A stretch of 64,000 bases of DNA from contig NZ_KB894405.1 in assembly GCF_000374445.1 (NCBI RefSeq), forward strand, positions 339,110-403,109, given 5' to 3'. The number at the start of each line of letters is the position of its first letter. The first letter of the stretch is position 1. The translations under genes were made by a program, and so were the position numbers. Below the pieces are notes generated by a model. That model was not told the DNA's origin. It searched no databases and worked only from the letters and a program-made list of their open reading frames with translations. This document shows, piece after piece, positions 1 to 64,000 of this stretch. This stretch comes from Actinokineospora enzanensis DSM 44649. GTDB lineage: Bacteria > Actinomycetota > Actinomycetes > Mycobacteriales > Pseudonocardiaceae.

Positions 1-1
1 G

Positions 2-2494
2 TCGCTGGCGTCGTTCGTCGCGGTGCTGATCGGGTGCGGGCTGCTGATCGCCTGCGCGGGGCTGTTCGAGACCGCGATCGTCGCCCAGGCGCACCCGCAA
101 CGGCTGGCGTCCGCGCCGGTGGTCGTCGGCGGGTCCGCGGGGTTCAAGCTGCCGGACGAGGAGTCCGAGGTCGTGCCGTTCGCCGAGCGCGCGCGGCTGA
201 CCGCCGACCAGCTGGCCAGGATCCGCGAGGTGGAGGGCGTGCGCGGGGTGGTCGGGGACGTGTCGTTCCCGGTCGTGCTGCTGCGTGACGGCAAGCAGGT
301 GAGCACCGGCGTGCCCACCCTCACCGGGCACGGCTGGGAGTCCGCCGCGCTCGGCGGCTACACCGTCGCGGGCGGCGAGCCGCGTAGCTCCGGCCAGGTC
401 GTGCTCGACCCGTCGTCGGCCGAGGCCGCCGGTGTGGGTCCGGGCGGTCAGGTCGAGCTGGCGGTGGACGGTCGCAAGGAGACGTTCGCGGTCACCGGTG
501 TCGCCACGCCCGCGCGGCAGGTGGACGCGCCCGCGTTCTTCTTCTCGCCCGCGGACGCGCAGCAGTTCGCCACCCACAAGGGCGAGGTCGACCTGGCGGG
601 CGTGTTCCCCGCCGACGGCGTCGACGCCGAGGGGCTGGCCGAGCGGATCGCCGCGCAGGTCCCCGGGGTCACCGCGCTGACCGGTGACGACCGCGGCTCG
701 GCCGAGTTCCACGGCGTGACGGCCAGCGTGCTGCCGCTGATCCTGCTCGCGGCCGTCTTCGGCGGCATGGTCCTTGTGGTCATGGCATTGGTCGTGTCCG
801 CCACGATCAGCCTCACCGTGCGGCAGCGGCAGCAGGAGTTGGCGTTGCTGCGGGCCACCGGTGCCACGCCGAAGCAGGTGCACCGGATGGTGGTCGCCGA
901 GACCATGGCCGTCGGTGCCGCCGCCGCGTTGTTCGGCGCGGTGCTGGGCGTGCTGCTCGGCAACGCGATCTTCGACACCAGCGCGTCGATCGGCATTGTG
1001 CCCGAGGAGCTGGTGTTCCAACAGGACATCATCGCGTTCGCCGCGGGCATCCTGGTCACCCTGGGGATCACGCTGGCCGCCGCCTGGTTCTCCGCGCTGG
1101 CCGCGGCCCGGTCGCGACCGATCCAGGCGCTGGCCGAGGCATCGATCCCGAACCCGAAGGTGAACCCGTTGCGGCGCACCGGCGCTGGCCTGTTCGGCAT
1201 CGCCACCGTGCTGCTCGCGGGCACGACGATGTTCATGCCCGCGGACACCGCGTCGGCCATCGGCGGCCCGGCCGTGCTGACCGGCGCGATCGCGGTGGCG
1301 CTGCTGGCCCCGGAGGTCATGACCTTCGTGGCCGACCGGTTCGGCCCGTTCATCCGCGGCCTGGCAGGCCGGGACGCCACCCTGGCCGTGATCAACACCC
1401 GGGCCCGCGCGGTCGCCTTCGCCGCCGCGCTGACCCCGATCACGCTGGCCAGCGCGGTCGCCCTGGGCAACATCTACGCCGAGACCACCGCGCAGTCCGC
1501 GCAGATCTCCGCCTACGCCGACCAGCTCAAGGCCGATGTCGTGGTGGACACCACCGCGGGCGGCATCGGGCCGGACTTGGTGGACGCGGTGCGCCAGACG
1601 CCGGGCGTGGCCACGGTGTCCCCGCTGGTGGTCAGCTCCGGCTGGATCGAGCAGCCCTACGACGGCAACGGCAGCGACCCGCTCCGGCTGTTCGGCGTGG
1701 CCGCCGAGGACCAGGGCGGCACCGTGCTGGCCACCGAGGTCACCCAGGGCTCGCTCAAGGGCCTGACCGGCGAGACGGTGGCGTTGCCCGAGGCCATCGC
1801 GGACGACCTGGAGATCAAGCTCGGCGACCAGGTCACCATGCGGCTCGGCGACGGCGCGCAGGCGCGGGTGACCGTGGTGGCGCTGCTGGACAGCCCGTCC
1901 AGCTACGCCAGCATGGTGCTGCCCGCCGACCTGCTCGCCGCGCACAGCACCGCGGGCATGCCCGGCCAGCTGCTGGTCAAGACCTCCGGCGACCCGGACG
2001 ACGTGGGCCCGGCGATCGCCGCCAAGGCCGCCGCCTGGCCCGGGGTGACCGTCGGCGACTCGGCCGCGCTGACCCAGGACTTCCAGGCCAGCGCCGATGT
2101 CGAGGCGATGATCAACTACCTGCTGGCGGTGCTGGCCATCGCCTATGCCGCGATCGCCGCGGTGAACACCATCGCGGTGGCCGTGCTGGCCAGGCGCCGG
2201 GAGTTCGGCGCGCAGCGGCTGGCGGGCGCCTCGCGCGGCCAGGTGCGCCGGATGCTGATGGTCGAGGGCGGCATCGTCGGCGTCACCGGGTTGGCGCTGG
2301 GCACGGCGATCTCGCTGTTCACCGTGCTGCCGATGGCGATCTCGACCGGGGAGATCATCCCGTCCGGACCGGTCTGGGTGTTCCTCGGTGTGGTGCTGGC
2401 GATCCTGCTGATCGTCTGGCCGGTCACCGCGCTGTCCGCGCGGCTGGCCATGCGGCTCAGCCCGATGGAGGCAGTGCGCGCGCCCGGTCAATAG
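2..2494 (+). CDS. FtsX-family ABC transporter permease (5' end outside window)
   Basis: This is a membrane permease of the FtsX/MacB class, the partner of an ABC ATPase that probably lies upstream of the window. The frame is open from base 2 through base 22, so the GTG at 23 is probably internal and the gene begins outside. About 830 residues are visible. There is an N-terminal membrane helix, then an extracytoplasmic domain, then two FtsX cores, each with a membrane helix followed by a basic loop. The first loop is around residue 275 (RQRQQELALLRATGATPKQV), the second around residue 730 (RRREFGAQRLAGASRGQV). A duplicated FtsX arrangement is usual for lipoprotein or peptide exporters and for bacitracin-type resistance pumps. 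Its substrate cannot be told from sequence. A strong hairpin follows the stop, so it is probably the last gene of its own operon. Confidence 0.85.
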   Translation, partial: SLASFVAVLIGCGLLIACAGLFETAIVAQAHPQRLASAPVVVGGSAGFKLPDEESEVVPFAERARLTADQLARIREVEGVRGVVGDVSFPVVLLRDGKQVSTGVPTLTGHGWESAALGGYTVAGGEPRSSGQVVLDPSSAEAAGVGPGGQVELAVDGRKETFAVTGVATPARQVDAPAFFFSPADAQQFATHKGEVDLAGVFPADGVDAEGLAERIAAQVPGVTALTGDDRGSAEFHGVTASVLPLILLAAVFGGMVLVVMALVVSATISLTVRQRQQELALLRATGATPKQVHRMVVAETMAVGAAAALFGAVLGVLLGNAIFDTSASIGIVPEELVFQQDIIAFAAGILVTLGITLAAAWFSALAAARSRPIQALAEASIPNPKVNPLRRTGAGLFGIATVLLAGTTMFMPADTASAIGGPAVLTGAIAVALLAPEVMTFVADRFGPFIRGLAGRDATLAVINTRARAVAFAAALTPITLASAVALGNIYAETTAQSAQISAYADQLKADVVVDTTAGGIGPDLVDAVRQTPGVATVSPLVVSSGWIEQPYDGNGSDPLRLFGVAAEDQGGTVLATEVTQGSLKGLTGETVALPEAIADDLEIKLGDQVTMRLGDGAQARVTVVALLDSPSSYASMVLPADLLAAHSTAGMPGQLLVKTSGDPDDVGPAIAAKAAAWPGVTVGDSAALTQDFQASADVEAMINYLLAVLAIAYAAIAAVNTIAVAVLARRREFGAQRLAGASRGQVRRMLMVEGGIVGVTGLALGTAISLFTVLPMAISTGEIIPSGPVWVFLGVVLAILLIVWPVTALSARLAMRLSPMEAVRAPGQ

Positions 2495-2539
2495 ACCCGG
2501 ATACGCGCCGAGGCAGTACCCCGACCGATAGGGGTGTGC

Positions 2540-2594
2540 GGGCCGATCCGGTGTGGATAGCCTCGAACGAGGCCATTCCGCACCGGGTCGGCCC
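2540..2594 (+). terminator. Long intergenic hairpin after the FtsX gene
   Basis: A 26-nt arm (2540-2565) pairs with 2568-2594 across an AA loop. There are two T-G wobbles and a small internal mismatch near the loop. There is no T-tract. It ends about 10 nt before the ribosome binding site of the glycosyltransferase gene, so it could act as a terminator for the permease, or influence translation of the next gene if read through. Confidence 0.6.
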
Positions 2595-2617
2595 GGTCTC
2601 TTTCTGGAGTGTTTCCC

Positions 2618-3517
2618 ATGCGCGTCTTGCTGGCCGTTCCCCCGTCGCCCACGCGTTTGCGCAACCTGGTCCCGCTCGCTTTCGCGTTGCGCGTCGCGGG
2701 GCATGACGTGAAGGTGGCCGGGCGGTCCGCCTTCGTCGGGGACATCCTGGACACCGGTTGTGTCGCCGTCGAGCTGGAGGACGGTGACGCAGGCTCGTTG
2801 TCGGAGTCCACGGCGTTGGTGGAGTTCGCCGAGCTGTGGCGGCCGGATGTGGTGGTCGCGGACGGGCAGGCCGCTGCCGGAGTCCAGGCGGCACGGGCTG
2901 TCGGGGCGAAGTCGGTCCGGTTCCTGGGCGCGTCGGATGTGCTGGGGGACAACGAGTTCGACGCGGACATCACGCTGGACACCGTGCCCGTCTCGCTGCG
3001 CGGCGGCGAGGGTGTGCGGGCTGTCCGGCATGTGCCGCACTTCGGGCCCGCGGAGGTGCCGGACTGGTTGCGGCGCAAGACCCGGCGCGCGCGTGTGCTG
3101 CTGTCCGTAGGGGATCCCGAGCCGCTCACGGCCGCTTTCGCGGCAATCGGTGAGGTCCCGGCCGAGGTCGTGTGTGCGGCCGACCCGGAGCGGTTGCCGG
3201 ACGGGATCACCGTGCCCGCCAATGTGAAGATCGTCGACGCTGCCCCGCCCGCCGCGCTGCTGCCCACCTGCGCCGCCGTCGTGCATGACGGCGATGTCGC
3301 CCTGGCGCACGCGGCCGTCTCCTATGGACTCCCGCAGCTTTCCCTCGCCGACAACGCCTTCGCCGCCCGGATCGCCGGTTCCGGCGCCGGATTCGTGGGT
3401 GTCGAGCACATGACCGAGCTTCTCGGTGAGACCGTCCGGGACGCGGCGGCCGTGCTGCGTGGTGAGATCGAGGCATTGCCCGCGCCACGCGCGGTGGTGG
3501 CCGAACTCGCACGGTGA
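2618..3517 (+). CDS. Short GT1-like glycosyltransferase, probably degenerate
   Basis: The 299-residue product has the outline of macrolide-type GT-B glycosyltransferases. The N-terminus (MRVLLAVPPSPTRLRNLVPL) matches their acceptor-side Rossmann start. Residues about 220-265 match the donor-side segment (VHDGDVALAHAAVSYGLPQL). Family members are usually 380-430 residues, so roughly a quarter is missing. The normal sugar-nucleotide-binding HxGG(A/S)GT motif reads HDGDVALAH here. I chose ATG 2618 rather than GTG 2609 because GGAG at 2606-2609 is well spaced from 2618. The position directly upstream of the PKS suggests a glycosylation-related origin. The missing motif suggests a non-catalytic partner, an early-decay gene or a divergent enzyme. 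The family call is fairly safe; activity is uncertain. Confidence 0.6.
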   Translation: MRVLLAVPPSPTRLRNLVPLAFALRVAGHDVKVAGRSAFVGDILDTGCVAVELEDGDAGSLSESTALVEFAELWRPDVVVADGQAAAGVQAARAVGAKSVRFLGASDVLGDNEFDADITLDTVPVSLRGGEGVRAVRHVPHFGPAEVPDWLRRKTRRARVLLSVGDPEPLTAAFAAIGEVPAEVVCAADPERLPDGITVPANVKIVDAAPPAALLPTCAAVVHDGDVALAHAAVSYGLPQLSLADNAFAARIAGSGAGFVGVEHMTELLGETVRDAAAVLRGEIEALPAPRAVVAELAR

Positions 3518-3636
3518 TCGGGGTGGGCGATTGTGGGGCCGTCCCTCCCGCGTTAGGGGTGGGGCGGCTTATCAGCCCTAGGTAGCGTTTTCGGCGTGAC
3601 ACGTTCCACCCCTTCCGCGGTTAGGTGGTCGATTAC

Positions 3637-6600
3637 GTGAGTACCGGGAATCCGAACGCCGAGAACGAGCAGAAGCTGCTCGACTATCTCAAGCGTGCGA
3701 CCACCGACCTGCGTGAGGCCAAACTGGCGTTGCGGCGGGAACGGCAGCGCGACACCGAGCCGATCGCCATCGTCGGCATGGCCTGCCGCTACCCGGGCGG
3801 GGTGCGCTCCCCGGAGGACCTCTGGGACCTGGTCGCCACCGGCACCGACGCCGTCAGCACGTTCCCCACCGACCGCGGCTGGGCGCTGGACTCCCTCTAC
3901 GACCCGACGCTCGAACGGCCGGGCAGCACGAACACCCGCGAGGGCGGGTTCCTGCACGACGCCGCCGAGTTCGACCCGCTGTTCTTCGGCATCTCCCCGC
4001 GCGAGGCCCTGGCCATGGACGCCCAGCAGCGGCTGCTGCTGGAGACCGCGTGGACCGCGCTGGAACGCGCCGGGATCGTGCCGGAGTCGTTGCGCGGCAG
4101 CGCGACCGGCGTGTTCGCGGGCGTCATGTACCACGACTACGCGGGCCACGCGGCCGCCGGGAACCTGGTGTCCGGCCGGGTCGCCTACGCGCTCGGCCTG
4201 GAGGGCCCGGCGGTCTCGGTGGACACCGCCTGTTCGTCCTCTTTGGTCGCCCTGCACTGGGCAGCGCAGGCGCTGCGCCGCGGCGACTGCACGATGGCCC
4301 TGGTCGGCGGCGTGACCGTGATGGCCACCCCGGACACCTTCGTCTACTTCAGCGAGCAGCGCGGCCTGTCCGACGACGGCCGCTGCAAGGCTTTCGCGGG
4401 CGCCGCCGACGGCACCGGCTGGGGTGAGGGCGCGGGCGTGCTGGTCGTCGAGAAGCTCTCCGACGCGCATCGACTCGGCCACGAGGTGCTCGCGATCGTC
4501 CGCTCCGGCGCGGTGAACTCCGACGGCGCGTCCAGCGGCCTGACCGTCCCGAATGGACCAGCACAGCAGCGGGTGATTCGCAAGGCGCTGGCGGTGGCCG
4601 GGCTGACCACCGCCGATGTCGACCTGGTCGAGGGGCACGGCACCGGCACCAGACTGGGCGACCCGATCGAGGCACAGGCCCTGCTGGCCACCTACGGGCA
4701 GGACCGCGTCGAGCCGCTGCGGCTGGGGTCGTTGAAGTCGAACATCGGGCACACGCAGGCCGCCGCCGGGGTCGGCGGCGTGATCAAGGTCGTGCAGGCC
4801 ATCCGGCACGGGGTCATGCCAAGGACGCTGCACGTGGACACGCCCTCGCCGCACGTGGACTGGTCGGCGGGCGCGGTCGAACTGCTGACCGAGGCGCGGC
4901 CGTGGCCCGAGGTGGACCGGCCGCGCCGGGCGGCGGTGTCGTCGTTCGGCATCAGCGGCACCAACGCGCACGTGATCATCGAGCAGGCCGAGCCGATCGA
5001 GGCGGAGCAGGCTTCCGGGACCGTGCCGGTGGCCGCGTGGGCGTTGTCGGCAGACGCGCCGGACGCCTTGGCCGCGCAGGCTCGCGCGCTGCTTTATTCC
5101 ACAGTGGACGGATCGGCCGCGGACATCGCTCTGTCGCTGGTCACGACCCGGTCGCAGCACGACTACCGCGCCGTGGTCGTGGGCGCCGACGAGACCGAGC
5201 TGCGCGCCGGTCTGGCGGCATTGGCGGAGGACGCCGACGCGGCGAACCTGGTGCGGGACCGGCGGGGGATCGGACGCACGGCGTTCCTGTTCACCGGCCA
5301 GGGCGCCCAGCGCGCGGGCATGGGAGCGGGCCTGGCGGCCGCGTACCCGGTGTTCGCCGAGGAGTTCGCGAAGGTGTGCGCGGCACTCGCGCCGCACCTG
5401 GACGAGCCGTTGGATTTCGACGACGCGGAAGCGCTGGAGCAGACCGGGACCACGCAGCCCGCGATCTTCGCGATCGAGGTGGCGCTGTTCCGGCTGCTGG
5501 AGTCCTGGGGCGTGCGGCCGGACTGCCTGCTCGGGCACTCGATCGGCGAGATCGCGGCCGCGCATGTCGCCGGTGTGCTGTCGCTGGACGACGCGAGCCT
5601 GCTGGTGGCCTCCCGTGCCCGGCTCATGCAGGCCCTGCCGACCGGCGGCGCGATGGTGGCGGTCCGCGCGACCGAGGCCGAGGTGACGCCGCTGCTCACC
5701 GACGGCGTGGGCATCGCGGCGATCAACGGCCCCGACTCGGTGGTGGTGTCCGGGACCGAGGAGGCCGTGCAGGCGGTGGTCGAGCAGTTCACCGGCCGCC
5801 AGACCTCGCGGCTGCGAGTGTCGCACGCGTTCCACTCGCCGCTGATGGAGCCGATGCTGGCCGAGTTCGAGGTGATCGCGCGCAAGCTCACCTACCGGCG
5901 GCCGGAGATCCCGATCGTGTCCACGGTCGCCCCGGGCGTGGACATGACCGACCCGGAGTACTGGGTGCGCCAGGTCCGGTCGGCCGTCCGGTTCGACGAG
6001 GGGCTGCGCGCGCTGGTCGCCGACGAGGTCCGGACGTTCGTGGAGATCGGCCCGAGCGCGGTGCTCACCGCAGCCGGTCGGGCCGCGCTGGACACCGAGG
6101 ACTGCGAGGTCGCGTTCATCCCGGCCCTGCGCAAGGACCGCGAGGAAGCCCCGACCGTCGTCGCCGCCCTCGCCGCCCTGCACGCACGCGGCGTCCCCGT
6201 CGACTGGGCGGCCTTCTACCCGGGCGCCCGCCGCGTCGCCCTGCCCACCTACGCGTTCCGCCGCGACCACTACTGGCTCCCCGCCATCACCACGTCCGGC
6301 GACGCCTCCGGCCACGGCCAGCTCCCGGCCGATCACCCGATGCTCAGCGCCGTCGTGCGTGTGCCGGATGCCGACACGCTTGTGCTGACCGGCAGGCTCT
6401 CCGCCGCGACCGTGCCGTGGGTCGCCGATCACGTGGTGCTCGGATCGGTACTGCTGCCGGGCACCGCGTTCGTCGAACTCGCCCGCCGCGCCGCCGAGGA
6501 GGCAGGCTGCGCGGGCGTCGACGAACTCACGCTGGAAGCCCCGCTGGTGCTGGCCGAGGGCGCGTCGGTGCAAATCAGCGTGGAGGCCGAGGACGATGGC

Positions 6601-8859
6601 CGCCGCCCCTTTGCCATCCACTCCCGCACCGGGGACATCTGGACCCGGCACGCGAGCGGCTTCCTGGGCGGGGGAGCGGAGGCCGACTTCGACTTCGCCG
6701 AGTGGCCGCCCGCCGGTGCCGCCGAGGTCCCGCTGGGCGACCCGTACGAGCTGCTCGCCGAGCTCGGCTACGACTACGGCCCCGCCTTCCAGGGCCTGCG
6801 CGCGATGTGGCGGGCGGGCGAGGACGTGTTCGCCGAGGTGGCCCTGCCGGACGGCGCCGAGGCCCGCGACTACGGCCTGCACCCGGCCCTGTTCGACGCC
6901 GCCATGCACGCCAACCTGCTCGGCCCGGCGTCCGAAAACGACACAGCAGGCGAGGCCGCGCCCATGCTGCCCTTCTCCTTCTCCGGCGTCAGCACGCACG
7001 CGTCGGGCGCGGGCTCGGTCCGCGTGCGGGTGTCGCCCACCGGCCCGGACACGATCTCGCTCCGGATCGCCGACAACACCGGCGCCCCCGTGCTCACCGT
7101 CGCCGAACTCGCCGCCCGCCCGCTGACCGCCGACAAGCTGGCCGCCCGCCGCGACTCCCTGTTCACCCTGAACTGGGAACCCGCGACCGGCACCGACGCC
7201 ACCGCCGACCTCCGCAGGTTTGCGGTGTCCACTCAGGACGGACCGGTGCCGGGTGCGGCCCGCGCGGCCGCCGGACAGGTGCTCGCCGCCATCCAGGACG
7301 CGCTCGCCGAGCCCGACGGCCCCCGGCTCGCCGTGATCACCCGCCGGGCGGTCTCCGTCGCCGGGGAGGACGTCGACCCCTCGGTGATCGCCGTGTGGGG
7401 CCTGGTGCGGGCCGCCGAGGCGGAGAACCCGGGCCGGTTCGTGCTGGTCGACACCGACGACGACCCCGCTCCGGGCCTGGCCACCGGCGAACCCGAGGTC
7501 GCGGTCCGCGAAGGCCGCGCCTACGTCCCCCGCCTGCGTCCCGCGCAGGCCGCCGAGGGTGACCTGAACTGGAATCCCGACGGCACCGTCCTTATCACCG
7601 GCGGTACCGGTGGCCTGGGCGCCGTCGTCGCGCGTCACCTCGTGACCGAGCACGGCGTCCGGCACCTCCTCCTCGCCGGCCGTCGTGGCATCGACGCCCC
7701 CGGGGCCCAGGCCCTGCGCGACGAACTCACCGACCTGGGCGCGGACGTCACCGTCGCGGCCTGCGACGTCACCGACGCCGACTCGGTCCGCGCCCTCGTC
7801 GCCGACACGCGGCTCACCGCCGTGATCCACGCGGCGGGCGTGCCCTCCGGCGGCCGGGTCGAGTCGCTCACCGACACGGAGGTCGACCGGGTGTTCGCCC
7901 CCAAGGTCGACGGCGCCTGGCACCTGCACGAGGCCACCCGGGACCACGACCTCGCCGCCTTCGTCCTGTTCTCCTCCGCCGCGAGCACCATCCTCGCCGC
8001 CGGACAAGCCGCCTACGCCGCCGCCAACGGCTTCCTCGACGAACTGGCCCGCCACCGCCGCGCCAACGGCCTCCCGGCCACCTCGCTCGGCTGGGGCGCC
8101 TGGGCCGAGGACGGCGGCATGGCGGGCGAGCTCGACGACGCCGACCGGCGCAGGCTCAGGCGCCTGGGCACCCCGCCCATGGCCACCGCGGACGCGTTGC
8201 GGCTGCTCGACGTGTCGCTCGTCAGCAGCGAGCCGGTGCTGACGCCGATGACCCTCGATCTCGCCGCGCTGCGCGCCCGGACCGACCTGCCGCAGGCACT
8301 GCGCGGTCTGGTCCGGACTGCGGCGCCGCGGCGGGCGGCCGGGCGGCCTGACGGCGCGGTCGCCGCCCGGCTCGCCGCGCTGCCCACGCAGGCCCGTGAG
8401 CCCTACCTGCTGGACGTGGTCGCCGAGCAGGTCGCGGCCGTGCTCGGGTTCGCGTCGGCCGCGGTCGTCGAGCCGGACCGGGCCTTCCAGGAGATGGGTT
8501 TCGACTCGCTCACGGCCGTCGAGCTGCGCAACCACCTGGGCGCGCTGACCGGTCTGAAGCTGACCGCGACCGTCGTGTTCGACCACCCCACGCCCGCCGC
8601 GCTGGCCCGCAGGCTGCACGAGCTGCTCGGTGCCGTCGGCGGCGCGGCCGATCCGGTGCTGGCCCAGATCGACCGCCTGGAGGTCCTGCTCGCCCAGGTC
8701 ACCGGGTCGCTCAACGGATCAACCGCCAAGGTCACGGCCCGGCTCGACGCGCTCGTTCGCAAATGGACAGACGGCAATACCGAGCAGCAGACAGATGTGG
8801 GCAGCGCTACCGACGACGAGCTTTTCGCCCTGCTGGACGACGAATTGGGCACGGCATGA
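3637..8859 (+). CDS. Type I modular PKS, one module: KS-AT(malonyl)-DH-KR-ACP
   Basis: About 1740 residues. It begins with an N-terminal coiled docking helix ([16 protein letters not shown]) and not with a loading domain. KS: active-site Cys about 199 in VDTACSSS, plus both catalytic His motifs (EGHGTGT, KSNIGH). AT: Ser about 635 in GHSIGE, and HAFH about 730, the malonyl-CoA signature. DH: His about 932 in an intact HxxxGxxxxP, and DAAMH later. [10 protein letters not shown] near 1321 with the catalytic Lys, Ser, Tyr and Asn all visible. ACP: Ser about 1624 in GFDSLT. A C-terminal docking tail ends in [15 protein letters not shown]. The KR has neither the B-type LDD (it reads PSG) nor the A-type Trp, so its stereochemistry is not predictable. 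I chose GTG 3637 because AGGTGG lies 8 nt upstream; GTG 3625 is the alternative. The stop overlaps the next start (ATGA). The expected product unit is an alpha,beta-alkene. Confidence 0.95.
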
Positions 8860-11800
8860 ACGGGAACGCCATGGGCAACGAGGACAGGCTTCGCGACTAC
8901 CTGAAGCGCGCCACCACCGATCTGCAGCAGGCCCGGCGCAGGCTGCGCGAGCTGGAGGCCAGGGACACCGAGCCGATCGCCGTGGTCGGCATGAGCTGCC
9001 GCTACCCAGGCGGTGCCGCCACCCCGGACGAGCTGTGGCGGCTGGTCGACGAGGGCCGGGACGTGATCGGCGAGTTCCCGGCCGACCGCGGCTGGGACGT
9101 CGAGGGCGTCTACGACCCGACCCCGGAGCGGCCCGGCAAGACCTACACCCGGCACGGCGGCTTCCTCTACGACGCGGCCGGTTTCGACGCCGAGTTCTTC
9201 GGCATCAGCCCGCGCGACGCCCGCCGGGCCGACCCGCAGCAGCGGATCCTGCTGGAGGCGTCCTGGGAGGCCGTCGAGCGCGCCGGGATCGACCCGCGCT
9301 CGCTCAAGGGCAGCCCGACCGGCGTCTACGCGGGCGTCATGTACCACGACTACAGCGGCGGCAGCCCGGACGGCAGCCTCGTCTCCGGCCAGGTCTCCTA
9401 CACGCTCGGCCTGGAGGGCCCGTCGATCTCCGTCGACACCGCCTGCTCGTCCTCCCTGGTCGCCCTGCACCTCGCCGCCCAGGCCCTGCGCCGCGGCGAC
9501 TGCACCCTCGCGCTGGCGGGCGGTGTCGCGGTGATGGGCACGCCCGAGATGTTCATCGACTTCTGCAGCCGCCGCGGCCTGGCCGCCGACGGGCGCAGCA
9601 AGTCCTTCTCCGACGACGCCGACGGCACCTCGTGGGCCGAGGGCGTCGGCGTGCTGGTGCTGGAGCGCCTGTCCGACGCCCAGCGCAACGGCCACCGGAT
9701 CCTGGCGGTCGTGCGCGGTTCTGCGGTCAACCAGGACGGTGCCAGCAACGGCTTCTCCGCCCCCAACGGCCCGTCCCAGGTCCGGGTGATCGAGGCCGCG
9801 CTGGCCGACGCCGGGCTCACGGTGTCCGATGTGGACGCGGTGGAGGCGCACGGCACCGGCACCGCGCTGGGCGACCCGATCGAGGCACAGTCATTGCTGG
9901 AGACCTACGGCACCCGCACCGCGGGCGTGCCGCTGCTGCTCGGTTCGATCAAGTCCAACATGGGCCACCCGCAGGCCGCCGCCGGGGTCGCGGGCGTGAT
10001 CAAGATGATCCAGGCGCTGCGGCACGCCCGGCTGCCCAAGACCCTGCACCTGGGCACCCCGTCGTCGCACGTGGACTGGTCGGCAGGCGCGGTCGAGCTG
10101 CTGGCCGAGTCCCGTGACTGGCCTGCGGTGGACCGGCCTCGGCGCGGCGCCGTCTCGTCGTTCGGCGTGAGCGGCACCAACGCGCACGTGATCCTCGAAC
10201 AGGCGCCGGAAACCGAAGAACCCGAGGCCATCGAGTCCGTGGTCGGCCCGTTGGTGATCTCTGCCAAGACCGTCGCCGCGCTGGCGGACGCCGCCGGTCG
10301 GATCGCCGCGCACATCGAGGGCTCGGCCGACCCCCTGCCCGACATCGCGCACACGCTTGCCACCGGCCGCAGCCGCTTCGACCAGCGTGCCGTCGTGATC
10401 GCCCAGGACCGCGACCAGGCCGCCGCCGCACTGCGCGAGCTGGCCGCCGGTGGGTCGCGCCCGGACGTGGTCACCGGCACCGCCGACACGCGCGGCAAGA
10501 CCGTGTTCGTCTTCCCCGGCCAGGGCTCGCAGTGGACCGGCATGGCGACCCGACTGCTCACCCAGTCGCCGGTGTTCGCCGCGCGCATGGCCGAGTGCGA
10601 CGCCGCGCTGCGCGAGTTCACCGACTGGTCCGTCCTCGCCGTCCTGCACGGCGAGCCGGGCACCCCGCCCGAGGACCGGGTCGACGTCGTGCAGCCGATG
10701 CTGTGGGCGGTCATGGTGTCGCTGGCCGAGGTCTGGCGCGCGCACGGCGTCGAGCCGGACATGGTGATCGGCCACTCGCAGGGCGAGATCGCCGCCGCCA
10801 CCGTCGCCGGATCCCTGTCCCTCCAGGACGGTGCGCGCGTGGTCGCCCTACGCAGCAAGGCGATCGGCGAGAAGCTCGGCGGTCTGGGTGGCGGCATGCT
10901 CGCAGCGGGCCTGCCCGCGACCGAACTGGCCAAGCGACTGTCCGCATGGGACGGTCGGATCTCGATCGCCGCCGACAACGGCGCGTCCTCCGCCGTGCTC
11001 TCCGGCGACGGGGACGCGCTCGACGAACTGCGTGACCAGTTGGTCGAGGAGGGCTTACGGGCCAAGCGGGTCCCGGTGGACTACGCCTCGCACTCCGCGC
11101 ACGTCGAGCACCTCGCCGACCGCCTGTTCGCCGACCTCGGTCCGATCACGCCGCAGGCAGGCGCGGTCGCCATGACCTCGACGGTGAACGAGGAACCGAT
11201 CGGCGCGGACACGGTCGACGCCCGCTACTGGTTCGACAACCTGCGCCGCACGGTCCGCTTCGCGCCGGTCGTCGCGCGCCTCGCGGCGGCGGGCTACACC
11301 CGGTTCGTCGAGATCAGCCCGCACCCGGTGCTGAACATGAGCATCCAGGAGACGCTCGACGATGGCGGCCACACCGGCGTGGTCGTCGGCACCCTGCGCC
11401 GCGCGGAGGGCGACCTGCCCCGGTTCGCCACCTCGCTGGCCGAGCTGCACGTGCGCGGCGGGGCCGCCGACTGGGCCGCGCTGGTCCCGGGTGCCCGCCC
11501 GGTCGAGCTGCCCACGTACCCGTTCCAGCACAAGCGTTTCTGGCTCGACGACGAGGGCGCCGACCAGCTGGCCGTGTTGTCCGAGGCCGCCGCAACCGAC
11601 CAGGCTTTCTGGCAGGACGTGGCTGAGGGTGACGTGGACGCGCTCGCCGTCCGGTTGGGCGTGGAGGCCGCGCCACTGGCCGAGGTCGTGCCCGCGCTGG
11701 CGGCCTGGCACCGACAGGGCACCGAACTGTCCACCGTGGACTCGTGGCGTTACCGCGTCTCCTGGGTCCCGCTCACCGGCGTGCCCGCCTCCGGCCTGAC

Positions 11801-13664
11801 CGGCCGCTGGCTGGTCGTCGTCCCGTCCGACGTCCCCGCCGCCGCGGACCTGGCAGACGCGCTCGCCGACCAGGGCGACATCGTCACGGTCACCGCCGAG
11901 ACCCCGGTCGAGCGGTCCGCCCTCTCCGGCCTCCTCGCGGGCGCCGCCGCGTCGGGCTCCTTCGACGGCGTGCTCTCGCTGCTGGCCCTCGACACCCGCG
12001 AACACCCGCTGGGCCCCGCGCTCGGCACCCCGGTCGCCGCGACCATCACCCTGCTCCAGTCCCTGGCCGACACCGGACTCGGCGTCCCCGCCTGGGTCGT
12101 CACCCGGGGCGCGGTCGCCGTCGACCCGTTCTCCGCCGCCGACCCCGACGCGGGCGCGGTCTGGGGCCTTGGCACGATCGCGGCCCTGGACCGGCCCGGC
12201 ACCTGGGGCGGCCTGGTCGACCTCGGCGACACCGCCGCACCCGACGAGGTGGCCAGGCTGGCCGCCGTGCTGTCCGGTGTGGACAGTGAGGACCAGGTGG
12301 CGATCCGGCCGTCCGGGGTGTTCGGCAAGCGCATGGTCCACGCCCCGCGCCCGGACACGGCGGTCGAACCGTGGCGGCCGCGCGGAACCGTACTGGTCAC
12401 CGGCGGTACCGGCGCGGTCGGTGGGCATGTCGCCCGCTGGCTGGCCGAGCGCGGCGCCGAGCACCTCGTGCTCACCAGCCGCCGTGGTCTCGACGCCGAC
12501 GGCGCTCGCGAACTGGTGGACGAGCTGGCCAAGGTGGGCACCCGCGTCACCGTCGCGGCCTGCGATGTCGCCGACGAGCAGGCGCTGAAGTCCTTGCTGT
12601 CGGAGCACCCGCCGACCGCCGTCGTGCACGCGGCCGGGGTGCTCACCGCCGAGTCGCCGCTGGCCGAGGTCACCGCGGCGGAGTTCGCCGCCGCCACCCG
12701 CGCCAAGGTCGTCGGCGCCGCGCTGCTGGACGAACTGCTGGGTGCCGACCTGGACGCGTTCGTCCTGATGTCCTCGGGCGCCGCCGTCTGGGGCAGCTCC
12801 GGCCGCCCCGCCTACGCCGCGGGCAACGCCTACCTCGACGCCCTGGTCCGCCGTCGCCGCGCCGCCGGGCGCCCCGCGACCGCCGTGGCCTGGGGCGCCT
12901 GGGGTGGCGGCGGCATGGTCGACGCCGAGGCGAGCGCCATGCTCAACCGCATGGGCCTCGCCGAGATGGCCCCCGAGCTGGCCGTCCGCGCACTGGGCCA
13001 GGCAATCGACCACGACGAGGCGCACCTGGTCGTCGCCGACGTCGACTGGGCCGCGTTCGCCCCGGTCTACCAGCTCGCCCGGCCGCGTCCGCTGCTGCGC
13101 GCTCTGCCCGAGGTGGCTGCCGACGAGGCGCCGGAGACCGACAGCGCCGACGCGGGCGACCTGCGCGGCAAGCTCGCCGGGCGCACCCCGCCCGAGCAGC
13201 AGCGGACCCTGCTGGACCTGGTCCGCGGCCAGGTCGCCGCCGTCGCAGGCTACGACGGCGCGTCCGCCGTCGAACCGACCCGCGCGTTCAAGGAACTCGG
13301 CTTCGACTCGGTCACCGCCGTCGACCTGCGCAACCGGCTCGGCGCCGCGACCGGCCTCAAGCTGCCCGCCACCGTCGCCTTCGACCACGTCAACCCCAAG
13401 GCCCTGGCCGACCACCTGGCGACCCACCTCTGCGACGCCCCCACCGAGGTGCCGTTGGAGGTCGAGCTGGACCGGCTGGAGGCCCTCACCGCGGGGCTCG
13501 ACGCCGAGCAGATCGACCGGGCCCGCGTGCTGGCCCGCCTGCAGGCCATGGTCTCCGCCGTGCACAAGACCCTCGCGGGCGGCGAGACCAGCGCGGGCGA
13601 CGCACTCGACACCGCCACCACCGACGAGCTGTTCGCCCTCATCGACAGCGAGCTCGGCGCCTGA
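8856..13664 (+). CDS. Type I modular PKS, one module: KS-AT(methylmalonyl)-KR-ACP
   Basis: About 1602 residues; its ATG overlaps the stop of the previous PKS gene, so the two are translationally coupled (ATG 8871 is a less likely start). It has an N-terminal docking helix ([18 protein letters not shown]). KS: Cys about 197 and both His motifs intact. AT: Ser about 641 in GHSQGE plus YASH, the methylmalonyl-CoA signature and the only one in this set. There is no DH between AT and KR, only a KR structural half. KR: GGTGAVG near 1182, with Trp in [11 protein letters not shown] and no LDD, which indicates A-type; the residue where A2 types carry His is Arg, so A1 is favoured. ACP: Ser about 1485 in GFDSVT. 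The C-terminal docking helices end in [13 protein letters not shown]. The expected extension is a 2-methyl-3-hydroxy unit. Confidence 0.95.
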
Positions 13665-13700
13665 CGGCTTTCCAGCCATCACCCGCCGGTTCCCCAGTCC

Positions 13701-13763
13701 GCACCACGCTCTCCTTCCCCCCGCCCGCACCACGCTCTCCTTCCCCCGCCCGCCCGCACCACC
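13701..13763. repeat. Pyrimidine-rich tandem repeat between PKS genes 2 and 3
   Basis: A unit beginning GCACCACGCTCTCCTTCCCC occurs at 13701 and again at 13727 (period 26). A partial third copy (GCACCAC) starts at 13756. The tract is strongly C/T-biased on the + strand and fills most of the gap between the PKS genes. It may be slippage-prone spacer DNA; no function is evident. Confidence 0.7.
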
Positions 13764-13792
13764 CGCCCGGAAGCGACAAGAAGGCGTTCACG

Positions 13793-16700
13793 ATGACTGA
13801 CGAAAGCAAGCTGGTCGACTACCTGAAGCGGGTGACCGCCAACCTCCAGCAGACCCAGGCGCGGCTGCGCGAGGTCGAGGCCGCGGCGGCCGAGCCGATC
13901 GCCGTCGTCTCGCTGGCCTGCCGCTACCCCGGCGAGGTGCGCACGCCGGAGGACCTGTGGGAGCTGGTGGCGGGCGGCGGCGACGCGGTCGGCCCGTTCC
14001 CCACCGACCGCGGCTGGAATCTCGACGCCCTGTTCGACGCCGACCCGGACAACCCCGGCACCAGCTATGTCAGCGAGGGCGGGTTCGTCCACGAGGTGGC
14101 CCGCTTCGACGCCCCGTTCTTCGGCATCTCGCCGCGCGAGGCGCTGGCCATGGACCCGCAGCAGCGGCTGGCGCTGGAGCTGGCCTGGGAGAGCCTGGAG
14201 CGGGCGGGCATCGCGCCGCACTCGCTGGCGGGCGCGCAGGTCGGCGTGTTCGTCGGCAGCGGCGACCAGGACTACTACGACGAGCTGCCCGCGTCCGTGC
14301 TGGCGGGCGAGGTCGAGGACTACCTGAGCACGGGCAACGCGGGCTCGGTCATCTCCGGCCGCGTCGCCTACGCGCTCGGCCTGCAGGGCCCGGCGCTGAC
14401 CGTCGACACCGCGTGCTCGTCGTCGCTGGTCGCGATCCACCTGGCCGTGCAGGCACTGCGGCAGCGCGAGTGCTCGCTGGCGCTGGCCGGTGGCGTGATG
14501 GTCATGTCGCGGCCCGGCCCGTTCCTGGCGTTCAGCCGCCAGCGCGGCCTCGCGCCAGACGGCCGCTGCAAGCCGTTCTCCGACAGCGCCGACGGCACCG
14601 GCTGGGCCGAGGGCGCGGGCACGATCCTGCTGGAGCGCCTGTCCGACGCGCGCCGCAACGGCCACCCGGTGCTCGCCGTCATCCGGGGCAGCGCGGTCAA
14701 CTCCGACGGCGCGTCCAACGGCCTCACCGCCCCCAACGGCCCTTCCCAGCAGCGGGTCATCCGGCAGGCGCTGGCCAACGCGGGGCTGTCGGCGTCCGAT
14801 GTGGACGCGGTGGAGGGCCACGGCACCGGCACCACCCTGGGCGACCCGATCGAGGCGCAGGCCGTCCTCGCCACCTATGGGCAGGATCGGGAACGCCCGC
14901 TCTACCTGGGTTCCCTCAAATCCAACATCGGGCACGCGCAGGCGGCGGCCGGTGTCGGCGGTGTCATCAAGATGGTGCTGGCGTTACGCAACGGCCTGCT
15001 GCCCAAGACCCTGCACGTCACCGAGCCGTCGACGGCGGTCGACTGGACGGCGGGCAATGTCGAGCTGTTGACCGACGCCCGACCGTGGGCGGCGGGGGAG
15101 AAGCCCCGGCGGGCGGGTATCTCCTCGTTCGGCGTGAGCGGTACCAACGCGCACGTGATCGTCGAGGAGGCTCCGGCGACGGAGCCGACCAAGCAGACGG
15201 AAGCGGGCTGGCCCAAGGACGTGCCGGTCCCGCTTCCGTTGTCCGGCCATGGTTCCACGGCTCTGGCGGCACAGGCGGGCATCCTGTCCGAGGTCGCTGC
15301 GTCCACCCTGGACCTCGGGTTCTCGCTGGCCACTTCGCGCTCCCCGCTGACTCACCGCGCGGTCGTGCTGGCGGAGACCGCCGACGAGGCGCGGGACGGT
15401 ATCGCCGCTCTGGCCACGGGTAGCGTCGCCCCGGGGCTGGTCACCGGCACCCGGCTGGAAGGGCTCACCGCGTTCCTGTTCACCGGCCAGGGCGCCCAGC
15501 GGAGCGGCATGGGGTCGGGGCTGGCGGCCGCATTCCCGGTTTTCGCCGAGGCATTCGACGAGGTGTGCGCGGCGCTGGACCGGCACCTGGACCGTCCACT
15601 CAAGACTGTCATCGCGGCCGAGCCGGAGCTGATCGCGCAGACCGGCTACACCCAGCCCGCGTTGTTCGCCATCGAGGTCGCGGTGTTCCGGCTACTGGCC
15701 TCCTGGGGCGTGCGGCCGGACTTCCTGATCGGCCACTCCGTCGGCGAGCTGGCCGCCGCGCACGTCGCCGGGGTGCTGTCCCTGGCCGACGCGGCCACCC
15801 TGGTCACCGCGCGCGCCCGGCTCATGCAGGCGCTGCCGACCGGCGGCGCGATGATCGCCGTGCAGGCCACGGAGGACGAGGTCACCCCGCTGCTCACCAA
15901 GGGCGTCAGCCTGGCGGCGATCAACGGGCCGGACTCGGTCGTGCTGTCCGGTGACGAGAAGGCCGTGGAGGCCGTGGTCGCGCGGTTCGCGGACCGGAAG
16001 ACCTCGCGGCTGCGGGTGTCGCACGCGTTCCACTCGCCGCTGATGGAGCCGATGCTGGCCGAGTTCGCCGCCATCGCGGGCACGCTCGCCTACCAGGCGC
16101 CGACGATCCCGATCGTCTCCAACGTCACCGGCACGGTCGCCGGGGCCGAGATCGCCACGCCCGGGTACTGGGTCGAGCACGTCAAGGCCGCCGTCCGCTT
16201 CCACGACGGCATCAGCACGCTGGCCGCCCAGGGCGTCTCCCGGTTCGTCGAGGTCGGCCCGGACGGCGTGCTGACCGCGCTGGCCCGCCCGCACATCGAC
16301 GGCCTCGCCGTCCCGGTGCTGCGCAAGGACCGCGCGGAGGCAAGCGCCGCGCTCACCGCCGTCGCCGAGCTGTTCGTCAGCGGACTCACCCCCGACTGGG
16401 CCGCGCTGTTCGCCGGTAGCGGCGCCCGGCGCGTCGACCTGCCCACCTACGCGTTCCAGCGCAAGCGCTACTGGATCGACGCCCGCGCCAACCGCGACGA
16501 GCTCACCGCCGCCGGTCTTGTCATGGCCGGTCACCCGCTGCTCGGCGCGGCCGTCACGCTCGCCGACACCGACGGCGTGGTGCTCACCGGGCGCCTGTCC
16601 GTCGAGACCCACCCATGGCTGGCCGAGCACCGGCTGGGCGAGCTGGTCACCGTTCCCGGCACGGCGTTCCTGGAGCTGGCGGTCCGCGCGGGCGACCAGG

Positions 16701-19700
16701 TGAACTGCGGCCGGATCGAGGAACTGACGCTCGGCGCGCCACTGGTGCTGCCCGAGCGTGGCGGCGTCCAGGTGCAGGTGGCCGTGGGCGCGGCGGGGGA
16801 GCGGGGCATCCGTTCCCTGACCATCCACTCACGACCGGAGAGCGCCGAGGCCGACGAGCCGTGGACCTCGCACGCCGGTGGTTCCCTCGCGCCCCAGACG
16901 CACAGTGGCGAGGCGCTGACCGAGTGGCCGCCCGCCGGTGCCGAGGCCGTGGCGATCGATGGGCTGTACGACGACTTCGCCGACACCGGCCTGCGCTACG
17001 GGCCGCTGTTCCGGTCGCTGCGTGCCGTGTGGCAGCGGGATCGGGAGGTGTTCGCCGAGGTCGTGCTGCCTGGTGATAGTGACACTGCCGGTGATGTCCA
17101 TCGATACTTCCTGCACCCCGCCGCTCTCGACGCCGCGACGCACGCCCTGCGCGTGGCAGGCGGCGGAGACGGTGGCGTCGGCCGGGTCCCGTTCTGCTGG
17201 ACCGGTGTCGAGCTGCACGCGACCGGCGCGTCCGCGCTGCGCGTCCGGTTCACCCCGACCAGCGGCGACGACTTCCGCGTCACCCTCGCCGACACCACCG
17301 GCGCCCCGGTCGCCACCGTCGCCGAGACCGTCTTCCGCGCCTTCACCACGCCCGTCGCCGCCCCGACCGACCCGCTCTACCGGGTGGAATGGCGGCCGGT
17401 CACCGCAGACTCCACTGTGGACACCGCCGGTGTGGAGATCCTGGACGTCACCGGGTCCACCGGCACGGCCGAGGAGACGCACGCCCTGACCCACCGCGTG
17501 CTGGCCGCCGTGCAGGACTGGCTCGGCCGCGCGCACCCTGAACAGGCCCGACTGGTGATCGTCACCCGGGGTGCGGCAGGTGACGTGATCACCGACCTGG
17601 CCGCCTCCGCCGCCTGGGGCCTGGTGCGGTCGGCGCAGGAGGAGAACCCGGACGCGTTCGTGCTGCTCGACACCGACGGCACGCCCGCCGAGACCCTGCT
17701 CCCGCGCGTGCTGGCCACCGGGGAACCGCAGGTCGTCGCCCGGGGCGGCGAGCTGTTCGCGCCCCGCGTGGTCCGGGTCGCGACCGACGCCGAGCCCGCC
17801 CGCCTGGACACCCAGGGCACCGTCCTGATCACCGGCGCGTCCGGCGCGATCGGCGGACAGCTGGCCTGGCACCTGGTCACCGAGCACGGTGCCCGCAACC
17901 TGCTGCTGCTCGGCCGCCGCGAGACCCCGGAGCTGGCCCGGCTGGCCACCGCGCTCGGCGAGGTCGGCGTCACCGTCACGATCGCCCGGTGCGACATCGC
18001 CGACCGGGACGCCCTCGCGGCGGCCCTCGCCGCCATCCCGGCCGACGCGCCGCTGGCCGCCGTGATCCACGCGGCCGGTGTCCTCGACGACGGCATCGTG
18101 ACCTCGCTGACCCCGGAGCGCGTGGACACCGTACTGCGCCCCAAGGTCGACGGCGCGCTGAACCTGCACGAGCTGACCCGGGACGCCGACCTGGCCGCGT
18201 TCGTCCTGTTCTCCTCGGTCTCCGGCGTGCTCGGCGGCCCCGGCCAGGGCGCCTACGCCGCCGCCAACGCCTTCCTGGACGCCCTCGCCGTGCACCGCGT
18301 CGCCGCAGGCCTGCCCGGCCTGTCGATCGACTGGGGCCTGTGGGGCGAGATCGGCGGCATGGGCGGCACGCTGTCCGCCGAGGACCTGGCCCGGCTCGCG
18401 TCGGGCGGTATCGTCCCGATGTCCACTTCGGACGCCCTGGTCCGGTTCGACCGGGCGCTTGTCGCGGGTGGCGCGGCGATCGTCGCGGCCAAGCTGGACC
18501 TGCCCGCGCTGCGCAGGCTCGACCGCGTCCCGCGGGCGCTCACCGACCTGACCGGCCGCTCGACCCGCCGCGTCGCCGTCAGCGCCGCCGGTGACGGCCC
18601 GGTCGACTCGTTCGCCGCGAGGCTGCGCGCGCTGCCCGCCGAGGACCGCGCCGACGCCGTGCTGGAACTGGTCCGCGGCCACGCCGCCACCGTGCTCGGC
18701 TACGGCGGCGCGCACGACATCGAGCCCACCGCCCAGTTCCAGACGCTCGGCTTCGACTCGCTCACCGCGATCGAGCTGCGCAACGGCCTCACCGCCGCCA
18801 CCGGCCGCCGCCTGCCTGCCACGCTGATCTTCGACTACCCGACGCCCGCCACTCTCGCCGCGCACCTGCTCGCGGAGACGGCAGGCGAGGAAACCGTCGT
18901 GGCCACCAAGGTCCGCACCAACGACGACGAGCCGATCGCGATCGTCGGCATGGCCTGCCACCTGCCCGGCGGCGTGACCTCGCCGGAGCAGCTGTGGGCG
19001 CTGGTCGCCGAGGGCCGGGACGCCATCGGCGACTTCCCCACCGACCGCGGCTGGGACGTGGCGGGCCTGCTCGACCCGACCGGCCGCCGCCCCGGCACCA
19101 CCTACGTCGCGCGCGGCGGCTTCGTCCACGACGCGGGCGACTTCGACCCCGGCTTCTTCGGCATCTCGCCCAAGGAGGCCCCGGCCATCGACCCGCAGCA
19201 GCGCCTGCTGCTGCAAGCCTGCTGGGAGGCGCTGGAGCGCGGCGGCATCGACCCGCTCTCGCTCAAGGGCAGCTCCACCGGCGTCTACGCGGGCGTCCAG
19301 TACCACGACTACGTGGGTGCCAGCAGCGCAGGCTCGATCGTCACCGGCCGCGTCTCCTACACCCTCGGCCTGGAGGGTCCGGCCGTCAGCGTCGACACCG
19401 CGTGCTCGTCCTCGCTGGTCGCCATGCACATGGCCGCCCAGGCCCTGCGCGGCGGCGACTGCGACCTGGCCCTGGCGGGCGGCGTCACGGTGATGGCCAC
19501 CCCGGAGACCTTCGTCGAGTTCAGCCGTCAGCGCGGCCTGGCCGCCGACGGCCGCTGCAAGGTCTTCTCCGACGCCGCCGACGGCACCACCTGGTCCGAG
19601 GGCGTCGGCGTGCTGGTGCTGGAGCGCCTGTCCGACGCCCGCCGCAACGGCCACCCGGTGCTCGCCCTGCTCAAGGGCAGCGCGGTCAACCAGGACGGCA

Positions 19701-22700
19701 CGTCCAACGGCCTCACCGCCCCCAACGGCCCCGCCCAGCAGCGGGTCATCCGGGCCGCGCTCGCCGACGCGGGCCTCGTCCCGACCGACGTGGACGCCGT
19801 CGAGGCGCACGGCACCGGCACCAAGCTCGGCGACCCCATCGAGGTCCAGGCCCTGCTGGCCACCTACGGCAACCGCGCCGACGCGGACGCGCCGCTGTGG
19901 ATCGGCTCGGTCAAGTCCAACCTCGGCCACACCCAGGCCGCCGCCGGTGCCGCGGGCGTGATCAAGATGATCATGGCCATGCGGCACGGCGAGCTGCCCG
20001 CGACCCTGCACGTGGGCACCCCGTCCAGCGAGATCGACTGGGCGTCCGGGGCCGTGCGCGTGCTGGCCGAGCCGGTGAAGTGGCTGCCCAACGGGCACAC
20101 CCGACGCGCGGGCGTCTCCTCCTTCGGCGTGAGCGGCACCAACGCGCACGTCATCCTGGAGGAGGGCGACCGGCGCGAGGTCACCGGCGGGACGGACTAC
20201 GACGGTCCGGTCGTCTGGCCGGTGTCCGGGCGCGGTGCGGCCGCATTGAAGGCGCGGGCCGAACAGCTCATGTCCTATGTGGATGAGGAGCCGGACGGCA
20301 GCCTGGCCGACATCGGCCTGTCGCTGGCCACCACCCGCAGCGCGTTCGAGCGTCGGGCGGTGCTGATCGGGAACCGGTCGCCGCAGTTCGTGCGGGGGCT
20401 GGCGGCTCTGGTGGACGAGGAGGAGGTGCGCGGGGTCGTCACCGGTGTGGCGACGGCCGGTGGGCGCACGGCGTTCCTGTTCGCGGGCCAGGGCTCGCAG
20501 CGGACCGGCATGGGCGCCGGGCTGGCCGCCCGGTTCCCGGTGTTCGCCGCCGCCTACGACGAGGTGTGCGCCGAGATCGATCGCCACCTTGACCGCCCGA
20601 TCCGCTCGGTCATCGACGGCGACGGTCCGGAACTGGCCGAGACCCGCTACACCCAGCCCGCGCTGTTCGCCATCGAGGTCGCGCTGTTCAGGTTGGTGCG
20701 GTCCTGGGGTGTGAAGCCGGACGTGCTGGTCGGCCACTCCATCGGCGAGATCGCGGCGGCGCACTGCGCGGGCGTGCTCTCCCTGGCCGACGCGGCCCGA
20801 CTGGTGACCGCGCGCGGCGCCCTCATGCAGGCACTGCCCACAGGCGGCGCCATGGTCTCCCTGGACGCCACACCGGAAGCGGTGCGCTCGGCCTTCAGCG
20901 AGTCTGCTTTGGACAACTCCACCTTGGGCAACACGGTGGACATTGCGGCGGTGAACGGGCCAAGCGCGGTGGTGATCTCCGGGGACGAGGCGGCGGTCAC
21001 CGAGATCGCGGCGAGGTTCGAGCGAGTCAAGCGTTTGCGCGTCTCGCACGCGTTCCACTCGCGACTGATGGACCCGATGCTCGCCGAGTTCCGCGCCGTC
21101 GCCGAGAGCCTCACCTACGCCGAGTCCCGGCTGCCGGTGATCTCCACCGTGACCGGCGAGCCTGCCGACCTGGCCACCGCCGAGTACTGGGTCGCCCAGG
21201 TCCCGGCCTGCGTCCGCTTCGCCGACGCGGTCACCAGGGCCGCGGCCGACGGCGTCACCCGGTTCCTGGAGCTTGGCCCGGACACCACGCTCACCGCCAT
21301 GGCCGAGAACTGCTTCGACGAGCCCAAGGTCCTGGCCGCGCTGTCGCACAAGGAACAGGACGAGGCCGTCGCCGCCCTCACCGGCGTGGCGAAGCTGCAC
21401 GTCAGCGGCGTCGACGTCGACTGGACGGCGGTCTACTCGCCGACCGGGGCACGCACGGTCGCACTGCCGACCTACCCGTTCCAGCGGCGCCGGTTCTGGC
21501 TGGAGAGCACGACCGGCGCGCCCGGCCAGGAGGACCACCCGCTGCTCGGCACGGCCACCGAACTGGCCGACTCGCGCGGCCTGCTGTTCAGCGGACGCCT
21601 GTCCGCGGGCAGCCTGCCGTGGCTGGCCGACCACGTCGTCGGCGGCTCGGTCCTGTTCCCCGGCACCGGTTTCGTCGAGATGGCGATCCGCGCAGGCGAC
21701 CGGGTCGGCTGCCCGCACCTGGAGGAGCTGACCCTGGAGTACCCGCTCGTGCTGCCGGACCGCTCCGGCGCGCGGGTGCAGTTCGCGATCTCGGGTCCCG
21801 AGGACGGCGGGGCCCGGTCCTTCACGGTCCACTCGCGACCCGAAGGCGCCGCCGATGGCGTGCCGTGGACCCGACACGCCATCGGCAGGCTCACCAAGTC
21901 GGCCACCGCGGCGGCGTTCGACCTTTCTGCCTGGCCGCCCGCCGGTGCCGAGCAGGTGCGCCTGGAAGGCACCTACGAGGAGCTGGCCGCCGACGGTCTG
22001 GCGTATGGTCCCGCCTTCCGCGGCCTGGTCGCCGCCTGGAAGCGCGACGGCGAGGCGTTCGCCGAGATCCAACTTCCGACGACCGTCACCGACACCGACC
22101 ACTACGGCGTCCACCCGGCCCTGCTCGACGCCGCTCTGCACACCATCGGCGTCGCGGGCGCGGCCGGGACCGAGCCGTCCCTGCCGTTCGCCTGGGCGGG
22201 CGTCCGACTGCACGCAGTCGGCGCAACGACCTTGCGCGTACATGTTCGCCCTTCGGGGACAGGAGGATCCGGGGTGGGAGGACTGGGGGAAGGAAGTACA
22301 GTGTCACTCGACATCGCCGATGCCACGGGCGCGCCCGTCGCCTCGGTGGACTCCCTGCTGCTGCGCCCGATGTCGGCGCAACCGCAGGCGGCCCCGACCG
22401 GCACCGACTCGATGTTCCGGCTGACCTGGGAACGGGCTGATCTCGACGCGGTCGCGGAGGTGACCGACTGGACCGTGGTGGGGCCCGACCCCTACGGCCT
22501 CACCGACGCCTTGGGCGCCACGGCAGTCGCTGATCTCGCCGAAGCCGGTGGTGGCCTCCTGGTCCTGTCGGCTGGTGCGGTGGGCGAGGATGCCACTGCC
22601 GCCCGCGCCGAGTTGCATCGCGTGTTGGGCCAGCTCACCACCTGGCTGACCCGGTCCGATGGCGGTTCCCTCCTGGTCGTCACCCGAGGCGCGGTCGCCA

Positions 22701-24274
22701 CCGAACCCGGTGAGAACCCCGACCCGGTCGGTGCGGCGGTCGCCGGTCTTGTGCGCTCGGCCCAGGCCGAGCACCCGGACCGGATCACGCTGGTCGACCT
22801 CGGTCCCGGCACCCCGAGCGGCCGTACCCTGGCCGCCGTGGCCGCTGCCGATGAGCCGCAGGCGGCTCTGCGGATGGGCACGGTTCTGGTGCCGCGCTTG
22901 GCGCGGGCGGACGAGGAGAGCACGTCGGCGGCGCCGGTGTGGGACGCCGAGGGCACAGTGCTGATCACCGGTGCCACCGGTGCGCTGGGTACCGCCGTCG
23001 CCCGCCACCTGGTTACCACCCACGGCGTGCGGAGTCTTCTCCTGACCAGCCGTCGTGGCGCTGATGCCCCCGGTGCGTCCGCGTTGCGGGATGAGCTGAC
23101 CGCGGCAGGCGCGGAAGTCACGTTGGCCGCGTGCGATGTCGCCGATCGCGACTCGGTTTCCGCTCTGCTGGCCTTGGTGCCTCAGGAAGCTCCGTTGCGC
23201 GCGGTCATCCACGCTGCCGGTGTGCTGGACGACGGCATCGTGACCTCGCTGACGCCGGACCGGCTGGACACGGTGCTGCGGCCGAAGGTGGACGCCGCGT
23301 GGACCCTGCACGAGCTGACTCGTGACCTTGACCTGACGGCGTTCGTCCTGTTCTCGTCCGCCGCAGGCGTGCTCGGTTCGCCGGGGCAGGGGAGTTACGC
23401 CGCTGCCAACGCCTATCTCGACGCGCTCGCGGTCCGGCGTCTGGCCTCGGGTCTGGCCGGGTCGTCGCTGGCATGGGGGCTGTGGGGTGCCGATGCAGGC
23501 GGTATGGGTGCGGCCTTGGCCGACGCCGATACCGCTCGACTCGGCGATACCGGGATCACCGCTCTGTCCACTGAGGATGGATTGGGCCTGCTCGATGCCG
23601 CCGCCGGAGCTCCCGAGGCGTTCCTGGTGCCGATCGCGCTGGACACTCGGGTGCTGACCGGTTCGGATGACCTGCCTGCTGTGCTGCGTGGCCTTGCAGG
23701 CGCTCCTGGTCGGCGGGCCGCCCAGGAGGCCGCCGAGTCGACGGAGTCGTTGGCGGTGAAGCTGGCCGGGTTGCCGGTGAACAAGCGGATTCCTACTGTG
23801 CTGACGTTGGTGCGGAGTCACGCGGCGACGTTGCTCGGGCATTCGGGGACCGAGGTGGTGGAGCCGGATCGGTCGTTCAACGAGGTCGGGTTCGACTCGC
23901 TGTCGGCTACCGGGTTCCGCAACAAGTTGAGCATTGTCACCGGGTTGAAGCTTCCGGTCAGCTTGATCTTCGATTACCCGACGCCTCGGGTACTCGCCGA
24001 GCATCTGGTCGCCGAGCTGGTGCCCGCGGACGCCGAGCCCGCCGTCGTGGTTTCGGAAGGGACTTCCGAACAGGACGTCCGGAAGGCGTTGGCGGAGATT
24101 CCGTTGGACAGGCTCCGCGCTGCCGGGTTGCTGGACGGGCTGCTGGATCTCGCCGGTATTCGTCTTTCGGAGCCGGTGGCGGAGGAAGTCCCGGCCGTCG
24201 ACTCGGAGAGCATCGACGACCTCGACGCGGATGCCCTGATCAGCATGGCCATCGGTGGCGGGGACGACGACTGA
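13793..24274 (+). CDS. Type I modular PKS, two modules: KS-AT-DH-KR-ACP x 2, both malonyl
   Basis: About 3493 residues. ATG 13793 follows AAGAAGG and opens the docking helix [15 protein letters not shown]. Module 3: KS Cys about 208; AT Ser about 649 (GHSVGE) with HAFH, malonyl. The DH has His about 946 but its HxxxGxxxxP reads [10 protein letters not shown], with Glu for Gly. KR has LDD (B-type); ACP Ser about 1656. Module 4: KS Cys about 1871; AT Ser about 2316 (GHSIGE) with HAFH, malonyl. The DH has an intact [10 protein letters not shown] (His about 2614) and DAALH; KR has LDD (B-type); ACP Ser about 3369. The C-terminal docking segment ends [15 protein letters not shown], and there is no thioesterase or reductive release domain. 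The chain should therefore pass to another PKS not in this window. A Gly-rich insert lies in the DH-KR linker of module 4 (about 22255-22305). Confidence 0.95.
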
Positions 24275-24285
24275 TCCCGGGATCC

Positions 24286-24323
24286 GGGTTCGGACGGCTG
24301 TCATCCGACAGCCGTCCGAACCC
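24286..24323 (+). terminator. Perfect hairpin after the PKS genes
   Basis: Arms of 17 nt (24286-24302 and 24307-24323) are exactly complementary around an ATCC loop, starting 11 nt after the PKS stop. There is no T-run, as is common in high-GC actinomycetes. It probably ends the PKS transcript and isolates it from the exporter genes. Confidence 0.75.
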
Positions 24324-24549
24324 GCCTGCCCATCGGCTGATTCGGCGGGTTGATGGTTCCGGGGCGGCCCGCCCCGCCACTCCTTTTCCCGCCCGCCCAC
24401 CACCCCTATTCCGGCCCCACCCCGCCATTATTGCCGCCCCACCGGCCCATCTGGCCAACTGGAGTGGAGACAAAGCGGCCGGGTGACCGTCGCGAGCACA
24501 CAGTTTCCGGCCAGATTCCGGCCAGATTCGAACAAGGAGAGGGTGACCG
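24324..24549 (+). other. C-rich leader of the exporter operon with an 11-bp tandem duplication
   Basis: No gene is seen here. The stretch from about 24360 to 24445 is C-rich on the + strand. TTCCGGCCAGA is repeated head to tail at 24505-24515 and 24516-24526, just before the AAGGAGAG ribosome binding site of the ATPase gene. Promoter elements are not clear; the duplication could be a regulator site or slippage. Confidence 0.4.
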
Positions 24550-25476
24550 ATGGTCACAGGCTACGCGATCGAAGCCCGGGGGCTGCGCAAGTCCTACGGC
24601 GACCACGAGGTCCTGACGGGTGTCGACCTGAGCGTGGCGCGCGGCACGATGTTCGCGCTGCTCGGCCCGAACGGCGCGGGCAAGACCACCACGGTGCGGA
24701 TCCTGAGCACGCTGCTCGACGCCGACGGCGGGTCCGTGACGGTGAACGGGCACGACGTCGCCGGGAACAAGCGGGCGGTGCGGGCGCAGATCGGGCTCAC
24801 CGGGCAGGACACGGCGGTGGACGAGCTGCTCACCGGCCGGGAGAACCTGGAGATGATGGCTCGGCTGTTCCACCTGTCCAAGTCGGCCGCGAAGGCGCGG
24901 GCGACCGAGCTGCTGGAGCGGTTCGACCTGGTCGAGGCGTCGACGCGGCCGGTGAAGACGTACTCCGGTGGGATGCGGCGGCGGCTGGACCTGGCCGTCA
25001 GCATGATCACCGCGCCGCCGGTGCTGTTCCTGGACGAGCCGACCACCGGGCTGGACCCGCGCAGTCGGGCGGACATGTGGGCGGCGATCCGGGAGCTGCT
25101 GGACGGTGGCACCACGATCCTGCTGACCACCCAGTACCTGGAGGAGGCCGACCAGCTGGCGGACCGCATCGCGGTCATCGACAAGGGGCACGTGGTGGCC
25201 GAGGGCACCGCGGCCGAGCTGAAGCGGAAGGTCGGCACCGAGCGGCTGAAGTTGACCTTCGGCTCGGCGGACGAGGCGGTGCGGGCGGCGGACATCATCG
25301 GTGGCGTGCTGCTCGGTGCCACCGTGAGCGTCGCCATCGACGAGCAGGCGCGGGTGCGGCGGGTGCTGAACCTGGTGCACGACGCCGGGTTCGAGCCGAG
25401 CGCGGTCGAGCTGGCCGAGCCGACGCTGGACGACGTCTTCCACACGCTGACCGGAACCGCTGGAGCGAAGTCATGA
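24550..25476 (+). CDS. DrrA-like ABC transporter ATPase (drug/polyketide efflux)
   Basis: This 308-residue cytoplasmic ATPase drives an ABC-2 exporter. Walker A is GPNGAGKTT near residue 41, the signature is YSGGMRRRLDLA near 141, and Walker B with its Glu is FLDEPTTGLDP near 162. The H-loop position reads TTQYLEEAD, with Gln where many ABC ATPases have His, which is typical of the daunorubicin-resistance (DrrA) family. The C-terminal segment ending in TLDDVFHTLTG is also characteristic of DrrA. AAGGAGAGG precedes ATG 24550. Its stop overlaps the permease start. Placement directly after the PKS genes makes it the likely self-resistance or export pump for the polyketide, by inference. Confidence 0.92.
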   Translation: MVTGYAIEARGLRKSYGDHEVLTGVDLSVARGTMFALLGPNGAGKTTTVRILSTLLDADGGSVTVNGHDVAGNKRAVRAQIGLTGQDTAVDELLTGRENLEMMARLFHLSKSAAKARATELLERFDLVEASTRPVKTYSGGMRRRLDLAVSMITAPPVLFLDEPTTGLDPRSRADMWAAIRELLDGGTTILLTTQYLEEADQLADRIAVIDKGHVVAEGTAAELKRKVGTERLKLTFGSADEAVRAADIIGGVLLGATVSVAIDEQARVRRVLNLVHDAGFEPSAVELAEPTLDDVFHTLTGTAGAKS

Positions 25477-26303
25477 CCCAGACCCTGTCCAAGCCGACCG
25501 AGACACCCTCGACGCCGCCGCCCGCGCCGCAGGGGTCGGTGCTCGGGCAGACGCTGTCCGACATGCGGGTGCTGATCGGTCGCAACGTCAAGCACATCGC
25601 CCGGAACCCGGAGATGCTGTTCCAGGCGGTGTCGCTGCCGATCGTGCTGCTGCTGCTGTTCCGCTTCATGTTCGGCGGCGCCATCACGGTCCCGGACCTG
25701 CCCTACGTCGACTACCTGGTGCCCGGCCTGATCGTGATCGCCATCGGGTTCAACGCGACCTCCACCGTCATCGGGGTCGCCGCCGACCTCACCGGCGGTC
25801 TGGTCGAGCGGTTCCGGTCGATGCCCATGGCAGGCCCGGCCGTACTGGTCGGGCACGTCGTCTCCGGGGTGCTGCGGGCCGGGATCTCGCTGGTGATCAC
25901 GGTGGCGATCGGGCTGGCCGTCGGCTTCCGGCCCGCGGGCGGGCTGGTCGGCTGGCTGGGCGCCATCGGCCTGCTGGCGCTGTTCGCGGCAGGCGTGTTC
26001 TGGGTCGCGGCCTGGCTTGGCGCGACTGCCAAGACGGTCGAGGGCGCGGGTGGCCTCGGCATGATCATCGTGTTCCTGCCGTACGCCTCCAGCGCGCTGG
26101 TGCCCACCGGCTCGATGCCCGGCGTGCTGCGGGCCGTGGTGGACAACCAGCCGGTGACGGTCCTTATCGACGCGGTCCGCGCCCTGGTCAACGGCACCGG
26201 TGCGGGCTCCGACGGCTGGCTCGCGCTGGCCTGGTGGTCGGTGATCACCGTGGCGGCGGCGGCACTCGCGGTGCGCAAGTTCCACCAGCGCGCCAAGTCC
26301 TGA
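25473..26303 (+). CDS. DrrB-like ABC-2 type permease
   Basis: The 276-residue membrane partner of the preceding ATPase is coupled to it by an ATGA overlap (25473-25476), with GGAG just upstream. A proline-rich cytoplasmic N-terminus (about 30 residues) is followed by a conserved amphipathic segment (LIGRNVKHIARNPEMLF), then six predicted membrane helices. The ABC-2 core motif between helices 2 and 3 is visible (GLVERFRSMPMAG), and LVPTGSMPGVLRAVVDNQPV lies before the last helix; both are typical of DrrB proteins. Together the pair should export a hydrophobic product, most simply the polyketide encoded upstream. The operon ends at a clear terminator about 20 nt downstream. Confidence 0.92.
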   Translation: MTQTLSKPTETPSTPPPAPQGSVLGQTLSDMRVLIGRNVKHIARNPEMLFQAVSLPIVLLLLFRFMFGGAITVPDLPYVDYLVPGLIVIAIGFNATSTVIGVAADLTGGLVERFRSMPMAGPAVLVGHVVSGVLRAGISLVITVAIGLAVGFRPAGGLVGWLGAIGLLALFAAGVFWVAAWLGATAKTVEGAGGLGMIIVFLPYASSALVPTGSMPGVLRAVVDNQPVTVLIDAVRALVNGTGAGSDGWLALAWWSVITVAAAALAVRKFHQRAKS

Positions 26304-26320
26304 TACTCCCCACCCCCCGC

Positions 26321-26360
26321 GGGCGGCTCGTGCGGTCAACCCGTACGAGCCGCCCTTTTT
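26321..26360 (+). terminator. Intrinsic terminator after the drrAB-like pair
   Basis: GGGCGGCTCGT (26321-26331) pairs perfectly with ACGAGCCGCCC (26345-26355), and five T residues follow at 26356-26360. It is the most canonical intrinsic terminator in the window. Confidence 0.9.
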
Positions 26361-26458
26361 CGTGTTCCTTGGGTCTGCTTTAGGTCGATCCGGCACTCTG
26401 CGTATGGAAGCACGGAGCGTTCCGTGACTCCGGAGCCCGCCTGGAGTGAGGTGCCGTC

Positions 26459-27055
26459 ATGTCGACCCGCGTCGCCGAGCAGTCCGCCGTCCGACCCTCC
26501 TGGTTCGCCGGGCTGGTGACCGACCCGGCGGGGACCGCGGCGTTCCTGGCCGAGGTCGCCGACCGGGTGGCCCGCCGGGCCGCCGGACACGTTCTGGTGG
26601 TCGGCGACGACCCCGGGGTGGGGGAGGGGTTGACCCGACTGGGCTACCCCGCGAGCGTGACCGGCCTCGACACGGTGCGCACCGGCCCGCGCGGCCGTCG
26701 GGTCGACGTGGTGTATCTGGGCGCCGACCGGCTCTCCCGGCTGGGCGATCAGCGCGACCAGCTGCGCCTGGTGCGCAGGCTGGCCGCCCTGCTGCGGCCG
26801 GGCGGCGCGCTCGTGATCCAGCACCGGCACCCGGACCCGGCCGAGTGGGACGGCGACCCGGCCGTGGTCGGCTTCGACGCCACCCGGCAGAGCCTGCTGC
26901 TCGCCGACCACCCCGGCCCGCTGCGCTACGTGTGGCCCGCCGAGCTGGACCTGCTGGCCGAGCTGGCCGAGCTGGCCCTGGACGCCCGCTGGGGCGGCTG
27001 GTACGGCGAGCCCGTTCGCTGCGGCGGCGCGGTGGTCTCGGTCTACCGAAGCTGA
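26459..27055 (+). CDS. Methyltransferase-like protein (Rossmann fold), function unknown
   Basis: The 198-residue soluble protein resembles small class I SAM methyltransferases. A beta-strand/loop reads VLVVGDDPGVGEG near residue 40, where motif I is expected, but the canonical GxGxG is altered. A later LLRPGGALVIQ (about 115) matches the post-motif strand. The last 60 residues are Leu/Ala-rich and end in GGAVVSVYRS, also typical of the fold. The start is ATG 26459 behind GGAGTGAGG. It stands alone between the exporter terminator and a hairpin shared with the convergent SARP gene. A tailoring methyltransferase for the polyketide is possible; so is a non-catalytic homologue. The fold call is moderate and the substrate unknown. 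Confidence 0.55.
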   Translation: MSTRVAEQSAVRPSWFAGLVTDPAGTAAFLAEVADRVARRAAGHVLVVGDDPGVGEGLTRLGYPASVTGLDTVRTGPRGRRVDVVYLGADRLSRLGDQRDQLRLVRRLAALLRPGGALVIQHRHPDPAEWDGDPAVVGFDATRQSLLLADHPGPLRYVWPAELDLLAELAELALDARWGGWYGEPVRCGGAVVSVYRS

Positions 27056-27071
27056 GGGAACCAGAATCGGA

Positions 27072-27108
27072 TCGGCCCGGCTCCCCTTCACCAGGGAGGC
27101 CGGGCCGA
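27072..27108. terminator. Bidirectional hairpin between the methyltransferase-like and SARP genes
   Basis: TCGGCCCGGCTCCC (from 27072) pairs with GGGAGGCCGGGCCGA (to 27108) with one bulged G. It lies between convergent genes and can serve both. Confidence 0.75.
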
Positions 27109-27122
27109 CGATCGGGTCGGGC

Positions 27123-27881
27123 TCACACCGCGTCGGACATCTCGTTGACCAGGATGCTGTGGTGCAGCCTGCGCAGCGACACGCCCGGCTCGATGCCCAG
27201 CTGCCGGACCAGGTGCTGCCGGGCGGAGGCGAAGGTCTCCAGCGCCTCGGCCCGCCGGTTGGACCGCAGCAGCGCGGTCATCAGGTACTCGTAGAAGGTC
27301 TCGCGCAGGGTGTGCTCCTTGGCCAGCGCGGAGAGCTGGCCGACGATCTCCCGGTGCCGCCCGACCAGCAGCTCGGTCTCCATCAGCAGCTCAAGGCACT
27401 CCAGGTGCGACTCGTCCAGCAGCGCGGCGTAGGTCTGCACGTCCGCGGAGTCGACGAACCCGCCGAACGCCGGGCCGCGCCACAGGTCGGAGGCCTCGCG
27501 CAGCACCGTGGCGGCCTGCCCGTAGCGGCGGTCCCGGTAGAGCGCGCGGCCGTGCTGGTACGTCCGGGTGAACCGGTCGGCGTCCAGCTCGTCCGCGTCC
27601 ACGTGCAGTGTGTAGCCGTGCGGGCTGGTCACCAGCGGGCTCTCGCCGTCCTCGGTGCCGCGCAGCAGCTTGCGCAGCTGCGAGACGTACACATAGAGAG
27701 CGGCGCTGGCGCGCGCGGGCGGTGAGTCGCCCCAGATCGCCCCGATCAGGTGCTCGGTGGTGACCACCTGGTTGTTCTTGGCCAGCAGGACCGCCAGCAG
27801 GGTCTCGACCTTGCGCGCCCGCGGCGCGCTGACCCCCGGCCGCCCGCTGACTCTGATCTGCCCGAGTATCTCGTAGTACAT
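27123..27881 (-). CDS. SARP-family transcriptional activator
   Basis: The 252-residue regulator has SARP (AfsR/DnrI/RedD class) architecture. Residues about 1-95 form an OmpR-type winged helix (start MYYEILGQIRVSG; VTTEHLIGAIWGDSPP; ALYVYVSQLRKLLRG). Residues about 100-245 form the bacterial transcriptional activation domain, with LYRDRRYGQAATVLREASDLW and a terminal LGIEPGVSLRRLHHSIL. There is no ATPase or TPR extension, so it is a small SARP. Such proteins bind direct heptamer repeats overlapping -35 regions and switch on antibiotic genes. GGAGGGG precedes the ATG. The upstream region carries paired ARE-like operators shared with a TetR receptor gene, which suggests gamma-butyrolactone control of this activator. 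The PKS genes are the obvious candidate targets, by inference. Confidence 0.93.
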   Translation of the reverse strand: MYYEILGQIRVSGRPGVSAPRARKVETLLAVLLAKNNQVVTTEHLIGAIWGDSPPARASAALYVYVSQLRKLLRGTEDGESPLVTSPHGYTLHVDADELDADRFTRTYQHGRALYRDRRYGQAATVLREASDLWRGPAFGGFVDSADVQTYAALLDESHLECLELLMETELLVGRHREIVGQLSALAKEHTLRETFYEYLMTALLRSNRRAEALETFASARQHLVRQLGIEPGVSLRRLHHSILVNEMSDAV

Positions 27882-27984
27882 TCCCGTGCCCCTCCGGTGT
27901 CCGCGTCGGTGGATCGGCCAGGCGCCGGTGCCCTCTTGCCCCGGCCTGTGGCCTGCCGAGCGCCGGTCCCCACGCAGCGGAGCG

Positions 27985-28036
27985 TACTAAACCGACCCCC
28001 CGGTTTTCAACACAAAACCGGGGGGTCGGTCTGTTT
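27985..28036. promoter_or_regulatory. Two ARE-like operators in inverted arrangement upstream of the SARP gene
   Basis: CCGACCCCCCGGTTTT (27992-28007) and its exact inverse (28014-28029) flank a CAACAC spacer. Each arm, extended outward, reads like an autoregulatory element of ArpA/ScbR-type receptors. The right copy on the minus strand reads AAACAGACCGACC and continues CCCCGGTTTTGT. Both share ACCnACCnnCCGGTTT with the elements at 28095-28118 and 29690-29713. The location 104-155 nt upstream of the SARP start suggests receptor-controlled repression. The whole inverted pair could also fold as a hairpin in RNA. Confidence 0.65.
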
Positions 28037-28092
28037 ACTTCGAGGTAGGTTGCTGGAACCCCTTCTTGACAACAGTTCGTTCCGACGGTCAG

Positions 28093-28126
28093 TTGTAAAC
28101 CGGGCGGTTGGTATGTAAAGTCGACC
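28093..28126 (+). promoter_or_regulatory. Candidate promoter of the TetR gene with an overlapping ARE-like site
   Basis: TTGTAA (28093-28098), 17 nt, then TAAAGT (28116-28121) form a plausible sigma-70-type promoter about 60 nt before the TetR start. The interval 28095-28118 on the minus strand reads ACATACCAACC followed by GCCCGGTTTAC, a good ARE match. A bound receptor would cover the whole promoter, so autorepression is likely. Confidence 0.6.
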
Positions 28127-28182
28127 TTGTGTGACCGGGGCACGGGTGTGCCCCGGGCTCGACGCGAGGGATGGGGACGACG

Positions 28183-28785
28183 GTGACCAAGCAGGCGCGG
28201 GCGGAACAGACCAGGAGTCTGCTGTTGGACGCGGCGGCCGACCTGCTGCACCGCGACGGCTACGCGAACACCAGCATGGTGGACATCTCCCGGGCCGCCG
28301 GGGTCACCAAGGGCGGCCTCTACTTCCACTTCTCGTCCAAGGACGAGATCTGCGACGAGGTGCAGGACGCCGCCGTGGCCGTCCTGCACGCCTTCGTGGC
28401 CCGTCAGCTGACCACCCCGTCGCCCGCGTTACGCAGGCTCGCCGACCTCGGCTACGCCCTGATGAGCTGGATCGACACCGACGCCAGGGTGGGCGCCAGC
28501 TTCCGGCTGGCCCGCGAGATGGGCGCCCAGGACGTGCGGTTCGTGGCCTTCACCCGGGCCTGGCTGGCCCAGGTGCACCGGTACGTGACGGAGGCCCGCG
28601 CGAGCGGCGAGCTGGCCGCCACGGCGCCGCTGGACATCGTCACGCTGCTGCTCGTGGTCACCTGCGTCGGCTTGGAGTCCGTGGTCGCCTCGCACACGGT
28701 CACCCTGGAGTCGGACCTGGTGGACACCCTGGCCGCGCTCTGGCGGTTGGTCGACCTCTCGCACCCGGCCTGCCGCACGCCGTGA
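28183..28785 (+). CDS. TetR-family regulator, gamma-butyrolactone receptor-like
   Basis: A 200-residue DNA-binding protein. The N-terminal helix-turn-helix (about residues 1-55) has the block VTKGGLYFHFSSKDE, the hallmark of ArpA/ScbR/BarA relatives, after an initial KQARAEQTRSLLLDAAADLL. The C-terminal ligand-binding half is hydrophobic and more divergent. I chose GTG 28183 (GGGGA upstream; matches the usual MxKQxRAxxTR start of the family) over ATG 28171, which has no space for a ribosome binding site. It is transcribed divergently from the SARP across a region with ARE-like sites, and faces a second receptor gene across a shared terminator. It could be the true receptor or a pseudo-receptor that senses antibiotics. 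The family is certain; the ligand is inferred. Confidence 0.88.
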   Translation: MTKQARAEQTRSLLLDAAADLLHRDGYANTSMVDISRAAGVTKGGLYFHFSSKDEICDEVQDAAVAVLHAFVARQLTTPSPALRRLADLGYALMSWIDTDARVGASFRLAREMGAQDVRFVAFTRAWLAQVHRYVTEARASGELAATAPLDIVTLLLVVTCVGLESVVASHTVTLESDLVDTLAALWRLVDLSHPACRTP

Positions 28786-28852
28786 CTCGTCCATCCACTG
28801 AGGACTGACGAGGGCTCACGCGGCGCGGGTCTCCGTGGCCGGGAAAGACAAA

Positions 28853-28877
28853 CGGGGCACCCCATCCGGGTGCCCCG
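28853..28877. terminator. Bidirectional hairpin between two convergent TetR genes
   Basis: CGGGGCACCC (28853-28862) and GGGTGCCCCG (28868-28877) are exact complements around a CATCC loop, midway between the two converging regulator genes. Confidence 0.75.
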
Positions 28878-28937
28878 CTCCGTTCTCCGGGTACAGCGTT
28901 TTCCGGTGCAGCGGTCGTCCGAGCGCTTGCCCCAGGC

Positions 28938-29576
28938 TCAGACCGCCTCGATCCGCGGGCTCGTCAGGCCGCCGCCCGCCAGGGTGAACCGGTGCAGCCT
29001 GCGCGGCGGCACGACCGCGGTCAGGATCGTGCGCCACATGAAGCCGATCCGCTCCAGCAGGTCGGTCCGGCCGGTCAGCACCTCGGAGCTGAGCTGGATG
29101 CCGGTGAACGAGGCGACCACGAACTGCGCGAGCTCGTGCGGGTTGACCTCCTTGCGCAGGTCGCCCGCGGCCTTCGCGGCCAGCAGGCAGGCGTGCGCGG
29201 AGTCGATCCACTGCTTGTAGGCGTTGCTGGCGGGCCGGATGAACGACCCCTGCTCGATGACGAGCCGGATGCTGGCGCGCACCCGCACGTCGGTCTGCAG
29301 CGCCGCGGCCAGGTTCTCCGACCAGCCGATCAGCGTCTGCAGCCCGGGGTTCTCCAGGACCGTGGTGGGTTCGAGCACCTCGAACTGCTCGTGCACCAGC
29401 GCGTCCGCCAAGTCCTCCTTGGACTTGAAGTGGAAGTACAGCGCGCCCTTCGTGACCCCGGCCTCGGCCAGGATGTCCGACAGGCTCGCGCCGAGGAAGC
29501 CGACCGCGTCGAACCGTGCGGCCGCGGCGTCCAGGATGGTCTTGCGAGTCTGCTCCGCGCGCTCTTGGCGGGCCAC
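28938..29576 (-). CDS. ArpA/ScbR-type gamma-butyrolactone receptor (TetR family)
   Basis: The 212-residue product is close in length and pattern to gamma-butyrolactone autoregulator receptors. ARQERAEQTRKTILDAAAARF begins the DNA-binding domain, then ASLSDILAEAGVTKGALYFH with FKSKEDLADALV. The C-terminal half holds the WSENLAA, RLVIEQGSFIRP and WIDSA segments expected of this family's ligand pocket. GTG 29576 follows GAGAGGAG with good spacing and gives the family's usual start; a start at 29612 would add 12 atypical residues. It is divergent from the AfsA-like gene with an ARE-like site between them, the classical receptor/synthase arrangement. It probably represses itself, the synthase and perhaps the SARP until the butanolide signal binds. 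Confidence 0.92.
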   Translation of the reverse strand: MARQERAEQTRKTILDAAAARFDAVGFLGASLSDILAEAGVTKGALYFHFKSKEDLADALVHEQFEVLEPTTVLENPGLQTLIGWSENLAAALQTDVRVRASIRLVIEQGSFIRPASNAYKQWIDSAHACLLAAKAAGDLRKEVNPHELAQFVVASFTGIQLSSEVLTGRTDLLERIGFMWRTILTAVVPPRRLHRFTLAGGGLTSPRIEAV

Positions 29577-29689
29577 GTCCCACTCCTCTCGCAGCCGGGT
29601 GCTGGTCCACACCGGACGGTGCGTGCCCCGGGGGTAGTCGATGGCGTCAAGTGGCCAGTGTAGCCGCTGCGACCCCTGGTGACCAGCAA

Positions 29690-29713
29690 AAAAAAACCGG
29701 TAGGTAGGTATGG
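29690..29713. promoter_or_regulatory. ARE-like operator between receptor and afsA-like genes
   Basis: On the minus strand this reads CCATACCTACC followed by TACCGGTTTTT. It matches the 28095-28118 element at CATACCnACCnnCCGGTTT. Read on the + strand it also contains AAAACC...GGTTTT half sites 13 nt apart. It sits in the 209-nt divergent promoter region of the receptor and the butenolide-synthase gene. Confidence 0.6.
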
Positions 29714-29785
29714 TTTTGTTGCTCCGTTTCAGCTACAACAGTAACCGGGAGACACGGGGGTTACACAGTTTCTGGGAGGACCGAC

Positions 29786-30757
29786 ATGGTCGGCACGTTA
29801 CTTCAGGAGCCAGTCCACGGAACCTACGAGTTAGGCAGCGCGGAGCCCATCACGGCCCCGCGACCGCTCGACTTCCAGCAGACCATCCCGCGGGCCGTGG
29901 TGCACCGCGCGGCGGTCTCGGAGGTCTTCGTCACCGACATGAACACCCTCGGACCGGACCGGTTCGAGATCGCCGCGCAATGGCCGCGGCGGCACAGCTT
30001 CTTCGGGCCGGGCGCCCCACACACCCACGACCCCATGCTGCACGCCGAGACGTGCAGGCAGGCCGGTCTGCTCATCGCCCACCGCGCCTACGGCGTGCCG
30101 CTGGGCCACGGCTTCCTCTCCGACCGCAAGCAGTGCACCGTCGACGTCGCGGGCCTGGTCACGGTGGGCAAACCGGTCGACGTCGTGCTGCGCATCGCCG
30201 CACACGACCTGATCCGCCGCGGCCGGAACGTGGTCGGCGGGCGGATGGAGTTCGAGTGCTTCCGCGACGGCCACCGCGTCGGTGCCGCGTCCGAGTCCTG
30301 GCGCTGCATGTCGCCAGCGGTCTACCGCAGGCTGCGCGGCGAGCACCACGGCGCGACCCCGCGCCGGGCCCGCACCCGGGCCACCGTCTACCCGGCCCTG
30401 GTCGGCCGCGCCCTCGGGCGCGACGTGCTGGTGGCCGCCACCGAGACCTACGGGGTCTGGTCGCTGCAGATCGACCCCGACCACGAGGTGATGTTCGACC
30501 ACCCGGTCGACCACGTGCCCGGCATGGTGCTGACCGAGGCCGCCCGCCAGGCCGCGCTGCTCACCGTGCGCGACCCCTACGCGCTGCCCGTGCGCACCGA
30601 CTTCGAGTACCGGTCCTACGTCGAGTTCGACTCCGAGTGCCTGCTGCGGGTCGAGGGCGTGTGCGATGTCGAGGACGGCGTGCGCGAGGTGCGCGTGTCC
30701 TTCCGGCAAGGCGGCGCCGTGGTCGCCGCGGGCACCCTGGCGATGCGGTCGCTGTGA
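29786..30757 (+). CDS. AfsA-family gamma-butyrolactone/butenolide biosynthesis protein
   Basis: The 323-residue product has the two tandem hot-dog-like AfsA repeats. Repeat 1 is about residues 30-175 (IPRAVVHRAAVSEVFVTD; RRHSFFGPG; DPMLHAETCRQAGLLIAH). Repeat 2 is about residues 190-320 (LVGRALGRDVLVAA; EVMFDHPVDHVPGMVLTEAA; FEYRSYVEFDSECL). AfsA enzymes condense a beta-ketoacyl donor with dihydroxyacetone phosphate to start A-factor-type signal synthesis. The conserved DHPxDHxPGM block of repeat 2 is intact, so the protein is probably active. TGGGAGGA precedes the ATG. It is divergent from an ArpA-type receptor and followed by an SDR gene about 120 nt downstream, as in several actinomycete signal loci. 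It is probably repressed through the operator at 29690-29713. Confidence 0.93.
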   Translation: MVGTLLQEPVHGTYELGSAEPITAPRPLDFQQTIPRAVVHRAAVSEVFVTDMNTLGPDRFEIAAQWPRRHSFFGPGAPHTHDPMLHAETCRQAGLLIAHRAYGVPLGHGFLSDRKQCTVDVAGLVTVGKPVDVVLRIAAHDLIRRGRNVVGGRMEFECFRDGHRVGAASESWRCMSPAVYRRLRGEHHGATPRRARTRATVYPALVGRALGRDVLVAATETYGVWSLQIDPDHEVMFDHPVDHVPGMVLTEAARQAALLTVRDPYALPVRTDFEYRSYVEFDSECLLRVEGVCDVEDGVREVRVSFRQGGAVVAAGTLAMRSL

Positions 30758-30878
30758 CCACCGGACCGCGACCGGGCAGTGCGTGTCGTGCCACCGGCGG
30801 GACGCGGGGATCCGCGCCTGCCTGTGTTGTCGGGAGCCCCGTGCCGGGGGCGTTCGACGGGCGCGGCGTGGTGCGCGC

Positions 30879-31853
30879 GTGAACCGGATCGCGGTGACCG
30901 GGGCGAGTGGGTTCATCGGTGCGGCCGCGGTGGCCGCGCTGGTGGCCCGCGGTGCCGGACCGAGGCTCCGGGTGCTGGCGCGGGGGCCGGTGCCGGAGTG
31001 GATGACGAACGCGGGAGTGGCCGTCTGGCCGGGTGACCTCACCGGGCCGGACAGCCTCGCCGGGTTCTGCGAGCAGACCGACACCCTGGTGCACCTGGCG
31101 TCCCGGATCGGCGGCGACGCGCTGCTGTGCACCGAGGTCAACGAGACCGGAACGGCCAACCTCCTCGCGGAGGCGCGCCGCGCGGGCACCACCCGAGTGC
31201 TGTACCTGAGCACCTGCGCGGTCTACCGGGACGGCGAGCACCGCGGCGCGCGGGAGTCCGTGCGCGGTCCGGGCGAACCGGGCGACGGCCTGGTCACCGA
31301 CCCGGTATCGGCCACCAGCACGACCAGGCTGGCCGCCGAGCGCCTGGTCCGCGCGGCGGGCGGGGCGGTGCTGCGCCCCCACCTCGTCCTCGGACCGGGC
31401 GACCGGCACGTGGTACCCGCGCTGGCCGGACTGCTGCGCGCGGTCCCGGCATGGGCGGCGGGCGGCTCGGCCCGCACCTCGATCGTGTCGGTGACCGACC
31501 TCGCGGCCGCGATCGCCGCACTGGCACTGGCCGAGGACTTCCCCTCGGGCGAGGTCTTCCACGTCGCCGACCCGCGACCGGTCGTCATGCGCGACCTGCT
31601 GACCGCGGTGTGCGACCTGCTGGACCTGCCGACACCGCTCGTCGACCTGTCGTTGACCGAGCACCGGGCCCGCGTCCGCGCGGCCGCACCCGGGGTGACC
31701 GACCACCAGTGGTCACTGGCGACCCGGGACCACTGGTACGACACCGACCGGATCTGGACGCGCACCGGCGTGACCCCGGCCCCGTTCCGACAGCGCCTGG
31801 CCGAGGCCCGCGCCTGGTACCGGGGCGAACCGACCACCGACCGCGTCGCCTGA
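30879..31853 (+). CDS. Extended SDR / NAD-dependent epimerase-like protein, atypical catalytic site
   Basis: The 324-residue product begins with the Rossmann motif VTGASGFIG. It continues with the extended-SDR landmarks DLTGPDSLAGFCEQTDTLVH, NETGTANLLAEARRAG, RVLYLSTCAVYRDG and RPHLVLGPGDRHVVPALAGL. The expected YxxxK catalytic pair before LAAERLV is replaced: the segment reads SATSTTRLAAERLV, so Tyr becomes Thr and Lys becomes Arg. GTG 30879 is the first start placed before the Rossmann strand; no strong ribosome binding site is seen. It lies downstream of the AfsA-like gene in the same direction, so a role in finishing or altering the butanolide signal is plausible. Loss of the usual catalytic residues leaves its chemistry open. 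Confidence 0.75.
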   Translation: MNRIAVTGASGFIGAAAVAALVARGAGPRLRVLARGPVPEWMTNAGVAVWPGDLTGPDSLAGFCEQTDTLVHLASRIGGDALLCTEVNETGTANLLAEARRAGTTRVLYLSTCAVYRDGEHRGARESVRGPGEPGDGLVTDPVSATSTTRLAAERLVRAAGGAVLRPHLVLGPGDRHVVPALAGLLRAVPAWAAGGSARTSIVSVTDLAAAIAALALAEDFPSGEVFHVADPRPVVMRDLLTAVCDLLDLPTPLVDLSLTEHRARVRAAAPGVTDHQWSLATRDHWYDTDRIWTRTGVTPAPFRQRLAEARAWYRGEPTTDRVA

Positions 31854-31857
31854 CACC

Positions 31858-31896
31858 TCCGCCGCCCACCCGGGAGACCCCCGAGCGGGCGGCGGA
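31858..31896. terminator. Bidirectional hairpin after the SDR gene
   Basis: TCCGCCGCCC (31858-31867) pairs with GGGCGGCGGA (31887-31896). It lies between the SDR gene and the convergent peptidase gene. Confidence 0.6.
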
Positions 31897-31923
31897 ACCG
31901 TGTTCGCGTTGTTCGAGGATCAC

Positions 31924-33408
31924 TCAGCGGCAGGTCTTGTCGGTGGCGGGCAGCTTCCCGTCGCGAAGGTAGCCGTTGATGGTCGTGTCCACGCAGGTGT
32001 TGGCCACGTGGCCGAACACGACATGGATGCGAGTGTCCAGCGTGACCAGCCGTGACCGGTCCATGGCCCGGTGCAGCGCCACGCCCGACTCGTAGACGGT
32101 GCGGGTGTCCCGGGTCGCCTGGACGATCAGCGCGGGCACGGAGTTGTGCACCTCGGTGCGCGGCTCGCGGGGCGGCGCCCAGAATGCGCAGGCCGAGGGG
32201 GCGTAGGCGAGCGGACCGAAGACCGGCTGCGCCTTGCGGTGCTGCTGGATCTGCCGCCAGTACCACTCCGGGTCACGCGGCGCGGGCGCGTCACCGCAGA
32301 ACACCGCCGGTTGCGCGGACCCCAGGTTCGCGGGCACCGGACGGTCGATGAGTCCCAGGGCCAATGCCAGACCGGACGTGATGGGCGGGTTCTTGCCGTC
32401 GGCCGCGTCGGTGAGGGCCCGCACGTCGTCCGCCAGCCCCGCGTTGCCCTGGCTGTCGGCGAGCGGGATGAACAACAGGACCGGCAGCAGGTGCTGGTCG
32501 ACCCGGTACCCGCCGATGGTGATCGGCTGCCGCGCGACCCGCTGTTGAAGGTCCTCCACGGACGCCCGCACACGCTTCGCGGTGCCGCCGAGGTGGTACT
32601 GCTTGTCGCGGGCGGCGACCCACGCGGCCCATTCGTCCAGCGCGGCCTCGTTCGGCGTGCCCATCAGCTGCGACATCCCCACGTAGTACGTCTTCGGGTC
32701 GATGGCGCTGTCCAGCACGACCCGGTCGCTGTGCCGGGGGAACATCTGGGTGTAGACGGCGCCGAGATAGGTGCCGTACGACCAGCCGAAGTAGCTGATC
32801 TTCCGCTGCCCCAGCACGGCCCGCACGACATCCATGTCGCGGGCGGTGTTGCGGGTGGAGATGTACGGGATCAGGTCACCCGCGTTGGCCGCGCACCGCT
32901 TGGCCAGGTCGGCCTGGAACCGCACCTGCGCGTCGAACCCGGCCCGGTCCACTCCCGCCGACAGCAGCGAGACACCGGAGGTCGCGTGACAGTCGACCGG
33001 CGTGGACCGGCCGATACCGCGCGGGTCCATGCCGATCAGGTCGTACCGCGCCCGCACATCGGGCGCCAGCGTCTTGCCGATCGTCACCATGAAGTCGATC
33101 CCCTGCCCGCCGGGACCACCCGGGTTGCCGAGCATGACCCGCCGCTCGGGCGCGGTACCCGGCAACCGCGAGATGGCCACGGTGATGGTCCGCCCGCGCG
33201 GGCGCGCGTAGTCCAATGGCACGGTCACATCGGCACACTGGCCCCCCGCCTCATCGAGAGCCTTGATGCCGCAAGGCTTCCAGGTGAGCCGCTGGGTTTG
33301 AAACCTCTCCAGGCCCGACTTCCCCGCGTCGGCTGTCGCCACTCCCGCACTCGTGAGCAACCCGACGCCCGCCAGTGCGGCGGCGAGCACGGACTTGGTC
33401 CTGCGCAT
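31924..33408 (-). CDS. Secreted tripeptidyl aminopeptidase-like alpha/beta hydrolase
   Basis: The 494-residue exported hydrolase is of the actinomycete Tap/SlpD/SlpE class (S33 fold). The N-terminal signal peptide (MRRTKSVLAAALAGVGLLTS, with an A-x-A site near residue 27) is followed by WKPCG and a VPLDYARPRG strand typical of the family. The oxyanion segment is NPGGPGGQG; the nucleophile lies in GWSYGTYLG near residue 212. The C-terminal TAP-like region supplies an Asp (QATRDTRTVYESG) and a His near HVVFGHVANTC. It ends with KTCR; several Cys could form disulfides. Such enzymes trim N-terminal peptides from secreted proteins. It is divergent from a HAF-repeat gene and monocistronic. Confidence 0.9.
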   Translation of the reverse strand: MRRTKSVLAAALAGVGLLTSAGVATADAGKSGLERFQTQRLTWKPCGIKALDEAGGQCADVTVPLDYARPRGRTITVAISRLPGTAPERRVMLGNPGGPGGQGIDFMVTIGKTLAPDVRARYDLIGMDPRGIGRSTPVDCHATSGVSLLSAGVDRAGFDAQVRFQADLAKRCAANAGDLIPYISTRNTARDMDVVRAVLGQRKISYFGWSYGTYLGAVYTQMFPRHSDRVVLDSAIDPKTYYVGMSQLMGTPNEAALDEWAAWVAARDKQYHLGGTAKRVRASVEDLQQRVARQPITIGGYRVDQHLLPVLLFIPLADSQGNAGLADDVRALTDAADGKNPPITSGLALALGLIDRPVPANLGSAQPAVFCGDAPAPRDPEWYWRQIQQHRKAQPVFGPLAYAPSACAFWAPPREPRTEVHNSVPALIVQATRDTRTVYESGVALHRAMDRSRLVTLDTRIHVVFGHVANTCVDTTINGYLRDGKLPATDKTCR

Positions 33409-33665
33409 GGTCGTTCCCCTCGATCCATTGTGGATTCTTTCCCGGTGCCATCACGGTACGAACTCCCGGCCGTCGTTCCCATGCCGGCCGCACCCCGATC
33501 ACCGGTGGCCTACCCGGGACCCGCGCCGGTGGCCCTGGCACCACCACGACTACGGCGAACGGCCCAGGAGCTTCGGGGGTGCCGCGTTCACAGGTCCTAG
33601 TTCCCTTGTCCGGCAACGGAACTCAGGGAAATGTCGAGACCCGGCCCGGAGGAGACGGGGGATTG

Positions 33666-34826
33666 ATGTCCAGGAGAAGCGCGCTCGCGGCCGCCCTGCT
33701 CATGTCGCTGATCACCGCGTCGCCCGCGGTCGCGACGACCGGGCAGGCACATCGGTACGAGATCACGACCCTGGCGCCGGTGCCGGGCGCCCGGAGCACC
33801 TTCGCCTACGACATCGCCGAGGACGGGACCGCCGTCGGTTTCGCCACCTCGCCGGACAGCCCGGTCACCGCGGTCCGCTGGGACCGCGACGGTCACCCGA
33901 CCGCCCTGCCACCTCTCGACGGCGACGGGGCCATCGCGTACGGGGTCAACTCCGCACATGTGGTGGTGGGGCAGTCTGCCGCGGGCCGCGACGCACACGC
34001 CGTCCGCTGGGACAAGTCGGGCGTGCACGACCTGGGTACGCTCCCCGACGACCGCACCAGCCAGGCCGAGGAGATCAGCGACAACGGCTGGGTACTCGGC
34101 GTGTCCATCGCCCGGCACTCGCGGCCGTCCATCCCCGTGCGGTGGAGCCCATCCGGCCGGATCGAGCGACTCCGGGCACCCGACGGCTATCCGTACCTCA
34201 ACATCCAGGGCATGAACCGCCACGGCATCGTGTACGGCAGCGCGTCGGACCGCGGCCCGAGCGTCCCCGTTCTATGGTCCCTCGACGGCGTCCCGCACAT
34301 CCTGCCCACCCTGACCCCGGGCGGCGACGACTCCATCTCCGACATCAACGAACACGGCGTCGCGGTGGGGTACGAACAGGTCGACAGGCTTGCCGTACCG
34401 GTTCGCTGGTCCCCCGACGGCCACCCCACCCGCCTGCCCGGCGGCGGGGACGACCTGTACACGGTCGCGTCGCACGTCAACGAGCACGGCGAAGCCACCG
34501 GCTGGGTCATCGGCATACCCGTCGACCGCGAAGTGGGCCTCCGCTGGGACGCCGACGGCACCCTCCGAAAGCTGGAAGGGAGCCCGACTGGCTCGTGGAA
34601 CGCGGTCGGCATCGATGACCGCGGCATGTCCGCGGGCACCGTAGGCGATGGCACCACATCGCACCCCGTGGTCTGGGACCGTGCGGGCCACGCCACCGAC
34701 CTGCCCACCCTCCCCGGGATACCGGGCGATACGGGCATCGACCGGATCACCGGATCCGGTTACATCCTCGGATCCATCGCACCACCCGGCGACCCCACTG
34801 CCTGCCTGTCAATCACCTGGCATTGA
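33666..34826 (+). CDS. Secreted HAF-repeat protein (beta-propeller-like)
   Basis: The 386-residue exported protein has a signal peptide (MSRRSALAAALLMSLITASP, cleavage likely after VAT). Then come seven imperfect repeats of about 45-50 residues, each pairing a GxAVG(x) turn with a (V/L)RW..dG....L strand: VRWDRDGHPT, VRWDKSGVHD, VRWSPSGRIE, VLWSLDGVPH, VRWSPDGHPT, LRWDADGTLR, VVWDRAGHAT. This is the extracellular HAF-repeat pattern, which suggests a propeller-like fold. The start is ATG 33666, behind GGAGGAGACGGGGG. No enzyme motif is seen; binding or cell-surface functions are the usual guess for the family. It is monocistronic and divergent from the peptidase gene. Confidence 0.75.
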   Translation: MSRRSALAAALLMSLITASPAVATTGQAHRYEITTLAPVPGARSTFAYDIAEDGTAVGFATSPDSPVTAVRWDRDGHPTALPPLDGDGAIAYGVNSAHVVVGQSAAGRDAHAVRWDKSGVHDLGTLPDDRTSQAEEISDNGWVLGVSIARHSRPSIPVRWSPSGRIERLRAPDGYPYLNIQGMNRHGIVYGSASDRGPSVPVLWSLDGVPHILPTLTPGGDDSISDINEHGVAVGYEQVDRLAVPVRWSPDGHPTRLPGGGDDLYTVASHVNEHGEATGWVIGIPVDREVGLRWDADGTLRKLEGSPTGSWNAVGIDDRGMSAGTVGDGTTSHPVVWDRAGHATDLPTLPGIPGDTGIDRITGSGYILGSIAPPGDPTACLSITWH

Positions 34827-35256
34827 GTCTTCCGTGGCCTGGTCGGTGACAGGTCAGGCAAAGCGGATCCCCGGCAGAGCACACCAAGATCACCGGATCG
34901 GGCTACTCCCCAGCCCGCCACCCAGCAACCTCGCTCAACCCCCACATCCCACGGCCCAACGCCGAAACCACCGTGGAATCTCCTGCGTCTAGCCCGCGCA
35001 GCCCTCGATAACACGGCCCGGTCCCCGTCAAGCGCCATCCCGAGACACCCACTCACACCCGGTAAAGTCGACCACGGGGGAGTGCTCGTCTCAGCCACGG
35101 TCCGCGGACGATTCCGGAACCGCACGCGTTCAGCCACACCGACCGCACGGTGCGCGCCACGCGTTGGTACAGCAGGGTGATCTTCCCCGACTGCGCGGAT
35201 TCCTCTCCATCCGGAGACTTACCGTCAGCGGCACTGGTCGGTGCTTGTCAGGGGGA
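34827..35256 (+). other. 430-nt intergenic region before the diguanylate cyclase gene
   Basis: No gene is supported here. No strong terminator is seen after the HAF gene. GTAAAGTCGACC occurs at 35062-35073, identical to a 12-mer at 28115-28126 that contains the candidate -10 of the TetR gene. It may therefore mark a promoter about 190 nt upstream of the cyclase start. Confidence 0.4.
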
Positions 35257-36555
35257 ATGCTGGTGTTCGACGGGCGAACGGTCCCCGCGAGGTCGCGGAT
35301 CGCCGGACCACGGGCGGCGCGACCGAGCGCGTGGCGCCTCTGGCAGCTGCCGCGACCGGGCCTGCTGTTCCTACTGGCCGTCGACACCACCGCCACGACC
35401 GCGCTGGCGATCGAGATCGCAGGCGGAGACCTCGGCCCCGGCCTGGCCTGGATCCGCTGTGCCGCGCTGGTCGTGCTGGGCATGACCGCCGCCGAGTGCG
35501 GCCGCCGGGCGGAGCGCGTGCGCAGGCGCTACGCGGCAGGTGTGCACGTCAACATGAGTTCAGTGTGGACACTCGCGGGCGCGATCGTGTTGCCACCCGC
35601 ACTCTCCCTGACCGTTGTCGCCGTGTTGTACGCCCACTTGTGGCTACGCAGCCAGCGTCCCCAGCCCTACCGCGCCGTCTTCTCGGCCGCGAACACCGCA
35701 TTGTGCTGCGTGGCCACCGGCTTCGTCGCCCGCGCCACCGGCCTGGTCGGCGCCACCGGCTGGTGGCAGCCGGCAGGCGCGGTACTCGCGATCGCGACCT
35801 ACGTCGCCATCAACTCACTCCTGTCCGCCACCGCGATGGTCATGCTCCGCGCAGGCGGTTCTCTCTCCTGCGCAGTGGGCGGCCGCCGCGAGAACGCGTT
35901 GGAACTGGCCACCCTGTGCATGGGCGCGTTGACCGCGATCGCGCTGGTGTCCAACGCGTTCGTGCTGGTGTTGGTGCTGCCGCCCATCTTCGTCCCGCAC
36001 CGCGCCGTCCTGCTGCGCGAACTGGAACGAGCGGCATCGACCGACCAGAAGACCGGACTGCTGAACGCGGCAACCTGGCACAACCAGGCCGAACAGGAGA
36101 TCCGCGCCAACGACAACGCCACCCTGCTGATGCTGGACCTCGACCACTTCAAACGGCTCAACGACCGCTACGGGCACGTGGCGGCCGACGAGGTGTTGCG
36201 CGCCGTGGCGGGGGAGATCTCGCGGGGCGTCCGCGCGGATATCGACCTCTGCGGCCGATACGGGGGCGAGGAGTTCGTCGTGCTGCTGCCGGACACCGGC
36301 TACCGCGAGGGCATCGAGGTCGCCGAGCGATTGTGCCGAGTGATCCGAGATCTCCGGGTGCAGATACCGGCGGGCGCCGTGCTCGGTGATCGCGGACCGG
36401 AACCCCTCGCCACCACGACCTCCATCGGCGTCGCCACCTTCCCGGACCACGGCGACGACCTGTTGCACGTCCTGGCCGCCGCCGACCACGCCCTGCTCAC
36501 CGCGAAAGCCGACGGCCGCGACCGGGTCGTACCGATCACCCACGTGCTGACGTAA
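35257..36555 (+). CDS. Membrane-bound GGDEF diguanylate cyclase
   Basis: About 432 residues: six or so hydrophobic segments (about residues 28-255) followed by a GGDEF domain (about 265-425). The active site is GGEEF (RYGGEEFVVLLP), with the preceding LLMLDLDHFKRLNDRYGH metal/substrate segment intact, so c-di-GMP synthesis from GTP is expected. The inhibitory I-site RxxD upstream of GGEEF is not in register: the segment reads RADIDLCGRY, one residue longer between Arg and the aligned Asp. Product feedback may therefore be weakened. In actinomycetes c-di-GMP acts through BldD to delay development and antibiotic production, so this could influence the whole region indirectly. The start (ATG 35257 or GTG 35263 behind AGGGGGA) is not certain; a longer TTG start is possible. 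Confidence 0.88.
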   Translation: MLVFDGRTVPARSRIAGPRAARPSAWRLWQLPRPGLLFLLAVDTTATTALAIEIAGGDLGPGLAWIRCAALVVLGMTAAECGRRAERVRRRYAAGVHVNMSSVWTLAGAIVLPPALSLTVVAVLYAHLWLRSQRPQPYRAVFSAANTALCCVATGFVARATGLVGATGWWQPAGAVLAIATYVAINSLLSATAMVMLRAGGSLSCAVGGRRENALELATLCMGALTAIALVSNAFVLVLVLPPIFVPHRAVLLRELERAASTDQKTGLLNAATWHNQAEQEIRANDNATLLMLDLDHFKRLNDRYGHVAADEVLRAVAGEISRGVRADIDLCGRYGGEEFVVLLPDTGYREGIEVAERLCRVIRDLRVQIPAGAVLGDRGPEPLATTTSIGVATFPDHGDDLLHVLAAADHALLTAKADGRDRVVPITHVLT

Positions 36556-36571
36556 CCCCGATTCCCGGAAT

Positions 36572-36616
36572 GCACCGAGCCCCGTCGCGGAACAATTCCG
36601 CGACGGGGCTCGGTGC
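36572..36616. terminator. Perfect 21-bp hairpin between cyclase and carboxylase genes
   Basis: Positions 36572-36592 and 36596-36616 are exact inverse complements around a CAA loop. It is the strongest simple hairpin in the window and lies between convergent genes, so it is a likely bidirectional terminator. Confidence 0.85.
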
Positions 36617-36632
36617 GATAACCCTGACGAGA

Positions 36633-39600
36633 TCAGCCCAATCGGGCCTGCGTGGTCTCGATCGCCTCGATGATGCGCGGCCGCAGCTCGGCCGCCCGGA
36701 TCACCGCGTCCACCGAGCCGACCTCGACCGCCCGCTGAATGTTGTGGATCTTGTCGAACTCCGCGGCCACCTCGCCCAGCTTCTCCGCGCGCACGGACAC
36801 CCGCAGCTCGTCCAGCTCGGCCGTCAACGCCCCCCGGTCACCACCGGGAGCCGCCGCCACCCGGGCCTCCAGCCCCACGATCCGCGGGTCCGCCGCGGTC
36901 CTGGCCGCCACGTCACCGGCGAACACCGCCGCGGCCGCCGGGGCGCCGCCGAGGACCGACGCGAACGAGCCCTCCAACGCCAGCACCGTCATGTTCGGGT
37001 TCAACGCCTTGGAGAACACCACGAACGCGCCGCCGTGGTAGCGCGAGATCACGCAGAAAACGATCGGTCCATGGAAGTTCACGATCGCCCGGCCGATCTC
37101 GGCCCCGTACTCCAGCTGCAGCTTGCGCATCGACTCCGGCGAGCCGTCGAAGCCGGACAGGTTCGCCAGCACCACCAGGGGCCGGTTGCCGCTGGCCGAG
37201 TTGATCGCGCGCGCCGCCTTCTTCGACGACCGCGGGAACAGCGTGCCCGCGGTGTAGGTGTCCGGCCCGTCGGTGGGCGGGAAGCCGCGGCGCGGGACCG
37301 CCCGGGACTCGATGCCGATCAGGCACACCGGCATGCCGCCCAGGTGGATGTCCTGCACCGCGGTCGTCTCCGCGTCCGCCATGCCCGCCCAGCGCTCCAG
37401 CACCGGGTGGTCCTGGTCGGACAGGGCGCGCATGACCGTGCGGATGTCGAACGGCTTCTTGCGGTCCGGGTTCGCCGCGGCCGAGAAGATCTCGCCGACG
37501 GTGGCGAAGTCGCTGTCCGGGATGGCGTGCGGGAAGTCCGAGACGTCCCGGTCGGTCGGGTCGGTGGTGGCCGCCCGGCGCGGCGCCGACTCGCCCGGCG
37601 TCACGTAGGTGTGGTCGTAGTGGGCCATCAGCACGTCCCGCGCGGCGGGCAGGTTCGGCGCCCAGTACTGGGCCTGGCCGTTCGGGCCCATGACCCGGTC
37701 GTAGCCGCCGATGCCGAAGTTGTCCTCCGCCGACACGCCGCCGGAGAAGTCCAGCGCCTGCTTGCCGGTCAGCACCATGGCCGAGTCCGGCGTCATCACC
37801 AGCACGCCCTTGGTGTGCATGAGCATGGTGGCCTCGGCGTTCCAGTACGGCTGCGCGCCGACGTTGATGCCCGCCACCACGATGTTGATCTCGCCGCCCG
37901 CCTGGGTGAACTCGACGATCCGCTTGAGCGCGGCCGCCACCCAGTCCATGTTCTCGGTGCCCGAGGTCATCGAGATCCGGGCGCCGGAGGACAGCGCGTA
38001 CCACTCGACCGGCACCCGGGTGCGCTCGGCCAGGTCCAGCGCGGCGATCACGCGCAGGCACTCCGGCTCGGACAGCGCGCCGAGGGACTTGGTCGGGTCG
38101 CCGAGCAGCACCACCCGGGTCACGCCCTGCGGGTGCCGCTCGGTCGGCGTGGTCACCACACCGGCCACCATCGCCGCCTTGTTGCGGCCCTTCGGGCGCT
38201 CGACCGGCACGAGCGCGTTGTGCTCGTCCAGGTCGTGTTCGACGAAGTCGCCGAGCAGGCCGGTCAGCTCGTACGGGTAGACGGTGTTGCGGCTGCTCGC
38301 GCGCAGCACCTTCAGCCGGTAGTCGTCCAGCGGCTCGACCGGGTCGTTCGTCGGCTCGCCGACGCTGAGCTCGGTGCCGCCGGTGGCGTCGTAGCGGACC
38401 AGGACCGAGATCTTGGTCAGCTCGCCGGTGGCCGCGTCCCGCTCCCGGGCGATGAACTGGATCTCCTCCAGGCCCGCGCCCGCCGTGGTGGGCAGCACCC
38501 GGTTGGCGATCATCTCCAGCTCGGCGCGGGTGAGGTCGCTCGGCGGCCAGATGTAGACCACGATCCGGTTGGTCGGGAACCGCTTCTTCGACGGCCGCAG
38601 CGTCTGCGCGCGCCGGATCGAGTCGAGGCAGGTGGCGATGACGTCCTCGGCGGTCGGCAGCGACACCAGCCTGCCGTCGTGCTCGCGCAGCGCCGCCAGG
38701 TCGCGGACCTGCGCGAACGCCACCAGCCGCTCATCGGACGGGTTCTCCCGCGCGACGCAACGGAACAGGTAGACCTCCTCGTCCGAGGACGGCAGGCGGG
38801 TCAGGTCGAACTTGCGGAGCCGCTCCAGCTGCATCCGCTGCGCGATGTACGGGTGCAGGCCGCGGATCAGCCGCTCCTCTGTCATCCCCACGCTGAACGG
38901 CCGGAAGGTGACGTGGTGGTGCATGACCGCGCCGCGGCTGCCCGCGATGGTGGTGGTCAGCCTGCGGACCTGACCGGGCAGCGGGTGCGCGGAGACGACG
39001 TCCTGCAGCGCGGCGACCATCGCGTCCGAGTCGTCCGGCTGGCCTTCCCAGGCCAGGTAGATGTCCGCGTCGATGGCGTCGTCACCCGCGGCCAGCTCCG
39101 CCAGACCGCGCAGCGCGTCGCCCAGCTTCTCGAAACCGACCGCCGCGGACACCAGGCTGGAGCCCGCGCGCTCGGCGACCACGAAGGTACAGCCGGACAC
39201 CTCGCGGGCACGCACGTCGGTGAGGCCCTTGTTGCCGTAGTACCGGCGGGTCAGGACCTCCAGCATCGCGGTGTTGTCGAGCTCGTCCCGATCCAGTCGC
39301 TGGCCAAGCAGCCGCACCAACGGCTCGGTGCTGCGGACCATCTCGGCGATCCGCTCGCCGCGGTCGGCGGCGGCCGGGTTCGCGTCCAGGTAACGCAGGT
39401 TCCGGCGCACGTCCGCGTACACGCGGGCCCGGTTGCGGCGCAGCAGCGGCCGGGCGAACCAGGCGAACACGACACCGCGCGCCAGGTCGGCCACCACCGG
39501 GAACCGGACCTGGGTCGCGGACACCAGCCGCTCCAGCGCCAGACCGGCGGGCTCGCGCAGCGCCTCGTCCGGCGGTGCCTCCCGCAGCCACGCGCGCAGC

Positions 39601-42098
39601 AGCGTGGACACCACCGCGGCGTCGGTGGTCGCCCGCTGCTGGGCCAGGAAGATCCGGAACACCGCGGCTTCCAGCTCGGGCGTGCGCTCCAGGTCGGTGA
39701 CCCCGTAGTGACCAAGCGCGGTCGCCAGCCGGGCCTGGAACCGCTCCGACACCCCGGCCCGCTCCACGTCGAGACTCTGCAGGTAGGTGTGGAAGTACTC
39801 GCGCGGGCTGTGCACGTGCCCGGCACCGCCGTCCTCGCCGGTCGCCCTGTTGCGGCTCAGCTCGGCCAGATCGGCGAACACCGTCACCAGGTCCAGCTCC
39901 TCGGCGACCGGCCGGTGCCCGTCCTCGGTGACCTCGGCGCGCGCGGCCAGGTAGTCGGCCAGTACCCGGCGTTCGTCGTGCGGGTCGACGTCGAAGCCGA
40001 GCAGCAGGCTGCGCAGGTTCTCCCGGCCGCGCACCACCCGCTGCAGCGCTGGCGCCGCCGCCGGGGCGACCGGCAGGTCCAGCTCCACGGCCTCGTCCTG
40101 GGCGTCGTCGGCGTCGGCGTCGTCGGCCAGCGGCTCCAGCCGCAGCAGCGCCGCGCCCGTCTCCACCTGGCTGCCCACGGCCACGGCGCACTCCTTGAGC
40201 CGGGCCTTGAACGGCGCGCGCAGCACCGTCTCCATCTTCATGCTCTCCAGCACCAGCACCGGCGCGCCCGCCTCGACCTCGGCGCCCACCTCGACCGGCG
40301 TGGCCACCACCAGCGCGGGCGCGGGGGAGCGGACCACGCCGCCCTCGTCCCGGCTCACCCGGTGCGTCACCCCGTCCACCTCGACCAGGTGGATCGGGCC
40401 GTGGGTGCCGGTGAGCAGCCGGTAGCGGCTGCCGTTGACGGTGATCCGGCCGGTGTGCCGGTCGAACCGCTCCAGCTCCACGTCGGCGGTGCGCACGTCC
40501 TCGCCTGCCTCGATGCCGACCCGGAACCGGTGCGCGCCGACCCTGGCCACGCGCACCCGGTAGCCCGCGCCGCGCAGCTTGAGGTCCAGCGGGCGGCCGC
40601 TCTCGTGCCGTACCTGGGGTCGGCCGCCGAACGCGGTGGACAGCAGCCGCTGCCGCTCGGCCCGCTCCTCTTCCTCGTACGCCTCGATGGCGGCGGCGGC
40701 CAGCGCCACCGCGGAGTGCCGGTGCGAGATCAGCCTGCCATCGGCGCGGACCCGGTCGATCCAGCCGGTGTCCGCGCTGGCGTCGATGACCTCGGGCTGG
40801 TCGAGCAGGTCGAGCACGAAGCTCTTGTTGGTCGCGCCGCCCTCGATGACCACGGTGGTGCGCGCCATGGCCCGGCGCAGCCTGCCCAGCGCCTCCGCGC
40901 GGTCCCGGCCGTAGGCGATGATCTTGGCGATCATCGAGTCGAAGTCGGCCGGGATGGTGTCGCCCTCGCTGACCCCGGTGTCCACCCGGATGCCCGGCCC
41001 GGCGGGCAGGTCCAGCCGGACGATCCGGCCGGGGGAGGGGGCGAAGTCGCGGTCCGGGTCCTCGGCGTTGAGCCGGGCCTCGATGGCGTGGCCGCGCTCG
41101 GCGGGCGGCGCGCCGTCCAGCCTGCCGCCGGACGCGACGTGCAGCTGGGCCTTGACCAGGTCGAACCCGGTCGTCGACTCGGTGATCGGGTGCTCGACCT
41201 GGAGTCGGGTGTTGACCTCAAGGAAGGCGAACAGCCGGTCGCCGGGGTGGTAGAGGAACTCGACGGTGGCCGCGCCCCGGTAGCCGACCGCGACGGCCAG
41301 CCGCTCGGCGGAGGTCTTCAGCTCGTTGGTCTGGTCGGCGTCGAGCACCGGCGACGCCGACTCCTCGATGATCTTCTGGTTGCGCCGCTGCACCGAGCAG
41401 TCGCGCACGCCCAGCGCCCACGCGTTGCCCTGGCCGTCCGCGATGACCTGCACCTCGACGTGCCGGGCTCCGGTGACCAGCCGTTCAAGGAAGACGATGC
41501 CGCTGCCGAACGCGCGCGCCGCCTCCTGGCTGGTGCGCTCGTAGGCGTCGGCCAGCTCGGCGTCGCTGCGCACCACCCGGATGCCGCGCCCGCCGCCACC
41601 GGCGGTCGCCTTCAGCATCAGCGGGTAGCCGATCTCCGCGGCCGCCCTGGTCGCGTCCTCCAGCGTCTCCACCGCGCCCCGGCTCCAGGGCGCCACCGGC
41701 ACCCCGACCTCCTCGGCGATCAGCTTCGCGCCGATCTTGTCGCCCAGCTTGCGCATGGCGTCCGGGCTCGGCCCGATGAAGGTGACCCCCACCTTCTCGC
41801 ACAGCTCGGCGAACGCGGGGTCCTCGGCGACGAAGCCCCAGCCGACCCAGGCGGCGTCCGCGCCGGTGTCGACCAGCGCCCGCTCCAGGACCTTGAGGTC
41901 GAGGTAGGGGCGCGCGGCGGCGGGCCCCAGGTCGTAGGCGATGTCGGCCTCGCGCACGAACGTCGCGGTCCGGTCGACGTCGGTGTAGAGGGCCACGGTC
42001 TCGATCCTGGTCGAGCTCTCCGCGGCGAGGTCCCGTACGGCGTGGATGAGCCGCATCGCGGCTTCACCCCGGTTGACGATGGCGATGCGACTGAACAC
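36633..42098 (-). CDS. Giant single-chain biotin-dependent acyl-CoA carboxylase (BC-BCCP-central-CT)
   Basis: About 1821 residues. It joins all catalytic parts of an acyl-CoA carboxylase, which most bacteria encode as separate subunits. Residues 1-455 are biotin carboxylase (IAIVNRGEAAMRL; ATP-grasp loop GGGGRGIR; EVNTRLQVEHPITE). Biotinyl Lys is about residue 621 in ESMKMET. Residues about 640-1260 resemble the central, non-catalytic region of eukaryotic ACC (HPYIAQRMQLERLRKFDLTRL; VYLFRCVARENPSDERL). Residues about 1270-1821 are carboxyltransferase (SGTENMDW; NFGIGGYDRVMGPNGQAQYW; LSGFDGSPESM; SRYHGGAFVVFS). It should make malonyl-CoA or a longer carboxylated acyl-CoA. I chose GTG 42098 because the BC domain begins there. 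Monocistronic. It could feed the PKS, but substrate preference is not readable. Confidence 0.9.
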   Translation of the reverse strand: MFSRIAIVNRGEAAMRLIHAVRDLAAESSTRIETVALYTDVDRTATFVREADIAYDLGPAAARPYLDLKVLERALVDTGADAAWVGWGFVAEDPAFAELCEKVGVTFIGPSPDAMRKLGDKIGAKLIAEEVGVPVAPWSRGAVETLEDATRAAAEIGYPLMLKATAGGGGRGIRVVRSDAELADAYERTSQEAARAFGSGIVFLERLVTGARHVEVQVIADGQGNAWALGVRDCSVQRRNQKIIEESASPVLDADQTNELKTSAERLAVAVGYRGAATVEFLYHPGDRLFAFLEVNTRLQVEHPITESTTGFDLVKAQLHVASGGRLDGAPPAERGHAIEARLNAEDPDRDFAPSPGRIVRLDLPAGPGIRVDTGVSEGDTIPADFDSMIAKIIAYGRDRAEALGRLRRAMARTTVVIEGGATNKSFVLDLLDQPEVIDASADTGWIDRVRADGRLISHRHSAVALAAAAIEAYEEEERAERQRLLSTAFGGRPQVRHESGRPLDLKLRGAGYRVRVARVGAHRFRVGIEAGEDVRTADVELERFDRHTGRITVNGSRYRLLTGTHGPIHLVEVDGVTHRVSRDEGGVVRSPAPALVVATPVEVGAEVEAGAPVLVLESMKMETVLRAPFKARLKECAVAVGSQVETGAALLRLEPLADDADADDAQDEAVELDLPVAPAAAPALQRVVRGRENLRSLLLGFDVDPHDERRVLADYLAARAEVTEDGHRPVAEELDLVTVFADLAELSRNRATGEDGGAGHVHSPREYFHTYLQSLDVERAGVSERFQARLATALGHYGVTDLERTPELEAAVFRIFLAQQRATTDAAVVSTLLRAWLREAPPDEALREPAGLALERLVSATQVRFPVVADLARGVVFAWFARPLLRRNRARVYADVRRNLRYLDANPAAADRGERIAEMVRSTEPLVRLLGQRLDRDELDNTAMLEVLTRRYYGNKGLTDVRAREVSGCTFVVAERAGSSLVSAAVGFEKLGDALRGLAELAAGDDAIDADIYLAWEGQPDDSDAMVAALQDVVSAHPLPGQVRRLTTTIAGSRGAVMHHHVTFRPFSVGMTEERLIRGLHPYIAQRMQLERLRKFDLTRLPSSDEEVYLFRCVARENPSDERLVAFAQVRDLAALREHDGRLVSLPTAEDVIATCLDSIRRAQTLRPSKKRFPTNRIVVYIWPPSDLTRAELEMIANRVLPTTAGAGLEEIQFIARERDAATGELTKISVLVRYDATGGTELSVGEPTNDPVEPLDDYRLKVLRASSRNTVYPYELTGLLGDFVEHDLDEHNALVPVERPKGRNKAAMVAGVVTTPTERHPQGVTRVVLLGDPTKSLGALSEPECLRVIAALDLAERTRVPVEWYALSSGARISMTSGTENMDWVAAALKRIVEFTQAGGEINIVVAGINVGAQPYWNAEATMLMHTKGVLVMTPDSAMVLTGKQALDFSGGVSAEDNFGIGGYDRVMGPNGQAQYWAPNLPAARDVLMAHYDHTYVTPGESAPRRAATTDPTDRDVSDFPHAIPDSDFATVGEIFSAAANPDRKKPFDIRTVMRALSDQDHPVLERWAGMADAETTAVQDIHLGGMPVCLIGIESRAVPRRGFPPTDGPDTYTAGTLFPRSSKKAARAINSASGNRPLVVLANLSGFDGSPESMRKLQLEYGAEIGRAIVNFHGPIVFCVISRYHGGAFVVFSKALNPNMTVLALEGSFASVLGGAPAAAAVFAGDVAARTAADPRIVGLEARVAAAPGGDRGALTAELDELRVSVRAEKLGEVAAEFDKIHNIQRAVEVGSVDAVIRAAELRPRIIEAIETTQARLG

Positions 42099-42352
42099 GC
42101 GACCGAACCCCTGAGTGTAGTTGACCCTGACCGGGCAGAGTGTAGTGACCGCGCCTAAAGCGTTGGTTGACCGCTGGTCATGTCGATCTGAGGCACACCT
42201 TGTGCGGGCTGTCCATGCCGCGAACCTCACACCCGGTCGGGGGTGTGAATGGGACTCGGGACCCGAAAGCGACCGGCGCCCACGCGAATTGTCGATCACG
42301 CGCCGCGGGAAATTCCCGTGTCCGTCCGAGCGCGATCCGGCACCATGTCGCC

Positions 42353-42958
42353 ATGGCGTCGACAGACCAGCCCGCGCGTGCCGTACGCGCCCACTACACC
42401 GACGACACTATCCGCGTCTACCAGGCATATTCGCCGTCGATCGCCGAACCGGCGCTGGCCGCGGGGACGTTCGTGCCGCCGTTCAAACGTGAACGCATGA
42501 CCTGGATCAAGCCTTCGTTCCTATGGATGGCCTATCGCTGCGGGTACGCGCGCAAACCGGATCAGGAAAAGGTCCTGGCCATCGACATCACCCGCGACGG
42601 ATTCCACTGGGCACTCGCGCACGCGGCCCTCAGCCACTTTGTCGCCGATGTCCACGGAGATCGCGAAACGTGGTCCGCGAGTGTGAAAGCGTCGCCGGTC
42701 CGCGTGCAATGGGATCCGGAACGCGGCCTCCGCCACCAGCCGCTGGCGCACCGCTCGATCCAGATCGGACTGCGCGGGGACGCGGTCCGCCGCTACATCG
42801 ACGAATGGATCACCGAGATCTCGGACGTCACCGAGGTCATGCACGCGGTGGGAGATCTGGTGGACGAGGGCCGCACCGCCGAGGCGAGCGCGCTCCTGCC
42901 GGTCGAACGTCCGTACCCACTGCCGGACGACCTGGTCGCCCACCTGCGCGCGGACTGA
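42353..42958 (+). CDS. DUF4291 family protein
   Basis: The 201-residue soluble protein matches the DUF4291 pattern from its start: IRVYQAYSPSIAEPALAAG, then PPFKRERMTWIKPSFLWMAY and RCGYARKPDQEKVLAIDI. Further on are VQWDPERG and RSIQIGLRGDAVRRYIDEWI, also family-typical. The biochemical role of the family is not established. ATG 42353 is used because it starts just before the conserved block; its ribosome binding site is weak. It is divergent from the giant carboxylase gene with a 254-nt gap in which I see no other gene. An abundance of Arg/Trp may suggest nucleotide or nucleic-acid contact, but this is only a guess. Confidence 0.8.
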   Translation: MASTDQPARAVRAHYTDDTIRVYQAYSPSIAEPALAAGTFVPPFKRERMTWIKPSFLWMAYRCGYARKPDQEKVLAIDITRDGFHWALAHAALSHFVADVHGDRETWSASVKASPVRVQWDPERGLRHQPLAHRSIQIGLRGDAVRRYIDEWITEISDVTEVMHAVGDLVDEGRTAEASALLPVERPYPLPDDLVAHLRAD

Positions 42959-43043
42959 TCCCGATTTCGCTGATGGCGGATTTTGTTGCACGGTAAGGAT
43001 TTCCGACGGGAGAATGGCGTCAGGCCGAGACGGGGGAGGGATC

Positions 43044-44096
43044 ATGCGTTGGCGCGCGATCGCGGTGGCTGTGGCACTCGTGGCGGGCACGGCGGTACCG
43101 GCGGTCGCGGAGCCGGGTTCGATACCGGCCACTGACCGCGAGATCCGGTTCGTGGTCGACGGCACCACCGCCTATGGCACCGTCCACGTCCCCGCGCACC
43201 GCCGTGGTGCCCGACTCGCCGCCGCACTGCTGATCCCCGGCAGCGGTCCCACCGACCGCAATGGCAACGAGCCGCCCACCATCACCCCCGACACCCTGCG
43301 CCTGATCGCGGACCAACTCGGTCAGGACGGCGTACTCACCCTGCGCTTCGACAAGTACTTCACCGGCACCACCGGCCCCGGCGCATACCGCGACGACCCG
43401 AGCCGCATCGATCTGCCCGCGTTCACCCGCCAGGCCCTGGCCGCCTACGACACCCTCCGCCGCCAACCCGAGACGGACCCGCACTCGCTGCTGATCGTCG
43501 GCCACAGCGAGGGCGGCCTCCAGGCCCTGCTCGTCGCCCGCCAGGCCCATCCCCGCCCATCCGGCCTGGCCCTCCTGGCACCCCAGGACCTGCGCCTGCT
43601 CGACCTCGTCCGCCTCCAACTCGACCAACAACTGGACGCGGCGGTCCAGCTTGGCCAGCTGACCGAGGACCAGGCCACCGCCAACAAGACCGCCGTGGCC
43701 ACCGCCATCACGGATTTCCGAGCGGGCCGCCCCATCGACACCACCGGCCTGATCCCGCCCCTCGCGGCTTTCCTGCAAAGCATCCTCGGCCCCGTCAACG
43801 CCCGGTTCGTCCGCAGCGACGACAACATCTACCCACCGGACGTGGCCCGCCAGGTCCGGGCGGGCACCCGGGTGACGGTCACCTGTGGCACGGCCGACGT
43901 ACAGGTCCCCTGCGAGACGACGGGCCCGTTCGTCACCGCACTGCGGAAGGCCCATGTCAGCGGCCCCGGCCTGGTGACCCTGGACGGCATCGACCACTTC
44001 CTGCACCCGGCGGGAACCCCGATCAACACACAGATCCTCGCCCCCGCAGCCCAAACGGCCCTGCACGCTTTCACCCACCCGTACCGCCACCCGTGA
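43044..44096 (+). CDS. Secreted alpha/beta hydrolase
   Basis: The 350-residue protein has a signal peptide (MRWRAIAVAVALVAGTAVPA, cleavage near VAE). A dienelactone-hydrolase-like fold follows: ALLIPGSGPTDRNGNEP (oxyanion strand), VLTLRFDKYFTGTTGPG, and the nucleophile Ser in VGHSEGGLQALL near residue 155. Later DNIYPPDVA and a C-terminal GIDHFLHP supply the likely Asp/His. A helical insert (about residues 190-245) forms a cap. It resembles secreted esterases/lipases of actinomycetes; the substrate is unknown. GGGGGAGGG precedes the ATG. It ends before a hairpin shared with the convergent MPI-family gene. Confidence 0.85.
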   Translation: MRWRAIAVAVALVAGTAVPAVAEPGSIPATDREIRFVVDGTTAYGTVHVPAHRRGARLAAALLIPGSGPTDRNGNEPPTITPDTLRLIADQLGQDGVLTLRFDKYFTGTTGPGAYRDDPSRIDLPAFTRQALAAYDTLRRQPETDPHSLLIVGHSEGGLQALLVARQAHPRPSGLALLAPQDLRLLDLVRLQLDQQLDAAVQLGQLTEDQATANKTAVATAITDFRAGRPIDTTGLIPPLAAFLQSILGPVNARFVRSDDNIYPPDVARQVRAGTRVTVTCGTADVQVPCETTGPFVTALRKAHVSGPGLVTLDGIDHFLHPAGTPINTQILAPAAQTALHAFTHPYRHP

Positions 44097-44169
44097 CCTT
44101 CTAGTCCATAGTGGATGTTCCGGTCCCCGAGGTCTCGGAGTTATCCGGTGTGTGTGCGGAGCTGTGGAA

Positions 44170-44198
44170 GGCGCCACGACCTGGAGCGGTGTGGCGCC
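44170..44198. terminator. Bidirectional hairpin
   Basis: GGCGCCAC (44170-44177) pairs with GTGGCGCC (44191-44198) between convergent genes. Confidence 0.5.
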
Positions 44199-44212
44199 AA
44201 GAGCCAGGCGTG

Positions 44213-44956
44213 TCAGAACGCGGTGCGCTCCAACCAGTGGTCCAGCAACGCGCGGTCGCCCGTGACAGTGACACGCGGGTCATCCGCTGTCAGCCGCCGC
44301 GAGAACAACCACACCAGGTCATGACTCCGCGCGGTCACCACCACATCGGCCCCCTCCTCCGACGTCCGACCAACCCGAATCTCCCCAGGCTCCCGGGTGA
44401 CCAACCACCCCTCACCTTCGATTGTCCGGAACAGAATCGTCTGCCCTGTTCCCCGCAACTCAAGAAGGACCGGGCGAAGCGACGGCGTGATCGGGTCCGA
44501 GAAGATTTCCAGGCACTCCGTGACGACCTCCCCGGCCAACTCCGCCGAGATCTCCGGCGCGTCCCCGTCCACCAGTGCTGCGTCCGCGTGGTGGATCGTC
44601 ACGTCGGACACCATCCGCCGCAACCAGAACAATGCGGACCGTGGTCCGAAGAACGTCCATACCTGGGCCGTCGGGTCGGCCGTCACCGCCGTGGCCAACT
44701 CCTCGGCGCTCTCCCGCAGCCACTCCGCCCACGCGGCAGGCAGCTCCACGGTGGCGACGCTCGGCACGGGCGACGCCTCCCCGGTGCGCGCGATCCCCGC
44801 GGACCAGCGCAGGGACTGGCCGACATGCCCGATCAGATCCCGCACCCGCCACTCCGGGCAGGTCGGCACTCGCCGCTCCAGGTCGGTTTCGGCTAGCACG
44901 GTGGCGATGGCGGCGGTCTGCGCGTGCAGTGTCGTGGCGAGCTGATCGACATCCAT
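44213..44956 (-). CDS. Maleylpyruvate isomerase family, mycothiol-dependent-type protein
   Basis: The 247-residue soluble protein has the N-terminal DinB/MPI four-helix domain (about residues 1-145) and a C-terminal SCP2/MPI-like domain (about 150-245). The diagnostic segment CPEWRVRDLIGHVGQSLRW near residue 32 is intact, as is the later VSDVTIHHADA with its metal-ligand His residues. Such actinobacterial proteins use mycothiol as cofactor or transfer it to electrophiles, and many are detoxification enzymes. GAGAGGAG lies upstream of ATG 44956. It is divergent from a MerR-family gene only 63 nt away, with a dyad between, so it is probably the regulated target of that MerR protein. Confidence 0.85.
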   Translation of the reverse strand: MDVDQLATTLHAQTAAIATVLAETDLERRVPTCPEWRVRDLIGHVGQSLRWSAGIARTGEASPVPSVATVELPAAWAEWLRESAEELATAVTADPTAQVWTFFGPRSALFWLRRMVSDVTIHHADAALVDGDAPEISAELAGEVVTECLEIFSDPITPSLRPVLLELRGTGQTILFRTIEGEGWLVTREPGEIRVGRTSEEGADVVVTARSHDLVWLFSRRLTADDPRVTVTGDRALLDHWLERTAF

Positions 44957-44997
44957 GAATGGTGCTCCTCTCCGGTTCGACACCCGTACCGTAGGAG

Positions 44998-45013
44998 CTC
45001 CAGTCGGGTGGAG
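44998..45013. promoter_or_regulatory. Dyad CTCCA-N6-TGGAG, candidate MerR operator
   Basis: CTCCA (44998-45002) and TGGAG (45009-45013) are exact inverse repeats in the 63-nt divergent gap between the MPI-family and MerR genes. The right arm overlaps the GGAGG ribosome binding site of the merR gene. MerR proteins bind dyads in overlong promoter spacers. A matching -35/-10 pair is not clear by eye, so confidence is moderate. Confidence 0.45.
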
Positions 45014-45019
45014 GTTCGA

Positions 45020-46000
45020 GTGACTGTGATCGGCGACACGCTGGGCATCGGTGACCTGGCGCGGTTGACGGGCGTCCCGGTGCGCACGATCCGCTTCTAC
45101 TGCGACGAGGGCGTGCTCACCCCGCTGCGCAGCACCGGCGGCCACCGCCGCTTCGGCCAGGACGCCGTTTCCCGGCTCGACCTGGTCCGCAGGCTGCGCT
45201 CGCTCGGCCTCGGCCTCTCCTCGATCACCGCCGTGTTGACCGGCGAAAGCTCCCTCGGCGAGGCCGTGGCTGCCGAACGCGCGGGTCTGGACGTCGAACT
45301 CGCCGCCATGGCCTGGCGCCGCGCGTCCCTGCGCGCCGTCGAACAGGCAGGCCCCGCCGACCGCGCCGCCCGCCTCGAACTCCTCGCCGCCGTCCAGGAC
45401 GGCCGCGCCGCGCACGACGTCCTCGTCACCTTCTGGCGCGACCGCTTCCCCAGCCCGATCACGGGCCAGGTACTGGAGATGTTCCTCGACGTCAGCGCCC
45501 CACCCCCACCCGCCGACCCGACCCCCGACCAGGTCGTCGCCTATGCCGAACTCGTCGCCCTGGCAGGCGACCGTTCCCTGGCCGTCCGCCTGCTGCAGAG
45601 CGCTGCCGCCAACCGCCGCATGATCTCCAGCGAGGTCGCACTGCACGACGGCGTCGGCGACGCCTGTGCCACCGCCCTGCCCAAGGTCGTCGCGGGCGAG
45701 CCACCCGGCCCCAGCCCCGAACTGGAGCTGTTCGTCGCCACCCACGCCGCCGTCCGCGACCGCCGCGACACCCCCGAGTTCCGCCGCGAACTGCTTGCCT
45801 CCGTCGAGGTGGACCGCGAACCCCGCATGCGCCGTTACTGGACCGACGTTCGCGTGGTCACCGCCCAACCGGCCTCACTGGGCGAGGCCCACACCTGGCT
45901 CCTGGACTCACTGCACCTGCACAACGCGGGCATCACCTCGGAACCCCGCCCTGCGGAACGCCGAGGTGATCGGAGCCAGGTACTAATACCAGGGGAGTAG
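45020..46000 (+). CDS. MerR-family transcriptional regulator with long effector domain
   Basis: The 326-residue protein has an N-terminal MerR winged helix (LGIGDLARLTGVPVRTIRFYCDEG, then TGGHRRFGQDAVSRLDLVRRL; about residues 5-75). A coiled dimerisation helix with VEQAGPADRAARLELLAAV follows. The C-terminal region (about 120-326) is much longer than in metal-sensing MerR proteins, lacks obvious Cys ligands and is helical. It resembles MerR regulators that sense organic ligands in actinobacteria. GTG 45020 is preceded by GGAGG with 5-nt spacing. The divergent MPI-family gene is the likely target, suggesting response to an electrophile or drug. Several lines of the C-terminal domain are Pro/Arg-rich and not assigned. 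Confidence 0.88.
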   Translation: MTVIGDTLGIGDLARLTGVPVRTIRFYCDEGVLTPLRSTGGHRRFGQDAVSRLDLVRRLRSLGLGLSSITAVLTGESSLGEAVAAERAGLDVELAAMAWRRASLRAVEQAGPADRAARLELLAAVQDGRAAHDVLVTFWRDRFPSPITGQVLEMFLDVSAPPPPADPTPDQVVAYAELVALAGDRSLAVRLLQSAAANRRMISSEVALHDGVGDACATALPKVVAGEPPGPSPELELFVATHAAVRDRRDTPEFRRELLASVEVDREPRMRRYWTDVRVVTAQPASLGEAHTWLLDSLHLHNAGITSEPRPAERRGDRSQVLIPGE

Positions 46001-46195
46001 TCGGCCCACAAGAGATCGGACCGTGCGGCGACGCGGAGTCGCCCCACCTCGCCGTACTTTGGCCGCATGACGAAGAACCCGGCACGCACTCTGTCAAATG
46101 ACCACCGAGTACTGCGCGATGCACTTGTATTGTCCGGCATCGCGAGCACATATGTCCTATTCAGACACTCGACCCCGGCGCGCCGTGCGTTGTCG

Positions 46196-47179
46196 TCAGC
46201 GGCCGATTCCCTGGCCCGCGTGGCTGACCGCGCCGGACTCGACGCTGTCAGCCGAGTGGGCCATCGCGTCGGTGATGTCCTGCTCGATCAGGTCGGCGTT
46301 GAGCATGCCCGCCGCCGCGGCCGCCATACCGGCCGCCGTGAGGACCTGCATTCGCGGGTCGACCACGTTCCCGACCGCCACGACACCCGGGACACTGGTC
46401 CGACCGGCACCATCGACCCGCACCCACCCGTCGTCGACCGCGCACCCCAACCCGGTGAGCAGGGCGTCGCGCGGGATCATGCGCGGCGGCAGGAAAACGG
46501 CCTCGCGCGGCACGATCTCGCCGGTCGCGAGGGTGACCCCGCGCAGGGCGTCCCCGTGGATGTCCAGCCCGGCCACCAGACCCTCGACGACCGCGATGCC
46601 GCGCGCGTCGAGCCGTCGCCGGTCGGTCGTGGCGATGTCGAGAGTGTGGGCGAACAGCACGGTGTCGGCGGACCACTGACGCACGAGCTGGGCCTGGAAG
46701 ACGGCGGCCGGACCGGTGCCGAGCACGCCGACCGGACGGTCCCGGACCTCGTGGCCATGGCAGTAGGGGCAGTGCAGCACGTCCCGTCCCCACCGCTCCC
46801 GCACACCGGGGATGTCGGGCAGCTCGTCACGCAGTCCGGTGGCGACCAGGACGCTGCGCGAGCGCAGGGTCCTGCCGTTGTCCAGCCGCGCGATGAAGCT
46901 CCCGTCGTCCCGCCGGGCCAGGGTGTCCACTTCGGCGTCGATCACGTCGGCGCCATATCCGGTCACCTCGACGCGCCCGGCCGCCAGCAGCCGCGCGGGC
47001 GGGACACCGTCCCGGGACAGGAACCCGTGCATGTGCGCGGCAGGCGCGTTGCGCGGCCGTCCGCCGTCGACGACGGCGACGCGACGCCGCGCGCGGGCCA
47101 GCAGCAGGGCGGCGGACAGTCCGGCCGCCCCGCCGCCGACCACCAGGATGTCGAGATCGGTGGTGTGGTTCGTGGTCAT
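46196..47179 (-). CDS. Thioredoxin reductase-like FAD-dependent oxidoreductase
   Basis: The 327-residue flavoprotein begins with the FAD-binding dinucleotide motif LVVGGGAAGLSAALLLARA. It has CPYCHGHE near residue 137, a CxxC in the thioredoxin-reductase position, then the NADPH-binding strand VGVLGTGPAAVFQAQLV. The C-terminal FAD segment is VVAVGNVVDPRMQVLTAAGMAAAAA. The second nucleotide-binding motif GxGPxA departs slightly from GxGxxA. Relatives include low-Mr TrxRs and dithiol oxidases of natural-product clusters (HlmI/GliT group); the CPYCHG spacing is seen in that group. ATG 47179 is behind GGAGGTGA. It is a single gene convergent with merR; no partner thioredoxin is nearby. The redox role is clear and the substrate unknown. 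Confidence 0.88.
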   Translation of the reverse strand: MTTNHTTDLDILVVGGGAAGLSAALLLARARRRVAVVDGGRPRNAPAAHMHGFLSRDGVPPARLLAAGRVEVTGYGADVIDAEVDTLARRDDGSFIARLDNGRTLRSRSVLVATGLRDELPDIPGVRERWGRDVLHCPYCHGHEVRDRPVGVLGTGPAAVFQAQLVRQWSADTVLFAHTLDIATTDRRRLDARGIAVVEGLVAGLDIHGDALRGVTLATGEIVPREAVFLPPRMIPRDALLTGLGCAVDDGWVRVDGAGRTSVPGVVAVGNVVDPRMQVLTAAGMAAAAAGMLNADLIEQDITDAMAHSADSVESGAVSHAGQGIGR

Positions 47180-47382
47180 TCTCGGGATCACCTCCACGCC
47201 CATGGTGACCCGGCCGCCGCGCGACCGGCAAACAAACTTGCCAATACCGCAAGCACCGCGATCGACGCCGAGGTCGCGGAGCCGGACCTGGCTCCCGCTG
47301 CCGCCCGGCGTCCTCGGGCAACCGTGGACGTCCCGCCGGGAAATCGTTCGGGCGCGGCGGCCGCCGATGCTTTCATCTCCCC

Positions 47383-47844
47383 ATGGGGATGTTCAGCATG
47401 CTGCAGCTGGGACCGGTCGAGTGCCCGAAGTGCCACACGACGAGCGAACAGGGCGTGCAGTTCTACTTCGGCGGCTGTCACCTCGACGAGTTCCGGATCG
47501 GCGACCGGCTGCGCTGGGGCTCGGGGTACGACCGGGGCAAGCCCGGTCACCGCCTCGTGGTCACGCTCGGGTTGGGCGGGGACTGCCCGGGGTGCGGCGG
47601 TCCCTACGCTCCGCCGCCGATCTGTGATCCGGGACAGTGGGATGTCTTCATCGAGGACGACGTCATCACGCACGCACAATGGGCCACGGGCGAGTTCGAC
47701 TACCAGCGGGACGCCGAACCGGACCCCGACGCCGAGTTCATCGTGCTGGACGACTACCCCGAGGACATCCGTCGTCAGGTGGACGCCAGGAGGAAGTCCT
47801 CGCCGCTCGACGGGCGGAGACCGTCGGAGCGGCCGGAGAAGTAG
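47383..47844 (+). CDS. Hypothetical protein with two CxxC zinc-ribbon knuckles
   Basis: The 153-residue acidic protein is not assigned to a named family. Cys14/Cys17 (CPKC) and Cys68/Cys71 (CPGC) form a probable zinc ribbon. Between them lies a strand-rich stretch with GGCHLDEFRIGDRLRWG. The C-terminal part is Asp/Glu-rich (QRDAEPDPDAEFIVLDDYPE) with a basic tail. Several Met codons exist at the start; ATG 47383 is the first. Its 3' end overlaps the convergent methyltransferase gene by 70 nt. It may bind another protein or nucleic acid; there is no catalytic motif. Confidence 0.65.
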   Translation: MGMFSMLQLGPVECPKCHTTSEQGVQFYFGGCHLDEFRIGDRLRWGSGYDRGKPGHRLVVTLGLGGDCPGCGGPYAPPPICDPGQWDVFIEDDVITHAQWATGEFDYQRDAEPDPDAEFIVLDDYPEDIRRQVDARRKSSPLDGRRPSERPEK

Positions 47845-48626
47845 CGGTCGGCCTGCGTGGCCGCCGGGACGTGCCGGACCTCCGCGAACCCGGCTTCGCG
47901 GGCCAGGTCCAGCATCTCGTCGGGCCGGTAGAAGCTGACGAACGGCGTCCCGGCCGCCCGCGCGCCCTGCCCGGCGCGCTGGAGCCCGGCCCGGTCGGCG
48001 GCGTCGACCAGGGCGTCGGGGAGCAGGAAGGTCATGGCGAGGGTGGAGCCCGGGGCGAACCCGGCGACTCGGCGCAGCGCCGCCGCGGTCGTGTCCTTTG
48101 ACAAGTACATAGTGACACCGGTGGCGGCCACCACGGCGGGCCGGGCCGGGTCGAAGCCCGCCGCCACCAGCCGGTCCCACCAGGACTGGCCGGACTCGAA
48201 GTCGACCGGCACCCACCGCAGCCGGTCGGGCACGGGCAGCCCGAGGTCGAGCAGCCGCGCGCGTTTCCAGGCCTGGGTGTCGGGCTGGTCGATCTCGAAC
48301 ACCCGGAGGCGCTCCGCGGTCTCGGGTCGGCGTTGGACGAACGTGTCCAGACCCGCGCCCAGGAGCACGTACTGCCCGACCCCGTGCCCGACCTGCTCGG
48401 CCACCAGGTCCTCCACGAACCGCGCCCGCGACACCATGGCCGCGCGGAAACCCCGGGTGGCGACCGGGTCCATGTCCGGACGCTCCCGCCACCCGTCATC
48501 CGGGGCGACCAACCGCAGACCGACCTCGTCCACCAGCACGTGCGGCGGCGCGTCGACCTCCACATGCATGGCCCGCCAGAGCGCGACCCGCACCGCCGTG
48601 TTGTCCGGGACCCGTTGCCCCGTCAT
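47775..48626 (-). CDS. Class I SAM-dependent methyltransferase (LCMT/TIGR00027-like)
   Basis: The 283-residue protein has the leucine carboxyl methyltransferase-like pattern common in actinobacteria. It starts with a TAVRVALWRAMHVEVD helix, then motif I as YVLLGAGLDTFVQRRP (about residue 85) and VFEIDQPDTQAWKRARL (motif II). VPVDFESGQSWWDRLVAAGF and VVAATGVTMYLSKD form the product-side strands. The substrate is unknown; relatives are often annotated as putative O-methyltransferases. ATG 48626 follows the upstream VOC gene's stop by 1 nt, so translation is coupled. I chose this start over 48668 because the family block begins after it. It is the last gene of a three-gene operon led by an RHH regulator, and its 3' end overlaps the convergent zinc-ribbon gene. 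Confidence 0.88.
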   Translation of the reverse strand: MTGQRVPDNTAVRVALWRAMHVEVDAPPHVLVDEVGLRLVAPDDGWRERPDMDPVATRGFRAAMVSRARFVEDLVAEQVGHGVGQYVLLGAGLDTFVQRRPETAERLRVFEIDQPDTQAWKRARLLDLGLPVPDRLRWVPVDFESGQSWWDRLVAAGFDPARPAVVAATGVTMYLSKDTTAAALRRVAGFAPGSTLAMTFLLPDALVDAADRAGLQRAGQGARAAGTPFVSFYRPDEMLDLAREAGFAEVRHVPAATQADRYFSGRSDGLRPSSGEDFLLAST

Positions 48627-48627
48627 G

Positions 48628-48966
48628 TCATTCCCCACCGGGAGCCTGGAGACTCCACAGTCGACCATCGGGATCGCGCACGGTCATCTCCCGCGTGCCG
48701 TAGTGAGTCTCCGCGAACGGACTCACCACCTCCACGTCGCCGTCCGGCGTGAAGACATCCGGCGCCTTCAACACGATCCGACTCCGCGGCTCGCGGTCCG
48801 CCGGGACCTCGGCCACGAACACATAGGGTCCGTCACCGTTGCGGAACTGGCCGGAGCCGTGGTCGGTCTCGAACTCCAGCGTGAAACCCAACGACTGGAA
48901 GAACCGCGCGGCCCTGCCCCAGTTGTGGGTCTCGACAAACACGGCCTCGATGCCCTCGGTACTCAT
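48628..48966 (-). CDS. VOC/glyoxalase-fold protein
   Basis: The 112-residue protein matches the vicinal oxygen chelate fold. The first beta-alpha unit is IEAVFVETHNWGRAARFFQS, followed by LGFTLEFETDHGSGQFRNGD; the second repeat ends TREMTVRDPDGRLWSLQAPG, with the fold's typical acidic D-P-D-G turn. One or two of the usual metal ligands can be placed, but His is limited, so an enzymatic role (glyoxalase, dioxygenase) or a drug-binding role cannot be separated. Its start is 1 nt after the RHH gene stop and its stop is 1 nt before the methyltransferase start. That makes it the middle gene of a tightly packed operon. Confidence 0.82.
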   Translation of the reverse strand: MSTEGIEAVFVETHNWGRAARFFQSLGFTLEFETDHGSGQFRNGDGPYVFVAEVPADREPRSRIVLKAPDVFTPDGDVEVVSPFAETHYGTREMTVRDPDGRLWSLQAPGGE

Positions 48967-48967
48967 A

Positions 48968-49165
48968 TCAGGTGTCCTCCCCGGACGCTTCCCGCGCTTG
49001 CTCGGCCTGCGCTTGCTCGGATGGCGGATGTGCGAGGTAGACCCGCAGCGCCTCGGCCACCAACGCCGACAACGACGACCCCGTGTCGATGGCGTGGTGC
49101 TTGACCTGCTTGATCAGCCCGACCGGCAGGTACACGTTGAACTGCTTGACGTCCTCATCGCCCAC
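48968..49165 (-). CDS. Ribbon-helix-helix (CopG-like) regulator
   Basis: The 65-residue protein has the RHH pattern: a short strand (VKQFNVYLP), helix A ([13 protein letters not shown]), the turn TGSSLS, and helix B ([15 protein letters not shown]). A Gln/Glu-rich tail follows. Such small dimers bind palindromic or tandem operators through the strand. GTG 49165 is used; the ribosome binding site is weak, so the message could be nearly leaderless. A perfect 16-bp palindrome lies 8 nt upstream. It heads a coupled three-gene operon with a VOC protein and a methyltransferase, and probably represses it. It could instead be an antitoxin, but no toxin-like partner is seen. Confidence 0.8.
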
Positions 49166-49173
49166 CCTGGCGA

Positions 49174-49189
49174 GGCTAGCATGCTAGCC
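49174..49189. promoter_or_regulatory. Perfect 16-bp palindrome GGCTAGCATGCTAGCC
   Basis: This exact palindrome sits 8 nt upstream of the RHH regulator's GTG, where a repressor would block promoter clearance. No T-run or RNA-loop geometry is present: the palindrome has no loop, so it is a DNA site and not a terminator. It is the probable autoregulatory operator. Confidence 0.65.
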
Positions 49190-49441
49190 CGGAATGCGGT
49201 CGACAACGTACGAACTACCAGGGCCGGTTGCTCGCCGCACTGAATCGGGTGAGCTCCGGGGGTTTCCGGAGACCAGGAAGTACGAGATCGTCAGCTTTGT
49301 CGGCGCAGGCCTCGCCTTTGCCCGGAGTGCACCCCATTGAGCACCCCGAACAGGCAGGACCATGGTCCGCGGGCGGGATCATGCCGATGCCCGGGGCCGG
49401 TGTGAGATGCTGTGCCCGGGAATCGCGGCTGATGAGGTGAT

Positions 49442-49834
49442 GTGGTGGCGAGCTGGACCGACGTCGTCAACTACGTGCGTACGCGCTACGAGGTGCTCGA
49501 CGACGCCAACGGGTGGCTGCGGTTCCGGTTGGCGACCGAGGACGGGCGCAGCCAGCAGGTCGCGGTGCACCACGTCGCCGACGGGGACGGTGCCTGGGTC
49601 GAGATCTCCTCGCCGGTGGGTTGGGCGGACAAGCTCGACCTGCGGGTGCTGGCCGAGAAGGCGGGCGGCGCGCCGGTCGGTGGGGTCGCCGTGGTCGACG
49701 GGATCGCGCTGCTCAAGCATGCCGCGCCGCTGGCCGAGGCGGGGGTGCGGGAGGAGTTCGTGCGGCCGCTCACCCTGCTCGTCACCCAGGCCGACGCCCT
49801 GGAGCGCGAGCTGACCAGCGCCGACGACTTCTGA
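49442..49834 (+). CDS. Small conserved-type hypothetical protein
   Basis: The 130-residue soluble acidic protein is not recognised with confidence. The alternating pattern (VVNYVRTRYEVLDDANGWLR; SQQVAVHHVADGDGAWVEIS; LVTQADALERELTSADDF) suggests an alpha/beta single domain like YbjN or type III chaperone-like folds, which are common in actinobacteria. No motif supports an enzyme. Two adjacent GTG codons (49442, 49445) follow GAGG; either may start. It converges on the DHFR-like gene with only 1 nt between the two stop codons. An isolated 12-bp palindrome lies about 75 nt upstream (49357-49368). Confidence 0.65.
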   Translation: MVASWTDVVNYVRTRYEVLDDANGWLRFRLATEDGRSQQVAVHHVADGDGAWVEISSPVGWADKLDLRVLAEKAGGAPVGGVAVVDGIALLKHAAPLAEAGVREEFVRPLTLLVTQADALERELTSADDF

Positions 49835-49835
49835 G

Positions 49836-50387
49836 TCAGGCGGGCCGGTACCGGACGTTCACCGTCGAGGTGGGGCCGTCCGGGCCGACGCGGTGCAGGC
49901 GGACCGGGGTCCCGCCGGGGTTGTGGTAGAGGCGTTTGCCGTCGCCGAGCAGCACCGGGACGAGGTGCAGGTCGATTTCGTCGATCAGGCCCAGGTCCAG
50001 TAGCTGCCTGCCGATCGTGGGGGAGAAGACCTCCAGGTTCTTGCCCGCCGCCGCGGCGAGCCCGATGCGCACGGCCTCGGCGGGGTCGCAGTCCAGGAAC
50101 GTGACGTCGGCGGCCGGGGTGGCGTCCTCCGGATGGTGGGTGAGCACGAAGATCGGCCCCTGCCATGCGCCGCCGTAGGGGCGGGCGTCGTCGACCACGT
50201 CCCATCCGTCGCGGCCGCCCAGGACGGCGCCGGTGGTGGAGATGTACTCCTCGTGCAGGCCGGGGCGGAACGAGTAGCCGGTCATCCAGTCCATCTCGTG
50301 GTTCGGGCCCGCGACGAAGCCGTCCAGGGACATCGCGAAGTGCCAGAGCACCTTGCCCGCCGCCGTCTGTGGTGTGGTGTCGTGCAT
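49836..50387 (-). CDS. Dihydrofolate reductase/RibD C-terminal family protein
   Basis: The 183-residue protein has the RibD_C/DHFR-like fold. An opening strand with MSLDGFVAGPNHEMDWM (about residues 17-34) is followed by TTGAVLGGRDGWD, GPIFVLTHHP, the NADPH-binding AAAAGKNLEVFSPTIGRQLL and LIDEIDLHLVPVLLGDGKRL. It probably reduces a small substrate with NADPH; stand-alone actinobacterial members rarely take part in folate or riboflavin synthesis. ATG 50387 follows GGGAG. It is divergent from an HxlR-family gene across 93 nt containing repeats, so it is probably that regulator's target and its substrate an electrophile or quinone, by inference. Confidence 0.88.
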   Translation of the reverse strand: MHDTTPQTAAGKVLWHFAMSLDGFVAGPNHEMDWMTGYSFRPGLHEEYISTTGAVLGGRDGWDVVDDARPYGGAWQGPIFVLTHHPEDATPAADVTFLDCDPAEAVRIGLAAAAGKNLEVFSPTIGRQLLDLGLIDEIDLHLVPVLLGDGKRLYHNPGGTPVRLHRVGPDGPTSTVNVRYRPA

Positions 50388-50411
50388 GCCGGACTCCCAG
50401 GTGCTTGCGTT

Positions 50412-50460
50412 TTGCAATCGGTGGTGGCCACACGCTAGGGCAACCGGTGGTAGATTGCAA
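50412..50460. promoter_or_regulatory. Repeats in the DHFR-like/HxlR divergent promoter
   Basis: GCAATCGGTGGTGG (50414-50427) is repeated directly as GCAACCGGTGGTAG (50440-50453), 26 nt start to start. The ends form an inverted pair, TTGCAATC (50412-50419) and GATTGCAA (50453-50460). They are candidate HxlR operators between the two divergent genes. Confidence 0.5.
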
Positions 50461-50480
50461 CCAGATGGGAGGTGGGCCGG

Positions 50481-50960
50481 GTGCAGGCACGTTCGGGGTG
50501 CCCGATCAACGCGGCGGTCGAGGCGTTCGGCGACAGCTGGAGCCTGCTCGTGCTCCGCGACGTGATGTTCGGCAGCCGCCGCTACTTCCGCGAGCTGCTC
50601 GCGGGCTCCGAGGAGGGCATCGCCTCCAACATCCTGGCCGACCGCCTCAAGCGACTCGTGGCCGCGGGCCTGCTCACCCGCGAGGACGCGGGCCCCGGCC
50701 GCCGCGCCGCCTACAGCCTCACCGAGGCATCCATCCAGCTCGTCCCCATCCTCGCCCAACTCGGCGACTGGGGTGTCCGCCACCGCCCCACCACGAACCG
50801 GCTCCGGGTACGCGCGGAGCTGCTCGCGTCGGGCGGCCCGGGCCTGTGGGAGGAGTTCATGGCCGAACTCCGCGCCATCCACCTCGGACACCCGACCCCG
50901 GACCGCGACGGCCCGACCGTCATGCAACGCTTGGCCGAGGCCTACGCCGCCGCCCGGTGA
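50481..50960 (+). CDS. HxlR-family transcriptional regulator
   Basis: The 159-residue regulator has the HxlR winged helix: a conserved Cys (SGCPINAAVEAFGDSWSLLV) near residue 7, LRDVMFGSRRYFRELLAG, then SNILADRLKRLVAAGLLTRED and YSLTEASIQLVPILAQLGDWG. The N-terminal Cys is the redox or electrophile sensor in several family members. A C-terminal extension (about 50 residues) follows the usual 110-residue core. I chose GTG 50481 because GGGAGG at 50467-50472 is well placed for it and overlaps GTG 50472. It is divergent from the DHFR-like reductase gene, its likely target. Confidence 0.88.
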   Translation: MQARSGCPINAAVEAFGDSWSLLVLRDVMFGSRRYFRELLAGSEEGIASNILADRLKRLVAAGLLTREDAGPGRRAAYSLTEASIQLVPILAQLGDWGVRHRPTTNRLRVRAELLASGGPGLWEEFMAELRAIHLGHPTPDRDGPTVMQRLAEAYAAAR

Positions 50961-50995
50961 GCAGTCCTGAGTGGACGACATTGCCGCCGTCGAGG

Positions 50996-51015
50996 GCCTG
51001 CTTCGCGTAGCAGGC
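50996..51015. terminator. Small bidirectional hairpin
   Basis: GCCTGCT and AGCAGGC pair around a TCGCGT loop between convergent genes. Confidence 0.5.
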
Positions 51016-51033
51016 CGGGCCTGTGTGGTTGGT

Positions 51034-51480
51034 TCAGCAGTTGGGGCTCTCGCCGTCCTGGGTCTGGAAGGTGGCGTGTGCGGAGCCGCCATAACCGGAG
51101 ATGTTCAGGTTCAGCGAGCTCTTGGTGGTCAATGGGTAGCCGGTCGGCTGCAGGTACACCACGGTGCCCGCCGAGATGGTCGCGGTGCTGACCAGGTGGG
51201 CGGTGTGCGGGCCGGCCTGGGTGACGGTGATGGCGCCCGACGTGCTGTTGACCATGTAGTCGCCGGGGATCGACGAGGCCGCCGAGTAGCTCGACGTCCA
51301 GCTGCTGCCTGCCGGGATGTCGCCGGTGGCGTGGAGCGTGAACGCGAACCAGCCGCCGTAGCAGCCCTCGCCGAGCGTGGCGTTGTCCGCGCTCGCGGCC
51401 TGCGCGGTGACGCACATCAGTGCGGCCGCGCCTGCGAGTGCCATCGCGCCGCGTCTGACTATGGACGAGTTGGACCCCAT
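51034..51480 (-). CDS. Small secreted protein, unknown function
   Basis: The 148-residue precursor has a clear signal peptide (hydrophobic MALAGAAALMCVTAQA, cleavage likely after AASA near residue 31). The mature part of about 117 residues is Ser/Thr/Gly-rich and predicted mostly beta: WFAFTLHATGDIPAGSSW, then SAITVTQAGPHTAHLVSTAT. Only two Cys remain in the mature part, Cys40 near its N-terminus and Cys148 as the very last residue, so a disulfide could tie the two ends together. I do not recognise the family. GGAGGGGG precedes the ATG. It is monocistronic and next to the P450 gene in the same direction. Confidence 0.75.
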   Translation of the reverse strand: MGSNSSIVRRGAMALAGAAALMCVTAQAASADNATLGEGCYGGWFAFTLHATGDIPAGSSWTSSYSAASSIPGDYMVNSTSGAITVTQAGPHTAHLVSTATISAGTVVYLQPTGYPLTTKSSLNLNISGYGGSAHATFQTQDGESPNC

Positions 51481-51586
51481 GGTTGTCGCCCCCTCCGGGA
51501 AAGTGGTCGCGGCTCACGATCGCACTCGGGGAAGCACAGCGGGAATCCACCGTCAGGGTGATCACTCGTGAGTCCACAAAGGACAA

Positions 51587-52951
51587 TTAGTCGCACGCGG
51601 GTGGTGCCGGTGTGGAGTGATGGCCGGACAGCGGAACCGGGGAGTCCGAACGGGCCACGACCGTGAGGTGGAGTGGGCGTGGGTGCAGGGTGGCGGTCGC
51701 GTGTGCGTGGACCCGGTCGACCGGGGTCAGCCGCCAGCGGGTGAGGATGGTGGCGAGGCCGAGGGCGATCTCCGTGACCGCGAACTGGCTGCCGAGGCAC
51801 TTGCGGGCGCCGCTGCCGAACGGGATGTACTCCACCCGAGGGGCGCGTTCGGGCAGCCACCGGTCCGGGTCGAAGCGCTCCGGGTCGGGGTGGCGGTCCG
51901 GGCGGTGGTGCAGCAGGTAGGGGCTGATGATGATCGCCGTGCCCGCCGGGACCGTGTGGTCGCCGATCCGGGTGTCGGTCGTGGTGGTACGGGTGAACAT
52001 CCAGACGGGCGGCCACTTGCGCAGCGCCTCGGTGATCATGCGGGCGACCGGGGTGGCGCGGTCGGGCGCGGTGCCCGCGGCCAGGATGGCGGCCGACTCG
52101 GCGTGGGCGAGGTCCTGCAGGTCCGGACGTTCGGCGAGCAGGTGCAGCAGCCAGGACAGCGCGCTGGCGGTGGTTTCCGAGCCCGCGATGAAGAACGTGG
52201 TCAGCTGGTCGGTCAACTCCGCGTCGCTCGCGTCGCCCGTGGGGTCGTGCGCGGACAGCAGCGCCGACAGCAGGTCACCCTGATCGGAGTCGTTCGCGCG
52301 GCTCGCCAGGACGACCCGGTGCAGGGTCTCCCGAAACCGCGCGCAGGCCCGGTCGTAGGCACGGTTTCCGGGCGTGGGCAGGAGATCCAGCGCGGGTGGT
52401 CGGGTCATCCGTCGGTACATGCCCGCGAACAGGATCTTCAGATCGTCGAGCATCTGCCGCTGCGCGTCGGCGGGCAACGCGTCCGAGAACATGGTCACGG
52501 CGACGGTTCGCGCGGTGAGGGCCTGCAGTTCCGCGACCACGTCGAGCACCTGCCCGTCCCGCCACGAGCCTGCCGTCGCGGTGAACTCGGCGGCCATGGT
52601 CCGGGCGTAGCCGGGCAGCCGAGCGAAGTGGAACGCGGGCTGCACAAGCCTGCGCTGCCGCCGGTGCAGGTGGTGCGGACAGGTGGCCACGCCATCCCCC
52701 GCGAACTCCCTGGCCCGGTCCCAGAACGGCCCACCCTTATCGAACACGCGGTCATCACGCAACACCCGGTCGGTCAGTTCCGGAGTACACACCACCACCG
52801 CAGACGAGGTCCCCAACCGAATACGCACGGCATCGCCATACGCAGGCAGCGACCGAAGAAACGCGAGCGGATCACGCAAAAAGGCAGGCAGATGCCCAAG
52901 CAGCGGCACGCCCCGAGGCGCGACGGGCATAGCCGAGAAGGTTTGCGTCAT
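51587..52951 (-). CDS. Cytochrome P450
   Basis: The 454-residue soluble P450 has the full set of signatures: I-helix FFIAGSETTASALSW (about residue 245), ExxR in EALRKWPPVW, the RPDRHPDPERFDPDRW meander region and the heme loop FGSGARKCLGSQFA with the proximal Cys near 397. The N-terminus (VPLLGHLPAFLRDPLAFLRS) and CPHHLHRRQRRLVQPAFHF C-helix resemble the actinomycete terpene/fatty-acid hydroxylase group more than the macrolide-hydroxylase group. No terpene synthase or ferredoxin gene lies beside it. GAGGGG precedes ATG 52951; the ORF could extend to 52990 without support. The substrate is unknown; it is 27 kb from the PKS, so a role in that pathway is unproven. Confidence 0.92.
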   Translation of the reverse strand: MTQTFSAMPVAPRGVPLLGHLPAFLRDPLAFLRSLPAYGDAVRIRLGTSSAVVVCTPELTDRVLRDDRVFDKGGPFWDRAREFAGDGVATCPHHLHRRQRRLVQPAFHFARLPGYARTMAAEFTATAGSWRDGQVLDVVAELQALTARTVAVTMFSDALPADAQRQMLDDLKILFAGMYRRMTRPPALDLLPTPGNRAYDRACARFRETLHRVVLASRANDSDQGDLLSALLSAHDPTGDASDAELTDQLTTFFIAGSETTASALSWLLHLLAERPDLQDLAHAESAAILAAGTAPDRATPVARMITEALRKWPPVWMFTRTTTTDTRIGDHTVPAGTAIIISPYLLHHRPDRHPDPERFDPDRWLPERAPRVEYIPFGSGARKCLGSQFAVTEIALGLATILTRWRLTPVDRVHAHATATLHPRPLHLTVVARSDSPVPLSGHHSTPAPPACD

Positions 52952-53239
52952 CGCGTGAGCCCCTCGGTCGCGTACGTGGACGTGAGACAACGATGTCGAA
53001 CGACTGGCCAGGCCGTGCCATCCAAGGTATATCTGTCACACCCCCCACTTCAAGAAACCCCACCCTTCCGGACGAGTTCCCGCCATCCCGCACAATCCCC
53101 TCGCCCGATGTCCTTCTACGACAAAGGAGTGACACCCCGAACCGAGTATCCATTCACCAATGTCCCCCCCGCCCAGCCCCCCAAACCCGTCCACCCCCAC
53201 CCCACTACCCAAAGCAGCCCACACCGCGAAGCCGAGCTA
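52952..53239. other. 288-nt intergenic region, no gene seen
   Basis: This gap lies between the P450 start and the end of the response-regulator gene, both on the minus strand. It is C/A-rich on the + strand and has lower GC than its surroundings around 53020-53240. It should contain the P450 promoter, but I see no clear elements or hairpin. Confidence 0.4.
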
Positions 53240-53914
53240 CTAACTGATCCCAGCCTCACGCGCAAGCAACCCGGCCTGCGTCCGATTGCTGTACCCGAGT
53301 TTGGTAAGCATCCGCGACACATAACTCTTCACCGTGGCCTCAGACAAATGCAGCCGACCAGCAATCGCGGCATTGGACAAACCTTCCCCCAGACAAGCCA
53401 ACAGATCAAGCTCCCGAGTAGTCAGTCCGCGAAGCCGAGACTTGGCCTGCTGAGTACGCCGCTGCTCCCCCGCAGCAGCACCCAGAACGCGGCGAGTGGC
53501 CTGACGGGACATAACAGTGTGACCGTCAGCAGCAACACGGATGAGGTTCAGGAGATCCTCAGGCGGCGTGGACTTAAGCAGGAACCCCGAGGCTCCTGAC
53601 CGGAGTGCGGTGAGGACATGACTGTCGGTGTCGAACGTGGTCAGGGCGACCAGGGCCGGGGCGTTCGGCATGGCGGCGATGCGTTGGATGGCGGTGAGGC
53701 CGTCGATCTCGGGCATGCGCAGGTCGATCAGCATCACGTCGGGGCGCAGCCGGGCGGCCAGTTCGATGGCCTCGGCGCCGTCCTGGGCGGTGCCCGCGAT
53801 CTCCAGGTCGTCGGCGTCGCCAAGGATGGTGCGCAGGTGGGCGAGCACCATCGGCTCGTCGTCGACGAGGACGACGCGGATCGGATCCTCGGCTGTCCCC
53901 TGCTCGGCTGTCAT
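53240..53914 (-). CDS. NarL/FixJ-family response regulator
   Basis: The 224-residue protein has a receiver domain (IRVVLVDDEPMVL; phospho-acceptor Asp in PDVMLIDLRMPEIDG near residue 60; TTFDTDSHVLTAL; SGFLLKSTPPEDL). A LuxR-type helix-turn-helix follows (LTTRELDLLACLGEGLSNAA, then ATVKSYVSRMLTKLGYSNRT). ATG 53914 is used; 53932 would add six residues and is also possible. The histidine kinase of the pair is encoded divergently 178 nt away, an uncommon layout for NarL/DesK pairs, which are usually co-transcribed. Targets may include the adjacent membrane and exporter genes, but no operator is apparent. Confidence 0.92.
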   Translation of the reverse strand: MTAEQGTAEDPIRVVLVDDEPMVLAHLRTILGDADDLEIAGTAQDGAEAIELAARLRPDVMLIDLRMPEIDGLTAIQRIAAMPNAPALVALTTFDTDSHVLTALRSGASGFLLKSTPPEDLLNLIRVAADGHTVMSRQATRRVLGAAAGEQRRTQQAKSRLRGLTTRELDLLACLGEGLSNAAIAGRLHLSEATVKSYVSRMLTKLGYSNRTQAGLLAREAGIS

Positions 53915-54092
53915 CACTGCCCCCCGAGCCATCGTTCCCCCGAAGCGACTCATCGGCCGATTCAACCGTAGCAGGCGGCGTGCTATCCGCGATCGGACGA
54001 CGAAGACAACCAAAGTTGTCGATTTCCGCTCCGGTATCGACTTCCGTCGCAGGACGGCGCCGTGTTTTCCCGGCCGCGCTAGGGTGGGTTTC

Positions 54093-55316
54093 GTGCTCGA
54101 TGCCACCGGCCGACCGGACTGGCCGGGCGGGCGACGGCACCGGCTCACCCTGATCATCCTGGCGGTCGCGTTCGCCGCGCTCGACCTGGCGATCTGCCTG
54201 AACAGCCCGCCCACCACCGGCTGGGCGGGCCCGCGCGCGGACCTCGTGCTGCAGCTCTCGGTCGACATCTCCCTGGTGTTCCTCGCCCGATATCCCCGCA
54301 CGGTCGGCGCGATCACGCTCGTCGTCGCGGTGCTCACGCTGGTCTCGGACGTGTTCGCGCCCGGCTTGTTCGTGCCGGTCGAGCCCGCCAGCCCGCTCAC
54401 CCTGCCCCGCGCCACGCCGGTGGTCGCCATCCACCTGGTCCTGGTCGTGCCCCCGCGGCTGTCGTTCCCGTTGATCGGGGTACTCGCGCTGATCGGCAGC
54501 AGGCCATGGGAGCCGAACTGGGCGGTCACGCCGTTCGCCGTGCTCAGCACGGCCGGGCCCGCCGTGTTCGTGCTCTACCTGGAGGCGCGCAAGCAGCTCG
54601 TGCGGTCCCTGCGCGACCGGGCCGAGCGGGCGGAGCGCGAGCAGCACCTGATGGCCGAGCGGGCCCGGTTCGAGGAGCGCCGCAGGCTGGCCGCGGAGAT
54701 GCACGACGTGCTCACCCACGGGCTGAGCCTGATGGTGCTGCACGCGGGCACGCTCGGCGTCATCGCGGCCGATCCCGGCGCGGTCCGCCGGGCCGCCGCG
54801 GACATCCGGGCGGCGGGCACGGCGGCCCTGGACGAGCTGCGCGACCTGGTCGGCGTGCTCAGCAGCGAGTCCGACGAGCGGGCCCCGGCCGTCCGGCAGG
54901 AGCCCGCGGTGCCCGATCCGGCCGCGCCCGCCGAGGAGTCCACGGCGGCCGGGATGCCGGTCGAGCTGGATGTGGACGGTGAGCGGTCGCTGATGTCACC
55001 GACCATCGCCCGCACGGTCCACCGGATCGTGCAGGAAGGGCTCACCAACACGCGTAAACACGCACCAGGCGCGCGCGTCCGGGTCCGATTGAGCTACCGG
55101 ACGGACGGCGTCACGGTCAGCGTCCACAACAGCGCGGCCCCGCGCCCGCCGGACGAGGTCCTGGCGGGCAGCGGGTCCGGGCTCGGCCTGTCCAGCCTGG
55201 GCCACCGCGTCGACCTCGTCGGTGGGACCCTGCGCGCGGGTCCCACCGACGACGGTGGTTTCGAGGTGGCTGCCGAGCTGCCGACCTACGTGCCGACCAG
55301 CGAGAAGGCTCACTGA
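54093..55316 (+). CDS. Sensor histidine kinase, HisKA_3 (NarL/DesK) type
   Basis: The 407-residue membrane kinase has about five hydrophobic segments (residues about 15-165), a coiled linker (RSLRDRAERAEREQHLMAER), and the dimerisation helix with the phospho-acceptor His in RLAAEMHDVLTHGLSLMVLH near residue 210. The HATPase domain follows with the N-box EGLTNTRKHAPGA and G-boxes GSGSGLGLSSLGHRV. A Pro/Ala-rich stretch (about 270-300) separates the two catalytic parts. GTG 54093 is favoured by AGGGTGGG upstream; GTG 54084 is possible. There is no large extracytoplasmic sensor domain, so the signal is probably membrane-borne. It partners the divergent response regulator. Its stop overlaps the convergent GT39 gene by 7 nt. 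Confidence 0.9.
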   Translation: MLDATGRPDWPGGRRHRLTLIILAVAFAALDLAICLNSPPTTGWAGPRADLVLQLSVDISLVFLARYPRTVGAITLVVAVLTLVSDVFAPGLFVPVEPASPLTLPRATPVVAIHLVLVVPPRLSFPLIGVLALIGSRPWEPNWAVTPFAVLSTAGPAVFVLYLEARKQLVRSLRDRAERAEREQHLMAERARFEERRRLAAEMHDVLTHGLSLMVLHAGTLGVIAADPGAVRRAAADIRAAGTAALDELRDLVGVLSSESDERAPAVRQEPAVPDPAAPAEESTAAGMPVELDVDGERSLMSPTIARTVHRIVQEGLTNTRKHAPGARVRVRLSYRTDGVTVSVHNSAAPRPPDEVLAGSGSGLGLSSLGHRVDLVGGTLRAGPTDDGGFEVAAELPTYVPTSEKAH

Positions 55317-56779
55317 GTCCGCAATATGGGCCACAGCGTCTCCCAGCTTTTCTTCCGGCCGCTGAACACGGTCATCAGTCCGGGAACGAGTTCCTCCCGC
55401 CGCTCGAACGCCTCGACCAGCTCCGGACTCGGGTCGCCCACGAACAGCACATCGGTGGACTCGTCACCCGGACGACCGAAGTAGTAGTACCCCCGATGCG
55501 GGCTGTAGACGATCGGGAATGCCTGCTGCGAGCCCACGAACTGGATATCGGCGGCGAAGGCATAGCTGTCGGTCATCACTGTCAAGTGTTCCCGCTTCTC
55601 CGCAGGCAAAGACCAATACACCGTCACGACCGCGTCCGACAGTTCCCGCAGCATTCCGTCGGCGTGCGCGAACACCTTCGCGGTCAACGGGAACAGCGAG
55701 CTGTCCGGGATCCGCTCCGCCCACGACTTCGGATACAACGGCAGCGCCACCAGCGTCAACAACACCGACGGTACCAACAGCACCGCGCCGACGATCTTCG
55801 CGGACACATGCCACTCCCGGTCCTGCAACCCCACCGCCCCGGCCGCGAACGGCAGCGCGTACACCCCGAACACGTAGTACGACCGCCCGGACATCACCAG
55901 GAACGCCACGACCAACAACACGAACGCCACGCCCAGGTACCGATAGGGCTGTAGCGACCGCGCGATCAACAACCGCCCCAGCCCGAACACGGCCAGCGGC
56001 ACCCCGATCACCAACCCGGCCCCGGTCAACGCCTGCCACAGGAACTGGCCGGTCCCCGGGAACTCCCGCGCCACCACGTCCGTCATCCGCTGGTACGGCC
56101 ACCCGTTCGCGTTCTGCCAGAGCAGTGTCGGCACCGTCGCGGCCGTCGCGATCAGCCAGCCGCCCCACAGCCACGGCCGACCGAGCAGGCGCCTCGGCCC
56201 GAACGCCAGTGCCCCGATGGCGACCGCCACCCACAGCGCGGGCACGAGGAACTTCGTCTGCAACGACACGGCCGTGACCAGGCCTGCGAACAACAGCAGG
56301 CGGTCGTCGTCGGCACCTTCCCCGTGCAGCCGGGTCCAGCGCACGAGCAGCCACACGATCAGCGTCCAGAAGAACGGGTCGAGCGACGACGTCGCCAGGT
56401 AGTGCGACAGCACCGTCATCGCCGACAACGCCGCCGCCCCGGCCGCGACCCCCTGCGCGACCCGCCGTCCCCCCAGCTCACGGGCGATGAGCGCGGTCAC
56501 CAGGATCCCGCCGACGGCCGCCAGCGTCGCGGGCAGCCGCAGCACCACCAGCGAACCGGGTGCCAGGCCGTCGAGCAGGGCCGCGAGCACCGGCAGCAAC
56601 GGCGGCTGGTCGAAATAGCCCCACGCGGGGTGATCGCGGCCCGCGATGATGAAGTAGGCCTCGTCGAACGAGTACCCGTAGTTCCGGCTGGCGAGCAGCA
56701 GGAGAACACCGGTCACCCCCGCGATCAGGAACACCGGAAACCGCGCGAACGCCGGGATTCTGCTCAGGCTGGCTGTCAT
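55310..56779 (-). CDS. GT39-family membrane glycosyltransferase
   Basis: The 489-residue membrane protein has about 10-12 hydrophobic segments. The first extracytoplasmic loop carries the GT39/ArnT active-site pattern, with acidic residues in YGYSFDEAYFIIAGRDHPAW and a following GYFDQPPLLPVLAALL. A soluble C-terminal domain (about residues 370-489) with REHLTVMTDSYAFAADIQFV and an end ILRTQ is typical of actinobacterial relatives. Such enzymes use polyprenyl-phosphate sugars to glycosylate lipids or proteins outside the membrane. ATG 56779 is the only start before the first helix. It is divergent from an ABC exporter operon across a 186-nt gap, and its 3' end overlaps the histidine kinase gene. 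Confidence 0.88.
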   Translation of the reverse strand: MTASLSRIPAFARFPVFLIAGVTGVLLLLASRNYGYSFDEAYFIIAGRDHPAWGYFDQPPLLPVLAALLDGLAPGSLVVLRLPATLAAVGGILVTALIARELGGRRVAQGVAAGAAALSAMTVLSHYLATSSLDPFFWTLIVWLLVRWTRLHGEGADDDRLLLFAGLVTAVSLQTKFLVPALWVAVAIGALAFGPRRLLGRPWLWGGWLIATAATVPTLLWQNANGWPYQRMTDVVAREFPGTGQFLWQALTGAGLVIGVPLAVFGLGRLLIARSLQPYRYLGVAFVLLVVAFLVMSGRSYYVFGVYALPFAAGAVGLQDREWHVSAKIVGAVLLVPSVLLTLVALPLYPKSWAERIPDSSLFPLTAKVFAHADGMLRELSDAVVTVYWSLPAEKREHLTVMTDSYAFAADIQFVGSQQAFPIVYSPHRGYYYFGRPGDESTDVLFVGDPSPELVEAFERREELVPGLMTVFSGRKKSWETLWPILRTQ

Positions 56780-56965
56780 ACGCCGAGTCGACCCGATCCC
56801 GTGGTCGATCCGACACGGCCGACGGTGCACGACCCGCGCAACCAAAGTGGACTCTTCGGCGAACCCGCAACTTTCGTTGCCGCGAAAGACCACCAAGCGC
56901 CGTCGCCCGACGACCGTCGTCCCGGGTTGCCTGGTGCCGAACCCCGAGCGCGAGAGGAGCGGAAC

Positions 56966-57880
56966 TTGATCTCGGTACGAGACCTGACCAAGCGCTACGG
57001 CCGCACCACGGCCGTGGCGGGCCTGACCTTCGACCTCCGGCCCGGCGTCGTGACCGGCTTCCTTGGTCCGAACGGCGCGGGCAAGTCCACCACGATGCGC
57101 ATGATCCTCGGCCTGGACGCCCCGACCAGCGGCTCGGTCACCATCCACGGCAAGCCGTACCGCGACCTGCCCGCGCCCATCCACGAGGTCGGCGCCCTCT
57201 TGGACGCCAAGGCCGTGCACGGCGCCCGCACCGCCCGCACCCACCTGCGCTGGATCGCCCGCGCGGGCGGCGTCCCCCGGACCCGTGTCGACGAGGTGCT
57301 CGACATCGTCGGCCTGACCTCGGTCGCGAATGCCCGGATCGCCACCTTCTCCCTGGGCATGCACCAACGCCTCGGCATCGCCACGGCCCTGCTGGGCGAC
57401 CCGCCGGTGCTCCTGCTCGACGAACCGGTGAACGGCCTGGACCCCGAGGGTGTCCACTGGCTCCGCACCCTCCTGCGCGATCTCGCCGCCGAGGGCCGGG
57501 CAGTACTCGTCTCCAGCCACCTGATGAACGAGATGGCCGAGACCGCCGAGCACGTCCTGGTCATCGGACGCGGCGAACTGATCGCGGACCTCCCGATCGA
57601 CGAGTTCACCCAACGCGGCGCACGCGGCCATGTCCGAGTGGTCGCACCTCGACTGGCAGAGCTATCGACCGTGTTGAAACACGCGGGCGGCGCGGTCACG
57701 CGTCGACCGGAGGGCGCGCTGGAAGTGATCGGACTCGACGCAGCGCGAATCGGTGACCTCGCACTGGAGTACCGAATCGGCCTGCACGAACTGACACCGG
57801 TCCACGCGGGCCTGGAAGCCGCGTTCCTGGAACTGACGCGTGGCAGTGTGCAGTACCGGGCGCATAGGGGAGAGCGATGA
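56966..57880 (+). CDS. ABC transporter ATPase (BcrA/lantibiotic-export type)
   Basis: The 304-residue ATPase starts at TTG 56966, behind GAGAGGAG, with ISVRDLTKRYGRTTAVAGL. Walker A is GPNGAGKSTT near residue 36; Walker B is LLLDEPVNGLDPEG; the H-loop His is VSSHLMNEMA. The signature reads FSLGMHQRLGIA, the SLGMxQR version usual in BcrA and lantibiotic-immunity ATPases and unlike the YSGGM of the DrrA-like protein at 24.5 kb. The C-terminal 80 residues form the small regulatory subdomain of this group. The stop overlaps the permease start (ATGA). It probably gives immunity to, or exports, an amphiphilic compound. Confidence 0.92.
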   Translation: MISVRDLTKRYGRTTAVAGLTFDLRPGVVTGFLGPNGAGKSTTMRMILGLDAPTSGSVTIHGKPYRDLPAPIHEVGALLDAKAVHGARTARTHLRWIARAGGVPRTRVDEVLDIVGLTSVANARIATFSLGMHQRLGIATALLGDPPVLLLDEPVNGLDPEGVHWLRTLLRDLAAEGRAVLVSSHLMNEMAETAEHVLVIGRGELIADLPIDEFTQRGARGHVRVVAPRLAELSTVLKHAGGAVTRRPEGALEVIGLDAARIGDLALEYRIGLHELTPVHAGLEAAFLELTRGSVQYRAHRGER

Positions 57881-58662
57881 CGGTCAGGCTGTCGGACACC
57901 GTTGCGGCGGAGTGGACGAAGCTCCGGTCGGTCCGTACCACATGGACAGTCGCCATCGCGGCCATGGTGGTGAGTGTCGGCCTCTCCGTCCTGTTCTGCC
58001 TGGTGACAGCACAGGACTACGCCAACCTGCCAGCAGAACAACGCCTCGACTTCGACGCGGCGGGCACCAGCCTCGTCGGCCTCAACCTGGGCCTGGTCCT
58101 GGTCGCCATCCTCGGTGTACTCGCCGTATCGACCGAGTACACGACCGACATGATGCGACTCACGCTCGCGATCACCCCGCGCCGGGGACGAGTCCTGCTC
58201 TCGAAGGCTCTGGTAGTGGGGCTGTTCGCGTTCGTCCTGGGCGCGGTGTTCGCGGTGGCGGCTTTCTCCATCGGGCAGGCGCTTCTGGGCACGAATCCCG
58301 ACATTCATGCCTTGGCTCTCGGGGATCCAGGAGTGCTGCGCGGCATGTTCGGATGGGGCGCGGAAATGGCCGCGTTCGCCTTGATCGCCTTCTCCGGTGC
58401 GGTGATCACCCGTAGCTCGGTGGGATCGGTCGTGCTGACGATCGCCCTCATCTTCGCCCCGGCAATCGTGGGCGCGTTCCTGCCTGCCTGGGTACGCACG
58501 GACATCCTCACCTATTTCCCGGCTTCGGCAGCCGAACAACTGAGCGCGGCACACGCCCCGGACGGCCCAGGCCCGGTGATCGGCGGCACAGTGCTGCTCG
58601 GTTGGGTCGCCCTCGCGCTTGTCCTGGCCCGGACCCGCCTGATCGGCCGCGACTCCGGCTAG
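57877..58662 (+). CDS. ABC-2 type permease
   Basis: The 261-residue membrane protein has an N-terminal amphipathic helix (VAAEWTKLRSVRTTWTVAIA), the entry pattern of BcrB/NatB-like permeases, and six predicted membrane helices. Between helices 2 and 3 is STEYTTDMMRLTLAITPRRG, a conserved loop with its S-x-E-x-x-x-x-M pattern that contacts the ATPase. It is coupled to the ATPase gene by an ATGA overlap. The TAG stop falls in the CTAG (58659-58662) that begins a 167-bp near-palindrome, so the 3' end of the gene is the left terminus of that repeat. Confidence 0.9.
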   Translation: MTVRLSDTVAAEWTKLRSVRTTWTVAIAAMVVSVGLSVLFCLVTAQDYANLPAEQRLDFDAAGTSLVGLNLGLVLVAILGVLAVSTEYTTDMMRLTLAITPRRGRVLLSKALVVGLFAFVLGAVFAVAAFSIGQALLGTNPDIHALALGDPGVLRGMFGWGAEMAAFALIAFSGAVITRSSVGSVVLTIALIFAPAIVGAFLPAWVRTDILTYFPASAAEQLSAAHAPDGPGPVIGGTVLLGWVALALVLARTRLIGRDSG

Positions 58663-58825
58663 TGGTGCGACTCAGAACGTCGGCCGTGTATCGGCGGGTC
58701 CACGGCGTGGCTGACGGTGCCGCCGGGACGGCCTCGTACTGGATGTACTTGGTCGTTTCGGCGGTGCCGTCAGGCACGTCGTGGGCGGGTCGAGACGCGG
58801 TCGACGTTCTGGGTCGCACCACTAG
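58659..58825. repeat. 167-bp near-palindrome (long inverted repeat), MITE-like or structured 3' UTR
   Basis: Positions 58659-58733 and 58751-58825 are inverse complements with 60 of 75 matches, starting and ending in CTAG. The outer 13 nt (CTAGTGGTGCGAC) are exact. The 17-nt centre contains a further GTAC...GTAC pair. Of 15 mismatches, 11 are transitions. All 11 are G-U compatible in the + strand transcript, leaving only four unpaired positions in a 75-bp RNA stem. There is no T-tract. The element touches the permease stop and precedes the cobalamin riboswitch. It may be a terminator/stabiliser of the exporter mRNA, or a decayed palindromic mobile element. No open reading frame of substance lies inside. 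Confidence 0.8.
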
Positions 58826-58900
58826 CGGTGACTCCCGAAGGCAACGCCCGCGAAGCCGGGGCATGACGTTCACGCGTGGTACGCCGTTCGGCGGAGCCGC

Positions 58901-59042
58901 CCCCATCGGTCGAGGTGTTACATTCCCTGCGTCATGCCAACTGAATAGTCACCACCCGGGACGGGGAAGCCGGTCGAAGTCCGGCACTGTCGCGCAACCG
59001 TAGGCCATGTGAGTGGCGAGTCGGATCACCGTGCGGGTGGGG
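58901..59042 (+). promoter_or_regulatory. Cobalamin (B12) riboswitch aptamer
   Basis: The conserved core is plain. GGGGAA (58963-58968) precedes GCCGGTCGAAGTCCGGC (58969-58985), the GCC-G-A-A-TCC-type hairpin. Then come CACTGTCGCGCAACCGTA (58985-59002), matching the B12-box C-x-CTGTC-CGC-AAC-GT pattern, and GAGTCGGATCACC (59018-59030). P1 can be formed by CCCCA (58901-58905) with TGGGG (59038-59042), extended by CGGT/ACCG. Coenzyme B12 binding should shut down the operon that starts at 59140. The 5' arm is shorter than in many aptamers, so a variant class is possible. Confidence 0.85.
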
Positions 59043-59060
59043 TGTCTGTCGTACCGCTGT

Positions 59061-59122
59061 CGCGAGAACAGGGGTGACGAGGCGGTGTCGCGCACCGGTC
59101 TTCCCTCCTCCCTGTCCTCGCG
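59061..59122 (+). promoter_or_regulatory. Probable riboswitch expression-platform hairpin
   Basis: CGCGAGAACAGGG (59061-59073) can pair with CCCTGTCCTCGCG (59110-59122) at 12 of 13 positions. The stem ends 4 nt before the TGAGGA ribosome binding site (59127-59132) of the first gene. Competition between this stem and the aptamer or ribosome binding site is the likely switch; there is no terminator T-run, so translational control is favoured. Confidence 0.5.
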
Positions 59123-59139
59123 GGATTGAGGATGTGGCC

Positions 59140-61833
59140 GTGAGTCTGGCGTTGCGCAAGGTCGCCCAGCCGTCGATCGCTGTGTCGGCACTGGCCGTTA
59201 TCGGGCTCCTCTGCGCGAGTACGCCGGTGGTCGCTGCCCCCGAACGGGACGGGGCCGTGGCCGTCGCACGGTGGCTGGCCAGGCAGGTCGACGCGGACGG
59301 CACGGTGCGCAACCCGCTCGGCGGAGCCCTGCCCGATCACGGCCTGATGATCGACCTGGTCTACGCCTCCTACGCGGCAGGCGCGGGCGAGCTGGCCCAA
59401 CCGATCCTGCGCTACCTCGACGACCAGCGCCACGCCGGCGAGTACTTCGCGTTCGGCGCGCTGTACCAGAACCCGAAGTACGACGCGGTGATCGACGGTG
59501 GCTACGCGGCCAAGACGTTGGTGGCGGCCGAGGTGGCGGGGCGGGACCCCCGGCACTTCGGCGGGTGGGACCTGCTCGCCGAGACCAAGGGCTCGATCCC
59601 GCGGTCCGGGCCGGACAAGGGGCGGGTCAGTGTCCACACGAAGAACCCGGAGCTGGCCGACGCCGTCGACAACAACACCAACACCTTCGGCCAGTCCCTC
59701 GCCGTCATCGGCCTGGCGGGGGTGCGCGAGGTCGACCAGCTCGCCGTCGACCGGCTGGTGGGCCAGCAGTGCGTCGAGGGGTACTTCCGGATCCTGTACT
59801 CCTTCGTCCCGACCACCGAGACCGGCGACGACGTGCTGCCCGGTGGGTACAAGCTCTCCAGCTGTGAGGAAGGCAAGCCGTACGACCTGTCCGAGCCGGA
59901 CAACGACGCCACGGCCATGGGACTGTCCGCGCTGCTGGCGGCCCGTGCGGCGGGTGCCCGGGGAGTCGACGGGCCGATCGACGGCGCGGTGCGGTTCCTG
60001 CGCGGGGCACAGGACGCGTCCGGTGGCTGGGGTGGTGGTGTCACCACCGAGGCGCCCAACACCAACAGCACGGGTCTGGTCGTGCAGGCCTTGGCCGACG
60101 CCGGGGGATCCGACGCGCAGGTGCGGACAGGGCTCGCATATCTGAAGGCGGCGCAGGTGAACCAGGCGGATGCCGGTACCAGGTTGGCCGAGGACATCGG
60201 GGCCATCGCCTACGACCCGCAGCAGTACCGGGACTCCAGGCAGACCGGTATGTCCAGTAAGGACACGTGGGTGCGTGCGGGAGCCCAGGCCGCGCTCGGT
60301 CTCGCGCAGGTCGGTTTCCACGACCTCACCCAGGGCAAGGTCCCGCCGACCGACACCCCGACCTCGCCCGAACCCACTACGACCACAACTACGACCACGA
60401 CGACCACCGGCCCGGCGACCGGCCTGCCGCCCGCGCCGCAGACCATCGTGATCACCAAGGACGGCACCACCCGGACGATCACCCGGCGGGTGCCCGCCCC
60501 GGTCAGCCGCCGGGCCGGGACCCCGGCGCCGCCACCGAACTCCGCACCCGGTGTCCCGCTGGCACCGCCCACCCCGGCGCAGGCCCCGGAGCCGGAGACC
60601 CCGGTCGGTCACGCGGCCGCGTACCTCGCGGGCAGGCTCGTCGACGGCGACCACGTCGAGGTCACCCAGGACGGCAGGACATTCGTCGACTACGACGCCA
60701 CCGCGGACGTCGTCCTGGCCCTGCACGCGCTCGGCGGCCAACCGGACGCGGTCGACCGCGCGACCCGGTTCCTGCTCACCCCCGCGTCCATCGACGCTTA
60801 TGCGCACGGCGTCCCGTACGAGCCCGGCCCCGCCGCCTACGCCGAACCGCTGGCCAGACTCCGGCTGGTCGCGGGCTTCCAGCGGGACACCGGCGAGTAC
60901 GACCAGGTGAGCACCGACCTGGACGCCGCCCTCGCGGGCCTGCGCTCGGACGCCGGGATCTTCACCGACACCGGCCAGTTCGCCGACGCCTCCACCGCCG
61001 TGCAGCGGCACGTGTGGGCGACCACGGCCACCATCGCCGCCTCCGACCACGCCGCGCTGGCCGCGGTGGACTCCTTGGCCGACCGCCAGTGCCGGGACGG
61101 CACGTTCCCGCAGAACATGACCACCGCCGACTGCGCGACCGGCGACCTCGCCGCCACCGCGTCCGCCGTCATCGCCCTGGACGCGGCCCGCGCGTCCACC
61201 CAGCCGACAGACCCATCCCCGACGGGCCCATCCCCGACAGAACCGTTGCCGGGCAATCAATCCGCGTCCGTCGAGATCCCGGCGAACCGAGCCCCGGCCG
61301 AATGGTCGACCAAGCGGACCACCGCCCTGGTGGCCGCCGCGGCGGCGCTCAACGCCCGGACGGCGACGGACGGCACCGTCCGTGGCCCCGATGGCGACAT
61401 CGACGTGCCCATGACCGCGGCCATCGCCGGTGGACGGCAGTTCGTCGGTCTCGACATCGCCGCCACGACCCGAGCCCTCGCCGACGAGCCGCGCTCCCGC
61501 TCGACGGACATCGCCCCCGACAACGCGATGGGCGAGGTGGCCCGCCTCGACCAGGAAGCATCGGACGGGAACGTCCTGACGGACCTTGTCACGGCGGCGC
61601 CCGCGGTCGCGGGGCGGTCCTGGGCCGGGGCGGAGCACGCCCCGGTGGTGCCCGCCGTGCGGCTCCCGTTGACCGGTGCCGACTCCGTCGCTGCGGTCGC
61701 CCGTTCGTCCGACCGGGTGTCCCCGTGGCTCGGGGTCGGGCTGGTCGGCCTCGGTTTCCTGCTGGCCGTGGCGGCCGTGTTCGGCACCCGGCTGGTGACC
61801 CGGAACTCGACACCGAAGGTGGTCTCCCGATGA
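59140..61833 (+). CDS. Surface-anchored alpha/alpha-repeat protein under a B12 riboswitch
   Basis: About 897 residues. GTG 59140 follows TGAGGA and opens a signal peptide (hydrophobic core about residues 12-28). Residues about 38-400 contain repeats of the prenyltransferase/terpene-cyclase type: DNNTNTFGQSLAVIGLA, then GGWGGGVTTEAPNTNSTGLV with VQALADAGG. Similar repeats occur in the alpha domain of mammalian intrinsic factor and transcobalamin. A Thr/Pro linker at about 407-427 includes a run of Thr codons. A second repeat region spans about 485-690 (TADVVLALHALGG; AVQRHVWATTATIAASDHAA). A third short region lies before a single C-terminal membrane helix (about 862-882) and basic tail. It thus sits on the outer face of the membrane. 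The riboswitch and downstream EcfT suggest corrinoid capture. The stop overlaps the next start. Confidence 0.82.
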   Translation: MSLALRKVAQPSIAVSALAVIGLLCASTPVVAAPERDGAVAVARWLARQVDADGTVRNPLGGALPDHGLMIDLVYASYAAGAGELAQPILRYLDDQRHAGEYFAFGALYQNPKYDAVIDGGYAAKTLVAAEVAGRDPRHFGGWDLLAETKGSIPRSGPDKGRVSVHTKNPELADAVDNNTNTFGQSLAVIGLAGVREVDQLAVDRLVGQQCVEGYFRILYSFVPTTETGDDVLPGGYKLSSCEEGKPYDLSEPDNDATAMGLSALLAARAAGARGVDGPIDGAVRFLRGAQDASGGWGGGVTTEAPNTNSTGLVVQALADAGGSDAQVRTGLAYLKAAQVNQADAGTRLAEDIGAIAYDPQQYRDSRQTGMSSKDTWVRAGAQAALGLAQVGFHDLTQGKVPPTDTPTSPEPTTTTTTTTTTTGPATGLPPAPQTIVITKDGTTRTITRRVPAPVSRRAGTPAPPPNSAPGVPLAPPTPAQAPEPETPVGHAAAYLAGRLVDGDHVEVTQDGRTFVDYDATADVVLALHALGGQPDAVDRATRFLLTPASIDAYAHGVPYEPGPAAYAEPLARLRLVAGFQRDTGEYDQVSTDLDAALAGLRSDAGIFTDTGQFADASTAVQRHVWATTATIAASDHAALAAVDSLADRQCRDGTFPQNMTTADCATGDLAATASAVIALDAARASTQPTDPSPTGPSPTEPLPGNQSASVEIPANRAPAEWSTKRTTALVAAAAALNARTATDGTVRGPDGDIDVPMTAAIAGGRQFVGLDIAATTRALADEPRSRSTDIAPDNAMGEVARLDQEASDGNVLTDLVTAAPAVAGRSWAGAEHAPVVPAVRLPLTGADSVAAVARSSDRVSPWLGVGLVGLGFLLAVAAVFGTRLVTRNSTPKVVSR

Positions 61834-62432
61834 GAAGGTTCCCGTCCCTGATCGCGGCCGCGGCCTTGGCGGCCGGGCTGGTCGCGGCGCTGCCCACGGC
61901 GGCGTCCGCGATCGACCCGACCAAGGGCTACGCCGGGGTCTGCGCAGGCGCCGACGCCCTGACCGGGGTCACGGTCGTCATCGACTTCAACGAGCTGGAC
62001 GGCAACGGCGGCACCGCCGCGCCGACCATCACCCGGTGCTCGCCCGACCCCGGTCCCGGCACACCGCGCACCGGCATCAAGGCCCTGCAGGACGCGGGCA
62101 TCGCGATCACCGGCAGCACGCAGTGGGGGCTCGGGTTCGTGTGCAGGCTGGAGGGCAGGCCGTCGGCCACCGAGACCCTGCCGCGCACCACGAACCCCAC
62201 CTACAAGGAGTCCTGCGCGCGGACCCCACCCGCCAACGCCTACTGGGGTTACTGGTACGCCGACGGTTCCGGCACGACCTGGACCTACAGCAGCTACGGC
62301 GCCCTCAACCGCAACGTGATCCCCGGCGGTTTCGAGGGTTGGTCGTTCTCGCTGAACAAGACCGCGACCACGAACCCGGCCCCCGGCGTGACCCCGACCC
62401 GCCCGGCGTCGACCGGCGGCTTCGTGCGATGA
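61830..62432 (+). CDS. Small secreted protein, paralogue of the next gene
   Basis: The 200-residue precursor has a signal peptide (MRRFPSLIAAAALAAGLVAA, cleavage after ASA near 27). The mature part of about 173 residues has no membrane anchor. Landmarks are GVTVVIDFNEL, LQDAGIAITGSTQWGLGFVC, RLEGRPSATETLP, CARTPPANAYWGYWYADG and FEGWSFSLN. The small YW-YW plus GWSF pattern recalls the beta domain (DUF4430) of transcobalamin-like proteins, but that match is by eye only. Four Cys suggest disulfides. It is coupled upstream and downstream by ATGA overlaps. A freely diffusing or protein-bound corrinoid-binding subunit is the suggested role. Confidence 0.72.
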   Translation: MRRFPSLIAAAALAAGLVAALPTAASAIDPTKGYAGVCAGADALTGVTVVIDFNELDGNGGTAAPTITRCSPDPGPGTPRTGIKALQDAGIAITGSTQWGLGFVCRLEGRPSATETLPRTTNPTYKESCARTPPANAYWGYWYADGSGTTWTYSSYGALNRNVIPGGFEGWSFSLNKTATTNPAPGVTPTRPASTGGFVR

Positions 62433-63409
62433 CGACCAGGTTCGCGGCGCTCGCGGCGGTCACCGCGCTGGTGACGGTCGCGAGCGCCGCCCCGGCGTGG
62501 GCGATCGACCAGGGCAAGGGCCTGCCCGGGTTCTGCCCCGGCCCCACCGGCGTGACCGTCGTCGTCGACTTCCAGAGGCTGGGCGGCATCACCATCGTCC
62601 GCTGCTACCCGAACGCCGACCCCGGAACCGGGCTGGACGCGCTCAAGGGGGCCGGTTTCCAGATCGCGGGCGCGGCGCGGTGGGGCGAGGGGTTCGTCTG
62701 CCGGATCGAGAACCGGCCGTCCGCGGTGGAGACGCTGCCGATCGCCGGGCACGAGGACTACCGCGAGGGGTGCGTCAACACCCCGCCCGCCACCGGGTAC
62801 TGGTCGTACTGGCATGCGAGCAATGGCTGCGCGTGGACCTACAGCCAGTGGGGCGTCAAGAACCGGCAGTTCGTCCAGGGCGGTTTCGAGGGTTGGTCCT
62901 TCTCGCTCAACGCCACCACGACGTCCAACCCGCAGCCACGCGTCGCCCCCGTCCGTCCGGGCACCGCGGGCCAGCCCTGTGCGGAGGCGGCGGAACCGCC
63001 GCCGAACTCCGACAACCCGGCCGAGCGGCAGCCCGAACCGGCGGCCGCCGCACCCGTGCCGGGCGCCACCGCCCAACCCGGGGTCCGATCGGACGGCGGG
63101 AACGCCGCGCCGGGACAGCCCGGTACGAACGTTCCCGGCACGGCCGTCCCCGATGCGCCGGTGCAGGCCGGGGACGCGCCCGGTGGTGCGTTGCCGCCGC
63201 CTCGGCCGCGGACCGCGTCGGCCGCGCCGGACCCGGCGGCGAACATCGCCTTCACCGGCGGCGAGGACAGGCCGGACGTCAACCGGGTGCTTGAGGACCA
63301 GTCCGGTGCCGACGGTGCCGCGCCCTGGTTCGCCGCCGGGGCCGTGCTGATGCTGGCCGCCGCGACGGCCTACCTCGGTGTGCGGCGCAGACGCGCCGGG
63401 GAGCGGTAG
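62429..63409 (+). CDS. Membrane-anchored paralogue with Pro/Ala-rich stalk
   Basis: The 326-residue precursor has a signal peptide (MTTRFAALAAVTALVTVASA, cleavage after WA near 26). Residues about 27-165 repeat the domain of the preceding gene: GVTVVVDFQRLGG, ARWGEGFVCRIENRPSAVET, CVNTPPATGYWSYWHA, FEGWSFSLN. Then come about 120 residues of Pro/Ala/Gly-rich stalk, a single membrane helix (about 297-318) and an Arg-rich cytoplasmic tail (RRRRAGER). It is a tethered version of the soluble paralogue, presumably by tandem duplication. No LPxTG sorting signal is seen. GTG of the next gene overlaps its TAG stop. Confidence 0.75.
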   Translation: MTTRFAALAAVTALVTVASAAPAWAIDQGKGLPGFCPGPTGVTVVVDFQRLGGITIVRCYPNADPGTGLDALKGAGFQIAGAARWGEGFVCRIENRPSAVETLPIAGHEDYREGCVNTPPATGYWSYWHASNGCAWTYSQWGVKNRQFVQGGFEGWSFSLNATTTSNPQPRVAPVRPGTAGQPCAEAAEPPPNSDNPAERQPEPAAAAPVPGATAQPGVRSDGGNAAPGQPGTNVPGTAVPDAPVQAGDAPGGALPPPRPRTASAAPDPAANIAFTGGEDRPDVNRVLEDQSGADGAAPWFAAGAVLMLAAATAYLGVRRRRAGER

Positions 63410-64000
63410 TGCCGGGCGCCACCTACTACCTGCCGCGCGACCTGCACCCGATGGCCTGGTGGGTGTGGGCGCTCGGCCTCGCCACGGCCGCGAGCCGCAC
63501 CACGAACCCGTGGTTGCTGGGGCTGATCCTGGCGGTGGCCGGGTTCGTGGTGGTGGCCCGGCGTGGCGAAGCGCCGTGGGCGCTGGCGTTCCGGATGTAC
63601 CTGTACCTCGGCGCGGTCGTCGTCGGGTTCCGGGTGTTCTTCCGGCTGGTGTTCGGCGGCGGCGAGGGTGCCACGATCGTCCTGCGGCTGCCGGAGATCC
63701 CGCTGCCGGAGTGGGCGGCGGGCATCCGCCTGCTCGGCGACGTGTCGGCGGAGTCGCTGCTCGGCGGGTTCTACGACGGGCTGCGGCTGGCGACCATGGT
63801 GGTGTGCCTCGGCGCGGCCAACGCGCTGGCCAACCCGAAGCGGCTGCTGAAGTCCATGCCGCCCGCGCTCTACGAGGTCGGCACCGCCGTGGTGGTCGCG
63901 CTGTCGGTGTTCCCGCAGCTGGCCGAGAGCGTGGTGCGGGTCCGGCGCGCCCGCAGGCTGCGCGGCGGCGACGGCCGTCGGTTCCACGCGCTGCGGGCGA
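63409..64000 (+). CDS. EcfT-type ECF transporter membrane subunit (3' end outside window)
   Basis: The first 197 residues are visible. GTG 63409 overlaps the previous stop (TAGTG). Four or five membrane segments, starting MAWWVWALGLATAASRTTNP, lead to LATMVVCLGAANALANPKRL, a typical EcfT/CbiQ core. The coupling motif is beginning to show as VRVRRARRLRGGDGRR, consistent with the Ala-Arg-Gly motif that contacts the ECF ATPases. EcfT proteins join two ATPases and a substrate-binding S component to import vitamins. Those genes should lie just downstream. Its riboswitch suggests the ligand is cobalamin or a corrinoid. Confidence 0.82.
   Translation, partial: MPGATYYLPRDLHPMAWWVWALGLATAASRTTNPWLLGLILAVAGFVVVARRGEAPWALAFRMYLYLGAVVVGFRVFFRLVFGGGEGATIVLRLPEIPLPEWAAGIRLLGDVSAESLLGGFYDGLRLATMVVCLGAANALANPKRLLKSMPPALYEVGTAVVVALSVFPQLAESVVRVRRARRLRGGDGRRFHALRA

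Follow-up and report, generated by a model that had tools for sequence, protein, structure and literature searches.

A Probable Corrinoid Uptake Operon with Separate Toroid and Transcobalamin-Type Beta-Grasp Surface Proteins in an Actinobacterium

Overview

The right-hand end of the window (the whole stretch of 64,000 nucleotides that was analysed, from an 8.1-Mb genome whose closest named relatives in this region are Actinokineospora and other actinobacteria) carries an operon that is probably, at a probability of about 0.8, an adenosylcobalamin-repressed corrinoid uptake operon in which split alpha/beta surface jaws would pass the corrinoid to an ECF importer. The analysis shows how the genes are ordered, that the riboswitch model matches, which folds are predicted for the beta domain and the alpha family, where anchors lie, and that alpha, beta and ECF genes are linked in relatives; the binding of alpha to beta, the corrinoid ligand, the direction of the switch and the transfer to the S component are inferred from these. 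The preliminary interpretation is supported: of the three findings that it named as refuting it, a lack of likeness to intrinsic factor or DUF4430 and a missing downstream ECF ATPase did not come about, and for the third, a ligand other than a corrinoid, the cobalamin riboswitch is the evidence to the contrary. In kind, the operon is an actinobacterial variant of a capture system that has been predicted before rather than a system of a new kind (see below, "Relation to Known Systems").

Gene Arrangement and Riboswitch

Four forward-strand genes follow a riboswitch, and every start overlaps the preceding stop. P1 (59140..61833, 897 aa) is secreted, anchored in the membrane, and contains two toroid domains of the alpha/alpha kind; P2 (61830..62432, 200 aa) is a small secreted protein of the transcobalamin-type beta-grasp kind, without an anchor, whose fold is taken from that of its paralogue; this paralogue, P3 (62429..63409, 326 aa), has in addition a Pro-rich stalk and a C-terminal transmembrane anchor. 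The fourth gene (63409..64000, running on to position 7622 of locus L001, in which the positions past the window are given) encodes an EcfT of the CbiQ family (367 aa), which matches PF02361 over its full length (E 7e-14, 52.4 bits against a cut-off of 25). The preliminary description had this layout, EcfT included, and the overlaps found agree with it. It also proposed a search for ecfA beyond position 64000, where a fused double ATPase, EcfA-EcfA', does lie (L001, about 7619-9220). PF00005 matches it in two stretches, as in ECF systems with two ATPase domains; its best NCBIfam model is ECF_ATPase_1 (278.5 bits, under the equivalog cut-off of 315), and its match to TIGR01166 cbiO, at 222.9 bits, is above the cut-off of 211.8. 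Next comes a membrane protein in the place of an S component (L001 9217-10137), a candidate that matches S families of the folate and riboflavin types below their cut-offs (TIGR04518, 23.5 bits against 60; PF07155, 21.5 bits against 26.7) and that the operon position fits. A secreted single alpha protein of about 340 residues, recognised by a profile match, follows at L001 about 10134-11156. The arrangement is confirmed as real, and chance is a very unlikely origin for this gene set because the same set recurs in related loci.

The cobalamin (AdoCbl-type) riboswitch lies at 58937..59082 on the forward strand, ahead of the operon as had been claimed. An Rfam search of 1 kb gave RF01482 at 46.4 bits (E 3.7e-7) over the full model span 1-149; the curated gathering threshold, 50, is not reached, which is why the match is missing from the whole-window gathering search. 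A covariance model of the relatives matches 58931-59078 with 121.6 bits (E 2e-24); it was built on 27 related sequences with the window left out, these being 27 of 65 pattern-picked sequences drawn from the same loci that were later scanned. In sequence and structure, the aptamer matches the cobalamin riboswitch model (Rfam clan CL00101).

The Beta Domain Proteins

P2 and P3 share 55% identity over the domain, and a C-terminal transmembrane stretch is present in P3 and absent from P2, in keeping with the earlier picture of two paralogous small secreted proteins, one of them anchored. The domain has four invariant cysteines. The modelled beta domain of P3 (62504..62962, forward strand; pLDDT 88.5, pTM 0.85) has intrinsic factor, haptocorrin and transcobalamin as its nearest structures, so that by nearest fold it is predicted to be a transcobalamin-type beta-grasp (SLBB) domain; the likeness of the P3 beta part to intrinsic factor is thereby upheld at the level of predicted structure. 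The order of the elements in the model (E17-22 E30-35 H43-49 E54-57 E61-68 E100-105 E128-133) appears compatible with the SLBB order of S1-S2-helix-inserted strands-S3-S4-S5 given in the passages found of PMC1949818, the two having been compared as orders of elements. The domain was modelled alone because a search with the whole model of a fused relative (from L079; pLDDT 92.3, pTM 0.85) gave matches on the toroid only: all 50 matches listed fall there, none of them intrinsic factor. The L079 model is confident as a whole, although in its alignment, A2, the alpha rows are misplaced on beta columns over their initial 56-79 residues.

The preliminary description also took the beta proteins to be DUF4430-like, which is borne out between profiles and fails for the Pfam model itself. 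With hhalign, the beta family (an alignment of 174 rows that holds a few repeats) reaches the DUF4430 set at 94.8% and E 5e-8, where controls give at most 14.6 against 49.2; a smaller beta alignment gives 86% and E 5e-6, and the DUF4430 set itself reaches Transcobalamin-1 at E 0.01. Pfam DUF4430 (PF14478) has no match in the operon's own genome, P2, P3 or 29 family members, and the family is not filed as PF14478 because no score rises above the curated cut-off. The beta profile met nothing meaningful among PDB sequences (best E 0.055, an antibody), and in 20 stretches searched for intermediates between the beta family and DUF4430 none convincingly matched both profiles (best DUF4430 E 0.1), 14 of the 20 being half domains. 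The NCBIfam model SCO2322_fam (cut-off 85) matches P2 at E 1e-5 (25.7 bits) and P3 at E 2e-6 (28.4 bits).

Matches to the beta model occur in 101 of 197 genomes of the class, many of them spanning only the second half of the model. Among the loci L141-L160, 14 hold relatives in which the beta motif is reduced to its second half (YWSYW ... G ... VEGWRF), without the cysteine-bearing first half. In G315, a genome of the same class, a true Pfam DUF4430 gene (L139 10370-11134) stands directly after an alpha gene in an operon of the same kind.

The Alpha Toroid Proteins

P1 contains two homologous alpha/alpha domains, which score 358 and 211 bits against one profile, and ends in a transmembrane stretch with an LPLTG motif; it is thus the membrane-anchored protein with two alpha/alpha regions that had been described. 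Domain 1 (59248..60336, forward strand) keeps all 14 invariant polar residues, and domain 2 (60601..61386, forward strand) shows 4 of the 14, with its C-terminal part unaligned, a contrast that is partly built in since the 14 residues were defined on an alignment without second P1 domains. From its residues, the second toroid looks degenerate. Against SCO2321_fam (cut-off 300), P1 scores 80.7 bits (E 1e-22) and the single alpha protein 95.4 bits (E 3e-27).

A search of PDB sequences with the alpha profile puts squalene-hopene cyclases on top, and intrinsic factor and transcobalamin are absent from the 56 PDB sequences within E 1. With Foldseek, terpene cyclases again rank first among the structure matches to the toroid, and transcobalamin (7qbe_A, of the same toroid fold class) stands at rank 39 with E 3.4e-3. 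The alpha domain is, on the model, a toroid of the terpene-cyclase/prenyltransferase type. The proposed resemblance of the alpha part to intrinsic factor holds at the level of the toroid fold class, the best matches being terpene cyclases.

Recurrence in Related Loci

The comparison covers 77 loci from a scan of named genomes. They derive from the 80 best among 343 confirmed sites that a single peptide pattern picked out, which makes them lean towards P3-like proteins. EcfT, the double ATPase and the S component are all present in 70 of the 77, and in the window's own locus. The riboswitch model gave 147 matches, of which 116 rows reach at least 68.6 bits (115 without the window copy of L001) and are counted as strong, and 31 weaker ones, of at most 42.2 bits, are not counted. 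Of the 115, 113 precede an alpha or beta domain by no more than 600 nt, and at least one strong riboswitch is present in 68 of the 77 loci. Among the nine loci that lack a counted one, five (L075, L087, L092, L123 and L135) are cut off upstream by the contig end; the other four, L078, L096, L103 and L127, are not, and L103 has a weak match of 40.5 bits. Rfam's own models match at gathering level in five of seven loci tested, L062 and L064 falling short. In some loci each gene group has a riboswitch to itself, which gives two or more per locus (for example at a divergent alpha gene, in several Amycolatopsis). Strong cobalamin riboswitches that point away from the alpha/beta operon were also seen on the minus strand at L107 5905-6121 (95.8 bits) and L118 76-293 (90.5 bits).

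Single reading frames that join the two domains, in the order beta then alpha, occur in five loci (L079, L100, L101, L108 and L122), the beta domain of L101 being cut by the locus end; six frames with alpha and beta were listed, and that of L078, in which a fragment of P1 continues into a P2-like protein, is not counted as a fusion. The L079 fusion lies in divergent orientation to the ECF genes, behind a riboswitch of its own (105 bits). The tree of the beta domains, 62 in number, puts the P2-like and the P3-like proteins into a clade each (100/99 and 99/94). Fusion, as a label on this tree, needs three changes, two of which are imposed by branches with good support; the bootstrap had not converged, and the branch of the fused L100 row is very long. 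The beta tree makes it appear that fused forms arose or were lost at least twice.

A transmembrane end was found in 31 of 33 two-alpha proteins (two of the 31 with an L[PA]xTG-like motif), in 31 of 72 single-alpha proteins (all 31 with such a motif) and in 72 of 134 beta-only proteins (three with the motif), the remaining alpha and beta proteins showing no anchor by this simple test. Surface attachment is, on these predicted features, common, by the membrane or probably by sortase.

Proposed Mechanism and Alternative Readings

Adenosylcobalamin would act as the repressor: the operon would be open when adenosylcobalamin is low, and the riboswitch would turn it off in a replete cell. The alpha jaw would be supplied by domain 1 of P1 and by the downstream alpha protein, and the beta jaw by P2 and P3; P1 and P3 would be held at the membrane, and P2 and the third alpha protein would be released or held by a partner. 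Toroid and beta domain would pair and close on a ligand at the cell surface, as in transcobalamin; the cobalamin riboswitch points to a corrinoid as this ligand, which would then be handed to the S component of the importer formed with EcfT and the double ATPase. The host genome has a gene of corrin synthesis, CbiC (242 bits), and the B12-binding domain is matched 15 times in it, with 11 matches above the cut-off; for this reason the host may salvage corrinoids without being an auxotroph. A more specific version, in which a two-part receptor assembles on its ligand, the degenerate P1 toroid serves for docking and not as a binding site, and the P2-like and P3-like proteins are old paralogues with different corrinoid preferences, is put forward tentatively and with more doubt than conviction. 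If it were true, the fused single-chain forms would show how an intrinsic-factor-like carrier is built from such parts.

The imported substance might be something related to B12 other than a complete corrinoid, such as cobalt, dimethylbenzimidazole or an incomplete corrinoid, bound by the alpha and beta proteins. EcfT does belong to the CbiQ "cobalt transport" family, the S component has weak family matches, and B12 riboswitches also control precursor genes; against this, the beta domain is nearest to intrinsic factor, haptocorrin and transcobalamin, and for cobalt or a small base large two-jaw proteins seem excessive, so that import of this kind is rather unlikely. Another possibility is that the alpha proteins are secreted enzymes, like class II terpene cyclases or glycosidases, and that the beta proteins serve another purpose, since the toroid's best matches in both sequence and structure are terpene cyclases. 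The motif of class II cyclases is DxDD. At its place in alignment A6, read by eye, 33 of 36 rows have DxD followed by A, S or T, three have H first, and DxDD is found in none of the 36; the anchors, the riboswitch, the ECF linkage and the fusion to a beta domain also speak against an enzyme, a role to which very little probability can be given.

A third reading, with haem as the ligand, is the least probable. It was considered because the downstream genes encode a haem oxygenase, an HtaA-like protein and an importer of the periplasmic-binding-protein type, and because one ECF system is reported as a haem importer (PMC7299338). Yet the riboswitch is of the cobalamin type, and haem was rejected as the ligand on the ground that the haem-type neighbours (four downstream proteins tested) were found at none of the 77 further loci, whose sequence extends no more than 10 kb from the beta gene.

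Relation to Known Systems

In transcobalamin, according to the passages found of PMC1796856, the toroid is N-terminal, the beta-grasp domain C-terminal, and the ligand lies between the two. Intrinsic factor, transcobalamin and haptocorrin of animals differ from the operon of the window, which has alpha and beta on separate proteins, whose fused relatives run beta then alpha, whose beta domain has four invariant cysteines, and whose alpha domain is nearest to terpene cyclases in sequence and fold. Because of the separate genes and the order in the fused relatives, the system may be said to work like intrinsic factor rather than to be a member of its family.

The closest precedent is that of Burroughs et al. 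in 2007, who, in the passages found (PMC1796856), described bacterial transcobalamin-like beta-grasp domains, secreted or anchored, either free-standing or joined at one or the other terminus to toroids, with paralogous pairs, Gram-positive anchors and CbiO/CbiQ operons, and predicted B12 scavenging. The present operon and its relatives share the secreted or anchored beta-grasp proteins, the toroids, the fusions, the paralogous pairs and the CbiO/CbiQ linkage. As far as those passages go, the 2007 clade comprised low-GC Gram-positives, planctomycetes and euryarchaea, and the bacteria surveyed were usually without key B12 synthesis enzymes, whereas the branch described here is actinobacterial, is missed by the DUF4430 model, has a double toroid with one copy apparently degenerate, and has a host that carries a corrin synthesis gene. 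The earlier statement that Gram-positive B12 capture by such proteins is poorly described must therefore be narrowed: capture of this general kind was predicted in 2007, and no experimental test of bacterial transcobalamin-like capture was found among the matches listed in the open-licence PMC literature, where the DUF4430 passages found (PMC4350170) deal with animal binders. What is new is a divergent beta family, missed by Pfam, that predicted structure ties to intrinsic factor, and the split form with its apparently degenerate toroid, its fusions and its riboswitch linkage.

P1 and the third alpha protein, and P2 and P3, are distant relatives, far below the cut-offs, of the SCO2321 and SCO2322 families (NCBIfam NF053823 and NF040672), which NCBIfam output names without a function; no paper on SCO2322 was found in the open-licence PMC literature. 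ECF vitamin transporters (e.g., ECF-CbrT for B12) likewise have an EcfT, two ATPase domains and an S component; the operon adds large extracellular receptor proteins, and its S component is weakly similar to the named families. An ECF module behind cobalamin riboswitches is known from acI freshwater actinobacteria (PMC5301498), although alpha/beta receptor proteins are not described in the passages of that paper that were found. Surface lipoproteins of Bacteroides are also reported to capture B12, in a Gram-negative system (PMC6143338).

Corrinoid capture outside the membrane of Gram-positive bacteria is thus, as far as the literature searched shows, predicted rather than tested. A wide actinobacterial family with separate jaws, natural fusions and riboswitches would make the alpha-beta-ligand assembly, the lower-ligand preference and the hand-over testable with small secreted proteins. 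It may also bear on the origin of the animal B12 carriers, as these share the beta fold, and both split and fused forms occur in bacteria.

Neighbouring Features

Past the window, L001 14265-19900 has genes for a haem oxygenase, an HtaA-like protein (below cut-off), a periplasmic binding protein, and a permease and ATPase, which from their matches probably form a haem uptake cluster adjoining the operon. Between the ABC genes and the riboswitch, at 58659-58825, lies an imperfect hairpin, some 170 bases long, with 23 matching positions between its two 24-base ends. It resembles a small mobile element with inverted repeats, or else an attenuator; its match to the microRNA model MIR918 (68 bits, gathering 268), a model from eukaryotes, probably reflects shape only. 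Two minus-strand matches to ASpks, a tuberculosis antisense RNA family, at 4669-4737 (74 bits) and 19841-19915 (52.5 bits), may reflect conserved coding sequence of polyketide synthases and not a gene for an RNA.
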